This document shows, one piece after another, positions 1 through 64,000 of a DNA stretch of 64,000 nucleotides (positions are counted from its first letter, which is position 1; every line of letters starts with the position of its first letter). The DNA lies in the NCBI GenBank assembly GCA_029204225.1, contig CM055097.1, positions 33,232,804-33,296,803 of the forward strand. The letters run 5' to 3'. The notes beneath the pieces are model-generated. The model searched no databases. It had not been told where the DNA came from and was given only the letters and a program-made list of their open reading frames with translations. This DNA is from Diphasiastrum complanatum (Eukaryota; Streptophyta; Lycopodiopsida; Lycopodiales; Lycopodiaceae). The position numbers were made by a program, and so were the translations under genes.

Positions 1-1467
<1,467 letters not shown>

Positions 1468-1701
1468 AGAATTAGAATTAGAATTATTAACGTCTTTTGG
1501 TGCCCAGGGGCACATAAGACAAAAGAGAGTACAAAATGTGAGAAGCATTGTCCGCATAAGGACTTATTTACCAATGAAAAGACAGTAAAACTAAAACTAA
1601 AATATCGATCTCTCTGTCTCTAAGAGAAAAAGTATCCAAGCTTGACCACCAGCTGGTGAGGGTACAAAGCAAGAGCTTAACCACCTGCTCCGCGGAGGAA
1701 A

Positions 1702-4700
1702 CTAGCTACGAGCAAGCCGAAAGTAATGAGTGATGGTAGTAGTGGGTCGTGATGTAGGCTGGTGGGAGGCGTATGAATATCTAGTAGCACTGGATCGAGC
1801 CGAAACTCTCTGTGTCTTCGATCTTCGGACGGGGACGTCAAAATCCGCAACCGAAATATCCACTCTGTCTCGCTTCTGGAAGAATTGAGTAATGTGAGCC
1901 TGACTGGAATCCATATCTGAGAGCGTAGGTAGAAGTGAAGCTCGTAAAATATACATCTCTCTCAAAAGAAGGCCCACACATCTAGCGTCTGGATACTCGA
2001 GGAAGGAGCTCAACGTGAGGGGAATATCTCGGTATAAACAATGGTATCGTCCTCTAATCTCATAGTATACTGGGCAGCGAAAGATGAAATGAAACTCATC
2101 TTCCACCTCCTGAAGAGAACAGAGCTGACATATCCGCTGCAATCTGGGAGTGTCTGTGTATCTACCTGTCTCGATAGCAAGCTGATGAGAAGAGACTCGA
2201 AGCTGTCCTATACGATATCTCAGACCAAAAGATAGCGTCTGTGTAAGATAAACTGGAAGAATAGGCAAGCCCGAAACGTCCAGCCGTAAAAGATGTGTGC
2301 CATAATAATGTAGCTTGACCCTATCTGGATCAGGATGTGACCATATAGTGCGTATGTAGCTCCGGTAGATCTGCTGTCTGATATAAGCATGGGTTCCATT
2401 CGGAAGATCAAGTGCGGATAAACCCCAAGTCTGAAGAAGGGCTGAGACACTGCGATACCAAGAGTGCTTGGCTCCCTGATCCGCAATGGTACAAGATGAA
2501 GTGAGAGCAGCAACAATGTATCTGGAGGTATCTAGATCTGATACCCTGTGAAGAAAGGTGATGATCTGAAACATAGCACCAACAACTAATGGAGGAGAAG
2601 CAAACTCGGCTAGTATGATATCATGTGGTACTGAGGGCTTAGCCCGGATTATCCTACTGAGCATGAGAATCTGGATACGAGTAAGATCTCTCCATGTATC
2701 GCGTGATAAATCAGGGCACCAAGTCTCAGCCGAATATAGCACAACTGGGGAGACAGTAGCAGAAAATAGTAGGCATCTGGTAGCAGGATCCTGCACATAA
2801 TAAGTAGAGCAAAATCTCTCCATATGCACAAGAGCGGTATGCCCCTTGCGGAGCCTGGCGGTGGCTGCTGGTCGAAAAGTGAGTAGCGGACCAGAGAAAA
2901 GAACTCCCAGATAGGTGTAGGAGGTCACGATCTCAATCGGTAGCCCGTCATAATAGAAAATCACATCTCTCATATGCTGTCTGTTGGTGTTAAACACCAT
3001 AATCTTAGTCTTCTTAAGGTTAACCGTCAATCCCCAACGCTGGCAAAAGTGATGTAAAGCAGAAAGGTGACTCTGTAAAGCAGCTGCAGAGGATGAGAGG
3101 AGAACCACATCATCAGCGTACAAGAGAATGGGGATAATAATGTCTGCTAGGGGACAGCCCTCTCCACCTTCCTCGCGAATAATCCGCTCGAGGTCATCTA
3201 TATATAGTGCAAAAAGAGTGGGTGATAAGGGGCAACCCTGCTTCACACCAATGGTAGAATGTATCTGTGAGGACCAGCCACTACCATCTCTGAAACGTGC
3301 CAAGACTCGCTCATATAAAGTAGTGATCGCAGCAATAGTATCCTCTGAAAAGCCAAGTGAAGACAGTCTCTGGAAAAGAAGATGTCGTGGAACAGAGTCA
3401 AAAGCTTTGCGAAAATCCACAAAGCAACAGTAAATTCTCTGTTTCCGATGTCGAGCCTCCTCAATAATGCATCTCAAAATGAAGATCTGGTCTGAAGTAG
3501 AATATCCCGGTCTGAAACCAGCTTGACCCATAGCGTGTAAACCCTCAGTTTCAGCAAAAGATCCAGTAACTGTCTGTAGTATAGAGCCATATATCTTAGC
3601 CAGAGTGTGGCCAATCATAATGGTGCGGTAGTTTCCTACATTCATGGGATCACCTGCCTTGAGGATGGGGTGAAGGATATTAGTACACCAAGCCGTAGGA
3701 AAACCAGAAGTAACAGCTGTGTTAAAAACATGAGCAATGTAAGGGGAGATGAGATGTGCATGGGCTTTAGGAAGTCTACACTTAAGGAGTCATAGTCAGT
3801 GGCTTTATTTAGTTTGGCATGTTTAATGGCGTTTTCAACCATGTCAGGGGTGAAAAGTGAGCAGTGGTCAGGTCTCGGTGAGAGTGAGGTAGGAGGAGAG
3901 TCCGTGGTATATAACTCCGTGGCATACTCGATCCAGGATTCGATGGCTATGGGGGCCAATGTTGAAGAGTGTCTGGTGAAATGTTTCCAGAAAAAAGAGG
4001 AGGAGGGTGAATCTAAAGAGTTGATCATTTTTTGGCAGAGTGATTGTAGGTACTTGATCTTCTTTGTTCTGGTGGTTCTATGATATTCTTTCTGGCATTG
4101 TTTGAGTGTGGCAGGGGAGTGTGACCTGGCATATGTCACATGATTGTGAAGAGAGCGGCATTCTGCATCATACCATCTGTTGTGAACACTTCTGTGAGAT
4201 GATGTCGTTTTGGTGGGGAAGGATGAGGAAGCAGCAGCTAAGAGGGATGTAGAGAGAAAAGTGGCTTGCTGGTCAATTGGTGCCATGAACGGGAAGTTAG
4301 CGAGTAGTTGGGATAAGATTGTGGTGTAATTAGTGAATCCAGATTGGGTGAAAGGAATACGTTTATGAGTGGGAAGAGAGCAAGAAACTTGCAAAGAAGA
4401 GGTTATGTGACCAAGTGAGATGTGTAAGAGTGAGTGATCGGAAATGGTAGGGGGTGTAATGGAGAAATCAGAAATGTGAGAGATCAAAGCAGGTGATCCA
4501 ATGAAGTAGTCGACCACACTATGTCCTCCACCATGAGGATAGCATGTATATGCTGATGAGGAAGGCCACTGTGTGAGGCCATTCAAAATGGCAAGAGCGT
4601 GTGTCTCTGCTAGAGTGATCAACTGCTCCCCGAAAGATGTAGCTGGAGTGTCTGCATCCTGTGATACCCGGTCTAGCCCCATATCCAAAGGGTAAAGCCT

Positions 4701-5252
4701 GAGAAGATCCGTAGCTGCATGAAATTCGGTTTGTCTAGAGCTTGTGCGGGCGTTGAAATCACCTGCTAGTAAAATGGCACCCTGCTGAGAAAAGATAGCA
4801 ATATTATCTGAGAGAGCCTGAAAAGGGTCCCCGCCAAACTCAGCAAACACTGAGGTCTGTGGAGCAAAATAGCATACAGCTATATAGATGTCCTGAGGTA
4901 ATCCCAATAGTGAGCCAATAATGTGTAACCAAATATAGCGAGCGTATGGATCTTGTTTAACCATCTGAACTGTGGTGTCTCTGTATAAACAAGCTACTCC
5001 TCCAGATCCTCGACAAGTTTTTCCCCTAACAAATGGACGAAAAGCAGAATGCCAAGAGTACTCCTGTATATTTGGAAGAGGATGATATAAGGACTCATGA
5101 GTTTCAGCCAACAACAAAATGTCGCATTTTCTAATAAAATCAGCAAAGTCTCCGGCTGATGACGAAGATAAAAAACCATTACAATTCCAGAAGCCAAGTC
5201 TCAAATTGGTAGGGGATCTCGGGTAGCTTCTATATCCGGGGGCCCCTAGTTC
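1702..5252 (-). pseudogene. LINE A ORF2: endonuclease-reverse transcriptase, one frameshift
   Basis: This would encode the LINE replicase: an apurinic-like endonuclease that nicks the target, then a reverse transcriptase that copies the element RNA there. Visible in order are the endonuclease (WNCNG, AETHE, GDFNART, SDHS), the RT (FVDFRKAFDSV, GVKQGCPLSP, YADD), and a C-terminal zinc-knuckle-like CQLC...H...C. The frame is broken near 3758-3763, where LINE B reads GTGCTACGGGC and this copy GTGCATGGGC, a net loss of one base. The endonuclease half (3642-5204) and the RT half (1702-3645 plus a little upstream) are each still open. It is in the same frame as ORF1, directly after the UAG at 5253-5255, and has no ATG at its start. 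One lesion suggests recent inactivation. Confidence 0.92.
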
Positions 5253-5255
5253 CTA
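5212..5255 (-). promoter_or_regulatory. UAG plus downstream hairpin at the ORF1/ORF2 junction of LINE A
   Basis: On the minus strand the end of ORF1 reads CAA-TAG-GAA, then after a six-base spacer GGGGCCCCCGG, a loop, and CCCGAGATCCCC. The arms (5236-5246 and 5212-5223 on +) pair imperfectly here; the same site in LINE C pairs at 12 of 13 positions. The frame stays open from the TAG into the endonuclease. A role in stop-codon readthrough is inferred from this arrangement. Confidence 0.6.
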
Positions 5256-6074
5256 TTGTGGAAGGTCGAAAAATCTCGGTTTCCCGTCAATAAAAACAAC
5301 CCTTTGCCCTTTCTCTTTCGCTTCAAGGATAATCTTTTTTCTTGCCAACCATTGAGTATTTGTTAAGTCATCATCCATATAAATGAAGGTACCTTTAAGC
5401 TTTGCCCTAAGCCGAAGGGCAGCATTGCGTTGTGAAAGCGAGCGGAACTTGATAAACAAAACATTGTCATCAAATTTACTACGCCAAGCAGTATCAAAAC
5501 CATCAGCCACATGAGATAACTTGGAAATGAGCAAATCCGTAGCTTCTTCCAACGGTTTTCCACCATTGGCAATGCCTCTTACTCTAATGTTAAAGGCTTT
5601 TTTGGCCCTTCTGGCTTGTTCACCCAAAACTGTCTCCAAATCGTTTTCCTTCGGAAAAGATGAAATCTGAGAGTGATTACCTTGCTTAAGGATCGATGTC
5701 GTTTCTTCAACCTGTTTTGCGAGTGATGAGAGTTTGCTGCCCATATCATCCGGTTTGAAGAGTGCTGCCCACGTTTTCGTCTCCTCGACTTGTTTCTCCA
5801 AGCTATTGATCTTGTTGGAAGTCTCCTCCAAGGCACTTTTTTCTGCAATTCGTTGCTTAAGATATATATTTTCTTGCTCAAGCTGCTCAAAACTAAGATC
5901 ATAAGCAAAAAGACTTTCGGTAGGTTTGGAAGGAGTGTAGTCAATGGCAGCCATGTTGACAGGAATGTCACTAGTTTCTATCACCGAAGACGGCTCCTCC
6001 ATCACTACCGGTGATGGGGGGGTGTCCAACAGGGAGGGGGGTGTAAGAACACCCCCCTTTTTCTTAGCTGCCAT
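5253..6074 (-). CDS. LINE A ORF1: L1 ORF1p-like RNA-binding protein
   Basis: A 273-residue protein starting MAAKKKGG, chosen because the equivalent start in LINE B (MAPKKK) lies just after its (CT)n tract. Like L1 ORF1 proteins it has a coiled coil in the middle (leucine/glutamate-rich EQLEQENIYLKQR onward), then an RRM-like region starting IRVRGIANG and a C-terminal domain with LRLRAKLKGTFIY and a basic RKKIILEAKEKGQR stretch. Such proteins trimerise and coat the element RNA. Compared with LINE B it lacks about 33 residues of the coiled coil (FIRQEILG to VTERV) and has a short DIPV insertion. It ends LPQ followed by TAG, after which the frame continues into ORF2. Confidence 0.85.
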   Translation of the reverse strand: MAAKKKGGVLTPPSLLDTPPSPVVMEEPSSVIETSDIPVNMAAIDYTPSKPTESLFAYDLSFEQLEQENIYLKQRIAEKSALEETSNKINSLEKQVEETKTWAALFKPDDMGSKLSSLAKQVEETTSILKQGNHSQISSFPKENDLETVLGEQARRAKKAFNIRVRGIANGGKPLEEATDLLISKLSHVADGFDTAWRSKFDDNVLFIKFRSLSQRNAALRLRAKLKGTFIYMDDDLTNTQWLARKKIILEAKEKGQRVVFIDGKPRFFDLPQ

Positions 6075-6209
6075 AGGAGGCGGTAAGCAGATGGAGGACA
6101 GTGTAGACAAACGGCCAGGCGTAGCAGCGCAGTAGCGCAGACCAGCGCAGGGCAGCGTAGGGCAGGTGCGAAGGTCAGCACTGCAGCGCCAGCAGGGCGG
6201 GTGGGCGCG

Positions 6210-6211
<2 letters not shown>

Positions 6212-6274
<63 letters not shown>
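6212..6274. repeat. (GA)n between LINE A 5' end and LINE B 3' end
   Basis: 63 bp of GA repeat. In LINE sense: LINE B 3' tail (TTAATAATAATAATTCTAATTCT), then (CT)n, then the 5' leader of LINE A. Confidence 0.98.
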
Positions 6275-6277
<3 letters not shown>

Positions 6278-6511
6278 AGAATTAGAATTATTATTATTAA
6301 CGTCTTTTGGTGCCCAGGGGCACATAAGACAAAAGAGAGTACAAAATGTGAGAAGCATTGTCCGCATAAGGACTTATTTACCAATGAAAAGACAGTAAAA
6401 CTAAAACTAAAATATCGATCTCTCTGTCTCTAAGAGAAAAAGTATCCAAGCTTGACCACCAGCTGGTGAGGGTACAAAGCAAGAGCTTAACCACCTGCTC
6501 CGCGGAGGAAA

Positions 6512-9500
6512 CTAGCTACGAGCAAGCTGAAAGTAATGAGTGATGGTAGTAGCGGGTCGTGATGTAGGCTGGTGGGAGGCGTATGAAGATCTAGTAGCAC
6601 TGGATCGAGCCGAAACTCTCTGTGTCTTCGATCTTCGGACGGGGACGTCAAAATCCGCAACCGAAATATCCACTCTGTCTCGCTTCTGGAAGAACTGAGT
6701 AATGTGAGCCTGACTGGAATCCATATCTGAGAGCGTAGGTAGAAGTGAAGCTCGTAAAATATACATCTCTCTCAAAAGAAGACCCACACATCTAGCATCT
6801 GAATACTCGAGGAAGGAGCTCAACGTGAGGGGAATATTTCGGTATAAACAATGGTATCGTCCTCTAATCTCATAGTATACTGGGCAGCGAAAGATGAAAT
6901 GAAACTCATCTTCCACCTCCTGAAGAGAACAAAGCTGACATATCCGCTGCAATCTGGGAGTGTCTTTGTATCTACCTGTCTCGATAGCAAGCTGATGAGA
7001 AGAGACTCGAAGCTGTCCTATACGATATCTCAGACCAAAAGATAGCGTCTGTGTAAGATGAACTGGAAGAATAGGCAAGCCCGAAACGTCCAGCCGTAAA
7101 AGATGTGTGCCATAATAATGTAGCTTGACCCTATCTGGATCAGGATGTGACCATATAGTGCGTATGTAGCTCCGGTAAATCTGCTGTCTGATATAAGCAT
7201 GGGTTCCATTCGGAAGATCAAGTGCGGATAAACCCCAAGTCTGAAGAAGGGCTGAGACACTGCGATACCAAGAGTGCTTGGCTCCCTGATCTGCAAGGGT
7301 ACAAGATGAAGTGAGAGCAGCAACAATGTATCTGGAGGTATCTAGATCTGATACCCTGTGAAGAAAGGTGATGATCTGAAACATAGCACCAACAACTAAT
7401 GGAGGAGAAGCAAACTCGGCTAGTATGATATCATGTGGTACTGAGGGCTTAGCCCGAATTATCCTACTGAGCATGAGAATCTGGATACGAGTAAGATCTC
7501 TCCATGTATCGCGTGATAAATCAGGGCACCAAGTCTCAGCCGAATATAGCACAACTGGGGAGACAGTAGCAGAAAATAGTAGGCATCTGGTAGCAGGATC
7601 CTGCACATAATAAGTAGAGCAAAATCTCTCCATATGCACAAGAGCGGTATGCCCCTTGCGGAGCCTGGCGGTGGCTGCTGGTCGAAAAGTGAGTAGCGGA
7701 CCAGAGAAAAGAACTCCCAAATAGGTGTAGGAGGTCACGATCTCAATCGGTAGCCCGTCATAATAGAAAATCACATCTCTCATATGCTGTCTGTTGGTGT
7801 TAGTCTTCTTAAGGTTAACCGTCAATCCCCAACGCTGGCAAAAGTGATGTAAAGCAGAAAGGTGACTCTGTAAACCAGCTGCAGAGGATGAGAGGAGAAC
7901 CACATCATCAGCGTACAAGAGAATGGGGATAATAATGTCTGCTAGGGGACAGCCCTCTCCACCTTCCTCGCGAATAATCCGCTCGAGGTCATCTATATAT
8001 AGTGCAAAAAGAGTGGGTGATAAGGGGCAACCCTGCTTCACCCCAATGGTAGAATGTATCTGTGAGGACCAGCCACTACCATCTCTGAAACGTGCCAAGA
8101 CTCGCTCATATAAAGTAATGATCGCAGCAATAGTATCCTCTGAAAAGCCAAGTGAAGACAGTCTCTGGAAAAGAAGATGTCGTGGAACAGAGTCAAAAGC
8201 TTTGCGAAAATCCACAAAGCAACAGTAAATTCTCTGTTTCCGATGTCGAGCCTCCTCAATAATGCATCTCAAAATGAAGATCTGGTCTGAAGTAGAATAT
8301 CCCGGTCTGAAACCAGCTTGACCCATAGCGTGTAAACCCTCAGTTTCAGCAAAAGATCCAGTGACTGTCTGTAGTATAGAGCCATATATCTTAGCTAGAG
8401 TGTGACCAATCATAATGGTGCGGTAGTTTCCTACATTCATGGGATCACCTGCCTTGAGGATGGGGTGAAGGATATTAGTACACCAAGCCGTAGGAAAACC
8501 AGAAGTAACAGCTGTGTTAAAAACATGAGCAATGTAAGGGGAGATGAGATGTGCTACGGGCTTTAGGAAGTCTACACTTAAGGAGTCATAGTCAGTGGCT
8601 TTATTTAGTTTGGCATGTTTAATGGCGTTTTCAACCATGTCAGGGGTGAAAAGTGAGCAGTGGTCAGGTCTCGGTGAGAGTGAGGTAGGAGGAGAGTCCG
8701 TGGTATATAACTCCGTGGCATACTCGATCCAGGATTCGATGGCTATGGGGGCCAATGTTGAAGAGTGTCTGGTGAAATGTTTCCAGAAAAAAGAGGAGGA
8801 GGGTGAATCTAAAGAGTTGATCATTTTTTGGCAGAGTGATTGTAGGTACTTGATCTTCTTTGTTCTGGTGGTTCTATGATATTCTTTCTGGCATTGTTTG
8901 AGTGTGGCAGGGGAGTGTGACCTGGCATATGTCACATGATTGTGAAGAGAGCGGCATTCTGCATCATACCATCTGTTGTGAACACTTCTGTGAGATGATG
9001 TCGTTTTGGTGGGGAAGGATGAGGAAGCAGCAGCTAAGAGGGATGTAGAGAGAAAAGTGGCTTGCTGGTCAATTGGTGCCATGAACGGGAAGTTAGCGAG
9101 TAGTTGGGATAAGATTGTGGTGTAATTAGTGAATCCAGATTGGGTGAAAGGAATACGTTTATGAGTGGGAAGAGAGCAAGAAATTTGCAAAGAAGAGGTT
9201 ATGTGACCAAGTGACATGTGTAAGAGCGAGTGATCGGAAATGGTAGGGGGTGTGATGGAGAAATCAGAAATGTGAGAGATCAAAGCAGGTGATCCAATGA
9301 AGTAGTCGACCACACTATGTCCTCCACCATGAGGATAGCATGTATATGCTGATGAGGAAGGCCACTGTGTGAGGCCATTCAAAATGGCAAGAGCGTGTGT
9401 CTCTGCTAGAGTGATCAACTGCTCCCCGAAAGATGTAGCTGGAGTGTCTGCATCCTGTGATACCCGGTCTAGCCCCATATCCAAAGGGTAAAGCCTGAGA

Positions 9501-10000
9501 AGATCCGTAGCTGCATGAAATTCGGTTTGTCTAGAGCTTGTGCGGGCGTTGAAATCACCTGCTAGTAAAATGGAACCCTGCTGAGAAAAGATAGCAATAT
9601 CATCTGAGAGAGCCTGAAAAGGGTCCCCGCCAAACTCAGCAAACACTGAGGTCTGTGGAGCAAAATAGCATACAGCTATATAGATGTCCTGAGGTAATCC
9701 CAATAGTGAGCCAATAATGTGTAACCAAATATAGCGAGCGTATGGATCTTGTTTAACCATCTGAACTGTGGTGTCTCTGTATAAACAAGCTACTCCTCCA
9801 GATCCTCGACAAGTTTTTCCCCTAACAAATGGACGAAAAGCAGAATGCCAAGAGTACTCCTGTATATTTGGAAGAGGATGATATAAGGACTCATGAGTTT
9901 CAGCCAACAACAAAATGTCGCATTTTCTAATAAAATCAGCAAAGTCTCCGGCTGATGACGAAGATAAAAAACCATTACAATTCCAGAAGCCAAGTCTCAA
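6512..10000 (-). CDS. LINE B ORF2: intact endonuclease-reverse transcriptase
   Basis: An uninterrupted frame of 1,162 codons counted from a TTG at 10000; it is also open upstream to the ORF1 stop codon at 10049-10051. The endonuclease has WNCNG (6-10), AETHE (33-37), GDFN (148-151) and SDH (255-257). The reverse transcriptase has FVDFRKAFDSV (595-605), GVKQGCPLSP (653-662) and YADD (696-699). A zinc-knuckle-like set C1021, C1024, H1034, C1039 follows. The tail carries a canonical PIP box, QAHITQFF (1097-1104), and a second, weaker ITHYF near the end. The first methionine codon is 81, inside the endonuclease, so a normal AUG start would destroy that domain. Relative to LINE A it lacks five residues (KIMVF region) after the palm. 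Expression by readthrough from ORF1 is inferred. Confidence 0.93.
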   Translation of the reverse strand: MRLGFWNCNGFLSSSSAGDFADFIRKCDILLLAETHESLYHPLPNIQEYSWHSAFRPFVRGKTCRGSGGVACLYRDTTVQMVKQDPYARYIWLHIIGSLLGLPQDIYIAVCYFAPQTSVFAEFGGDPFQALSDDIAIFSQQGSILLAGDFNARTSSRQTEFHAATDLLRLYPLDMGLDRVSQDADTPATSFGEQLITLAETHALAILNGLTQWPSSSAYTCYPHGGGHSVVDYFIGSPALISHISDFSITPPTISDHSLLHMSLGHITSSLQISCSLPTHKRIPFTQSGFTNYTTILSQLLANFPFMAPIDQQATFLSTSLLAAASSSFPTKTTSSHRSVHNRWYDAECRSLHNHVTYARSHSPATLKQCQKEYHRTTRTKKIKYLQSLCQKMINSLDSPSSSFFWKHFTRHSSTLAPIAIESWIEYATELYTTDSPPTSLSPRPDHCSLFTPDMVENAIKHAKLNKATDYDSLSVDFLKPVAHLISPYIAHVFNTAVTSGFPTAWCTNILHPILKAGDPMNVGNYRTIMIGHTLAKIYGSILQTVTGSFAETEGLHAMGQAGFRPGYSTSDQIFILRCIIEEARHRKQRIYCCFVDFRKAFDSVPRHLLFQRLSSLGFSEDTIAAIITLYERVLARFRDGSGWSSQIHSTIGVKQGCPLSPTLFALYIDDLERIIREEGGEGCPLADIIIPILLYADDVVLLSSSAAGLQSHLSALHHFCQRWGLTVNLKKTNTNRQHMRDVIFYYDGLPIEIVTSYTYLGVLFSGPLLTFRPAATARLRKGHTALVHMERFCSTYYVQDPATRCLLFSATVSPVVLYSAETWCPDLSRDTWRDLTRIQILMLSRIIRAKPSVPHDIILAEFASPPLVVGAMFQIITFLHRVSDLDTSRYIVAALTSSCTLADQGAKHSWYRSVSALLQTWGLSALDLPNGTHAYIRQQIYRSYIRTIWSHPDPDRVKLHYYGTHLLRLDVSGLPILPVHLTQTLSFGLRYRIGQLRVSSHQLAIETGRYKDTPRLQRICQLCSLQEVEDEFHFIFRCPVYYEIRGRYHCLYRNIPLTLSSFLEYSDARCVGLLLREMYILRASLLPTLSDMDSSQAHITQFFQKRDRVDISVADFDVPVRRSKTQRVSARSSATRSSYASHQPTSRPATTITHYFQLARS
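6689..6712 (-). other. PIP-box motif in LINE B ORF2 C-terminus
   Basis: Codons for QAHITQFF match the PCNA-interacting consensus Q-x-x-(I/L/M)-x-x-(F/Y)-(F/Y) and are followed by QKR. LINE A has the same motif, LINE E has QPHITLFF and LINE L has QLLLTGFF. Confidence 0.6.
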
Positions 10001-10007
10001 ATTGGTA

Positions 10008-10051
10008 GGGGATCTCGGGTAGCTTCTATATCCGGGGGCCCCTAGTTCCTA
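10008..10051 (-). promoter_or_regulatory. UAG plus downstream hairpin at the ORF1/ORF2 junction of LINE B
   Basis: Same sequence as the junction in LINE A: CAA-TAG-GAACTA then GGGGCCCCCGG, with CCCGAGATCCCC as the partner arm. The reading frame is open through the junction into ORF2. Confidence 0.6.
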
Positions 10052-10957
10052 TTGTGGAAGGTCGAAAAATCTCGGTTTCCCGTCAATAAAAACAACCCTT
10101 TGCCCTTTCTCTTTCGCTTCAAGGATAATCTTTTTTCTTGCCAACCATTGAGTATTTGTTAAGTCATCATCCATATAAATGAAAGTACCTTTAAGCTTTG
10201 CCCTAAGCCGAAGGGCAGCATTGCGTTGTGAAAGCGAGCGGAACTTGATAAACAAAACATTGTCATCAAATTTACTGCGCCAAGCAGTATCAAAACCGTC
10301 AGCCACATGAGATAACTTGGAAATGAGCAAATCCGTAGCTTCTTCCAACGGTTTTCCACCATTGGCAATGCCTCTTACTCTAATGTTAAAGGCTTTTTTG
10401 GCCCTTCTGGCTTGTTCACCCAAAACTGTCTCCAAATCGTTTTCCTTCGGAAAAGATGAAATCTGAGAGTGATTACCTTGCTTAAGGATCGATGTCGTTT
10501 CTTCAACCTGTTTTGCGAGTGATGAGAGTTTGCTGCCCATATCATCCGGTTTGAAGAGTGCTGCCCACGTTTTCGTCTCCTCGACTTGTTTCTCCAAGCT
10601 ATTGATCTTGTTGGAAGTCTCCTCCAAGGCACTTTTTTCTGCAATTCGTTGCTTAAGATATATATTTTCTTGCTCAAGCTGCTCCACACGTTCCGTGACA
10701 CCAAAAAGATCCTTAGCTAACTTGCTATTTTCAGCTTCAAAGAGGTGTAGTTGTTTCTTAAGTCCAAGAATTTCTTGCCGGATAAAACTAAGATCATAAG
10801 CAAAAAGACTTTCGGTAGGTTTGGAAGGAGTGTAGTCAATGGCAGCCATGTTGATAGTTTCTGTCACCGAAGACGGCTCCTCCATCACTACCGGTGATGG
10901 GGGGGTGTCCAACAGGGAGGGGGGTGTAAGAACACCCTCCTTTTTCTTAGGTGCCAT
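10049..10957 (-). CDS. LINE B ORF1: L1 ORF1p-like RNA-binding protein
   Basis: A 302-residue protein starting MAPKKKEG, 26 nt after the (CT)n tract. It has a basic and proline-rich N-terminus, a long coiled coil of roughly residues 52-155 (IRQEILGLKKQLHLF, then EQLEQENIYLKQR), an RRM-like region from IRVRGIANG at about 195, and a basic C-terminal domain with KGTFIYMDDDLTNTQW and KKIILEAKEKGQR. This is the layout of L1 ORF1 proteins (Transposase_22 family), which bind the element RNA and chaperone it at the target. It keeps the 33-residue coiled-coil segment that LINE A has lost. It ends LPQ-TAG and the frame continues directly into ORF2. Confidence 0.87.
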   Translation of the reverse strand: MAPKKKEGVLTPPSLLDTPPSPVVMEEPSSVTETINMAAIDYTPSKPTESLFAYDLSFIRQEILGLKKQLHLFEAENSKLAKDLFGVTERVEQLEQENIYLKQRIAEKSALEETSNKINSLEKQVEETKTWAALFKPDDMGSKLSSLAKQVEETTSILKQGNHSQISSFPKENDLETVLGEQARRAKKAFNIRVRGIANGGKPLEEATDLLISKLSHVADGFDTAWRSKFDDNVLFIKFRSLSQRNAALRLRAKLKGTFIYMDDDLTNTQWLARKKIILEAKEKGQRVVFIDGKPRFFDLPQ

Positions 10958-10979
10958 AGGAGGCGGTAAGCAGATGGAG

Positions 10980-10983
<4 letters not shown>

Positions 10984-11062
<79 letters not shown>
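10984..11062. repeat. (GA)n at the 5' edge of LINE B
   Basis: 79 bp of GA repeat with one AA interruption near 11010. In LINE sense it is (CT)n ending 26 nt before the ORF1 start codon. Confidence 0.97.
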
Positions 11063-11066
<4 letters not shown>

Positions 11067-12264
11067 GGGGCTTTCTTTCATAGAGTCAATCCTCGAGGCT
11101 CGAACCCTAAACCCTATACCTTCATCACTAGCAATGATCAGTATACTTTTGTTGATGTCGATATAGGAAATGTAAAAATGTACGATTATCTAGTTTTCTA
11201 ACATTGTATTGCCAAATGTTATGGTTAAAAGAAAATAGGCTTGTTTTCTTTATTCTGTTCTTGGCTATACACATTTGATTTTCTCAATTAAGTTCCTTCC
11301 AGCTACTTGTCTCTATCTCCAAGTCTCAAGAGCCACCTCGCATTTTGTGGTTATTTTGTCGTTTGAAAATAAAGATGTTTGTCTTTAAGCATTCTTCTTT
11401 CAAGTAGATGAATCATGGGATTCAGTTCCCTTGATAGAAGTCCATTTTGTGCTTTGGTTTTGCCAAAGCTTCTCTCGAACCTTGCGTTGGAGAAGTGAGG
11501 TACCTTATTGCCTCTTTTGCTCCTAGGAGATCTTTTCAATCCATTCTCCACCTATCCAGCAAAGTGAAGCCTCCTTCAAACTACCATTCCTTCACAGTAC
11601 CTTGCATAACCTTGTAGGAGAGCCTATTTGGATTTATCTTTCTAATCTTGATGATACAATGGGTATATAAGCATAGTGCTCCCCTTCTAAAGGAAGGGAA
11701 CTCATTCCCGTCTATAGAAGTTTGTACTTTTACTTTTAGTTCTTCCAGTAGGAAACTTTTGCATCCCATATTGGCAACCATAGAGAGTTGGTTGGAACTG
11801 AAGTTTTGAGGAGAGATCTCCTCATTCCAGCTCCATAGGTGAACTTTTTTGAGTTTATTTTGCAAGCAAAGAGTGCCTTTAAGCCTCCTAGTGTCTTCAC
11901 ACAAATTCCACCAGTAGTTCTCCCAATTCAGAAACTTTTTGTGAGGCATGTTTCATGTGCATGGGAAAGAAGATAATCAACTGCACTAGGCCCCTATTTT
12001 GGTTTTATATGTGTATCCACTTGTACTTTCAAAGAGAGATGAACCATTATAGACTTGTAGGTTGAAGCATTTGCATAGAGTGAGCGTACATTTTCCCATG
12101 AGAGTATTTTTGGCTCATCCTTGGATACCCTAGTCTGACCTATGACACTTTTTCCTCTTCATCAATCTTTTATCAAATGAGGTCTCGTAGCCATGGCTTG
12201 GATGGATGCATCTTATTCAATGGAGAAAAGGATCTTCACTGCAGAGATTTTATATATTGGAAAT
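11063..12264. other. No recognisable gene; unclassified AT-rich sequence
   Basis: Two short open frames on the minus strand (11351-11551 and 11581-11949) have no motif I recognise. They could be decayed retroelement sequence, but I cannot assign them. Confidence 0.5.
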
Positions 12265-12732
12265 TGTGGAACGAGTGTATACCTTATAGATGACCATGTG
12301 GATTGATGACCACATGCATGTGGTACTAGCATGTGTATTCCATGCTTGCCTTGGGTGTGGATGTGCACATACTATGCTTTTGCATGGGACCTAGCTGTTA
12401 TGGGTAAGGGGTCTTTCCATATGCAGTAGACATGCATGGGAGGTTGGCGTGATCAGTTAGTCATCTTCCATGTGGATTCCGTGCATGGATAGGTAGGGTG
12501 GTCTCAATACTCTTTATAAACCCCACCTTTGTCTATGGGAATCATTGAGAGTCTTACGGTGGAATGCTGTCGGATTGGGAAGCCTTCTATCGATCAGTTT
12601 TGCCTACCTCCCCATTGCTCGGGGGCTAGATCCATATTGGTCTAGGGTTTGGTTGGGAAGGTTTGGTCTACTGCATTCTATCTTCTGTCTTTTGACACTC
12701 CAGTTTGGTTTTGATCTCTGTGGGCTTTTTAT
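12265..12732 (+). repeat. Possible 5' LTR of gypsy element H
   Basis: Inferred from position: a TGGTATCAGAG primer-binding-site-like sequence starts at 12733, and a plausible TATA box, CTTTATAAACC, lies at 12513-12522. The start (TGTGGAACG at 12265) is a guess, no second LTR copy is visible, and the end lacks a clear CA. Confidence 0.35.
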
Positions 12733-15700
12733 TGGTATCAGAGTCCTAGAGCCAAACCGTGGGGATGTGTTCTGCAAGCAAGCTCTTGGAATTGGCAGCC
12801 GAGGTGGGCAAGATATTAGTTATCATCTAGGTATGTGGTCTACCTTGTGGTTGTGATAAATTGGTTTGCTTTCACTTGGTAGTGGTTTTCTGTTCATTGG
12901 TGGTTTGCTGGAATGGTTATTATGCATGAGACAATCGACAATTTTCGGTTTTCTGAAAGTGTTGTTCGGTGGCAGATATGGCCGACATGGAAGAACAACT
13001 TTTTGGATGATATGCTGTTGCCTGCACGAAGTGTTGGAAGCCTAGTTTCGTCACCACCTTCTATAGTTGAAGTAATGAGCAAGGCATTGCTCGAAATGCA
13101 TTAGAGCAATAAGCAACAAGATGAGCAAATTAAATTTCTATTGACATGGCTTGAGTCGATGATGTTGACGCATCTCGATTTTCAACTAGAGGTTTTTTCA
13201 GCAGACAAGAAGTTTAAACAACCCGCAGCCATGGAATCTTGGATTAACCGATGGTCAAGTTCTTTTGACTTACGAAACATTCCCGAGGAGAAGAGAATTT
13301 CTTCGGTCCTGATTTATTTGGAAAGGAAAGCAATGTCTTGGTGGTGAGATCTTGAGCCAAAATTGGAGTCATGGGACGAATTTCAAGACGTTTTCCTGAA
13401 AACTTTCATTATGGTGGTTCTTACCAGAATTTTATTGAATTAAAAATGCATTCCACAGATTTGGATACCTATATTTAAGAATTTATGGACCTGTTGACTA
13501 AGGTACTACATTTTCATCGAAAATACGTCGAATGGCAATTTGTGAATGGGTTACCAGTGGATTTTGAAAATGAATGTAAGCGGAACCAATTGAACTCATT
13601 GGAAGATGACTACGAATTGCTTGTGTCTATGATCAGATCGTGGTTGCTTCCCGTAAGCGAGGTCAAGGAAAAAATCCAACAAATTTCTAGCCACGCAAGA
13701 AACCAAAAAGTTATTTGATGAGTTAGATGCTATGGCCTCTCAGAAAAAGAAGCGCGGTAATAAGTTCAAGAAAAAATTGAAGGCATTAGACCGGAATGAG
13801 ATTTTTAAGTAAGAATTATGTTTCAATTACGAAAAGTCGGGACATTTGGTAAAGGAATGTTCCCAAAAGAAGGAATCCTCATCGAACCTTGTGTTCGTCA
13901 ATTTGCCCTCAGGCAGGTTACAAATTAATTTTCTAGGAACTGCTTGTGAATGCCATTTTAGTACATTATCTTTTGGTCCTCGTAATTTGTTTCGGGTTAA
14001 GGGCAAATTATTAGGGAAAGACATTAATGATTCGGGTAGTTCTCATAATTTCATTAATTCTAAACTTGTGTAGATACTCCAGGTGCCCACCAAGGCAAGT
14101 GATCATCATTATGTGGTCAAGTTACCTTTGGGAGCCGATACCGAAGTTTGGGATTTTAAAGTTCCGGGACTGGAACTTGACCTACAATGGCATGTTGAGA
14201 AGATAGATTTTCATGTTTTAAATTTGGGCCAATTCGGACATTATATTAGTTTATGAGTGGTTCTTCGATAGATTAGATATTTTGCAAATCAATTTTAAAA
14301 ATCATAGGATGTATTTTGTGTAGTCGTAAGAAAGTATTCATTTTTTGAGATAATTCGTGTACTCAGTTTCAGATGATTTCATTGGTGGAATTAATAAAGG
14401 AATTTCATAGTTTTGATTGTTATCATCTTGTTTTGAAATCTAGTTTAAATTGTGATGTTTTTGAATCTTCTGATGTGATTGATCGTAAATGTTCTAATAT
14501 TGAAACGAAGTTCATTATGGCTAATGAATTTCAATGTTTTAATGTAGATCATGCACTTGAAGAGAAACAATTATTACTAGATTTAAAACAAGAATTTTGT
14601 GAAGTGTTTCCTAATGAGTTACCTCATGGTTTACCGGTCTCATTATTAGAATCAATTCTAAGTAGTCAACCTATTTTGAGACAACCATACTGATTTAATC
14701 TGAAGGAATGACGCATCTCTGTATTATTTTAAGGATTTTTCGAAAAAAAGAGAAGCTTTATGCTAAAGAATCAAAATGCGATTTCTTTAAGAAAGAATTG
14801 ATTTATCTTGGTCATGTTATATCCTGACAGGGAGTTCAGATTGATCGAGAAAAGATAAAGATGGTTATTGAATGGCCAGTTCCTAAGACCGCACGTGAAC
14901 TCAAATCTTATCTTGGATTCATTGTTTTCTTTCGCAAATTTATTCTTGATTATCCGAAGATAGGTGCACCTCTCACTAGAAAGGAGTAAAAACTTGGAAG
15001 GGCAGGCCAAGTCCATCAATTAAGCGGAATGAGGAATTAGACTTGTGTTTTAACAAAACTCAAGGATCTAATTGTCTCGGCATCCGCCTTTCAGAGCAAA
15101 AAATTATTTGATGGGCAGACTCGTTATACCACTCAAGGAAAAGAACTTTTTGTGGTTGTGCATGCATTAAAGACTTGGAGACACTATTTATATGGAAGTA
15201 TATTTATAGTGTGCCTATATCACCAACCAACGATATATTTTTGCAATCAAAAAGACCTGAGAGGTTGTAAAGCTCAATGGGCTGAGCTAATGCAGGAATT
15301 TGACTTTGATTTCAGAAAGGGATCTTCAAATTAGGTGGCTGATGCCTTGAGTCAAATTGGTGAAGTGAATGAACGTTCATTGACAGAAATCACTATGGAC
15401 TTCTATCTTTCATCATGAGGTCTTTATGCACAAGATCCTCATGTTGGACCTATTTGGCAAAGGGTTATGTTAGGCTCTCAATCTGAAACTGATTTACAAG
15501 ATGATCAGTTGGATGAGAAAGATAGGAAGGTAGTGTATGACTTTTCTTTTCGTAATGGACTTTTGTTCATAAGGGAAAAGTTATGTTTACCCGGACTGGA
15601 TGTTGTTAAGAGAAAAATATTGTGTTAATGTCATGACGCACCTTGTGCTGAACGTCCAGGTATACATCGTACATTAGATTTGGTACGAAGGGATTTCTAT

Positions 15701-16110
15701 TGGCCAAAATCTAAGACCTTTCGTAGAATCTTATGTGTTAAGTTGTGGCCAGTGCTAGTGTAATAAAGCTGAACGCTTGTTGGGGGTATATTGCATCCGT
15801 TGGATACTCCTACCAAGCTGTGGGATAGTATATCAATGGATTTTATAGTTGGTTTACTCCATACGAATAAACAAAATGATGCTATTTGAGTCATAGTTGA
15901 CTGGTTAACAAAATTAGTTATGTTTATTCTAGTAAAAAATACAGTGAAAGCATTTGAATTAGCTCAAATTTTTGTGGAATGTCTATTTAGATTATATGGA
16001 CTGCGATTCAACATTGTGAGTGATCATGATCCAAAGTTCACAAGTTAGTTTTGGACAGCAGTATTTAATAAGTTAGAGACTTCCTTGAGCATGGGTTCAA
16101 CTGATCATCT
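12733..16110 (+). pseudogene. Gypsy H: decayed Ty3/gypsy polyprotein
   Basis: A Ty3/gypsy retrotransposon broken by many stops and frameshifts. From left to right: primer site TGGTATCAGAG (12733); gag-like segments (13141-13347 with ESWINRW, 13485-13718); a damaged zinc knuckle (GHLVKEC near 13840, one Cys changed); protease DSGSSHNFI near 14030; the end of the pre-RT region with ELPHGLP (14640); late RT with WPVPKTARELKSYLGF (near 14870-14930); RNaseH with VVHALKTWRHYLYGS (15150-15200) and a broken VADALSQI; and integrase with SMDFIVGL (15835) and VSDHDPKF (16020). It stops abruptly inside the integrase, where LINE G begins. The RT catalytic centre is missing. It differs in sequence from the gypsy families at 59 and 62 kb. 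Confidence 0.85.
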
Positions 16111-17682
16111 GGATTGAATCATCCGTGATAACATGGTGACCTGGAGCCGGGAGATGCGAGACCAATCTGAGGAAGTGAGACTTGTACACCATGCTTCTGC
16201 CGCGTACAATGCTGTGGGAGTAACCATAGTGTCGAAAAGGCTACACTTACTAGGAGCATCATAGATATGACTCCGGAAACAAAATCTCTCGAGCTGGACA
16301 AGGGAGGAGTGACCCTTCCCAAGACGATCCGATGCTACCTGTCTCATAGTAAAGATAGGTCTAGTGAATAAAACCCCCAAGTAGGTATATGATGAGACAA
16401 TATCCAAGGGCTGGCCATCAAGGAAGATCTCCTGACGCTGCATGAATGCTCTGGAGGTATTGAGGTATTGAAGACCATTACTTTGGTCTTTGATATCTTC
16501 ACTTTCAAGCCCCATCGGGTACAAAAAGTGTGTAGACAGTCTAGAAGTCTTTGGAGTCCCTCTCTGGTAGGTGAGACTAAAACCACATTATCTAAAAATA
16601 TAACAATATAGCAATCAGTATGTCGTCGAGGCTGCAGCCGATACCCCAATCCTGATGGATCAACGTCTCAAGCTCATCTATATATAAACCAAAGAGTGTG
16701 GGTGAAAGAGAGCATCCCTGTTTCACCCCAACAGTACTCCATACTGGATCGGAATGCCTGAAGGGCCTCTAAAACAACCCCAAACTCTCTCGTATAGTGC
16801 CATCACTGCCAGGATAGTGTCTGTGGAGAAACTGAGATCTCTAAGCCTCTGAATGAACAAATGACGTTGAACAGAATCAAAGGCTTTTCGGAAGTCCACA
16901 AAGCAACAATAGACTCGTTCCCGTCGATGATAGATCGCAAAGTGAGGATATGGTCCGTGCTGGAATAGTGTGTCCCGGAAGCCAGCATGACCCAATGCAT
17001 GTAGTCTTTAGATTCTGCCTCTGTACTCACTGCCGACCGTAAGATAGTGCCATAAAGCTTGGTGATAATATGACTGACCATGATAGTGCGGTAATTATCG
17101 GGTTTCATGGGATCACCACTCTTAAGGATAGGATGGATGATATTTGTGCACCAAGTAGAAGGGAATCCATGGATGACGGATTGGTTGAGTTCGGATTCTA
17201 GGTCTTCGATGTCACGAGCACGACGTGTCCTTAGCTTTTGGATGGCGGTAAGAACTATCTCAGTTGTGGACAACGAGAACCTTGAGGGACGAGGAGAGAT
17301 GACAATGGGTGTATCAGTGGGCAGGGTATATAGAGTTGTGGCATAGTCAGTCCAAACTTGGAGATCGGTTAAGGAGGGAAGTGGAGCACGAGGGATAAAG
17401 GCCCGCCAAAAGGCACTCGTGGAAGAGCCGGAAAGGAAGGAAATGAGCTTTTTCCCCTCGTTCATATTATAAGTACGCTTTTTCTTGTGGAGGACACGAC
17501 GGTACAAACGTAGGATATCAGGAAGGAGGGAAGATGATTGACATTGGAAAACCTGTTGATGAAGAGAAGTGCAATCGGAGTCGTACCAGGGTTGTTAGGA
17601 GCACGGGTTTTGTGTACGTGGGAATGAGGTCGAGGGCGATAAGAAGGAAAGGCACGTGTGGCCGCTGTGTGAAGGGCCGTGG
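16111..17682 (-). pseudogene. LINE G: ORF2 fragment truncated at both ends
   Basis: A minus-strand piece of LINE ORF2 of a subfamily distinct from A and B. It starts in the endonuclease-RT linker (SYRPRPHSHVHK, 17680), continues through SAFWRAFIPRAPLPSL and the RT N-terminal region (IIHPILKSGDPMKPDNYRTI), FVDFRKAFDSV (near 16890), a damaged polymerase centre (VVLVSPTREG near 16580, YADD lost), and a thumb region ending SRLQVTMLSRMI at about 16110. There are several frameshifts. Its left edge cuts gypsy H and its right edge meets an LTR at 17683. The linker and RT resemble LINE F. Confidence 0.85.
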
Positions 17683-18040
17683 TGTTATGAGCATGTAACC
17701 AGTGCCGAACCCTAGAGAACACAGGAGGTCAGATACCACAGTCAGGGTCGTGTCCAGCGTACACGACCAACAGGGCAAGACAGTGTGAGTAGTGTGCCCC
17801 GGCACGGTCCATAGCCATGGCGGGCCTAACACAGCCTAGGGACCCTGTCAGCAGGATAGGGCCCCACGTCGGGTCCCGACGTGCAGTCGGCCACGTCAGA
17901 GCCACGTGGCCAACACTTGGCAGTATGCATGCTGCCAGGCCTCACACTGGGCTAGGAGGGGCTTGCTCCACATCAGGGAGTAGGCAAGGCTAGGAGGATC
18001 AGTTAGTGTTTGCCCTACTGTGGTGTTAGGATCTATTACA
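17683..18040 (+). repeat. Gypsy LTR, + orientation, with adjacent primer site
   Basis: A 358-bp sequence beginning TGTTATGAGC and ending TATTACA, followed at 18041 by CTAGTATCAGAGCC, a slightly altered tRNA-iMet primer site. It matches the LTR at 58936-59291 (inverted) and that at 20092-20403 (same orientation), so the family is the chromoviral gypsy of the 59-kb region. Confidence 0.85.
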
Positions 18041-18262
18041 CTAGTATCAGAGCCATCTCCTTCTTTGGGAGTTTAGTAGCAGCAGTAGAGAAAGCTATCA
18101 GAAGGTAGGAAAGACTTCTCAAATTCTCAGAAAAGAATAGAGGAGGAAAATCGCTGTAGGAACAGCTTTCAAATCCTTGAAATTTGCTGGGAATTTACAG
18201 TTACTTGAGGCACAATCCCTTGTACAGTTCTAGCGCTGACAGATCAACTTGCATCCCTGATT
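18041..18262 (+). other. Gypsy leader sequence after the primer site
   Basis: Non-coding sequence following the primer site TATCAGAGCC, presumably the 5' untranslated leader of the gypsy whose LTR precedes it. It ends at ATTGAGAGAG, where a 5'-truncated LINE begins. Confidence 0.5.
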
Positions 18263-18722
18263 GAGAGAGATGTTCTCTTTGAGATCTTCACTTCTGTCAG
18301 ATGATCAGGATGTTGACCGCAGCCAGCCACATATTACACTTTTCTTTCAGAAAAGAGCTAGGGAGGATACCTCGGATAGTGAGATTGACATTCCAGCTCG
18401 TCGACCGAAGCTCCACTGTCTTCCTCGACCATCCAGAGTTCGTCATCAGAGGCCACCATGTGCCTCACACCAGATCACACAGTTTTTCTCTCTCAGTTAG
18501 TGAGTTGTATTCCTCTGCATAGCTGGTGGTTAAGCTATTGCTTTTGTACCCTAACCATAGCTGGAGGTTAAGCTTTGGTTTTTATTTCTAGTTTATCTTT
18601 GTTTTAGTTTTAGCTGATAGCAATAAGTCCGACATGGACACTGCTCCTTTTTGATGTACTTTTTCTCTGTCTTATGTGCCCAAGGGCACTCTATAGAAAT
18701 TAATATATTCTATTCTATTCTA
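18263..18722 (+). pseudogene. LINE E': 5'-truncated LINE 3' end
   Basis: Contains the last about 80 codons of ORF2 (LREMFSLRSSLL, the PIP box QPHITLFF at 18323-18346, a basic ARRPK region, and a second ITQFF near the end), then a 3' UTR with CCCAAGGGCAC and the tail TTAATATATTCTATTCTATTC followed by TCTCTC. It is about 97% identical by eye to LINE E inside the copia LTR at 54.4-54.9 kb. The 5' break lies at a GAGAGA and the 3' end meets the 5' leader of LINE D. Too short to encode anything functional. Confidence 0.85.
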
Positions 18723-18927
18723 TTCTCTCTCTCCAGCGATGGTGTCGGCCTAGCCACCCTCCCCCCTCTCTCTCTTCATCAGGCTTCTCCCCCCCCCCCT
18801 CCCATCTCCATCTCCATCTCCATCTCCTCCCCTTCCCCATGGCTCGGAAAACCAGGGGGAGCCCGTGTGCCCCCCGCCCCCCCCATCCTCTCCTCGCCCC
18901 ACCATCCCCTCTTCTCCCGCTTCCGTC

Positions 18928-19118
18928 ACCCCTCCTCTTGCTCCCTCATCCTCCTCTGTTGCGTGGCAGCAGGCTGCACCCCCCCCTCTTGCACCCTCAT
19001 CCTCCTCTGATGCGCAGCAGCAGGCTACGCCCCCTCCTCTTGTGCCCTCATCCCCCTCTGACACGCAGCAGCAGGCTGCGCCCCCTCCTCTTGCGCCCTC
19101 ATCCTCCTCTGCTGTTTC
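18928..19118 (+). repeat. 51-bp coding minisatellite in LINE D ORF1
   Basis: About 3.7 imperfect copies of a 17-residue unit of the type PPPLAPSSSSDAQQQAT. Period and reading frame are kept, so it expanded as a protein-coding repeat. The opposite strand gives a long acidic frame that is only its shadow. Confidence 0.85.
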
Positions 19119-20028
19119 TGCGCCATGCTCTCCTACTGCTGTGCAGCACTCCCCTACTGTTGAGACCCTCCCTGATGCGCCTTCCATTGCTGCAAGGTCC
19201 GTTATCGACTCCGCATCCGAACAGTAACCTTTACCTCTGATTCTCTTCTGCCTTCATCAACGGACAACCCTCCTACTTTTCCTGCTCCTACAGAACCCCA
19301 TACACCGACCGCCCCTATTACCCCTTTCCTTTCTACAATCGACTATTCTACTTCAAAAGCGTTTGAAAATTTCTTGGCCTATGAACTAAAATTACTCAAA
19401 ACAGAAGTCCAATCCCTGCGGTCAGAAATCACCACCTTGCAGGAAGAGAATAATCGGTTGCGGACAGCAGTCACAGCAGTTGCAGCACATGGTGCCGTTC
19501 CCCCGCCCACAAGTGCCACGGAAACGAAAATTCAGGAACTACATCAAGAGCTGATCCAGCATAAGGAATCAACCAAGAATTCGGCATCACTCTTCAAAGA
19601 AGACAATGAGGGTAAGCTCCCACAGCAAATGTCGAATTTCATCACTGCTACTTTATCGGAAGAAAAATTGCAGGCACAAAAATCCCATAATATTAGAGTT
19701 CGCGGTATTCCGGATACTCAAAATGCTATACAGGAAGCAAATAACTTCTTGAACACCACTTTGGCCCACCACACCAGGGGGATAGATAAAGTTTGGCGTC
19801 CAAAAAGAAAATAATACAATGCTTGTCATTCGCTTTACCATATTGGAAGAACGCAGGTCGATACTCCGTCTTAAACCCAAGCTCAAAGGGACAACACTTT
19901 ATATGGACGATGACTTCACTTTCCTCCAAGTAGAAGAACATCGTCGAGCGTTCCAAGAACCTCGTGAACAGGGCAAGATTGCTATTTATAGAGACGGATA
20001 TGTCAAATTTATTGGTAGTAAACCTTGC

Positions 20029-20072
20029 TAGGGATTTGGGGGCCCCGGGCATGGGAGCATCCCGGGCCCCCC
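20029..20072 (+). promoter_or_regulatory. UAG plus downstream hairpin after LINE D ORF1
   Basis: TGC-TAG-GGATTT, then GGGGGCCCCGGGC, an 8-10-base loop and CCCGGGCCCCC. The arms pair over about 11 bp with one bulged C. Spacer length (six bases) and position match LINEs A, B and C although the sequence differs. Confidence 0.6.
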
Positions 20073-20091
20073 CTTCCATCACCTTCTCCAT

Positions 20092-20403
20092 TGTTATACC
20101 ACAGTCAGGGTCGTGTCCAGCGTACACGACCAACAGGGCAAGACAGTGTGAGTAGTGTGCCCCAGCATGGTCCATAGCCATGGCGGGCTTAACACAGCCT
20201 AGGGACCCTGTCAGCAGGATAGGGCCCCACGTTGGGTCCCGACGTGCAATCGGCCACGTCAGAGCCACGTGGCCGACACTTGGCAGTATGCATGCTACCA
20301 GGCCTCACACTGGGCTAGGAGGGGCTTGCTCCACATCAGGGAGTAGGCAAGGCTGGGAGGATCAGTTAGTGTTTGCCCTATTGTGATGTTAGGATCTATT
20401 ACA
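20092..20403 (+). repeat. Gypsy LTR, + orientation, 5' deletion
   Basis: Same family as 17683-18040, beginning TGTTAT but missing about 48 bp after it, and ending TATTACA. The next sequence is gypsy integrase in the opposite orientation, so this LTR is not the natural partner of what follows. Confidence 0.8.
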
Positions 20404-21900
20404 CTACAATTTAAATAGCCCGTCTACAAACAACCTCGCTAACTCTGGAGCTCTAACGGTTGTTTTGGTCGGATTAAAATGAGCCATTTTGGTCAAACGA
20501 TCAACTGTGACCCATATAGCGTCATTACCCTTTTGGGTTTTAGGCAGGCCTACTATAAAATCCATGGAGATACTCTCCTAGAGAGCATTTGTGAGCCCAA
20601 ATGGCATCACCTTAAACTCATAATGACCATGACGAGTCCTAAAAGCTGTTTTCAGGACATCTTCCGACTTTATACGGACTTGATGATATCCCGATCTGAG
20701 GTCTATTTTACTGAAAAACTTAGCCCCGTCGAGTTGATGAAACAACTCGTCTACCCGAGGCATAGGATACTTATTCTTAATTGCGAGTTTATTGAGGGCT
20801 CTATAACTTACGCAAAGACGCATAGACCCCTCTTTCTTTTTCACCAAAAGGACTGGTGAGGCCTATGGTGAACTACTGGTCTGAATTTGGCCTTTCCCAA
20901 GATAATCTGTTAACTGCCTAGTTATTTCTTCATCCTCTGTTCGGCTATCCCGATACGGAGGTTTAGAAACAGGTGTTGTACCTGGTACTAGGTTTATTAC
21001 ATGATCTACCTCTCTGCTAGGTGGTAAACCATGCGGCAAATCTTCAAGAAAAACTCTAAATTTAGACAATAAAGTTTCTAATCTACTGATGTTCTGTTGT
21101 AAATAACTGGAAATAGAAACTTCAAGAATAAACTGAAAGTCACATAAGAATACCTGATGGTCGTCGTCTTCGATTAGCTGACAGAGCTCTGAACTGCAGA
21201 CCATAGGGCTATTGGGAACACCATGCGTCCCATGCAACTGGATCTCTCGGCCTTTATGCTGAAAGTTGAGGGAGTTCTCCTGATTATTTCTGTGCGATCC
21301 AGGTGCATTATCTGAAAGTTTATTTCATCTTGGTACCCCTGAATACCAAGATTTAGATTACTTACCATAGTTTCCCAAATTTTCTTATCTTCACCCTTAG
21401 CTAATGAAACTATGTACCTATGCTGACTAGGTACTTCTGGAAGTCTGAGTTTTTTAACTAGGGTGTAGTTGATGAAATTATGGGTCATCCCATCATCAAC
21501 CATAACTCTGACTGACTGGTCACCAACTTTCCCATGCATACGTACTAGGCCATACGGCCCAAAGCTGAAGGGTCTCACTAGCATTGCAAAGGTCAGCTGG
21601 CAATAGTGTTCATGGTCTTCATGATACATTTTGATCTCGGAAGCTGCCGAGTCACTGGGGAAACTTACGGTCTGAACAAGATGAACTTGTTTTTTATCTT
21701 TTTTATCTTTCTTAGTGAAAGGCCCCTTGGACACTATCTGACTGTGTGTCCCTTGCCCATGCACACAAAGCACAAACGTTCTTGTTTGGCTTTCTCAAAA
21801 TCTTCTGGTTTTAAGGGCTGTATGAGCGATGGGCGTTTCCGAGGAGCTTCACCTTTTACTTTATCTTCTTTCTTTCGTTTTAAAAATTTCTTTTGAAGAC
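20404..21900 (-). pseudogene. Gypsy fragment: protease, partial RT, partial integrase
   Basis: A minus-strand, internally deleted Ty3/gypsy polyprotein. Reading from the right: the gag end with a degraded zinc knuckle (LCVHGQGTHSQIV, 21770), protease (VMVDDGMTHNFI, 21490), spacer with LPHGLPPSREVDH (21030), and RT with [10 protein letters not shown] and [13 protein letters not shown] up to [10 protein letters not shown] (20578). It then jumps directly to integrase ESISMDFI and its continuation (20404-20575). RT catalytic YxDD and RNaseH are therefore missing. The 170-bp integrase part is almost identical to 60200-60373, so both belong to one family. A one-base break lies near 20860. Confidence 0.88.
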
Positions 21901-24165
21901 AACACCCAGGTATGTGTAAGATGCCACTATCTATAGAAGCTGTCCATCAAAATAGAACATAGTGTCTCTCATATGCTGCCTGTTGGTGTTAAACACCATA
22001 ACCTTAGTCTGACCAATGTGCACACAAAAAGTATACAAGGCATCTAGATGTCGCTGAAGTCCTGCAGCTGAACTAGAGAGTAGAACCACATCATTTGCAT
22101 GAAGAAGGATAGGGATAATAAGATCTGCAAGAGGACAGCCATCTCCACCTTCTTCCCGAATGATCCGCTCAAGGTCGTCAATGTATAGAGCAAATAGGGT
22201 GGGTGATAAGGGACATCCCTGCTTTACTCCGACCGTACTATGAATATATGAAGACCATCCATCTCCATCACGGAATCGGGCCAAAACTCTCTCGTATAAT
22301 GTGATGATAGCAGCAATGACTTCTTGTGAGAAACCAAGGGATGCCAAACGTTGGAGCAGCAAGTGTCTCGGAACCGAATCAAATGCTTTGCGGAAGTCCA
22401 CAAAGCAACAATAGACTCTCTGTTTCCTGAACTTCGCCGCCTCAATGATACACCTCAGTATGAATATCTGGTCCGCTGTGGAATAGCCTGCTCTAAAACT
22501 TGCCTATCCCATAGCATATAACTCCTTTGTCTCCGCATAAGAGCTGATGATAGACTGCATAACCGAACCATAGAGCGTAGCCATAGTGTGACTGATCATA
22601 ATAGTACAATAGTTGTCTACAATCAGAGGATCACCAACCTTAAGATAGGGTGCAATAGGTTAGTACACCAGGGTGTGGGAAGGCCAAAAACAACAGATTG
22701 GTTAAAAACGTGGGAGATGTATGGAATTTTTCATAGCGTTTTCAATCATGGACGGAGTGAAAAGGGTGAATTTTGAAGGTTGCGATGAGAGAGAGATGGA
22801 AGGAGAGTCAATTGTATAAATTTTTGCAGCATAGTCAATCCAAGATTCAATGGCAATAGGAGCTGGCATACACGAGTTCTTAAAAAACATCTTCCAAAAG
22901 AAGGTAGAAGAAGAGGAGTCCAAATAATCAATGAGTTTCTGTGCCAGAGACTAAAAGTACGTAGTCTTTTTCCACAAAGTCATTCTATGGTATTCTTTTT
23001 GTTTAGATGCTAAGGTGTCGGGAGAATGGTATTGAGCGTGAACAACCTGCTTGTGTAGAGAGAGGCACTCATCATCATACCATCTATTGTAAGTTCGTTT
23101 ATGAGATGAGAAGATTTTGGGAGGATATGTAGTATTGGCTGAGTGAAGAAGCGACTGAGATAAAAAGGCGGCTTGTTGGTCTACTGAAGATGAGAAGGGG
23201 AAATCGTTGAGTAGTGTGGCCAGAGAGGAAGTGTACATAGGAAGACCAAGTGGAGAGAAGGATGGACGATGGTGACGTGTGGAATGAGGTGTCGTAACAG
23301 TACCACGAGTAGCACGGCCCAGAGACAGGAGCAATAGAGACTGATTAGAAATGGTAGGGTGCATAATATGAGAAGTATGAAGAAATGGAATCAAGGCTGG
23401 TGAGCCAATGAAGTAGTCAACAACGCTGTGTCCACCCCCGTGCAGATGACAGGTAAACAGAGATGATGACGGCCATCGAGATAGGCCATTCAAAATGGCT
23501 AACGACTGAGCTTCTGCAAGTCCAATCAACTGCTCTCCAAAGTGTGTAGCCGGGGTATCTGCGTCCTGAGAAGTCCTATCCAAACCCACATCCAAAACCT
23601 GAATATGTAGAAAATCACTATCTGCATGAAACTCTATCTGCTGGGTGCTGGTACGAGCATTGAAATCTCTTGCTAAAAGAATAAGGCCCTGTTGTGCAAA
23701 GCTGGCTGTATCATCAGAGAGAGCTTGGAAGGGGTCACCACCATAGTTTGCAAAAGCTGATGTCTGAGGTGCAAAATAACAAACTGTGATAAATAGATCT
23801 TGAGGTAGCCCCAAGTAGTGACCAAAAAACTGTAACCAAATAAATCGTGCAAATGGATCACTTTTGAGCAGCTTAAAATGAGTACGATAAACTTCCTTGG
23901 TAAGACATGCAACACCACCAGAGCCACGTGTGGTTTGTCCTCTAACGAAAGGCCTGTATGCTGAATGGCAGGAATAATCCTGAATGGCTGGAAGAGGTCG
24001 ATATAGTGATTCATGAGTCTCTGCTAAGAGAAAAATATCATATTTCTGCAAAAAAGAGTGAAAGTCTCCTGCTGAAGAAGATGAAAGCACACCGTTACAA
24101 TTCCAAAAACCAATTCGTAATGGCTGAGGGGATCTCGGGCTGTTTTGCCCGGGATCCCCGACTTC
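21901..24165 (-). pseudogene. LINE C ORF2: endonuclease and RT, degraded
   Basis: Minus-strand LINE replicase of a lineage clearly diverged from A and B. The endonuclease half is open from the ORF1 stop codon to about 22951, with WNCNG, AETHE, DFNART and a changed SNQS where SDHS is expected. The RT half keeps FRKAFDSVPRH, GVKQGCPLSP and HANDVVLLSS (YADD altered to HAND), so it is catalytically dead. Frame breaks lie near 22950, 22700 and 22400. It ends at 21905 against gypsy gag sequence, losing the thumb, zinc knuckle and tail. No ATG occurs in frame in the first two hundred or so codons, so this lineage could not start ORF2 at an AUG either. Confidence 0.88.
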
Positions 24166-24168
24166 CTA
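24128..24168 (-). promoter_or_regulatory. UAG plus downstream hairpin at the ORF1/ORF2 junction of LINE C
   Basis: Minus strand: CAA-TAG-GAAGTC, then GGGGATCCCGGGC, loop AAAACA, GCCCGAGATCCCC. The 13-bp arms (24147-24159 and 24128-24140 on +) pair except for one C-A mismatch. This is the best-preserved hairpin of the four junctions. ORF1 and ORF2 are in the same frame across the TAG. Confidence 0.65.
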
Positions 24169-25020
24169 TTGTGAAATTTTATTGTATAATTTAGACTTGC
24201 CTTCAATAAAGACCACTCTTTGATTCCTAGCATTGGCCTCATGAATGACCAATTTCCTCGCTTGCCATTGTGTGTGTGTTAGATCTTCATCAATAAAAAT
24301 AAAAGTACCTTTGAGCCTAGCTCTAAGGCGTAAAGCAGCATTGCGTTGTTCAATGGAACGAAACTTTATGAATAAGACCTTATCATCAAATTTGCTCCTC
24401 CAAGCAGTGGCAAATCCCTCAGTATTATATGAGAGTTTAGATACAAGAAGGTCTTTTGCCTCATCAAGGGCCTTGTTTCCATTAGGAATACCCCTAACTC
24501 GGATATTAAGAGCCTTCTTGGCTCTTTTGTCTTGTTCAGTAAAAACATTCTCCAAAGTAGAATTCACTAAAGAGGGTTGAACTTGGTTGGAGGAGACATT
24601 ACCATCTTTCTTAAGAACCGAAGCCCAAGTACGAGTTTCTTCCACTTGCTTTGCCAAAGACGAGATTTTACTTTCCACATCTTGCTACGAATGAATATCC
24701 TGCACCCCTTTCACTTGCATCATGTCAATAGTTTTTTGTAGGTCCTTATTCTGAAGGCTGACCTTGATAAGTTCTCCATGAAGCATCTGATTTTGTAGCT
24801 GTAATTTCCCGATAAATTGTAGCACTTCTTCGAACTGATGTTGTAAGTAGCCATTAAGAGATTCAAAGTCAGATATATTGCTTGGCTGTAATTGTTCTGC
24901 AGGGATATGATAAGCAAGGTAGGAATCTGCAGAAGATAATAATGGAACAGGTGCATTCACCACAGGTGAGGCAATGGCCTTGTCCTGCTCAAGTTGCTCC
25001 TTAAACGCACTTTTTCGCAT
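24166..25020 (-). pseudogene. LINE C ORF1: L1 ORF1p-like protein
   Basis: Two blocks in one frame separated by a stop near 24682: an N-terminal coiled-coil block (24685-25020, with LQHQFEEVLQFIGKLQLQNQ) and a C-terminal block (24166-24678, with KISSLAKQVEETRTWA, IRVRGIPNG, LRLRARLKGTFIFIDEDLTHT and a basic RKLVIHEANARNQR). It aligns along its length with LINE B ORF1 but is strongly diverged. The true N-terminus is not clear; a coding-like stretch in another frame lies at 25021-25195. It ends KISQ-TAG and the frame continues into ORF2. Confidence 0.85.
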
Positions 25021-25577
25021 TCGTCCTCAGGAGCCCTGCTAAACTGCCGCACAAGGTTACCGGGAACTGACGAATGAGTACCAGAACCAGCGACAGATCC
25101 TTGCATCTTAGCTAGTTGCAGAACGATTTGGTCAGGTGTCTTCCAGGGACCAGCAACAGAACTTGAAGGCGCTGCAGGTGCGCTTCAGGTGTGCACAAAC
25201 AGTCGCCCTTAATGGAACTCGTATTCCAATGAAGGAAACACAGATAATAGAGCGTTGACAAGTTGCCTTGTCAACTAAGCCAACTTGGCGGTGCTTAATT
25301 AATTGACTTATGCAGAAATGAAGAAAAGATTGGCTAATCACGAACAGTTATCAATTTCATTATAGCGGTGCTTAAAAAATAAACTCCAGACTATAGCCGA
25401 AGGCAGAAGTGAGACTTTTGATCTGGCTATGGCTTCTCCATAGCTGCTTGCATGAATAGTTGTGGCTCGCAATTAGTAGTCATTGAACGTAATCACAGTA
25501 GATTGTTTTTGCACGCCTCCGACTCATTAACACATTATTTGAAGGCAACTGCGCGAATGAAAACTACGAAGCCAACT

Positions 25578-25579
<2 letters not shown>
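25021..25579 (-). other. Unassigned sequence upstream of LINE C, partly coding-like
   Basis: On the minus strand 25021-25195 is open and reads like protein (WKTPDQIVLQLAKMQG, GNLVRQFSRAPEDE). It may be a frameshifted N-terminal part of LINE C ORF1 or captured host sequence. 25196-25579 shows nothing I recognise. Confidence 0.35.

Positions 25580-25642
<63 letters not shown>
25580..25642. repeat. (GA)n microsatellite
   Basis: 63 bp of GA repeat about 560 bp upstream (in LINE sense) of LINE C ORF1. It may mark the original 5' boundary of LINE C, but the intervening sequence is not recognised. Confidence 0.95.
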
Positions 25643-25644
<2 letters not shown>

Positions 25645-25836
25645 GTGAATGTTGGCTAAATGATGCAGGGGATTCCCAGTTTGGCTATTAGATATTCCTG
25701 GGATACATTTTCGAACCAACAATGAGCCCTTCAAGGTATGGCACAAGTATTGTTGATCAAGGCCAGAGCTGAAAAATTTGAGTAATAGCTAGTGTAGTAT
25801 TATTGACATTATCTATTGGTTTGATGTTGATATCAG

Positions 25837-25929
25837 AGGAGAATGCAGAGTTTTGTCAAAAAGGTTGTCAATCTAATGAAAGAACACAAGCTCTTTGCTC
25901 CACAGGGTGGGCCAATTATCTTAGCACAG
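25837..25929 (+). CDS. BGAL-like: Beta-galactosidase (GH35) exon carrying GGPIILAQ
   Basis: A 93-bp, 31-codon exon of a plant glycoside hydrolase family 35 beta-galactosidase, an apoplastic enzyme that removes terminal galactose from cell-wall polysaccharides. It reads RRMQSFVKKVVNLM...HKLFAPQGGPIILAQ, the segment that leads into the family signature GGPIIxxQIENEYG. It is preceded by the splice acceptor GATATCAG and followed by CAG|GTGGAA, so it ends in phase 0. The downstream exon at 45363 begins in phase 0 with exactly the next residues, IENEYG. Upstream exons (the substrate-barrel start with YPR and EWNYGG motifs) were not found in the window and presumably lie to the left. No damage is seen. 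Confidence 0.88.
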
Positions 25930-26809
25930 GTGGAAACCTTGTTGTTAGCTTTTTCTAAGGCTTGGAACATTTGTATTTCTAAACTTTGTTATAAATCTTT
26001 GTATGAAGAAAGCAGTTTTTGTTGAAATTGCTATGATTATGCTGAATTTTGGATCAGTGAAGTGCACTGCTCCTTCAAGCTCCTTATTGATCTTTAGCTT
26101 GTGTCAGTTCTCAAATGTGAAGTCTTTTGCTGTAATGACTAGAAATGATCTTTTAACAAATATTTGTTCATTGATAAAGAAAAACCAATGATATTTCATC
26201 ACTAAAGGTTCTATGGTTCTGGCTAGACTAGATATGCAAGGGATTAGTTGCTAAAAGTTGAAATCGGGAGAGATAATTTTTTCAAGTTCTTTAGGGTGCA
26301 TGATTGTTTTTGATTTGTTAAGGGCAGCGGTGAGCTTTCCTGCACATACCTTTCAAGTTTTCCTGCTAAGTAGATCGCAATTGTTGGATCTTTGGACAGA
26401 TGTACATAGCACTAGTGACTTGTAGTATGCTTGCAGTAAATGCTGCAAAAGGTTACTTGTTGTATCTCTGGTGTGAACAAGCATGTATGAGCACGGAGAT
26501 GACATCATGCTTGAGTTTCTTTCGGTTTTTGATCTGTTCCTCAGTGCGCATTTTGTGTGTCATTGATAAGATGGATGTGATACTCTTGTTCTAGCTCCTT
26601 GTTTGTTTTGGTTGTTTTCTTTGTTTGCAGAGTCAAAAAGCTCCCATTTAATTGTGCCATGTGCCTTGCGAACTTTATACTTTTGAATTGTAGAGGATTT
26701 GGATTGATGTATGATGGGTTTCCCGCCATGTGGCTGACTTCCCTTTTTGAAGTTAATGTCAATGTCACTGAAAGATATCATTCGAATAAATAATGGGTAT
26801 CTTCTTAGT

Positions 26810-26875
26810 CATATCTGTTACATATGCAGTCTAGGTTGTGGTCATATCTGTCACATATGCAGACTAGGTTGTGGT
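26810..26875 (+). repeat. 33-bp tandem duplication
   Basis: Two head-to-tail copies of a 33-bp unit beginning CATATCTG and ending GGTTGTGGT, differing at two positions. Between 25930 and 27540 nothing else is recognisable. Confidence 0.9.
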
Positions 26876-27559
26876 CACTACCTATTGGGTGTTAGACATT
26901 TTATAATTGAGATGAGTGATGTGCTAGGTGTTTGAAATGACATTTTTCTGCATATTTTTGGAATGGAGCATATTGCCTTCTATGGGAGGAGAAAAAACAT
27001 ATGATATGTGTTGACACTTGGGTAGGACCAACATCTTGATACAATAGAGTTTTTTTATGCTGTTATTATTCGTGGTGAAATAGGCCAAGCGTGCTTGGTC
27101 TGGAGATAGAAAGAATTATAATGCAAGGATTCATGAAGAGATGACAATATCTCCCTCATATCTTGTAGAATACAATACTAGAAATAGGAAGACGCATTAT
27201 GTCTTATATTTTATAAGTCTCCTAGATCTTAACCTCACATAGTCATGACTTAGCAACACTGGTGATCAGGACATCAAATTCATCTGCTACTTGTAAAGCA
27301 CAATGCATGTTCATCCTCTAACCATGGGATTCTATGTTGACATTTGAGATGATGAATCCCTTAGTTGTTAGCTATGGTGTTCCATACCAACATGGCCCAC
27401 ACCACTAGCATAGTTGTTTTTTGGATACTGCATGATCTATCTATCAGGCTCATGATCCTGTCTATGCCAAGAATCAGTAAAAAAATGATGCTAGTCTCCA
27501 ATGCATCAAGTCACAACTTTGGCTCCCAACTGGTAGTGAAGTGTAGTTAACTGTCACTT

Positions 27560-28780
27560 ATGATGTCATCATTCCCATACTTCATCCACCATGAAATAGG
27601 GCGCAATTGCCCTTCCCTCAACATGGCAACCGCACGACCAAAATCGAGGCGCTCGGTCGTGAACATTCAACATTCAACATTCATCACCATTCAAAATAGT
27701 AAATACTAAATGCTTACTACTATTAACTAGCTTAGACTTCAGTACATACATAAATGAAATTTGAATCATGATTCATGATGGCACCAAGTTCCAACTTCCA
27801 ATTGGCAAGTAATAAGTTATAACTACCAAGTACTTAGTACTTATTGCTAGCTAGTAGGCTGTAGCTTGTAATTACAATTTACTAATTACATACCTGAATA
27901 AGTTCAAGTCATCCATGAGTGCATCTTGATCCCTGGGATCATGATAGACAAAGGAGACGTAGGAATGCCATCCTTGCCTGCGATCATGGAATTGACCTTC
28001 CGTCATCCATAGTGGATGAAGTAAGCAAGCCACGGCATGCAAAGGTTGATGGAACCACTGCCACCTGTCTAGAAATAGGCCCCTTACTTCTTCCAGCTTG
28101 CAAACAATTAGGAGTGAAGTTTGAGCATTCAAGTCTCAAGATCCTTGATTTCGATTATGAATATCAAATTTGCAAATATTCAACAATTTACGATTAAGTT
28201 TTAACTAAATTCTAATCATGAATGTCAATGAAGAATCAACTTCTTTCAACATAGTAATATACCTGTCAAGAGCTATGCTAGTGCAAGTCTGAAGCTGCTC
28301 TCCCAGCCTATCCATAAACTCACAGAGAAGGCCTAATGTGAAACCCTCTCTATCAGTAAGGCGAAACACCCTATAGATAGAACATTCGACAACAGTTTCA
28401 ACTATCAAGTAACTTGCAGGCCTCAGGCTACTAACTCGCAAATTTGGAGAAGAAAGTTTAAAGTTTGAAACTTGAAAGTACTAAAGTAGTAAGTGCAAAG
28501 GTTTTGAAAATGTAAGGTTACAAGCATACCTCGCCCATGACTTCCTAATGGGCTGTAGGTCAGTATCCACGGAGTGCCACTCAACATGTAGCTCTCTCAT
28601 CCTCAACTGCTCCATGGTCGGGCCCTCCCACTCAACACCGATACGAGATACTGCTCGCATCGTATCCCTCCATCCAGGGGTCATAGCCACATGAAAGGGG
28701 AGGTCGCACATGTAAAAGCACCTCCTAACATCAATATCAACTGCATCCCTATGCGACTGCTGGTTCTAAAACGGTAAACC
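27560..28780 (-). pseudogene. hAT transposase remnant (DUF659 type), minus strand
   Basis: A decayed hAT-family DNA transposase with its exon structure still visible. From the right: exon with DVRRCFYMCDLPFHVAM...PGW and ending KSWAR before a GTATGC donor (28530-28760); exon with FRLTDREGFTLGLLCEFMD ending at a GTATAT donor (28260-28390); exon with DRWQWFHQPLHAVACLLHP ending TTCAG|GTATGT (27900-28110); and part of the C-terminal region with RPISWWMKYGNDD (27560-27650). The central DUF659 part with the ISDGW and TDNA motifs is missing, as are the BED zinc finger and most of the hATC dimerisation domain. The + strand copy at 37.9-40 kb shows the same exon order, which supports the assignment. 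Confidence 0.8.
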
Positions 28781-28784
28781 TAAG

Positions 28785-28989
28785 CTCTAACCTCACTCTA
28801 GCTCAAGCCTCACACACACACACACTCTCCCTCTCTTTCTAAATTCTCACACACACACACGCTCTCCCTCTCCTCTCACTCACACACACACTCTCCCTCT
28901 CTTTCAAAATTCACACACGTCACACACACACATGTCACACTCTCCCTCTCCTCTCTCTCTCACACACACACACTCCCTCTACTTCAAAG

Positions 28990-29022
<33 letters not shown>

Positions 29023-29230
29023 CCTCTACTTCACACACACACACTCCCTCTAGGCTCTACTTCACACACACACACAAATACACACAAACACTCCCTCTCT
29101 TTTACACACACACATATCAATAATCACCCACTCTACCTCTCCTCTCCTCTCTCTCTCTCAACACAATCACAACATAACACACACTCACAACACAACACAA
29201 CACAACATAATCACAACACACACTCACAAC

Positions 29231-29234
<4 letters not shown>
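28785..29234. repeat. Compound (CA)n / CTCTCCCTCTC repeat region
   Basis: Irregular alternation of (CA)n runs with CTCTCCCTCTC words, passing into ACACAACATAATCAC repeats. It lies between the hAT remnant and a (TC)n tract. Confidence 0.9.

Positions 29235-29316
<82 letters not shown>
29235..29316. repeat. (TC)n at the 5' edge of LINE F
   Basis: 82 bp of TC repeat directly followed by LINE coding sequence on the same strand. Confidence 0.97.
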
Positions 29317-29318
<2 letters not shown>

Positions 29319-30850
29319 CACCTCCCGCCCCATAAACCCCCATCCCACACGCTACCTCGTGCACCCCGGGACACATTCCACTCTTAATGCACCACTCTAC
29401 CAAGAGTCCCTTGCCTCATTACTCCACTCTTTTCCCCATAACAGTCAAGCTGCCTTCCTCACCACCTCTCTTCATACTACGGCCTCCCTGGCCTTCCCAT
29501 CTAAGCCTCATAACAACAAACCACTCTATTCATCTCACCCTCTCCATCTACCATGGTATGATACGGAATGCCACTCCCTTCACTAAGCTATCACTCATGC
29601 TCGTTTCCATTCCCCCCATCTCCTTCGTTCCTCACGTCAATCTTATAACCGTACACTCCGTTGTAAAAAACGTGCTTATGACGACTCTGAAGGAAAACGA
29701 CTTGTGGACCTTCTCCTCAATTCCTCCTCTGGTGCCTTTTGGCGCGAGTTTATCCCCCGTGCCCCACCCCCTCTCCTGGACGACCTCCGTATTTGGACCG
29801 ACTACGCTGCTAGCCTTTATACCATACTTACCCCTGATCCGGTCCTTGCGGCCATTAAGAAACTGAAAACTCACCGAACTAGAGACATTGAGAATCTTGA
29901 ATCTAAGCTACTGATCCACGTTGCCAACACTCTTTCCCCCACCCTAGCCACTCTCCTTAACGATGCTGTTGTCACGGGCTTCCCATGCTCTTGGTGCGCC
30001 AACATTATCCATCCTATCCATAAAAATGGTGACCCCATGATCCCTGGTAATTACCGCACTAATCATGATTGGCCATGTTCTCACGAAGTTATATGGCACC
30101 ATCCTTTAGTCTGTCGTTAGCACAGAGGCAAAGTCTAGGAGATTGCATGCACTGGGACAGGCAGGATTCCGAGCTCACTACTCCACCTCCGATCATATCT
30201 TCACCATCCGAGCTGTTATCGAGGAAGCTAAGTACAGGAAGGAAAAGGTTTACTGTTGTTTTGTAGACTTTAGGAAAGCCTTCGATTTTGTCCACGCTCC
30301 TTGCTCATTTAAAGACTTCATGATCTAGGCTACTCGACGGATATCATTCTGGCTGTCATGGCTCTCTATGAGAGAGGGGCTGTTTTTGACATAGCAGCGG
30401 TATGTCTGAGCATATTTGGAGTACTATTGGGATGAAGCAGGGATGCTCTCTTTCACCAATTCTTTTTGGACTATACATTGATGAGTTGGAGAGTTTCTCA
30501 ATGTGGCGGTGCCGGTTGTAGACTTGGCAACATTCTGATTGCTATTCTCCTCTATGCGGATGATGTGGTACTAGTATCTCATACCAGAGAGGGATTACAG
30601 AGACAGTTGGATTGCTTATATACTTTCTGTGCCCGTTGGGGCCTAGGGGTGAAAATGTCAAAGACCAAAGTTATGGTCTTCAACACTTCTCGAGGTTCTA
30701 CGTAAAAGAGGTTGCCTGAAGGGATCTACTATTTTTATGGATGAAGACTTGACGCGCATTCAATGGACGGAGAGAGAAAATTATCGTAGATGCTAAGGCC
30801 CACGGTTTTCAGGCTCTCTTTCAAGATGGACGCCCAGGGCGTCTTGGTTA
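29317..30850 (+). pseudogene. LINE F: rearranged ORF2 fragment joined to an ORF1 end
   Basis: A + strand LINE remnant beginning right after (TC)n. It reads from the end of the endonuclease linker (HNKPLYSSHPLHLPWYD, 29515) through SGAFWREFIPRAPPPL (29720), NIIHPIHKNGDPM (30000), YCCFVDFRKAFDFV (30250), a damaged region, and intact YADDVVLVS (30550) to KTKVMVFNTS (30690). At about 30706 the sequence switches to the C-terminal end of ORF1 (TIFMDEDLTRIQW, 30735), ending at a TAA. ORF2 therefore precedes ORF1 material, the reverse of the normal order, so two copies or a rearranged copy are fused. Many frameshifts. The subfamily is close to LINE G. Confidence 0.82.
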
Positions 30851-31572
30851 AAATTGCAGAACTTAAAATTTCAGATTCTTCTCCCTCTCCTACGTGAGAG
30901 ATGTTTGAGCTACGGTCATTTATTTCCTCTCCTGCGTGAGAGATGAGCTTTTTTACATAGCGATTTACATTACGTTTTAGTTTAGTTTTTTGTTGATTTG
31001 CTTGTTTTCAACAGTTGTTTCGAACACTGGAAAGCCATTTCGAAACGGGGTCGTACGTCTCGTTTCGAACGCGTTTCACTGTTCGAACTGCGTTCCAAGG
31101 AAACGTTGCAAACATCACCTAAACAAATATACTTGAGAACATCCAGAGGACCTGATGTAGCTCGTAGTGACATTGTATATACCATCTAGAAAGGAAATTA
31201 TTAGCAAAATAAAAAAGATATTAAAGATTTTCAAAATACCTAAAACATTCTCCCCAGAAAATCTGATTCGTTGGAAAGGTAAGTCAGATGATGAGGACAC
31301 CTAGGAAAAAGAGGAGTCCCAGATGCCTCCAGACTCGGAGCCAGACTTTGTGTTTGACACCCCTGCAGATGCATCTGGCACGCAGAGGGATGATTTGTTT
31401 AGCGCAGACTTGTAGATACTGATACACATTTTAGCATCATGTACAGTGGCATCAGATGAGATGTATATATTTTTTTACAGTCTATTTGTGTCATGGCTAA
31501 TTTATCGTTGTTGCTTACAAATGGTTAGCTCTGTGAAGTTTGAATGGTTAGTCAAAAATGGTTTGCTCCGTG

Positions 31573-31574
<2 letters not shown>
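30851..31574. other. No gene recognised; palindromic TTCGAA-rich segment
   Basis: Holds two copies of CTCTCCT(A/G)CGTGAGAGATG (around 30887 and 30934) and, at 31015-31095, several TTCGAA/TTTCGAAC words. Nothing codes. Confidence 0.5.

Positions 31575-31661
<87 letters not shown>
31575..31661. repeat. (GA)n microsatellite without an adjacent LINE
   Basis: 87 bp of GA repeat. Neither flank matches a LINE end seen elsewhere in the window. Confidence 0.95.
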
Positions 31662-31666
<5 letters not shown>

Positions 31667-34139
31667 GCACATCTGCATCTCATTCAAAACATATGCATCA
31701 TGTTTAACATAAGACCCTAAACCCGACACCCCAACAAATGGCACAGTTAACACAACACCCCAAATGTGGCACATGGAGCTCACACGAGAGACCTTGAGGG
31801 TAGATGGAGCTTGCAGATACCCAACCAAGGAAGGAGCCATAGGAGTAGTGCTATAAGATCCCGATGGGACTGAGATATCAAGTATAGGGGTCATACTAGG
31901 TAAAGGATTCACCAACACCACTGTGGAATATAAAGCCTCCTCATTGGCCTACAACTGGCCATGAAATTCTTGCAAACCATAGGCAACTTGAGGATTCTTG
32001 GAGATTCTCAACTCCGAATTTGAGGTATGATTCTCTACAAATGAGTAACACCACCTTCATGCAAATTCAATTTACATGAACCACTGGGTGAATTATCACC
32101 TTACACCGGAGATCAAAGTTCAAAAGTTAAAGAAACAAGCAATTATAGTCCAAAACTAACCACGATTTTACATAGATAATTCATAAATGCTTCTTGGTAC
32201 GAATATCCTTAGAATATTGTCAATCTAAGGCATTACAGTTCAACCTACCAGAATCTGTAGGAGATCCATCAAGATCCAAATGATTTTGACTCCATGTGGA
32301 GTGCCCTTGATACTCTCTTGAGTTAAATGCCCCTATTTCTAACATCTCATGCAAGAAAGTGGCAATCATCCAATCTCAATAGATTTGTCTGTCTCCCTAA
32401 CCAACTGGAGATCTAGGCTGAAAACCATACACAAGCACTTACAGACTACAATTTGCAGTAGAGTACCATTCACTAAAGTAAGCAACTCTCCGTGAATAAA
32501 ATAAAATAATTTACGTTATCAGAATGCTTGTGAGACACATACGTTCTTAATAAAACATTGGAGTAAAGAGATTTAGATTTTTCGAATATTTGATCTAAAT
32601 TCTCACTGATTCAAAAGTTCCAAAAATACTCATCATTCTTAAGAATCGCCACGTTTCCTTACAATCTTTTAATGACCTTTAAGTACCCATTTATGATTCG
32701 TCAACCATAAATGTTCAAAATCTTATGATTCGTCCATTATAATTCATTGGATTCCATAAGTCATACTTAATTATCAAAAGATACTGGATTATATGTTCAA
32801 AACACAACTCAAAATATAGGAATCATTCTAAAATCTTTTTTCCCTAAGAAAAAATATTGGATTTTAAAGAATATTCTTGAAACTAGATTCTTAATAGATA
32901 AATGAGTTATCTGAACTCTGCGATCAATCAGGTAGTTAAAAACAGAAGACATACCAAAACTATTTCAAACTCGTATTCAACTATAGGAAACTTTATTCAA
33001 CCATCTAGAACAAAATCTAAAGATTATAGTGCACTACTAGTGGTGCATGGGCCTTGGAGGGTATAAGTATACCCATAGGGCTTTTGCAGAATTCCAACTG
33101 AAGTCAATGGTTATTCTTGATATTTGTTAAACTCTCTCATCCAATATGAGCTTACTGGGATATAATCAATAAACTCTAAGTCTATTTCTTAATCGAAAAA
33201 TACTCTATACCAAGAATTTCCTATATTCTATGCACATAACTTTTTTTGATGCATCCTTATGACTCAAAAATCATGCATCTTATAAGCAATATAGATTAAA
33301 ACAGATAGTTCTTGGCGAATTCCCTTCACACTATTCGCTTGACCAAATAACTGTATTAAGGTGTAATCCAACTACTCATGTCAATTGTTAATGATTTAGA
33401 AGTCTCAAATGTCTGGGTGTCGATATCAGTTATACTAGTAGACCACCACATTTAGATCTTCTCCTAAATCATCTTTAAGTCAATAAGCTATCCTTTCACA
33501 AAAAAACTTATTAACTTGCAAGTAATTGTTTCAAACAATAGTTGGTCATATGTCTATTTCACCGACTGGTCTACATGTACGATATAAATCCAGTAACAAG
33601 GAACACATAGGAGATCTTACAAGATTAATTATGCGCATATGAGAATAATCTCACAATGATCCAGTACATAAACATATATCATTATTTGGCAGATTCCTCC
33701 AAAATCCATATATGTTACTCACATAACTCACTGAGGATTTTGTAACTTAGCTACCAAAGAACTCTAGTCCTCATGAGTAATTAGCATATATGGGAAATCT
33801 CTGAAGGGAATATTTCCATATTCAAAAGTTTTCCAACCAAGAACCATCTAATAACAAAATTTCTTTAATTCAGTCAACCTACAACAAGTCTTAGTACTCC
33901 TACCAAAACTAGATCAACTTATACAGACATCCTTGGCTTCGGGTTAAGATTTGGACTTTATTCCAACTCGATCCAATCCATAATAAAATGGTATTTGGTA
34001 AATCTAATCGTCAGAACCAAAATATAATCTTCCCCTCTATTATCCATAGCAACGAATAACTCATATGATTCAATTCCCCAAAACTCCTCTAGTTTCAAAT
34101 TGTTCACAACAATCCTTAGAGAGTTCCTCTATTTCACTT
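31662..34139. other. AT-rich intronic sequence, no gene recognised
   Basis: About 2.5 kb without a recognisable domain on either strand. A minus-strand open stretch at 31670-31921 has no known motif. It may be very old LTR-element sequence. Confidence 0.5.
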
Positions 34140-35740
34140 AGATGGTTCAATCTTTGCACATATTCAGAACGGAAGAGGGTCAAACAAGTCAGTGGCAAAC
34201 TTGGGGTGACCAAAAGAGAAAGGTTGTAGCGGCCCAAAAAGGCAAAGGGTGTCCTTCAATGTTGTCACCTCAGGACCAAGGACGTGCAAGGAGGGAGAAC
34301 CTCTGCATAGGTGAAACAAATGTCTACGGAACTTGATGCAGATCACATACAATCTTTAGGTGGACTAGATGGACCAGGGTGATGACCCTATGATAGTAGG
34401 AAGCCAATCTAGAGACCATGAATCATGAATGTTTCGGTGGTCAGGAGAGTGGACACGGCTCCACTCGCGCTTGTGTCAAAGTTTGCTCGCCAAGGGTATC
34501 AATTTCCTAACACTTCTTTTATTGTTATGTGAGGACATTTGTGTGGTAGAGATGTTCAAGTTTTATTTGACATTGGGTCGTCTCGTAATGTGTTGAATTC
34601 AACCTTGGTACGAAAGTTAGGTGTGAGCACTCAACCATCCTAGTCCCGGTACATAGTGGAAATGATTGATGGAAAGGGTATAGAGATTTGGGATGAGATG
34701 GTTGTGGGCATTCTACTATCTATACAAAGTTACACAGAAGAGTTGGATTTTGAGATAACACGACTAGCACTGTTTGATGGGGAGTTTGCATGTGATGCGG
34801 AAGCCACACATAGTTTGGGATACTCATGTGTATGAGTTCTAGTTTGATGGTGTGATGCATTAACTTCGTGGTGAGCGGGATGTGCTTGCTGGACTGCTTG
34901 TTTCAGTTACGTAATTGCGTGTTTGCTTAGTAAAGAAAGTGAATTATTTAAAAAGGAAATAGAGTATCTTGGTCGTATTGTCTTTACTGATGGAGTTAGA
35001 CCAGATACTAAGAAGGTTGCTGTGATCGTTGCATGGCCTGTGCCAACCGATTTGACAACACTCCGTTCTTTTCTTGGATTATAGAAAGTATGTTAAGAAA
35101 TACTTCTATATTGCAGCAACTTTAACTGATATGACTCAAAAAATAAACTTGGTGAGTGGATTGAATTGCAGCAAGCAAGCTTTGATAAGTTAAAGCAAGC
35201 TATTGCTTAGTGCGTCGCTCTACCCTCATAAGCCTTATGTTATTGATATGGATGCAATTGACATTGATGTGGGAGCAATTCTGATGCAAGAGGGTAGGCC
35301 TATGGCCTTTGAGAGCAAGAAGCTCACAACCCTGCATAGAAAGAGTATCCAACTCATGAAAAGGCATTGCTTGCCATAGTCCATGCATTAAAGGCATGGA
35401 GGCATTATCTGTATGGATCAGAATTTGAGGTATTCACTGATCATGATACTTTAAGATACTTTTGTAAGCAACAAGACCGAATTTAAGAAAAAACCATTAT
35501 GTGACACATTTTTTTAAGTGTCAGGTTAATAAGGTTGAAAGGTTTGAAGTGCGTGGATTATTACTCCCGTTACCTATACTAGAAGGAGTATTTCTATGGA
35601 CTTTATTACATGTTCCTAGTCGTGGTAATAGACTCACTGAAATGGCTCATTTTATCCCAACTAATAATAAGAATGATGCACCTGGTATGGCTGATTTGTT
35701 TGTGTAGCATGTATTCAGACTTACTGTGGGATCCCTCTGG
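34140..35740 (+). pseudogene. Gypsy I: decayed Ty3/gypsy remnant
   Basis: A heavily mutated + strand gypsy. Visible are a protease-like VLFDIGSSRNVLN (34565-34605) with flanking VRKLGVS, late RT with KKEIEYLGRIVFTDGVRPD and TLRSFLG (34945-35080), RNaseH with EKALLAIVHALKAWRHYLYGSEFEVFTDHDTLRYF (35355-35465, here split by frameshifts) and integrase zinc-finger and core pieces (QVNKVERFEV, 35520; TEMAHFIPT, 35635-35665). Almost every domain carries stops and most of the RT is missing. It ends near 35740 at LINE N. Confidence 0.8.
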
Positions 35741-36864
35741 TAGATCCAAAATATCAATGCCAGATGTACATAAGAGATGAGAAGCCTGAGAGTACCATGA
35801 TAACTGATAACCCTGGTGATGAAGCTGCTAAGAAGAGAGAAAAGCTATGTGTGGATAACGTGAAACCGGAAGACTCATCACTCTCTGGATGTATGTAATC
35901 AACTTGATAATAGCCTCAACCTGAAGTGGTATGACAATAAACTCAGCAAGGATGATTTGGTGAGGGACGGAGGGCTTGCCCGGATCACATGTGCAAGCAT
36001 ACTGATCTGTATATGAGAAATACTAGTCCACTCTGACTGAAGGATCCCTGTGCACCAAGCCTCCGCTACATACATAGTTGTAGGTGAAAACATATTGTCA
36101 AACAATTTACTCGGGGCATTTGAATGTGCTTCTTGAAGCAAAACTGCTCAAGACTAACTAGCAAAGCATGACCCTTTTGCAGTCTAGCTATGGTGGTGTG
36201 TCTCATATTGAAAGCAGGTCCAGTGTAGGTTGTCCCCAAATAAGTATAAGAGGATACCACCTCAAGTGGTTGTCCTCCCAGAGTGAACACCTACCGCTGC
36301 ATAACAGTCCTTGAGGTATTAAAAATCATGATCTTGGCTTCCTAGTATGCACAGTCAAGCCAAATAAGTCTCCAAAAACCTGTAATGTATCTAAATGCCT
36401 TTGCATCCCCTCACCTATAGAAGAAAGTAATGTCACATCATCAACATAAAGTAAAATGGAAATGAGTATATCACCAAGCCTGCGTCCAATACCACCATCT
36501 TGATTGATGGCTTTTTGTCCTTTGCAGCTATATCAATCTTGGCAGATGGGGAAGAGGGCAGCAGTGTCGATGTCTCGGATGCAGAAGAAGGAAAAGTAGG
36601 CAAAGGCCGCTCTGCTACCACAAGGTCACCAGCTGCCACAGAGGCAGGCAACACTGTCCCATTGGTAGCAGGCAACGCTGCTGCCACGTTGGTTGTAGGC
36701 TAAGCTGCTGCCAATGAAGGGGCAACAACTAATGCTGCTGCTGCTAGCGGGGGTGGTGAACGGGGTGAGGAGTGGGGGGGCCTAGCTCCCCCTTTCTTTT
36801 TTGGAGCCATGTAGCGTGGAGGTGGAGCGAGGAGCTAGGTGCTAGCGAGGAGTGCCATCAGTTG

Positions 36865-36871
<7 letters not shown>
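35741..36871 (-). pseudogene. LINE N: ORF1 start fused to ORF2 palm and thumb
   Basis: A minus-strand LINE with a large internal deletion. Its 5' end directly abuts (GA)n: a 62-nt leader, then MAPKKKGGARPP (start at 36810), the same N-terminus as LINE B ORF1, and an Ala/Pro-rich region to about 36490. It then jumps to the RT palm (ILLYVDDVTLLSS, 36420-36460) and the thumb (LEVVSSYTYLG, 36250; YVAEAWCTGI, 36050) and ends near 35741. Coiled coil, ORF1 domain, junction hairpin, endonuclease and most of the RT are gone. YVDD replaces YADD. Confidence 0.82.

Positions 36872-36909
<38 letters not shown>
36872..36909. repeat. (GA)n at the 5' edge of LINE N
   Basis: 38 bp of GA repeat directly at the LINE leader. 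36910-37880 beyond it holds no gene I recognise. Confidence 0.95.
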
Positions 36910-36913
<4 letters not shown>

Positions 36914-37882
36914 CTCAGGGCTCAGGCCACCACGCCGAGCGCTAGAGATCCTCCATGGGAGCATGTTACCGTTGCCGCAAGCTATGGCACATCAGGCATG
37001 AAGAGATGGACGTGCCAATATAGCCACGGTACTTACACAGGTGGGCCTAATTGTATTAGGGCACATTTCCTATGTATCAGGGGGTAGGAAATCGCCGCTT
37101 GCATGCATGTAGCGGATGAGGCACAGAGGTAACAGTCAACTGTCTTCTCGATTCATCATTCTAATTTCTCTGATCTATCATCTTTGAGACTCTCAACTAT
37201 TGAAATTTGAACTATGATTGAATCAAATTGAAGTTTGAAATTTGAACTATGATTGTAATTTTTAAATCTCTAAAATGAAATTTGAATTTTTTTTCTTTGC
37301 ACAATGGCATTACTAACACAGCCAGAAGTTACCACATCACGCCCCCTAGTTGCCCATCACACACCCCTCTCTTTTCATGGAGAGGTCGGGGGCCTTTCAA
37401 ATGAGCCAGGGCCCAATACTCTGACTGTTCATATTCCATGGTAGCACCACCTTCAGCCCCCGTATTAGGGCCATTGTCTAGAGGGAGAGGTGGACGGAAA
37501 TGGGGACGCCGCACTACACAACATGTAATCTCCCATTTCATCTTGCTAAGACCTTGACATGGAGGAAGATGATGATCGAAACCTCTATTAGGTAGCCGTG
37601 GGTGGGGCCGTCCGCTGAGTATCTTAGGAGAAGGAGGTCATGGGTCCAATATACACTCTAATGCTCTATGCCCATTGCCCTTTAAACTTTTAGGTTCTAA
37701 GTTTTGCGAAATGTCTTTCAAGTTTGAAGTTTGCATTTCGGATTTAGATTTTGTAGTTTGCAAATTGGTTCTATATATGTCCATTGTCATTATTGCTCAA
37801 CAGTCATAATACATATGAACATTTAGCTTTCAAGTCTCAAGACCGATCATTCAATCATCATTGCTACAATGCTATGCACTAG

Positions 37883-40830
37883 GTATGGCTGCGCCATCAT
37901 ATCTGATGGTTGGAGCGATGCTAGAAAGTGCCACATATTGAATACCTTGGTGTCTTCCTACATGGGGACACAATTTCTGAGATCCATTGACACTTCTGGG
38001 GTAGCAGTGACACGCGAGTACATGTTTACCCATATTTGAGCTGCCATTGAGGAGGTGGGACCACGACATGTAGTAGAGGTATAATCAATCGAAAATCCTG
38101 AGGAACTACTAAGTTCTAAGTTCTAACTACGTAGTGCTCACTGCAAAGTAGTACTAAGGACTAAGTGCTCAAGGCCCAAGGGTCAATGGCAAATGCGCAT
38201 CACTCAAGCCTAGATTAAGTTTCCTTATATTTTCAATTTGGAACTTCCAAGTTCCACTTTGAAGTTGAAACTCTCATGAATGATGAATCGTGACTCATAG
38301 TTCACTACAAAGATTTTGATGTGCTTGTAGTATCATGTACATTGTATGTGCAATGTTCACAATTGAAAGATCTATGTTGAATGACCAATCATTTAATTTT
38401 GGGCACTATACATGTTTATCACAGACAATGCGACGTATTGTGTTGCCATGGGAAGGCTCGTTAATGAGATCTACCCCCACCATTTTTTGGACACCTTGTG
38501 CTACACATTGCCTAGACCTCCTGGTCGAGGATGTAGCCAAGATACCGTGGATTAGGGAGGTGATTGATACTGGACGGTCCTTGGTGAGATTCCTCACCAA
38601 GAGGCCAAGGGCCTTGGCCATGTTCAGGAGGCACTCCACCCTGGAGGTCCTGAAACCTGCACGCACCAGCTTTGTACTAACTCAGATCTATGTAGCACGT
38701 TTGTGATCTAGATCCATCATTCTATGATCTATCTAGATTTTGGTATCATCTGTCACGACTCACGACTCATGATTCACGATTCATAGTTACTAGTTTGTGA
38801 TTCATGTTCTTGCTTTAGCCTTTGATGATTGATCATTGTAGTAATGCAAATTCTCCTAGAATGTAGGTTTGCTTTTATGTTCATAGTCTTGCAACGACTA
38901 TTGAAAGTTCATGCAAACTTGAGCCAATTGGTCGTTTTGAATGAGCGGGTGCAATGGGTGCCATCACAAGAGCCGAAGGCTAGGAGGTTCGAGTTGGTCT
39001 CTCATCTACATTTTGGGATGAGGTAGATCCATTGTCATGGGCTTGTAGCCTATCTACACCATCCGTCTTATAGATCGAGAGGGCTGCACGTTGGGCCTTC
39101 TATATGAGTTCATGGGACAGGTTGTGTGAGCAGCTAGAGAGGTATATGACCATTAGCCCAGAAAGGTAGTATAATACTCTATATTATCTTGACTCTTGAG
39201 TCCTTCCTTCATGTTTTGGAATTTTATTTTGAAGTTTAAAGTTTAAACTTTGGTGTTTGAAATTTTTAGATTTGAATTGATGAATCTTTGGCTAAGTTTT
39301 CATTGACTTTTCAAGTAAGTATGGCTCGTCATTCAAATGTTACAGGCTTGAGGAGATCCAGTGCCTCTGGCGAAGCAGATGGGATTGGTTTCATCATCCC
39401 TTGCATGCCATGGCTCACATACTCCATTCATTATGGAGGAGTGAGTAGTAGTACGATGATAGGGTGCTCAGGGATGGTTGGAATGCTTATGTCTCCCAAG
39501 TTTATCCTGATGTATACGAGCAGGATAAGTTGTTGGATGAGCTCCAGATATTCTGGTAGAAGACCGTGGAGTTCTCCACTGGGCCTGCGTGATTAAGGGA
39601 GGGTAAGTCATATTGCAATCCAATGTCCATGATCATTGATTCATTCCAATTTGACATCGTTAAGTTTTATTATTTAAACTGTATAGCCACGTTTGATGAA
39701 TCATGAATTATCCCAATTCTCAGCTTTTTTTTGTGATCTCGACTCCTGACTCCTCTTTGATCTTTCAGCTTTGATCAGGCCAATTGTGTCCTGTGGCATG
39801 GTGGAACAAGTTTGGGGTTGATGTTCCCATATTGTGCCGCCGTACCGTTAGGATCCTGTCGCAAGACTGCACTGCAGTTGCTTGCGAGAGGAACTAGAGT
39901 GGTCATTCGTTGATTCACACAAAGAAGAGGAAGATGCTCTTTGCTCACAGTTGGATAGGTTGGTGTACGTAAACTTCAACTTGAGACTCCTGAGCAGACT
40001 CCTGAGCACACCAAAGGCTATCTAGGTAAATTGTAATTTCTAATGTATACAAAGTACAATGTATTTGAGGTTTGAACTATCACCTAGGTCCTATACATTG
40101 AACTTTTAAGTTTTAACCTTGGTCCTTGAGTTTGAAGTTTGAACTTTCAACTAAGTTCTAATATCATAATATATGTATAATGTCTGATGGCATATGACTA
40201 TTGAAACTTGAGTCTTGAAAGTTGACATGTGGTCCTAACTCTTCCGAATTCAATTGTACGCATTCCTCCATGACAAATCGATCTAGAGGGTAGGTGAGAA
40301 TCTGTCTATTGGGTTCAATGTTCAAAGTTGAAACTTGAAAGGCATATGTACTATAATTTATGTAACATGTGTCATGTGACATGTTCTAAGTTGAAGCTTC
40401 AAACTTGAAAGTTCTAACTAGTAGTAACCTGTAAGTATGAGATACATTTCTGAATTGTGAGCACTGAGTAGTAATACATTTGTCGATCCTTGTATGTAGG
40501 ACCTATCACCCGAGCAGAGGCATCGCGTAGGGGGGCAGCAGAGCGTACGAACTCTTGTGCTCAAGACTCCAATGATGAGTTTGAGGCATCATCAGATTCA
40601 AACTCAAAGCCTTTAGAGGAGTAGTTGTAGAGGAGGAAGATCAGCCTTTTGTAGAGAGTGAGGATGAGGATGAGGATGAGGGGCATCATGCCTCTGAGTC
40701 TGTCGTTGTATCCGATGACTAGTTCATCCCTGATGTTTAGGAGGAGGCTATACTAGACTCGGCGACGGCAGTAGTGGCACCTGTTCAACAAACTTGGAGG
40801 AGGGTCAGAGCCAAGAGAGCTTAGATTAGT
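37883..40830 (+). pseudogene. hAT transposase remnant (DUF659 plus hATC), + strand
   Basis: A hAT-type cut-and-paste transposase gene with introns, decayed but readable. Exon 37883-38078 has GCAIISDGWSDARKC and AAIEEVGPRHV and ends at a GTATAA donor. 38411-38677 has FITDNATYCVAMG, then after a frameshift TPCATHCLDLLVEDVAKIP. Further pieces are LVVLNERVQW (38930), RLIDREGCTLGLLYEFM (39065-39120), a counterpart of the minus-strand copy's DRWQWFHQPLHA (RWDWFHHPLHAMAH, 39370-39420), and the hATC dimerisation region with PVAWWNKFGVD, RILSQDCTAVACERN and LVYVNFNLRL (39790-40000). An acidic tail (SEDEDEDEGHH) follows near 40660. DUF659 and hATC are standard hAT-transposase domains. Stops and frameshifts make it inactive. 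The N-terminal part and inverted repeats were not identified. Confidence 0.85.
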
Positions 40831-41880
40831 CACTATGGGGGCCCTAGTTCTTAATAGTTGAGTCTTGAGTCTTGACTTAGAACTCTTATGACTCGTGAGA
40901 TTTATGTGCATATGCCACGACTTAGTGATCCATGACATTTATTATTTATGATCATGACATTTATTATTTATTATTTATTATCATCGTTGGTTATCAGCTT
41001 TATCATTTCATGATGATTTGAATTTTGACTCTTAAGTACTTAGTATTGTTACTTGTAATTTGTGTTTCAACTTTCAAGTTTGATCATTGAAGTTTTATCA
41101 ATTTAATTGTAAATTGTAATGATATGTATGGATAATGGAATTTGGATTATGGTCCACAATGCGTATTCACAGGTGTCATCAAAATTTAAAATTCAAATGG
41201 TGATCAATCATCCATCATCTATCATCTTGAAATTCATTCTTTATCAATTGCAATTTGCGCTTGAGCCTTGATCTAGGAACATTGCATGGAACCATAGTCC
41301 ACTTGTACCTTGTTGAAGATGATCCCAATTCCAATAATCAATTTAAAAGTGAAATAGATCTAAGATCATCGTAAAGTGTATGCACATTGCACAACAAGAC
41401 TGAGGACTCAAGTTTGAAGTTTGAAGTGCTGCTAGCCTGCTTGCCCGCCCTTGTCACTTGATATTGAATCATCAAATTTTATTGTTCAGAATCCAGATTA
41501 TATCATGATTCATCGTTCAAATTTCATGCACATTGCAATGCACATTACACATCACACAATGTTGGGTGATCAATCGTAGTGCACATGCCACAATTGTCAA
41601 CAGTGAACACATGCCACACTGAGCACTCTCGTCCTGAACTTTGAAGGCTGACTCCTAACTTCCTAAGCAGTAAGTCTTAAGTCCTTGCTCGTTTTCGACC
41701 AGCAAAACTGTTTTAGAACTATTTTTCTTGGCATTTACCATTGGCTTTTTGTTCAAAAACACAAAACATGTCACATTTCACGATCACCCAATTTCCCAAA
41801 AAATAGTTCGAACCATTTTCCAATTTGAATCGGGCTGACCGATTCGAATCGGTCGAATTGGGCCGATTCAAATGTTCCAA
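40831..41880. other. No gene; low-complexity AT-rich sequence
   Basis: Rich in recurring words such as CATGATTCA and GTTTGAA(G/A)TTTGAA. At 41820-41880 GATTCGAATCGG-type palindromes occur. No coding region seen. Confidence 0.5.
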
Positions 41881-42362
41881 TTTGAATCGGATGGAAACTT
41901 TGCTTTGGAAGACATGCTTAGGGCATATGTGAGTGAAAAGCAAACGCAATGGGAGTATTGCCTACCATTGTTGGAAAATGATAAAAAGAATGCATCCACG
42001 AAGATGAGTCACTTCGAGCTAAATTGTGGTTTTATACCAGCCAGTCCATGCCTCATAAGACATCGAGTGCTGTGGAATTTCTAACTCACATGCAATAGAT
42101 GTTGGAGTTAGCAAAGGAAAATGTAAGAGCGACGATTGATCGGGAAAAGACTTATGCTGATTTGGATTGTATGCCAAGAGAGTTGGAGGGGGACAGGGTG
42201 TTTCTTAGGACTCCAAAGGACTTGAAAACCCTTAAGCCAGGGAAGTGTTATAATTTTTGACCTAGATACTGTGGACCTTGGCAAATTGTTAAAAAGATTA
42301 ATAGTGTTGCTTAAGTATCCAGATTTTTCCATCCAGGACGATGTTATTTGAGGAGGGAAGGG
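41881..42362 (+). pseudogene. Gypsy integrase C-terminal remnant
   Basis: Matches the 62-kb gypsy integrase: LEDMLRAYVSEKQTQW (41900-41945), KMSHFELNCGF (42003-42035), DLDTVDLG-like remains of SPRYCGPW (42260), and a polypurine GAGGAGGGAAGGGA at 42350 just before the LTR. Only the last part of the polyprotein is present and it is full of stops. Confidence 0.8.
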
Positions 42363-43200
42363 ATGGCACATGTACTTTGAATCCCTTTGCCTATTGTGAA
42401 TTGTAAATCATAATTATTAAATTGTAAATGGTTAAGTCACCTACTCGTGGAGACAATTGTAAATTGCAATGTAAATATTAGTTGTAGTGACTAATTCCGA
42501 GATGGCTAAGGGGATATTAGGTCTCATGAGAGTCTGTTGGGCTGACCTCCCAAAAAATAGGGAGGATTGACCGATCAATAGGACATGTGTCATATGCTCA
42601 CTGGGACACTTGGTCTAGTGCATGAGTAACACTTGTCGAACAGTCAATAGACTGGTCAGTAGGACATGTGTCATATGCTCATGGGAACACTTGGTCCAAT
42701 GTATGAGTGACACGTGTCAAATAGTCTACATCTACTAGCTTGCCTATGTGTCAGGGTACTACCAACTGGCAAGTGTCGATTGTGCATGGAGTTTGCCATG
42801 TGTCAACATTGGGATGTGTTAGGGTTAAGGGGTGCTTGAGGGGATATAGTGTGAGCCTTGTCAGGCATTTCTTATCTTATTCCTATGCAACTATGGACTT
42901 GTAGCAGAGCTCGCATGTTTGCTTGTTGATCTATGTACATTTGTTTGAGATTAATAAAGTGACGAATTTGCTAGGTATTTCTGTGTATTTACGTGGGGTT
43001 TTGTGAGCTTGTGTGCAATAGTAATGGTCTCACAAATAGTCTATTGGATTGATCTCCTAAAATCTATGAGTTGACCAATCAAAAGGACACATGTCCTATG
43101 TAGTGTGGGTTAGTTGGTCCAGTACATGAGGGACAAGGTAGTTAGACAATTAGCAACAACTACATTTTATGCCTATGTGTTAGGGTATTGCCAAGCTATG
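42363..43200 (+). repeat. Gypsy LTR and partial second LTR copy
   Basis: Follows the polypurine tract and shares long stretches with the LTR at 62834 (for example GGACATGTGTCATATGCTCA and CACTTGGTC). From about 43035 a second, partial copy of the same LTR segment begins (CTATTGGATTGATCTCC, GGACACATGTCC). The ends are approximate. Confidence 0.7.
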
Positions 43201-45362
43201 TAAATTTGTGGTTGATATGCAACGCAAATTAGAATCTAGAGCATTGTAGAACTTAGAATTGATCATTGCTTATTAATAATCAGTGTTAGTTAATGGAATC
43301 TAGATTAGTGTGTAGTCACTAATTAGTGTGAGACATGGTTGCCACGAATCTCGATTCTCGAGCAATCACAAATCACGAATGTTGATTCTTGGGAATCTGG
43401 ATTCTTGGAAAAGAATCGCTATTTAAATTTTTTTTTCCTTTTGAGATGGTTTTTGGCACATTGTTTCTTCTATATATCTACCTTGAAATGAACCATATTG
43501 TATTTGAAACTATTGGCAACCTGCAGAAATGCACTCCTCTCGTCAAAAGCTTCAAGCTAATACCCACATTGCCCACCAAAATCTAATTAAAAAACGATTC
43601 TGAAAACCCTAACAAAAATTGCGAATTGTAGTTCGCTAGTAATTATGGTGTGAGATTAGTGTTGGAAGTTAGAGATTAGTGTTAGATTTAGGGTTTAGAG
43701 AGAGTTGAGACCATGTTGAGGGATGTTACATGACCCTTGAGTCGTGACCATCAATGTGTGTACTATGTAGTATTAGCGTGACAATAGGTGGGGCTTGGGA
43801 GTTACATATGAATCATGACAATAGGTGGGACTCGAGAGTTCTAACTCCTGATTTAGGATTCAGGATTGATCGTTGATTGCAATGTAAACACTAAAAAAGC
43901 ACTTGTTTTTGCCATAATAGGAGGCTAGAAATAAAATCCCCTCCAAAAGCACTTGTTTTTGCCTATTCTTTCCTGTTTGAAATCCTTTTTGAAAAGATGC
44001 CTTGAAAAGGTCCATGAAACATTGATCCAAGTGTAAGAGCACTTTTGGTGAAGACACATGGATAAGTGTCTTACCAGATGTTCTAGACTACTTAATTATT
44101 GTTGCCATACAATGCTTTGCTAATGATTGTGTCATGATATAAACATGAGTATATGAGAATACTACTGATATGAATGAATTTGCTTTTGTGGATAGATATG
44201 TCACCATAAAAAAATCATGAAGACCCTTAGAAGAATAAATTTGAAGTTTCTTCATGTTGTAAGGATGCTTGTGATAAGAACCTTGTGGTCAAGAAAGCCA
44301 CACCTATGTCTTGCTCAAAAAAGGATTTTGGTGGATACAAACTTGGGCCACTGGTATTTGTAGAAATTTTTGAAAACCAATATGATGAATCTTCATGAAT
44401 GTGATCTGCACCTGCTCTTAGGAATCCATGATATGCTTAGGGATTTAATAGCATGTAGTCTATGTTATGCAAGATGGAGTCATGGTCTGCAGCTTTGTGA
44501 GTAGGCTTTACAAAGTTGTAGATTACAGATACGTTCAGCTTTACCTAGATGTAACACTTATATATGCATGTGACATATCCAAGACAATTTAGAAAATGGT
44601 CCATGATAGCCTGAAAATCCTAAAGAACCCATGTCTATGATGCAAGGCAACAATTTAAGTCGGATGAATCATATGCGCCTTCAAAATAAAACAAAATAGT
44701 CTCAGAAATGATCCTATAAAATGACTACAATGAGTATAATGCAACATGTGGTAGTTAATTGTGAGCAGGCAAGCAAAAAGTGACCACATGACACTCTCGC
44801 TAGCACAAAAGATTTTTGCTTAGAAGAAGAATCACATAAAATGGATGATTACTGCTTTACCTATGCTCTAAAAGAGAGGCCCCAAAGCAATGCTTGAAAT
44901 TCTTACTGCACATTTGTATCTCCTTACTGGAGGGTATAGCTATTAATGTATGTATGTCATAATAATCACTACCTGAAGGCTTGCAGAGTTTGGACTTATG
45001 TGAAATACACCTCGACTGCATAACATAAAATAAGAAAGTCACAAATCAAGGTCATTGATGTTTAAGTTCAGGTTTTTTGAAAGAGATAAGTTAATTCCCC
45101 TACGTAGTAGATGTTGGAGTTAACATATTTGGAGTGTAATATTCCAACTATTTGAGGTCCTATCACCATGGCTTTGTTGTATCTACATTTCCAGTTACTT
45201 ATAGATTTCTGTAGTCCAATATCATGGACAAAATGATGTAGCTTTCTCTAACTGTTTTAGGCACTTATGACTAATGTTATAGTCAAACTAGTTTGATTTG
45301 GATGCTGCCAGAAATCAAAATTGTCTGCTGCCTACTAATCCGTGAATGGTTGTTACTGGCAG
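43201..45362. other. End of the beta-galactosidase intron, no gene recognised
   Basis: AT-rich, no domain on either strand. A pyrimidine-poor acceptor TGTTACTGGCAG closes the intron. Confidence 0.5.
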
Positions 45363-45506
45363 ATTGAGAATGAGTATGGAAATATTGAGTGGTCATTTGG
45401 AGCTCCAGGGAAGCAATATATGCTTTGGGCTGCAAATATGGCAAGAGGTTTGGACATTGGGGTGCCTTGGATTATGTGTCAACAGTCAGATGCTCCTGAG
45501 TATATA
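45363..45506 (+). CDS. BGAL-like: Beta-galactosidase (GH35) exon carrying the catalytic IENEYG
   Basis: A 144-bp, 48-codon exon that begins in phase 0 with IENEYGN, the part of the GH35 signature that holds the acid/base glutamate (the Glu of NEYG), and continues through [10 protein letters not shown] and [15 protein letters not shown]. All are conserved positions in plant beta-galactosidases, including the VPW-MC-Q-DAP block. It ends at ATA|GTGAGT, also in phase 0. The next expected exon would begin with an INTCNGYYC-like sequence; no convincing match lies within the window, so it is probably beyond 64000 or behind inserted transposons. Together with 25837-25929 it gives 79 continuous codons without a lesion, which argues for a live gene, though promoter and remaining exons cannot be seen. 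Confidence 0.92.
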
Positions 45507-46844
45507 GTGAGTACTACGTAGAATTCTTTGATGTGACTGGTGTCTTTTTGTAATGTTTTGCTCGGATTCAAATCAGTATCTTCTCCATAAATTGCATGGC
45601 TGCTATTCAAAAAGATTTTCTGGAAAAAGAGCATTTGTAAGTGCTCAATCGGTGTTTGTCAATTGGTGTTGGATTGAGGGGAAGCTGCAAGAGTTAGAGC
45701 TCAAATTTTTTTCCTTACCTGTTCCTGCAAAATAGGCCTTTGACATGCATTACAGCTTGCACCTGCCAAGCCTGTGGCCAGGGTTGACGAAGCCTTTATC
45801 TATAGGGTCTTAATAGATGCTGTAACACTCCTTAAATAGCTTATACTTTTGATATGAGTTCTTTGTAGTAGACTTATTACCTCTTCTAGGGGATGAACTA
45901 TTGACAGCCGTTGACGTTCATGCAATGCTATTTCTGGAGATTGCCACGTAATTAAGCCTTTGTTGCCTGCTTGTACTTCATCTAATGCCAAACATGTGAT
46001 TGAGTTCCTAATATGTTATTAGAGCACTTTCCAAGGTCAGGGGAGACTTTTTCTTTCATGGGATAGCAACCAGCTTCAGCTATTCTTCCCCTTCCAATGG
46101 TCTACGTGTGGATATGTCTTCTTCTTCTGCGATCCACACCCAGCGGATACCAGTGATCGATCAATCATCTGGATCTTATTCTATGAGTGATTGATTTGGG
46201 GATTTTTGGCACCAATTATCCACCAACAACCTGCTTCTTCCATCAATGACTGATCTTTTGAGGGGGCCTTTCTTATCTATCACCATACTCTTTTGGTGAT
46301 TAGCCTATCAGGATCCATCACCACCAGCAATCCACTCTAGCTGATTTTCTGCCAACAATTAACATGCAGGGTTTTTTTATCTTCAGCGATTGACTTCCTA
46401 GATGATCTGCTCTTATTTGCATGCAACGATTGCAATATTTGGGGATAGTTTCCTTCAGCTAAAAACATAGTTGGTTTCTCCAACAACTACTCATTTGGGG
46501 AGACTATCCTATGCAACAATGGACTTCCAGGAGCATGGCAAAGCGAGTAGATTTTTGCTGCCAATGATCCCTTGATTGTTACTTTTTTTCAGACTGATTG
46601 ATACTCAAGCCACATTCTCTTACAAAGAGCACTTCATCAGCATATTGCAGCGGTGATTGACTACACCATCATCAACATTCCATCTTATTTGTTTGCTTCT
46701 TTCTACAGTGACTGAGCTTGTTGATCATATTTGCTGCTATACTTATTAGTGGCATATATGGAAAATGTTTATTGCACTTCAACACTATCACTCAGTGATT
46801 TCATCACTTCCCATCTTATTGCAATGTGGTATTTTAGGCTATGA
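45507..46844. other. Downstream beta-galactosidase intron sequence, no gene recognised
   Basis: Begins with a GTGAGT donor. No repeat family or coding region recognised. Confidence 0.5.
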
Positions 46845-47090
46845 TATTTGTACCCCAGCATGGAGTGAAACCAAAAACAACAGCTTGGTTAAACAATGTG
46901 GCCAGAGTGGGATAAACAGCTTGGTTAAACAATGTGGCCAGAGTGGGTGAGAGTGCGTATGTGGCGTGGATCAGGAGCTCGGCTTCTAAATTCTCAAGAT
47001 CACGTGAGTGATGGGACTTCAACCTCTTTATGGCTGTCTATACCATGTCCGAGTGAAGAATAAGAACTCAAAAGGTCGTTGCTGCTGCTC
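46845..47090 (-). pseudogene. Short LINE ORF2 fragment with 36-bp duplication
   Basis: Encodes a piece of the linker-RT region (RDLENLEAELLIHA, LSPTLATLFNQAV, GFTPCWGTNII) similar to LINEs G and F. A perfect 33-bp stretch is duplicated with a 36-bp period (46879 and 46915), adding twelve codons in frame. Both LINE ends are missing. Confidence 0.75.
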
Positions 47091-47112
47091 CGCCATATGT
47101 GCCCACTAGGCG

Positions 47113-47521
47113 TGTTAGAAATAAATGACTATGCTGAAGTTAATCCATAGGTTACTTTGACCCAAAAGGTCGAGATTTGTGTAACCATGGGTATTTAGTT
47201 ATTTAGGCCCTCTTAAGTTTGTCTTAAGTTTAGTTGGACCCAATTTTGGTCATGTACTGACTCGTGGGTCCTTAGGGGACTAATTTGGTTTAGGGGCCCT
47301 ATCTTAACTTTTGGGGGTGCCCTACAGTCAGTAAGTAGGTAAAGTACATATTGGCTTATTGTGTCACATTTCTTAGTTTGGCTAAGCATTGCTCTCCATT
47401 GCTCTTGTTGCTGTTTTTTCTCTCTTTCTCTTAGAGTTGGGCGCCCAGCCTCTTCTCTCTTGTTTCTTGTGGAGATTGATTGATAACTAGATCTTGGTGA
47501 CTTGACTCTTGCTTTCCTACA
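47113..47521 (+). repeat. 5' LTR of outer copia
   Basis: 409 bp, TG...CA. Contains the unoccupied CT-rich site (TGTTTTTTCTCTCTTTCTCT at 47413-47432) that in the 3' LTR holds a LINE. Primer site TGGTATCAGAGC follows. Confidence 0.93.
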
Positions 47522-48239
47522 TGGTATCAGAGCTACCGGATCTGCAACAAGCTTGTATGCTGGCGCCCTACAAGAAGAGGAGCTTCTCTACTTTTTGTTT
47601 TGAAATTTCAGCATATTGCTGATCTTTCCAAGTGGAGTTTGGATCAGCTTTTTTGTCTCTTTTCAGGTTGAAGGAGGGCGCCCATCAGAGATCTTGGAGG
47701 AGCAATTTGTGGCACCCAAAAATCAGAATCTCAAATCTGATTTTTATGCAACCAGTTTTCAGCAAGTTTTGTTTGGAGGAGAACGCCCAAAAAATCTGCT
47801 ACTGATTATTGGTTGTGGTGTCTCCTTATCTTGCTATTTTTGTTTTCAGGTTTGCATTTGTGTAGGAGGGTGCCCAAAATTCAGCAAACCCTATTCAGGG
47901 TTAGGTCAACTTGTGGCTGGAAATCTGCAAATTCTCAGCAGCAAGCAGTAGGGCGCTTTCAACAACCCTATTGGAGTGTGTGTTGATCACACTATTTGGC
48001 TTCTTAATTTGGTTTCCGTGTAGGCTTCAATTGAAGCTAACCTAATTTTCAAGATGCTAGTTTTTTTGTGCAGAAAGATAGCCATCTATATATTATCTTT
48101 TGGGCACTTTGGTTGCAGATTGAAAGACATCTTGTGCTCCTACTTTCAGCTCTTTGTTTGCTGTAAATTTTTTGAGTAGATTTGGTTGTGGAAAGGCTCT
48201 CTTTCCTATTTACTACAAGTTGAAATTCTGTTGGAGATA

Positions 48240-48706
48240 ATGGCTAAAGAATTGGAAGCTATCAGTTCTTTGTTTAGTGAAGATCGGTTGGATGGCACAA
48301 ACTACTCCTTGTGGAGTTACATGATGAAGAATCTTCTCATAGCGAAAGGGCTGTGGGATTTGGTCATTGGTGATGAGGAAAGGCCTCCATCTTTTGCACC
48401 TCCTACACCTCGTGGATCATCATCATCATCATCATCATTATCTTCTACATCTTCGGAAGAACAAAAAAAGTGGGATAGAAGGGATGCACAAGCACATTCT
48501 ATGGTTACTCTTGCTGTGAAAAGATCTATCTTACCTCATATTAGGTCTTGTAAGACATCTAAAAGTGCGTGGGATACACTTTATACTATGTATAGAGTCA
48601 AAAATCCAGCAAGAGTGGTGTATCTCAGAAATCAGCTTTCTTTGTTGAAGATGCAAGCAGGGGATCAAGTGACCAATCACTTGACGAAGATCAAGGATCT
48701 CGTGAG
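48240..48706 (+). pseudogene. Outer copia gag, N-terminal part
   Basis: Starts MAKELEAISSLF and has the copia gag pattern GTNYSLWSYMMKNLL, GLWDLV, SAWDTLYTMYR and VVYLRNQLSLLKMQ. It is interrupted at 48707 by the inner copia, which duplicates GAGCT; gag resumes at 50914. A poly-serine run (48415-48445) is an odd low-complexity insertion. Gag forms the particle that packages the element RNA. Confidence 0.9.
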
Positions 48707-48711
48707 GAGCT

Positions 48712-50908
48712 TGTAGAACAACTGATCAGACAGATCTTGATTCTACCAACAAAGCGCGCAGTTTACTTGACAAAGGATGAGAAAGAAACGAACTCGAACT
48801 CGAAACATATCTACTCGTGACCAACTCGAAAAAACTCACTTAATCAGAGACACAACAACGAGATAAGACAACAAGAGATGTAATCAGATTCAGAGTTATA
48901 AAAATTCGTTTTTGATCAATAGTTTCTTACTGTCTAAATCGTCTTAAGTTGTCTCTTACTTCCGCATATAATTTCCGCACGCATATTCAATCAGAACTAG
49001 TATTGTTCTATTAGTACATAGATCAGATACAATCCTGATTGAAGACACTGATATTAGTTTGATTTATTCGAACTTGCGTCGTGCATTCTGTGGAAGAATA
49101 ATTAATATTTTTCCTACAATGGTATCAGAGCTTACGGAATTAAATCTGATACAGTGGTATCGGAGCATACGGAATTAAAGTTGATACAGTGATATCTTCG
49201 CATCCCTCTCTGCATTCTTCATACATACATCAGCAAGCCGCTATCTGGAGGTTATTCAGAAATAGAAGATGTCGTCGATCATCAATATTCAAGCTAAGAT
49301 CACTACAATCTTGGACCCAGAAGGTTCGCAGAATTGGAAGAAGATTTATTCATGGACCAACCACTTGATTTTATAAGCCAAGAAAATCCAGAATATGGAT
49401 GTCACATGAATAAAAGCATTTATGGTCTCAAACAAGCAGCGAGACAATGGTATAGAAAGAAGGATGAAGCACTACGTTCCATAGGCTTCAAACCTCTATT
49501 TGCTGAATCAAATGTCTATATCAAGCATGTCCAAAATGAAATAATCATTCGCTGTCTATGTTGATGACACGCTTATCTTCTCAAGAAGAGATAAGTTAAT
49601 TTCAGATGTCAAAAGAGACATTTCTAAAATATTTGAGATCGCTGACCTAGGAGAATCTAAAATCTATCTAGGCTTGCAGATCGTGAGATTCTTTGAAGGT
49701 GATAAGTTGTATCTTCACCAACAAAAGTACACTCAAAAGATCATTGAAGATTCAACATGCTCGAATGCAAAGGTGTGCATACTCCCATGATACTTGGAAC
49801 AATACTGAGTAAGGCAGATTGTCCGCAGACTCTCGAGGAAGAAAAACGAATGGCCAAAACACCCTATCGTAGGCTGATTGGATCATTGTTATATCTAGCA
49901 AACAACACCAGACCTGATATAGCGTTTGCAGTATATAGGCTGAGCCAATATAATCAGAACCCAGGATCGTTGCATTGGAAGTTGGCAAAGAGAGTACTAC
50001 AATATCTCCAAGAAACGAAAGACTATGGACTGTGTTATTCAAAGGAAGCTGGATTTCACATCGAATCTTATAGTGACGCAAGTTGGGTATCCATGAAAGA
50101 TGATAGCAAAAGTATTTCAGGAGGTTGTACTCTAGCATCTGGCGCAGCCATACTCTGGATTAGCAAGAAGCAAACGGCAGTAGCTCAATCTTCCTGTGAA
50201 GCGGAATATGTAGCAGCAGCCAAGATGGCAAACGAGCTGATTTGAACAGATATTGGAAGGATTTGATGAATCTAGTTCTGAACCTTATGTCTTGTTAATT
50301 GATAACACTTCAGCAATCTATCTTACGAAAGATCCTGTATTTCACTCGAAAACGAAGCACATAGCTATCAAGTATCATGTGATTCGGGACTTAGTCGAGA
50401 AGAAGATACTAAAGACAATCTTCATACCCATAGAGGAAATGACAGCTGATATCTATACAAAGCCACTAAGTAAAGCTTTGTTCAAGAAGCAGCGAAGAAG
50501 ATTGGGGTTAATCCAACTGCCCACTTTGAGAGGGAGTTGTAAAACAACTGATCAGACAGATTTTGATTGTACCAACAAAACGCGCAATTTACTTGACAAA
50601 GGATGAGAAAGAAACGAACTTGAACTCGAAACATATCTATTCGTGACCAACTCAAAAAAACTCACTCAATCAGAGACACAACAATGAGATAAGACAACAA
50701 GAGATGTATATTGATGAATCAGATTCAGAGTTATAAAAATTCGTTTTTGATCAATAGTTTCTTATTGTCTAAACTGTCTTAAGTTGTCTCTTACTTTCGC
50801 ATAGTACATGGATCAGATACAATCCCGATTGAAGACACTGATATTAGTTTGATTTATTCGAACTTGCATCGTGTTCTCTGTGGAAGAATAATTAATATTT
50901 TTCCTACA
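48712..50908 (+). mobile_element. Inner copia, internally deleted, target duplication GAGCT
   Basis: A second Ty1/copia nested in the gag of the outer one. The 5' LTR 48712-49118 (TGTAGAAC...CCTACA) is followed by primer site TGGTATCAGAGC at 49120; the 3' LTR is 50538-50908. GAGCT lies on both sides (48707-48711 and 50909-50913). Between the LTRs are only a gag start (MSSSIINIQAKI, 49269) fused directly to late RT (YGLKQAARQWY, 49425; YVDDTLIFSR, 49558), the RT end and an RNaseH (SYSDASWVSMKDD, SCEAEYVAAA, TADIYTKPLS). Most of gag, protease, integrase and the first half of RT are deleted, so it was non-autonomous. Its LTRs differ from those of the outer element, so it is a distinct family. 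Confidence 0.95.
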
Positions 50909-50913
50909 GAGCT

Positions 50914-53900
50914 TCTCAATATTGATGGGATAATTGAGGATGCTCAATTTGTTTCCATTACTCTGAACTTATTACCTTTATCTTATCTTCCATTTGTTTC
51001 ATCTGGGGACAACAACTCTCCTTTGATGAACTTGTTGGGCTGCTTCTTCAAGAGGAGCAAACGAGGCAAAATTTTGCGGGTGACACTCAACAAGATCAAG
51101 CTTTCTTCACGAAAGGCAAGGGCAAAGGCAAGTCAAAAGGAAAGGGGAAGCCTCCTTCCAAAGATGAGCAAAAGCCCATTGGAGGTCAAGATGTCAACAC
51201 TCAAAAGAAGAAAGGGAAGTGCCATTATTGCAAGAAGTATGGGCACTTCATCAAGGATTGTAAGAAGAAGCTTGCGAAAGAGGTGAGTAAAGGAATTGAT
51301 ACTAGTGCTTCAGTTTCTACTTTGGAGCAAGAGCTTGAAGCTAGTGGTGATCTCCTCAACCAAGACTATGCTTTTGTGTCTAATATGGCTTCTACTAGTA
51401 CTTCTACATCTATGAGGAATTCAGATTTTGTTTTGCAAGTTGTTGATTTCAGCTCATTGAGTGGGTGATTGATAGTGGTGCTACTCGTCATATGACTTCT
51501 CGCAAAGAAGCATTCACTAAATTAGTGAAAGTGCAAAATGGAAGCAAGGTACAATGTGCGGATAATCATCTCATTCTATTCATGTAATTGAAATTGTAGC
51601 CATCATTCTGCCTAATGGTGAAGAAAAGTACATTAAGAATGTGCTTTATGTTCTGGGAATCAAGAAGAATCTTCTTTAGGTTTCAACTATGTTGAAGCAA
51701 GGACTAGTTGTTGAGTTCAAATAAGATAAGTGTCTTGTCAAGGATCCTAAAAGATCTCTCTTGATTATTGTTTCGGGAACAATGCATGCTGGATTATTCA
51801 TTATGGATACCTATGAGCGACGAGTTCCTTCTATATGTCTTGTTGCTTCTACATCACAATTATTGGAGTTGGTTGAATTGTCACGCAAGGTTTGGACATC
51901 TCAACTTTGCAAGTTTGAAGAAGCTGAAGACATTTAATATGGTAGAAGATTTTCCTACTATTGAGCAGCCGGAAGGGCATGTATGCGAGGGGTGCATACC
52001 TGGAAAGTTTCAAAGGAAACCTTTTCCAATTGATGGAACTATAAGGGTTCTTGATAAATTTGATTTGGTTCATAGTGATGTTTGTGGTCCAATGAGGACC
52101 GAATCCATTGGAAAGTGCATCTATTTTGTGACTTTTATTGATGACTTTTCCCGTTTTACATGGATCTATCCTATGAAGGCTAAATCTGAAGTTTTTCAAC
52201 ATTTCAAAGATTTTCTAGCAATGGTGGAAAATCAGTTTGGGCATTCTTTGAAGATCCTACGCACCGATTGAGGAGGGGAATACATTAAGAATACGTTCGG
52301 TGCATTTCTTCGAGAGAAGGGAATTCTACATCAAATGACAACTCCCTATACGCCTCAACAAAATGGTGTTGGCGAGCGAAAGAATCGCACACTTATGGAG
52401 ATGACCCGCTGCATGCTCAAAGCAAAGGGGCTGCCTCACAAGTTTTGGGCTGAAGCGGTTATAACAGCAGCAGTGGACTATGCTGATTTTTCAGATTTTG
52501 CTCTTACATCTCATGGAGATGTTGCGGAAGAACCTGTTTTCTATGAGTAGGCCAAGGGAGTAAAATGTTGGGAGGATGCGATGCAAGATGAGTATGACTC
52601 ACTCATGAAGAACCAAATTTGGGTTCTTGTTGATCTTCCTCATGGGAAGAAGGCAATTGGTTCTAAATGGGTATACAAAATCAAGTACAAGGCAGATGGT
52701 ACCGTTGAAAAGTACAAGGCAAGGCTTGTTGCTAAAGGCTATGCTCAGCAAAAGGGGATTGATTATGAGGAGGCTTTTGCTCCTACCACTCGGATGACTA
52801 CCGTGAGGGTAGTAACCACTTTGGCTACCCATTTTGGTTGGCGTTTGCAGCAACTTGACATAAAGACAACATTCCTCCATGGTGATCTCAATGAGGAAAT
52901 GTACCTTCAACAACCTGCTGGTTTTTTGGTTGAAGGCCAAGAAGATAAAGTTTGTGTTCTCAAGAAGGCACTTTATGGACTGAAGCAAGCCCCAAGGATG
53001 TGGTATCAAAAGATATATGCCTACTTTTGTGATCGCGGGTTTACTAAAAACCTAGCAAATCTACTCTTTATGTCAAGCATACTTAAGATTTTATCATCAT
53101 TATTTTGCTTTATGTTGATGATATTATTGTTATGGGAAGTAATGAGCAGCAGATTGATGCCTTAATACTTCATCTTGGTACGGTTTTTGAAACCTCAGAT
53201 TTAGGCCTATTGCACTTTTATCTTGGTCTTGAATTTGTACAAGAAGGGGCTGGAACTTTCATCGCTCAAGAACGCTACATTGGGCAGATTTTGAAGCGGT
53301 TCAAGATGGAAGATTGCAAGCCGGTTGCTATACCTATGGAGACAGGCCTGAAATTAAGTAGTCAAGGTGATGGTGAACCATTTGATACTACTTTGTATTG
53401 TCAAGCTATTGGCTGTCTCATTTACCTATGTAATTCAAGACCGGACATTTCTTATAGTGTCTCACTCATGAGTCAATTCATGCATGCCCCGATGACATCA
53501 CATTGGAAAGTGTTGAAGAGGATCTTTCGTTATCTTCAAGGAACAAGAAGTCATGGATTGGTTTTTCCTACTTGTGATGATGCATGTTTGGTTGGTTTTA
53601 GTGACTCGGATTGGGATGGAGATCAAGACACTAGACGCAAGTGGACATTGCTTTTCGTATGGAAATTCTGCAATTTCTTGGTCAAGTAAAAAGCAGCCCA
53701 CTGTTGCTACTTCTTCTAGTGAGGTAGAATATAGAGCGATATTTTCAGCCACAACGGAGTGTTTATGGCTGAGAAGACTACTTGTTGACATGAAGTTTGG
53801 CGAGCCCTCAGCCACTCTTATCTTGAGTGATAGTCAGAGTGCTATTGCCATTGCACGGAATCCTGTTTTTCATGCGAGGACGAAGCACATCGAGATCCAT

Positions 53901-54065
53901 TATCACTTTGTTCGGGAGAGTCTTCATGATGGCGACATTTTACTTGAGTATTGTCTTACAGAGGATAATATTGCGGACCTCTTCACTAAGACGTTGCTTA
54001 GAGTCAGATTTGAAGCTTTATGCAAAGCTTTAAATTTAATACCACGTGTTGGTTTTATTACATAG
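50914..54065 (+). pseudogene. Outer copia pol: gag end, protease, integrase, RT, RNaseH
   Basis: Continues the outer element after the inner insertion. Order: gag end (NIDGIIEDAQFVSITL, 50920), zinc knuckle CHYCKKYGHFIKDC (51219-51261), protease WVIDSGATRHMTS (51460-51500), integrase with CEGCIPGKFQRKPF, HSDVCGPM and FIDDFSRFTW (51985-52170) and TPYTPQQNGVGERKN (52338-52385). A deletion then leads straight to RT (IGSKWVYKIKY, 52660; LDIKTTFLHGDL, 52860; YVDDIIVMGS, 53108) and RNaseH (SDSDWDGDQDTRR, SSEVEYRAI, NIADLFTKTLL). There are stops or frameshifts near 51470, 51720, 52270, 52550, 53050 and 53640. The order integrase before RT is diagnostic of Ty1/copia. Confidence 0.93.
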
Positions 54066-54342
54066 TGAGGATTTTAGTTTTTCTGCATTGTCATTTAAGG
54101 AGGGTGTTAGAAATAAATGACTATGCTGAAGTTAATCCATAGGTTACTTTGACCCAAAAGGTCGAGATTTGTGTAACCCTTGGTCATGTACTGACTCGTG
54201 GGTCCTTAGGGGTCTAATTTGGTTTAGGGGCCCTATCTTGACTTTTGGGGGTGCCCTATAGTCAGTAAGTCGGTAGAGTACATATTGGCTTACATTTTTC
54301 AGTTTGGCTAAGCATTGCTCTTCATTGCCCTTGTTGCTGTTT

Positions 54343-54343
<1 letters not shown>

Positions 54344-54401
<58 letters not shown>
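54344..54401. repeat. (CT)n(TA)n at the 5' edge of LINE E
   Basis: About 24 bp of CT then 35 bp of TA repeat. The 5' LTR has only a short CT-rich run here. Confidence 0.95.
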
Positions 54402-54403
<2 letters not shown>

Positions 54404-54920
54404 GGACACTCCACTCACGCTTGGCTCCTTCTTTGCCTATCCAGATGCGAGATGTGTTGGTTTACTTTTGCGAGAGATGTTCTCTTTGAGATCTTCACTT
54501 CTGTCAGATGATCAGGATGTTGACCGCGGCCAGCCACATATTACACTTTTCTTTCAGAAAAGAGCTAGGGAAGATACTTCGGATAGTGAGATTGACATTC
54601 CAGCTCGTCGACCGAAGCTCCAGCGTCTTCCTCGACCATCCAGAGTTCGTCACCAGAGGCCACCATGTGCCTCACACCAGATCACACAGTTTTTCTCTCT
54701 CAGTGAGTTTTATTCCTCCGCGTAGCTGGTGGTTAAGCTATTGCTTTTGTACCCTCACCATAGCTGGAGGTTAAGCTTTGGTTTTTATTTCCAGTTTATC
54801 TCTGTTTTTTAGTTGTAGTTGATAGCAATAAGTCCGACATGGACACTGCTCCTTTCTGATGTACTTTTTCTTTGTCTTATATGCCCAAGGGCACTCTATA
54901 GACATTAATATATTCTATTC

Positions 54921-54993
<73 letters not shown>
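54402..54993 (+). mobile_element. LINE E: 5'-truncated LINE inside the copia LTR
   Basis: A short insertion holding the ORF2 C-terminus (DTPLTLGSFFAYPDARC, then LREMFSLRSSLL), the PIP box QPHITLFF (54531-54554), a second motif SHQITQFF (54671-54694), a 3' UTR with CCCAAGGGCAC, and the tail TTAATATATTCTATTCTATTC running into 69 bp of (CT)n. Truncation at the 5' end is typical of target-primed reverse transcription. It is close to LINE E'. Because the empty site is preserved in the other LTR, insertion into a CT run is directly demonstrated. Confidence 0.93.
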
Positions 54994-54995
<2 letters not shown>

Positions 54996-55082
54996 AGTCG
55001 GGCGCCCAGCCTCTTCTCTCTCGTTTCTTGTGGAGATTGATTGATAACTAGATCTTGGTGACTTGACTCTTGCTTTCCTACA

Positions 55083-55195
55083 AGGCGTTCTCTCTTAGGT
55101 GCAGGAACTGCCATACGTGGGTAATGGCCGAGCCCAAGGGCCGCCCATCTGGCCTGGTCAAACCAAGCAAATGCGACTTGATCCTCGTGATCATG
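55083..55195 (-). CDS. Candidate host exon interrupted by copia, unknown function
   Basis: On the minus strand a good acceptor (TAATATCTTTTGCAG) precedes 113 bp that are open and protein-like: HDHEDQVAFAWFDQARWAAL, then GLGHYPRMAVPAPKRERL. The GC content and codon pattern differ from the AT-rich flanks. The copia target duplication AGGCG cuts it; across the insertion the frame would continue at 47112 for about 12 codons (VGTYGGAAATTF) to a stop beside the LINE fragment. I do not recognise the protein. It could be a real exon of an unknown gene, an exon of a captured gene, or chance. Confidence 0.35.
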
Positions 55196-55484
55196 CTGCA
55201 AAAGATATTACCAAAATATAGACAACGCCATTTGTGAGCACCTAAGCTTGCAAAACAACTATCTCCCTTGACCTCTGCCCATATGCCGGCCACATGCATG
55301 GCTACAGAAATCCTAAATCCTATAAGAAAGGTCAAAAAGTCAATGCACAGTGAATAGGTGAAAAGAAAGCTAACACACCTCAAAAGCTGTCAAACACCAA
55401 CTTGTAATGTATGGATGCACCCCAAACTTTAAAATTTCCTCTAAACCTAGAGAAAACTATGCTCAGGAAGGCGGCCTAGATATA

Positions 55485-55532
55485 CAGTGGGCTATTGTTC
55501 TAAGTATCCAGTGGGCTATTGTTCTAAGTATC
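55485..55532 (+). repeat. 24-bp perfect tandem duplication
   Basis: CAGTGGGCTATTGTTC plus 8 further bases repeated exactly twice. The rest of 55196-55615 holds no gene. Confidence 0.9.
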
Positions 55533-55615
55533 TGACAATGTTTGTATAAAGATTAGTGTCCCTTGGTGAATTGCTGGCTACAAGAGGAAGGGCGATGGTG
55601 ATGGAGCTAAGAGAA

Positions 55616-56640
55616 AGAAAAGAAAGAAAGAAAGAAAGCTTTATTAACGTCTTTTGGGCACCCGTGGGTGCATAAGACCAAAAAGAAAATATGTACAAGC
55701 AACAGTGGAAGCATCATCCATAGGAGGACGTGGCTGTAAAATGAACTACAGAAAAAGTACCAATGCCCACAACCCGGGCCAGGTCGAGAATATGTACATA
55801 TCAGCGAAAGTAAGTGTGAAGTGTCCGCTGAGTGGAGCGTACAGTGGGCCCTGATGGAACATCTGGGCTTTTTCCGCGGTGGCACAGGGAAAGAAATCTC
55901 ATCATCGGAGTCATCAGCATGTGCTCGAGTCCGAAAGAATCCAGTGAGAAGCAGCTGTTGGCAGTCTAACACCAGGTGATCTGGTACAGGCAGATGAGAC
56001 TGACAGAGAGTAAGCATCTCACAAACAAGAAGTCCCAAGCAACGAGCATCAGGATAGGAGACAAAACTGCGAAGTGTATGCGGGCCATCACGAAAGAGAC
56101 AATAATACCTCCCCCGTATCTCATAATACAATGGACATCTGAGGAGGAAATGGGCTTCATCTTCCACCTCCTGCAACGAGCACAAGCGACATAGACGACG
56201 CTCCCGGGGGATGTCCCATGCACGACTGGCCTCAATAGCAAGTTGATGAGAGGAAATGCGCAACTGCCCAAGACGATAGCGCAGGCCGTGTGATAGGGGC
56301 TGTGAGAGATAGAGCAGCAACAAAGGCAAACCAGAAGGATCCAGAGAGAGGAAGTGTGTTTGGTAATAGCTCAGTCGAATACGGGAAGGTGGGAGGGAGC
56401 TCCAAGTCTACTACATATATCGACGGAATAAATAGCCTCGGATATTTGTATGCGTACCACGAGGAAGATCCATGATAGAGATGCCCAGATGTCGTAAGAG
56501 ATCAGATGCCTGCTGCTACCAGGATAGCTTGGCATGGGAATCAGCTAGGACACGTGAAGAAGTAATCGCAGCAACTATGTATCTATCCAGGTGAGATGCA
56601 CGAATGTCCTAAATCCGTTGAAGAAAAAGAATAAGGCAGA
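55616..56640 (-). pseudogene. LINE L: 5'-truncated ORF2 C-terminal part with 3' tail
   Basis: Minus-strand LINE containing the ORF2 region after the RT: TSSRVLADSHAKLSW, LPLLLYLSQPLSHGLRYR, the zinc-knuckle-like CRLCSLQEVEDEAHFLLRCP, a C-terminal PIP box QLLLTGFF (55934-55957), and a 3' UTR with the family words TGCCCAAAAGACGTTAATA. The tail is AAAGC(TTTC)n rather than AATTCT and (CT)n. Frame breaks occur near 56400. The 5' truncation lies near 56640. It shows that the zinc knuckle and PIP box are conserved across diverged subfamilies. Confidence 0.87.
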
Positions 56641-58239
56641 AAAAGCGAAGATCTTTTGTTAAAGTCATTGTGTTGGGACATCATTGGTATTTACTTACAA
56701 TGATGCAACACTTCTTTTGGCTTTCAAGATTTTCTCGGATCTCTTCTTAGACTCTTCTCCTGGGCAAATTTCGATTGATCTGCACCCCTTAGAAACTCGT
56801 GTGGTTTCCTGTTAAAAAGGGGGAGAAGTAGGAAGAGAAGAGAATTATCAAGGAGAAGCATCTGTCAGAGAATCCAGGAGGAATCTGTTATAGATGACGG
56901 ACCTGTTTTAGGAATCAAAAACGATAGGATATTCAGATATTACAGAAATCCTTTAAGGATTATAGTAGATTTCTGGTTTAAAGATTTAAGAAGGGGAAAA
57001 TTTTTGGAAGTACTCTTGCGGTAGTAAAGTGGCTGATAACAAGTCCGATTGATTTGTGTCAGAACTTGGTAATTCTATTGCAAGATGGGGGTTATTGAAA
57101 CCTGTTCCTTGCTGAAAATAGTCAACTTGATCTTAGTATGGACTGAGATCCGTGAGTTGATGCAAGGAAGGAAATTCATGCTAGCAATATATTTTTTTTG
57201 AGTAGTCTCCAGTTGAGATTTTGGATGTGAAATAGCACTCTTGAGAAATATTCTCTCTTAGAGGATAACCAAGTTACAGGATTCTCGGTTATGAAAGTGC
57301 TGTGTACAGATTAGAAGTTATCTGTAGAAATATGCTATGTAGTGAATCTTTGTGGGATCATTAAAACCTTTTGTACAAACTTTTAATCCTGTGGATCTAC
57401 AAAGTATTCCTTGAACTAAGTTTATTTGCATGCATAAACTAGTTGTTGATACATAGGCATATTAATGAGAATTGTGTTTAAGACAATTTCTCACTGGGTT
57501 AGTAATTTCTCATTGAGAATTGCTTATTGACCTAGAAGTGATTTAGAATCAGATTAAATGTGGCGTTTTGGTACCACACCTAGACATTTAAAATATTCTC
57601 TAAATCAGATATAGCTAACCGATTCAGAAGCGTTACTTCTGAGTTAGTTGTGGAAAATCAACAATATAATCCTACTTATGGATATTGTTGTTGAGATGTA
57701 TTGCTTATAAGTCACAACGTCTATGAGTCATTTTGGATTCATTTACTGATGGGTGTGCATAGAATACATGAAAAATTTTTGGGACTTATCTTTTCCTGTT
57801 CGGAAAGGATGGAATGCTATCCCGGAAGACTCAGGAGAGTTGGATAGTTGTTTGCCAAAAGTTAGAACTTCTCGTAAAAAGGTTCCGGTAAATCTTAAGT
57901 TATTCTAGATTAGAACTTAAGAGAAAAATCTAGACGTATTCTAGATTGGGACCCTAACTTTAAAATGACAATTTTTGTCTAAAGTAAGGGCGTTTTTTAG
58001 ATTACAATCCTTATATTGGCACCATGTGTGAGTTGTAAAAGTCTGGAACTTTCCAGATGGAAAGGACTTTGTGATGCAACTCATGTGTCTTTTAAGAATT
58101 GTAATGCATTCTCATGATGTACTCTTATGCTATGGTATGGTTTCGGGAATTTGGAGAGTTGGGATTGTTGAATCTTAACTCAGATTCTAGGATATACCTA
58201 ATCCATAAGAAAGGATTGTGATTGGTAGATTACCCCGGA
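56641..58239. other. No gene recognised; probably old gypsy sequence
   Basis: AT-rich and without clear motifs. It precedes decayed gypsy integrase on the same strand, so it may be the remaining, unrecognisable part of that element. Confidence 0.4.
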
Positions 58240-58800
58240 TGAATAAACAAGATAGTGGAATTTTGGTAATGACTGGCCATCTTACCAAATCGACTATGTT
58301 TATTTGGGTAAAGACCAAGTAATTATTTGAGTATCTGTTTTGGCTTTACGGATTACCAAAGTGGCATTATGAACATTTGCGATTCGAAGTTCGCTGGTCA
58401 CTTTTGGTCGGCCGTATTTGCTAAAATAGAAATGACTCTGAACTTAAAGTTCTTCTAAACATTGGTAGTTACCTTCTTTTATTGAGTATAGGACAAGAAT
58501 CCGATGAATTATGATTGACGAATCATAGTTCAGATTCTAGTTATACTTGATCGGTTAAAAGAAGGATTACCTACAAGATCAGAAGATCAGTTAGATATCT
58601 ATTCATATTTTCTCCTCGGAGAGGTAATCACCTCGATGGAGATTGGGTTATAGTAAGCATTTGGCTACCGGTTATAGCCCGTGCGTGCTTACATATAGTT
58701 TGAAACCTATATCACCCATTGCGGTAGAAACTCGGGCGTTCTAGTTTCAGAAAGTAGCAGATTTCCTACATGAATTGCAGGAAATGCTACGAATTGCACG
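58240..58800 (+). pseudogene. Very decayed gypsy integrase
   Basis: Scattered integrase signatures in + orientation: ILVMTGHLTKSTMFIWVKT (58260-58318), LYGLP then CDSKFAGHFWSAVFAKIE (58345-58430), and ISPIAVETRAF...FLHELQEMLRIA (58708-58800), as in the LINE-free gypsy copies nearby. Frameshifts separate them all. Confidence 0.7.
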
Positions 58801-58901
58801 TTTCTCCCATGGTGGCATCTTCTCTAGAGCATTCACAAAGCGAGTTTAGAGCTTTCTCTTGGATTGCGGGTGGCTATTTCACACAGTTTAAGGGAAAACA
58901 A

Positions 58902-58935
58902 CCCCCCCCCCCCCTCCCCCCCCCCCCCCCCCCCC
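58902..58935. repeat. Poly(C) tract abutting a gypsy LTR
   Basis: 34 bp of C interrupted by a single T, ending exactly where the LTR (TGTAATAG on +) begins. Confidence 0.95.
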
Positions 58936-59291
58936 TGTAATAGTTCCTAACACCACAATAGGGCAAACACTAACTTCCACCCAACCTTGCCTACTCCCTG
59001 ATATAGAGTAAGCCCCTCCTAGCCCAGTGTGAGGACTGGTAGCATGCTATTGCCAAGTGTCGGCCACGTGGCACTGACGTGGCCGACTGCACGTCGGGAC
59101 CCAATTGGGGGCCCTATCCTGCGGACAGGATCCCTAGGCTGTGTTAGGCCCGCCATGGCTATGGACCGTGCTGGGGCACACTACTCACACTGTCTTGCCC
59201 TGTTGGTCATGTACGCTGGACACGACCCTGACTGTGGTATCTGACCTATCTGTGTTCTCTAGGGTTTGGCACTGGTTACGAGCTCGTAACA
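58936..59291 (-). repeat. 3' LTR of chromoviral gypsy
   Basis: 356 bp; on the minus strand it begins TGTTACGAGC and ends TATTACA. Preceded by the polypurine tract AAGGGGGAGGGAG. Same family as the LTRs at 17683 and 20092. Confidence 0.9.
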
Positions 59292-59302
59292 CTCCCTCCC
59301 CC

Positions 59303-60622
59303 TTAAGAACCATCTTGGTCCTCTAAGACAAAGTCTGGAAAAATCTTGCGAAGGACGCTGCCTCTTTCCCAAGTGGCATTCTCAACAGGCTGATCATTCC
59401 ACTTAACCAGATATTCTCGGTATAGAGTATGACGAGTCTGCGTCTCTCTACTATCAAGAATCTCCTCTGGTTCATGTGGAGGTTGTTGAGGATCCAATGG
59501 GAGAACTAGAACACTGTCCCCTACCAAATTGTCTGATTTGGTTAAGGCTTTTCGTAACTGACTTACATGAAAGACTGGAAAAACCTTACTGCTGTGTGGG
59601 AGTTCTAGTTCATAGGTGACCTCGCCTAGTCTCCTACTGATGGTAAAGGGACCACAATACCTTGGAGACAACTTAGAGCACACTCCTGATTTGAGGGTTT
59701 TAGAGTCAACTGGGACTCTCAAGTAGACTTTCTCACCAGTGGAGAACTGCACATCCCGTCTGTGTGGATCTGCATAATGCCTGGCTTGATCCTGGGACTG
59801 TCTAATGCTACGCTTAGCATGTTCTATCATCTGGTTTAGGTCCTCTTTAAAGTTTCTGGCTGCTTCAATTTTTTCTTGTTTAAACCCTACAGCTGTGGGT
59901 GAGCGTGGCTGAAAACCATACATCAGCATAAATGGGCTGTATCCCGTAGCTGAATGTTTGGTACTGTTGTAAGCAAACTCTAATATCGAGAGATACTCCT
60001 CCCAATTTGTCTGCTTCTTGCTGACGTATGCACGAAGCATATCCTCTAGCACTTGATTTACCCTTTCTGTTTGACCGTCCGTTTGTGGATGGTCGATGGT
60101 ACTCATATTAAGTTTAGTATGGAGATGATGGAGTACTGCCCTCCAAAAATTTCCAGTAAACTTACTGTCCCGGTCGCTGACTATGTCGGAAGGTAGACCG
60201 TACAATTTAAATAGCCCGTCTACAAACAACCTCGCTAACTCTGGAGCTCTAACGGTTGTTTTGGTCGGAATGAAATGAGCCATTTTGGTCAGACGGTCAA
60301 CTGTGACCCATATAGCGTCATTACCCTTTTGGGTTTTAGGCAGGCCTACTATAAAATCCATGGAGATACTCTCCCATTTATCAGCTGGTATTCCTAAGGG
60401 ATGCAACAACCCTCCTGCCTTTAAACGCTCTGCTTTATTTACTTGACATTTCTGGCAACTGGTTACATACTGGTGGACGTCCTTTTTCATACTGGGCCAG
60501 AAAAATTGCCTACGAAGAAGCTCATAGGTCTTCTGTATGCCTGGGTGTCCCGCGCTAGGATTGTCATGACATTCGTATAGGACCTGCTGCCTATAATCCT
60601 CTGAATTGGGGACACATACACA
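59303..60622 (-). pseudogene. Chromoviral gypsy integrase with chromodomain, 5'-truncated
   Basis: The best-preserved gypsy coding region in the window, open for about 440 codons but truncated at its start by a poly(C)/(CA)n tract. It has the H2C2 zinc finger (HDNPSAGH...CQKCQVNKAERLK), the core with catalytic D, D and E ([29 protein letters not shown] with the Glu 36 residues after the second Asp), a GPF/GPY-type C-terminal domain (LSPRYCGPFTI), and a chromodomain-like end (REYLVKWNDQPVENATWER). Integrase inserts the DNA copy; the chromodomain directs it to chromatin marks. Gag, protease, RT and RNaseH are absent. The stop lies 11 bp before the 3' LTR, with the polypurine tract between. Confidence 0.92.
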
Positions 60623-60624
60623 CC

Positions 60625-60655
<31 letters not shown>

Positions 60656-60668
60656 ACACACACACACT
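60623..60668. repeat. (C)n(CA)n tract at the truncated edge of the gypsy
   Basis: 19 C then about 28 bp of CA repeat. It translates as CVCV/GGGG at the start of the integrase frame, which is not real protein. Confidence 0.95.
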
Positions 60669-60689
60669 CATTTGGGGGGTCTATGGTCT

Positions 60690-61075
60690 ATGTGATCTTC
60701 TCTCCCAAATGGAAAATGTGCACCCTACTTCAAGGAACTCTCTCAAAGCAATGTACCTAGGATGGGGACCGTCATTATGCAAGTCTGAAAAGATCACCGA
60801 GAGACTTCCAAGTGGGGGATTGGGTATTTTTTTGAGAATCTCGATGGATTCAAGTGTAATGCGTACCGGCTAGCAATACTAATCGTCCCCTAGATATAGA
60901 GGACCGTTTAAGATCTTGAAAAAGATCGAATCCTTAGCTTACCAATCGGAACTCCCGGATGGATCTCAAGTGCATTCCATATTTCACGTAAGCCGTCTCT
61001 GAAAGAGTCTATGTGAAGGAGAGCATCTTGGATCTGGAGATCAGTTGGACCTGTTGGATGAATCATTGAGTGTAC
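60690..61075 (+). pseudogene. Gypsy integrase C-terminal fragment
   Basis: Frameshifted remains of the integrase end: GDWVF (60818), SPRYRGPFKILKKIESLAYQ (60890-60945), HSIFHVSRL (60974-61000). It is fused directly to the RNaseH of the next element, out of normal order. Confidence 0.75.
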
Positions 61076-62821
61076 TGCACAGAAGAACTATCCAACTCAT
61101 GAGAAAGAGTTGTATGCCATTATCCACGCTTTGAAGGCATGGAGGCATTATTTGTATGGTGCGGAATTCTACGTGTACACCGACCATAACACTTTGAGAT
61201 ATTTATGCAACCAGCCAGACCTAAGAGGGCGGCAAGCCAGGTGGGTTGAGATGGAAATTCGATACAAGAAAGGTGCCGAAAATCGTGTGGCTGATGCATT
61301 GTCTCGTATATTGTATCAGATGTCTTTTGTGGTCATAGGAAATGACTTGATTGCTGAGATTAGACAGGCTCAGCAAGAATATCCTCATTGTCAAGGAATT
61401 GTGAGAGAGGCAAATCTTGCGCAAGTAGAGTCTCAAGATGAGAGTTTTGGTCTCTTGCTCACACTTACCTTAAATATACCATAGAAGATGGTATGATTAA
61501 GAGAAATGGCAAACTTCTCGTTCCAGCTTGTGGGGAGCTACGTAGGAAGATTGTCCATTTATGTCATGATGGCCCTAGTGCAGGTCATCCTAGTGTGGAT
61601 AGGACCTATGAGTTGATCTTACGTAACTTTTGGTGGCCTAAATTGAAAAAAGATGTTTACCATTATGTGACACACTGTTTGAAGTGCCAGGTCAATAAAT
61701 CTGAAAGGATTAAAACTCCTGGAGTTTTACACCCTCTACCTGTACCAGGTGGAAGATGGGAGAGTATCTCCATGGATTTTATCACTAACTTACCTCGTAC
61801 ACAGTCACAACATGATTCTATCTTGGTCGTAGTTGACAGACTCACTAAGATGGCTCATTTTATTCCAACGCGTAAAAAGATTGATGCGGCTGGAGTTGCT
61901 AATTTGTTTATCGAGCATGTGTTCAGACTTCATGAATTACCGTCATCCATAGTGTCTGACAGGGATACTTGATTCACTGGAAACTTTTGGACTGCAGTTA
62001 TGGCCAAACTAGAAGTCCAATTGAGAATGAGTAGTACGGAGCATCCTGAATCGGATGGCCAAACTGAGAGAGTCAACCAGACCTTAGAGGATATGCTTAG
62101 AGCGTTTGTTGGTGATAAGCAAACTCAGTGGGAGAAGTACTTTCCACTGTTGGAGTTTGCTTAAAATGACAAGAAAAATGTGAGTACTAAGATGAGTCCT
62201 TTCGAGCTTAACTATGGATTTAGGCTAGCTAGCCCTGTCACGGTAGGAATTCCTCAAAGAGTGCCTAGTGCGGCTAATTTTCTAACTCAAATGAATGAAA
62301 TGCTTGAGTTAGCGAAGGTTAATATTAGGCAAGCGATGGATCGAGCAAAGTCATATGCTGATCATAATCGCACGCCTAGAGATTTTGTGGTAAGAGACAT
62401 GGTGTTTCTCCAAGTACCCAAGGACTCTAAGACCCTTAAGACGGGCAAATGTTACAAGTTGTCCCCACGTTATTGTGGACCTTGGAAAATTGTTAAAAGA
62501 ATCAGTGATGTTTCTTATAAGTTAGATTTTCCTAAAACTTGTAAAGTGCATCCTGTATTTCATGTTTCTAGATTGAAACGGGTTTTACATAACGGTGATA
62601 ACTTCTTGTCTGATGGTTTGTTTGCATTCCAGGAGCAGGGAGAAGTAACGCATGGGCCAGTGAGGGTATTGGATAGGCAAGAGAGGCGTTTACGCAACCG
62701 TGTGATCCGTGAGTACTTGGTCGCTTGGCATGGCAGGCCTCTTTCTGATGCTACCTGGGAGACCGCGCACAGTCTGCGTGCACAGTACCCTAGCTTTGCC
62801 ATCGCGGACGATGTTACATGA
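61076..62821 (+). pseudogene. Chromoviral gypsy RNaseH, integrase and chromodomain
   Basis: A second gypsy family, largely open with few lesions. RNaseH end: YPTHEKELYAIIHALKAWRH, VYTDHNTLRYL and NRVADALSR (61088-61310). Integrase: zinc finger HDGPSAGHP...CLKCQVNKSE (61567-61700), core SMDFITNL, VSDRDT and ESDGQTERVN, then LSPRYCGPWKI and a chromodomain-like REYLVAWHGRPLSDATWE (62710-62760). Breaks: frameshift near 61480, stop at 61970 (in SDRDT-stop-FTG), stop at 62161. The polypurine tract GAGGGGGGAAGGGA precedes the LTR at 62834. The 5' half of the element is missing. Confidence 0.9.
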
Positions 62822-62833
62822 GGGGGGAAGGGA

Positions 62834-63440
62834 TGTTACAGCTTTTACTCCTTGTCCCGGTTGTTTACTGTTTTTACTTATAGATGTACTTCTTGTAAAT
62901 ACAGAAATGGCTAAGTCACCGGCCTGTGGTGACCTTTGTAACAGAAATGTAAATAAAGCTGTTAATGATGTTTCTGAGCCTCAGAGTTGCATGTTGCTTG
63001 GGTATAGGGTACTGGGTCATTAATTTGGAGTGGCTGGATTGACGTCCTAAAAAGTAGGAGAGTTGACTACTCAACGTGACACATGTCATATGCTCACTGG
63101 GACACTTGGTCCAGTGAATGATTGACACATACGGTCCACTTGGACATTTGGTCCAATGGATGAGTGACACGTGTCAGCCTACTCACTTGCCTATGTGTTA
63201 GGGTACTGCCAAGTGGCAAGTGTCGACAGGGCATGGAGTTGGCCATGTGTCAAGATTTAGAAAGGGTCAGGGTTAAGGGGTGCTTGAGGATTTTGGATAA
63301 GTGAGCCTAGAGAGAGGCATTCCTCATGATAATCTATAGAACAAAGGCTGGGAGGAGACAAGGCAGCCAGCTCCACTGTGTTTTTGTTTGAGGCTATGTG
63401 CTTGCAGGGAATCAGAGAGGCTGGAAATTTGTGGCGATCA
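62834..63440 (+). repeat. 3' LTR of the 62-kb gypsy, end uncertain
   Basis: Begins TGTTACAGC after the polypurine tract and shares long stretches with the LTR at 42363. The right edge is estimated where LINE sequence begins. Confidence 0.7.
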
Positions 63441-63454
63441 ATGCATGTTTTGGA

Positions 63455-64000
63455 CGGGTGTCAGTACGAAGATCAGGGAGAGCCTGACACATGCCCAATC
63501 ATGATGTTGTGATAGTTATCAGGTCTCATGGGATCATGGCTTTTATGGATAGGGTAGATGATATTGTTGCACCCAGGAGGGAAACTAGTATTGACTGCTC
63601 GGTTAAGGAGATGAATGAGTATGGGTGCTAGTGTATCAGGAGCATGGATAAGGAGCTCAGATTCCAAGTCCCGAACAGCTCATGCACAACATGTTTTCAT
63701 CTTCTTAATAGCTGCAAGGACCATATCAAGCGTAAAGAAGGAGAATTTGGAAGGGCAAGGGAAGGTGACAATGGGTGTGTCAATATGAATAGTGTACAAG
63801 GTGGTGACATTGTCAGTCCAAGTGTGGAGATCATTCCATAAAGGAGTTCAAGGGTGGGGAGTAAACTTGTGCCAAAAGGTCCCAATGGAGGAATTGAAGA
63901 GAAGGTTAAATAATGTTTCTACAACCATTCGCTTCATAGGTGTTCTCTTTAGTGCGAGGATATGATGACAAGTATGTTTGGCATCTCGAAGGAGAGAGGT
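63455..64000 (-). pseudogene. LINE ORF2 fragment at the window edge
   Basis: Minus strand: linker-RT sequence of the G/F subfamily (TLYTIHIDTPIVT near 63790, DLESELLIHAPDTLAP near 63660, IIYPIHKSHDPMRPDNY near 63530). Several frame breaks; it runs off the right end. Confidence 0.8.

Follow-up and report, generated by a model that had tools for sequence, protein, structure and literature searches.

Related families of L1-like LINEs in the clubmoss Diphasiastrum complanatum end their first open reading frame (ORF1) with a UAG beyond which the same frame runs on into an endonuclease and a reverse transcriptase (ORF2), and programmed readthrough of this UAG to yield an ORF1-ORF2 fusion is, judging from the sequences, the best explanation and a probable one. 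Distant families keep the shared frame, the UAG, and a six-base spacer after it; the stem that follows is under selection between them, and no ORF2 AUG precedes the first endonuclease motif. A preliminary description of part of this genome had proposed that ORF2 is made as such a fusion, and these features, which extend to more families than it described, lend its proposal support. We posit that most ribosomes would terminate at the ORF1 UAG and release the ORF1 protein, and that a minority would decode the UAG as an amino acid, aided by the G that comes next and by the stem that starts after the six-base spacer (a pseudoknot may be the stimulating structure in the B families). Continuing in the same frame, this minority would produce a fusion that carries both the endonuclease and the reverse transcriptase. 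The switch would belong to a whole group of related L1-like families in Diphasiastrum; that readthrough occurs, at some rate, and that the fusion is the active enzyme is what we infer.

In the 64-kb window at G000:C6:33232804-33296803, by which we mean the whole stretch of DNA analyzed, the preliminary description had placed ORF1 ends of the form CAA-TAG-GAA, with one frame onward into the endonuclease, in LINEs A, B, and C, and all three are found there. Only LINE B has an unbroken ORF1-UAG-ORF2 arrangement in the window. All of its features lie on the minus strand: the 302-aa ORF1 of this L1-like LINE (10049..10957) ends CAA-UAG, with the UAG at 10049-10051, and is followed 3′ of the UAG by the spacer GAACUA (10043..10048) and by a hairpin that is weak by shuffling and recoding (10008..10042); the ORF2 frame, encoding endonuclease and reverse transcriptase (PF03372, PF00078), is open for 1178 codons from the UAG to the next stop (6512..10048). 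The LINE A junction (5212..5255, minus strand; UAG at 5253-5255, plus hairpin) is near-identical to that of B, and its ORF2 is broken; A and B are 98.9% identical across 4400 bases and were therefore counted once. LINE C, also on the minus strand, is decayed, its protein being about 59% identical; its UAG (24166..24168) is followed by a six-base spacer (24160-24165) and a strong hairpin with 12 of 13 pairs (24128..24159). The hairpin that had been described after a six-base spacer was located in A, B, and C; it is strong in C and weak in A and B. On the plus strand, the reported TAG-GGATTT of LINE D was found at 20029: this remnant (20029..20072) retains UAG, the spacer GGAUUU, and a hairpin, with ORF1 present in two frames and no endonuclease after the junction. 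D-type copies outside the window do carry an endonuclease, which is in frame in L107.

The element is an L1-like LINE, a non-LTR retrotransposon. Above the cut-off, ORF2 of LINE B matches Pfam PF03372 (AP-type endonuclease) and then PF00078 (reverse transcriptase), and the PDB matches of the reverse transcriptase are R2 and LINE-1 ORF2p. The ORF1 product of LINE B shares 97% identity with the D. complanatum protein O6H91_02G138100. AlphaFold models it, at a moderate mean pLDDT of 62.5, with a coiled coil, an RRM, and a C-terminal domain, and the best six Foldseek matches to this model are human LINE-1 ORF1p (best E 6.8e-7, with TM-scores of only 0.23-0.37); sequence searches with ORF1 alone found no LINE-1 ORF1p.

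The 1.74-Gb D. complanatum genome was searched for further copies, and 82 junctions were assembled: 70 genome copies, LINEs B and D of the window, and 10 D/F junctions. LINE C of the window is included as L034, and LINE A was omitted as a copy of B. The 70 copies comprise 30 loci and 40 places picked for divergence from 139 matches of a protein query across the C junction, a search that favors unbroken frames; the 10 D/F junctions were picked from 150 matches of a D query. Family labels (B, B2, C, Cb, Ci, E, E2, E3, D, D2, and F) were assigned by sequence likeness. The stop codon is UAG in 76 of the 82 junctions, UAA in 6, and UGA in none (64, 6, and 0 in the 70 genome copies read base by base), and every family representative retains UAG. 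The base 3′ of the stop is G in 80 of 82 and A in the other two. Two extra copies were chosen for their absent TAG: L115 has UAA, and L114, a decayed copy, has the sense codon TCA, so that UGA occurs in 0 of the 84 lycophyte junctions examined. Inspected by eye, 131 of the 139 C-query matches contain at least one TAG; among the eight without, one lies past the junction, five have TAA and are among or like the 70, and two are L114 and L115. Altogether, UAA replaces UAG in seven examined copies, four of family E and three of family C (L042, L049, L068, L069, L076, L096, and L115).

The same stop recurs in larger counts. The genome contains 297 exact matches to a 28-mer of the B junction, and CAA-NNN-GAACTA, in which the stop is left free, has 306 places in the B family, with TAG in 100 of 100 among the matches listed. 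Twenty plus-strand B copies, found via a pattern containing TAG, were fetched; ORF2 is open for 1182-1183 codons in 11 of them, and 10 of those 11 have an ORF1, too, that stays open for 290 or more. The UAG is therefore a feature of the intact family. With the D query, at least one TAG lies inside 148 of the best 150 scored matches and exactly one stop, a TAG, inside 114, in tallies counted by eye from rows some of which look duplicated; the two without TAG end before the stop. All ten short D/F junctions have TAG. Family F, sampled at two junctions, is abundant outside the window (e.g., G000:C3:38603211-38603474); among the D-query matches listed, the frame around its TAG is open for as many as 1572 aa, and some copies exceed 1000 codons.

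The frame is kept as well. All 70 copies, which come from the search that favors unbroken frames, have a single frame across the junction, and the endonuclease follows in the same frame in 7 of 10 D/F junctions (it is shifted in L106, L109, and L112), which gives 77 of 80 collected genome junctions. Copies with ORF1 and ORF2 out of frame, which the preliminary description had looked to as evidence against readthrough, are in this sample three D/F junctions. Linkers within the C, E, and B groups differ in length by whole codons; in D2, three copies are shifted. This conservation spans considerable divergence: B and C still keep CAA-UAG-GAA at a pS of about 0.8 in both ORFs, and across seven distant pairs (C-E, B2-E, B-E, B2-C, B-C, Cb-E, and E-E3) pS ranges from 0.57 to 0.87 in ORF1 and from 0.54 to 0.88 in the endonuclease. 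Synonymous sites are near saturation between distant families, and the stop is nevertheless kept.

ORF2 has no start codon of the usual kind near the stop. An in-frame AUG is absent from the first 30 codons in 69 of 71 junctions (the 70 copies and LINE B of the window), none being close to or overlapping the ORF1 stop; the two exceptions have it at codon 27 and codon 30, respectively. In the translated junctions, the WNCNG motif of the endonuclease falls at about codons 21-27 after the stop, and a conserved ORF2 AUG, also sought in other copies as a sign against readthrough, does not occur ahead of it. In A and B the first in-frame AUG is codon 97 past the UAG, not codon 81 as had been given for LINE B; in LINE C it is codon 268, in keeping with the statement that the first couple of hundred codons hold none.

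The strongest rival is that ribosomes terminate and then reinitiate at a non-AUG codon shortly past the UAG, kept in place there by the hairpin as by the downstream structure of SART1; we consider it improbable. Reinitiation is known for LINE ORF2: SART1 ORF2 is made by reinitiation at an overlapping stop-start site with a downstream structure, and reinitiation of LINE-1 ORF2 is proposed after a 63-nt spacer (PMC5972666), while an excerpt on LINE-1 describes ORF2 initiation that is independent of its AUG (PMC5009743). A downstream stem is compatible with reinitiation and readthrough alike. Reinitiation, however, needs neither equal ORF1 and ORF2 frames nor a preference for UAG over UAA or UGA, and the representatives keep both; the 69 of 71 junctions that lack a nearby in-frame AUG also speak against it. 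A further point comes from codons +15 to +20: in each of the seven distant pairs pS is higher than pN there, although these codons contain just 4-5 synonymous sites.

Returning to readthrough, its other component would be the RNA stem. Pairing begins at base +7 past the stop in most of the distinct sequences, and family representatives form 11-12 pairs with the spacer held unpaired; the stem is lost in a few decayed copies, L047 and L097 among them. The median shuffle z of 53 distinct 45-mers is -3.0, and when the same peptide is recoded synonymously, 12 of 13 family representatives have P no higher than 0.021, the exception being B with 0.19. The LINE C hairpin reaches z of -5.9 and -5.5 against 1000 shuffles, and that of LINE D -1.4 and -2.2 (also 1000 shuffles), with P of 0.004 by recoding. 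In the seven distant pairs, pS falls to 0-0.39 in stem codons +1 to +14, which shows that synonymous change in the stem is constrained between distant families. In the same codons and pairs pN is 0.09-0.30, from which we conclude that selection there acts mainly on the RNA. The spacers ahead of the stem (GAAGUC, GGAUUU, GAACUA, GUAGUU, etc.) include no purine-rich octanucleotide, and a search of the junction against Rfam gave four matches, all far under the gathering score.

With every family folded in a register of its own, the identity of the pairs changes at four positions: at pair 11, C has A-U, D and D2 have G-C, E3 has C-G, and F has U-G; pairs 12 and 14 are each U-A or C-G; and pair 15 is C-G or U-A. 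CpG sites mutate fast, and the change at pair 15 is weak evidence because it sits in such sites. The preliminary description held that the hairpin differs between lineages while spacer, frame, and stop are kept; the changing pairs bear out its first half, and against the second stand UAA in 6 of 82 junctions and three shifted frames. Its suggestion to look for covariation in the hairpin was not borne out column by column. On 48 rows, 82.5% of cells are paired, versus at most 59.5% when the rows are slid, and shuffles matched the paired cells in 73 of 500 trials, the two-sided changes in 129 of 500, and the covariation score in 63 of 500; RNAalifold on 12 rows found just one pair with a two-sided change. 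Column covariation, not above shuffles, was dropped as proof of the stem, and the pair changes are visible in the own-register folds. Nor was dN/dS across the hairpin taken to prove coding, since synonymous sites there are themselves constrained; of the proposed check for purifying selection across the UAG, there stands the excess of pS over pN just past the stem, on its few sites.

Selection on RNA does not by itself imply translation, and the stem could in principle serve a different end. Were ORF2 expressed from a separate or spliced transcript, the UAG and hairpin might act, for example, in RNA packaging or on the reverse-transcription template. The position of the stem at the seventh base past the stop in most distinct sequences and a frame that is kept open both argue against this, as does the absence, in most copies, of an AUG ahead of the first endonuclease motif, and we regard it as very unlikely. 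Decay or chance, i.e., a single nonsense mutation in a formerly continuous frame that was then copied with the family, is scarcely credible and was dropped because intact copies and several families carry the UAG: many collected copies are indeed decayed with extra stops, and one has a sense codon at the junction, but the same stop stands in near-saturated distant families, and among 34 protein matches of up to 1254 aa (lengths to 1.75 times the query were admitted), none bridges ORF1 and ORF2 as a full-length fused protein.

In the B family, the hairpin itself is weak. Its z values in A/B are -0.7 and -1.6 against 1000 shuffles, synonymous recoding gives nonsignificant P values of 0.22 and 0.19, and the B stem has lost two pairs relative to B2. 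Between B and B2 there is no synonymous drop over the stem (pS 0.42 vs 0.56 and 0.40). The B loop can, however, pair across nine bases with the Gly-Phe-Trp codons at the start of the endonuclease. The strands of this candidate pairing, both on the minus strand, are UAGAAGCUA in the loop (10020..10028) and its possible partner UGGCUUCUG downstream (9984..9992). Against shuffled downstream sequence, the possible second stem has P of 0.004 in B and 0.044 in B2, and of at least 0.117 in the other 13 of 15 representatives. If formed, the B pairing would make a compact pseudoknot resembling that of murine leukemia virus, which we offer as a proposal only. A pseudoknot common to all families was considered and rejected, P being below 0.05 only in B and B2 of the 15 representatives; a pairing between loop and downstream sequence in LINE C, at first seemingly compensatory, failed the test against shuffled downstream sequence.

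Several observations count against readthrough: the weak B hairpin, covariation that shuffles match, some copies with UAA or a shifted frame, a spacer that is not the purine octamer, methionines in relatives, and, in the fern-like relative L003, an in-frame AUG ten codons past the stop and no strong stem. The methionines concern proteins elsewhere. The best endonuclease matches are 33-53% identical, and in several of these relatives the endonuclease begins, at a predicted start, with a methionine, e.g., in P0042 of the fern Adiantum nelumboides.

Viral readthrough signals offer the nearest comparison. As summarized in one source (PMC11166343), type I consists of UAG CAR YYA; type II, found in plant RNA viruses, of UGA with CGG or CUA directly after it and in many cases a stem-loop at a distance of about 6-12 nt; and type III of UAG, a purine octamer, and a pseudoknot. 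Set against this scheme, the lycophyte signal is a hybrid: its UAG is that of type III, and its spacing and stem are those of type II. With gag-pol of gammaretroviruses such as murine leukemia virus (type III), it shares the UAG, a reverse transcriptase ORF in the same frame, a short spacer, a 3′ RNA structure and, in B and B2, a possible compact pseudoknot; it differs in that the element is a LINE, the spacer has six bases and no purine octamer, and most representatives have a plain stem. Type II is approached by the clubmoss families in stem-loop distance and by a fern-like relative, L003, in its UGA-CGG, whereas the lycophyte families use UAG and L003 has no strong stem. Type I is unlike the lycophyte junctions, in all 82 of which the next base is G or A.

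Among retrotransposons, the passage on Tj1, an LTR element of Schizosaccharomyces japonicus, describes an in-frame stop thought to be suppressed between two ORFs, the second of which (POL) lacks a start codon, just as here; Tj1 belongs to another class and host, and that passage mentions no stem (PMC5911963). The same source has the Dictyostelium non-LTR elements TRE5-A and TRE3-A translate ORF2 via a -1 frameshift, which is likewise recoding for ORF2 in a non-LTR element, but not stop readthrough (PMC5911963). SART1 and LINE-1 resemble the clubmoss elements in having ORF2 downstream of ORF1 on one RNA, SART1 also in its downstream structure, and are not described in the portion consulted as reading through an in-frame UAG (PMC5972666). 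LINE-1 further has an ORF1p that the B-element ORF1 resembles. In titles and abstract openings of the open-licence literature, no report of LINE ORF2 production by stop readthrough was found.

LINE ORF2 protein is scarce beside ORF1 protein. How ORF2 is produced is only partly understood, and the routes described in the excerpts cited above are reinitiation, AUG-independent initiation, and frameshifting. A retrovirus-like readthrough switch in LINE families would add a further route, one that would fix the ratio of ORF1 to ORF2 and, through the fusion, tether the enzyme to an RNA-binding protein. The clubmoss families also provide a number of divergent UAG-stem pairs that occur naturally in a land plant and can be used directly in reporters, and the relative L003 supplies a different leaky stop. 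More tentatively, and with somewhat less conviction than doubt, we suggest that a vascular-plant LINE clade might make its endonuclease and reverse transcriptase only as a fusion, through a dedicated stop-recoding module exchanged in evolution: UGA-CGG in the fern-like relative; UAG, a six-base spacer, and a stem in the clubmoss; and a pseudoknot in the young B family. If true, a gag-pol strategy like that of retroviruses would have arisen in LINEs.

L003 comes from a scan of prokaryote genomes, in which a GTDB MAG titled uncultured Trichormus holds plant-like LINE contigs (L001-L003). Since this cyanobacterium lives in the fern Azolla, these contigs probably come from a fern host such as Azolla. 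In L003, ORF1 ends UGA-CGG and the same frame enters the endonuclease, with an in-frame AUG ten codons past the stop; it is a single copy with a decayed ORF2, and an L003 query of that MAG gave one other match only, which does not span the junction. No relatives were found in viral contigs. Among plant proteins, the Diphasiastrum gene model P0020 combines Pfam domains of a host enzyme with LINE endonuclease sequence at its C-terminus and is probably a gene-model fusion.

The 3′ ends of the fetched B copies carry TAA- and TAATTC-type repeats in 20 of 20. In all 20 (L014-L033), a (TC)n microsatellite lies within 110 bases of the 3′ end, after the TAATTC-type tail, against 16 of 581 control blocks of the window. 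LINEs A and B themselves stand head to tail within TC tracts (window positions 1354-1463, 6212-6273, and 10984-11062), and TC microsatellites look like a preferred target of the B family.
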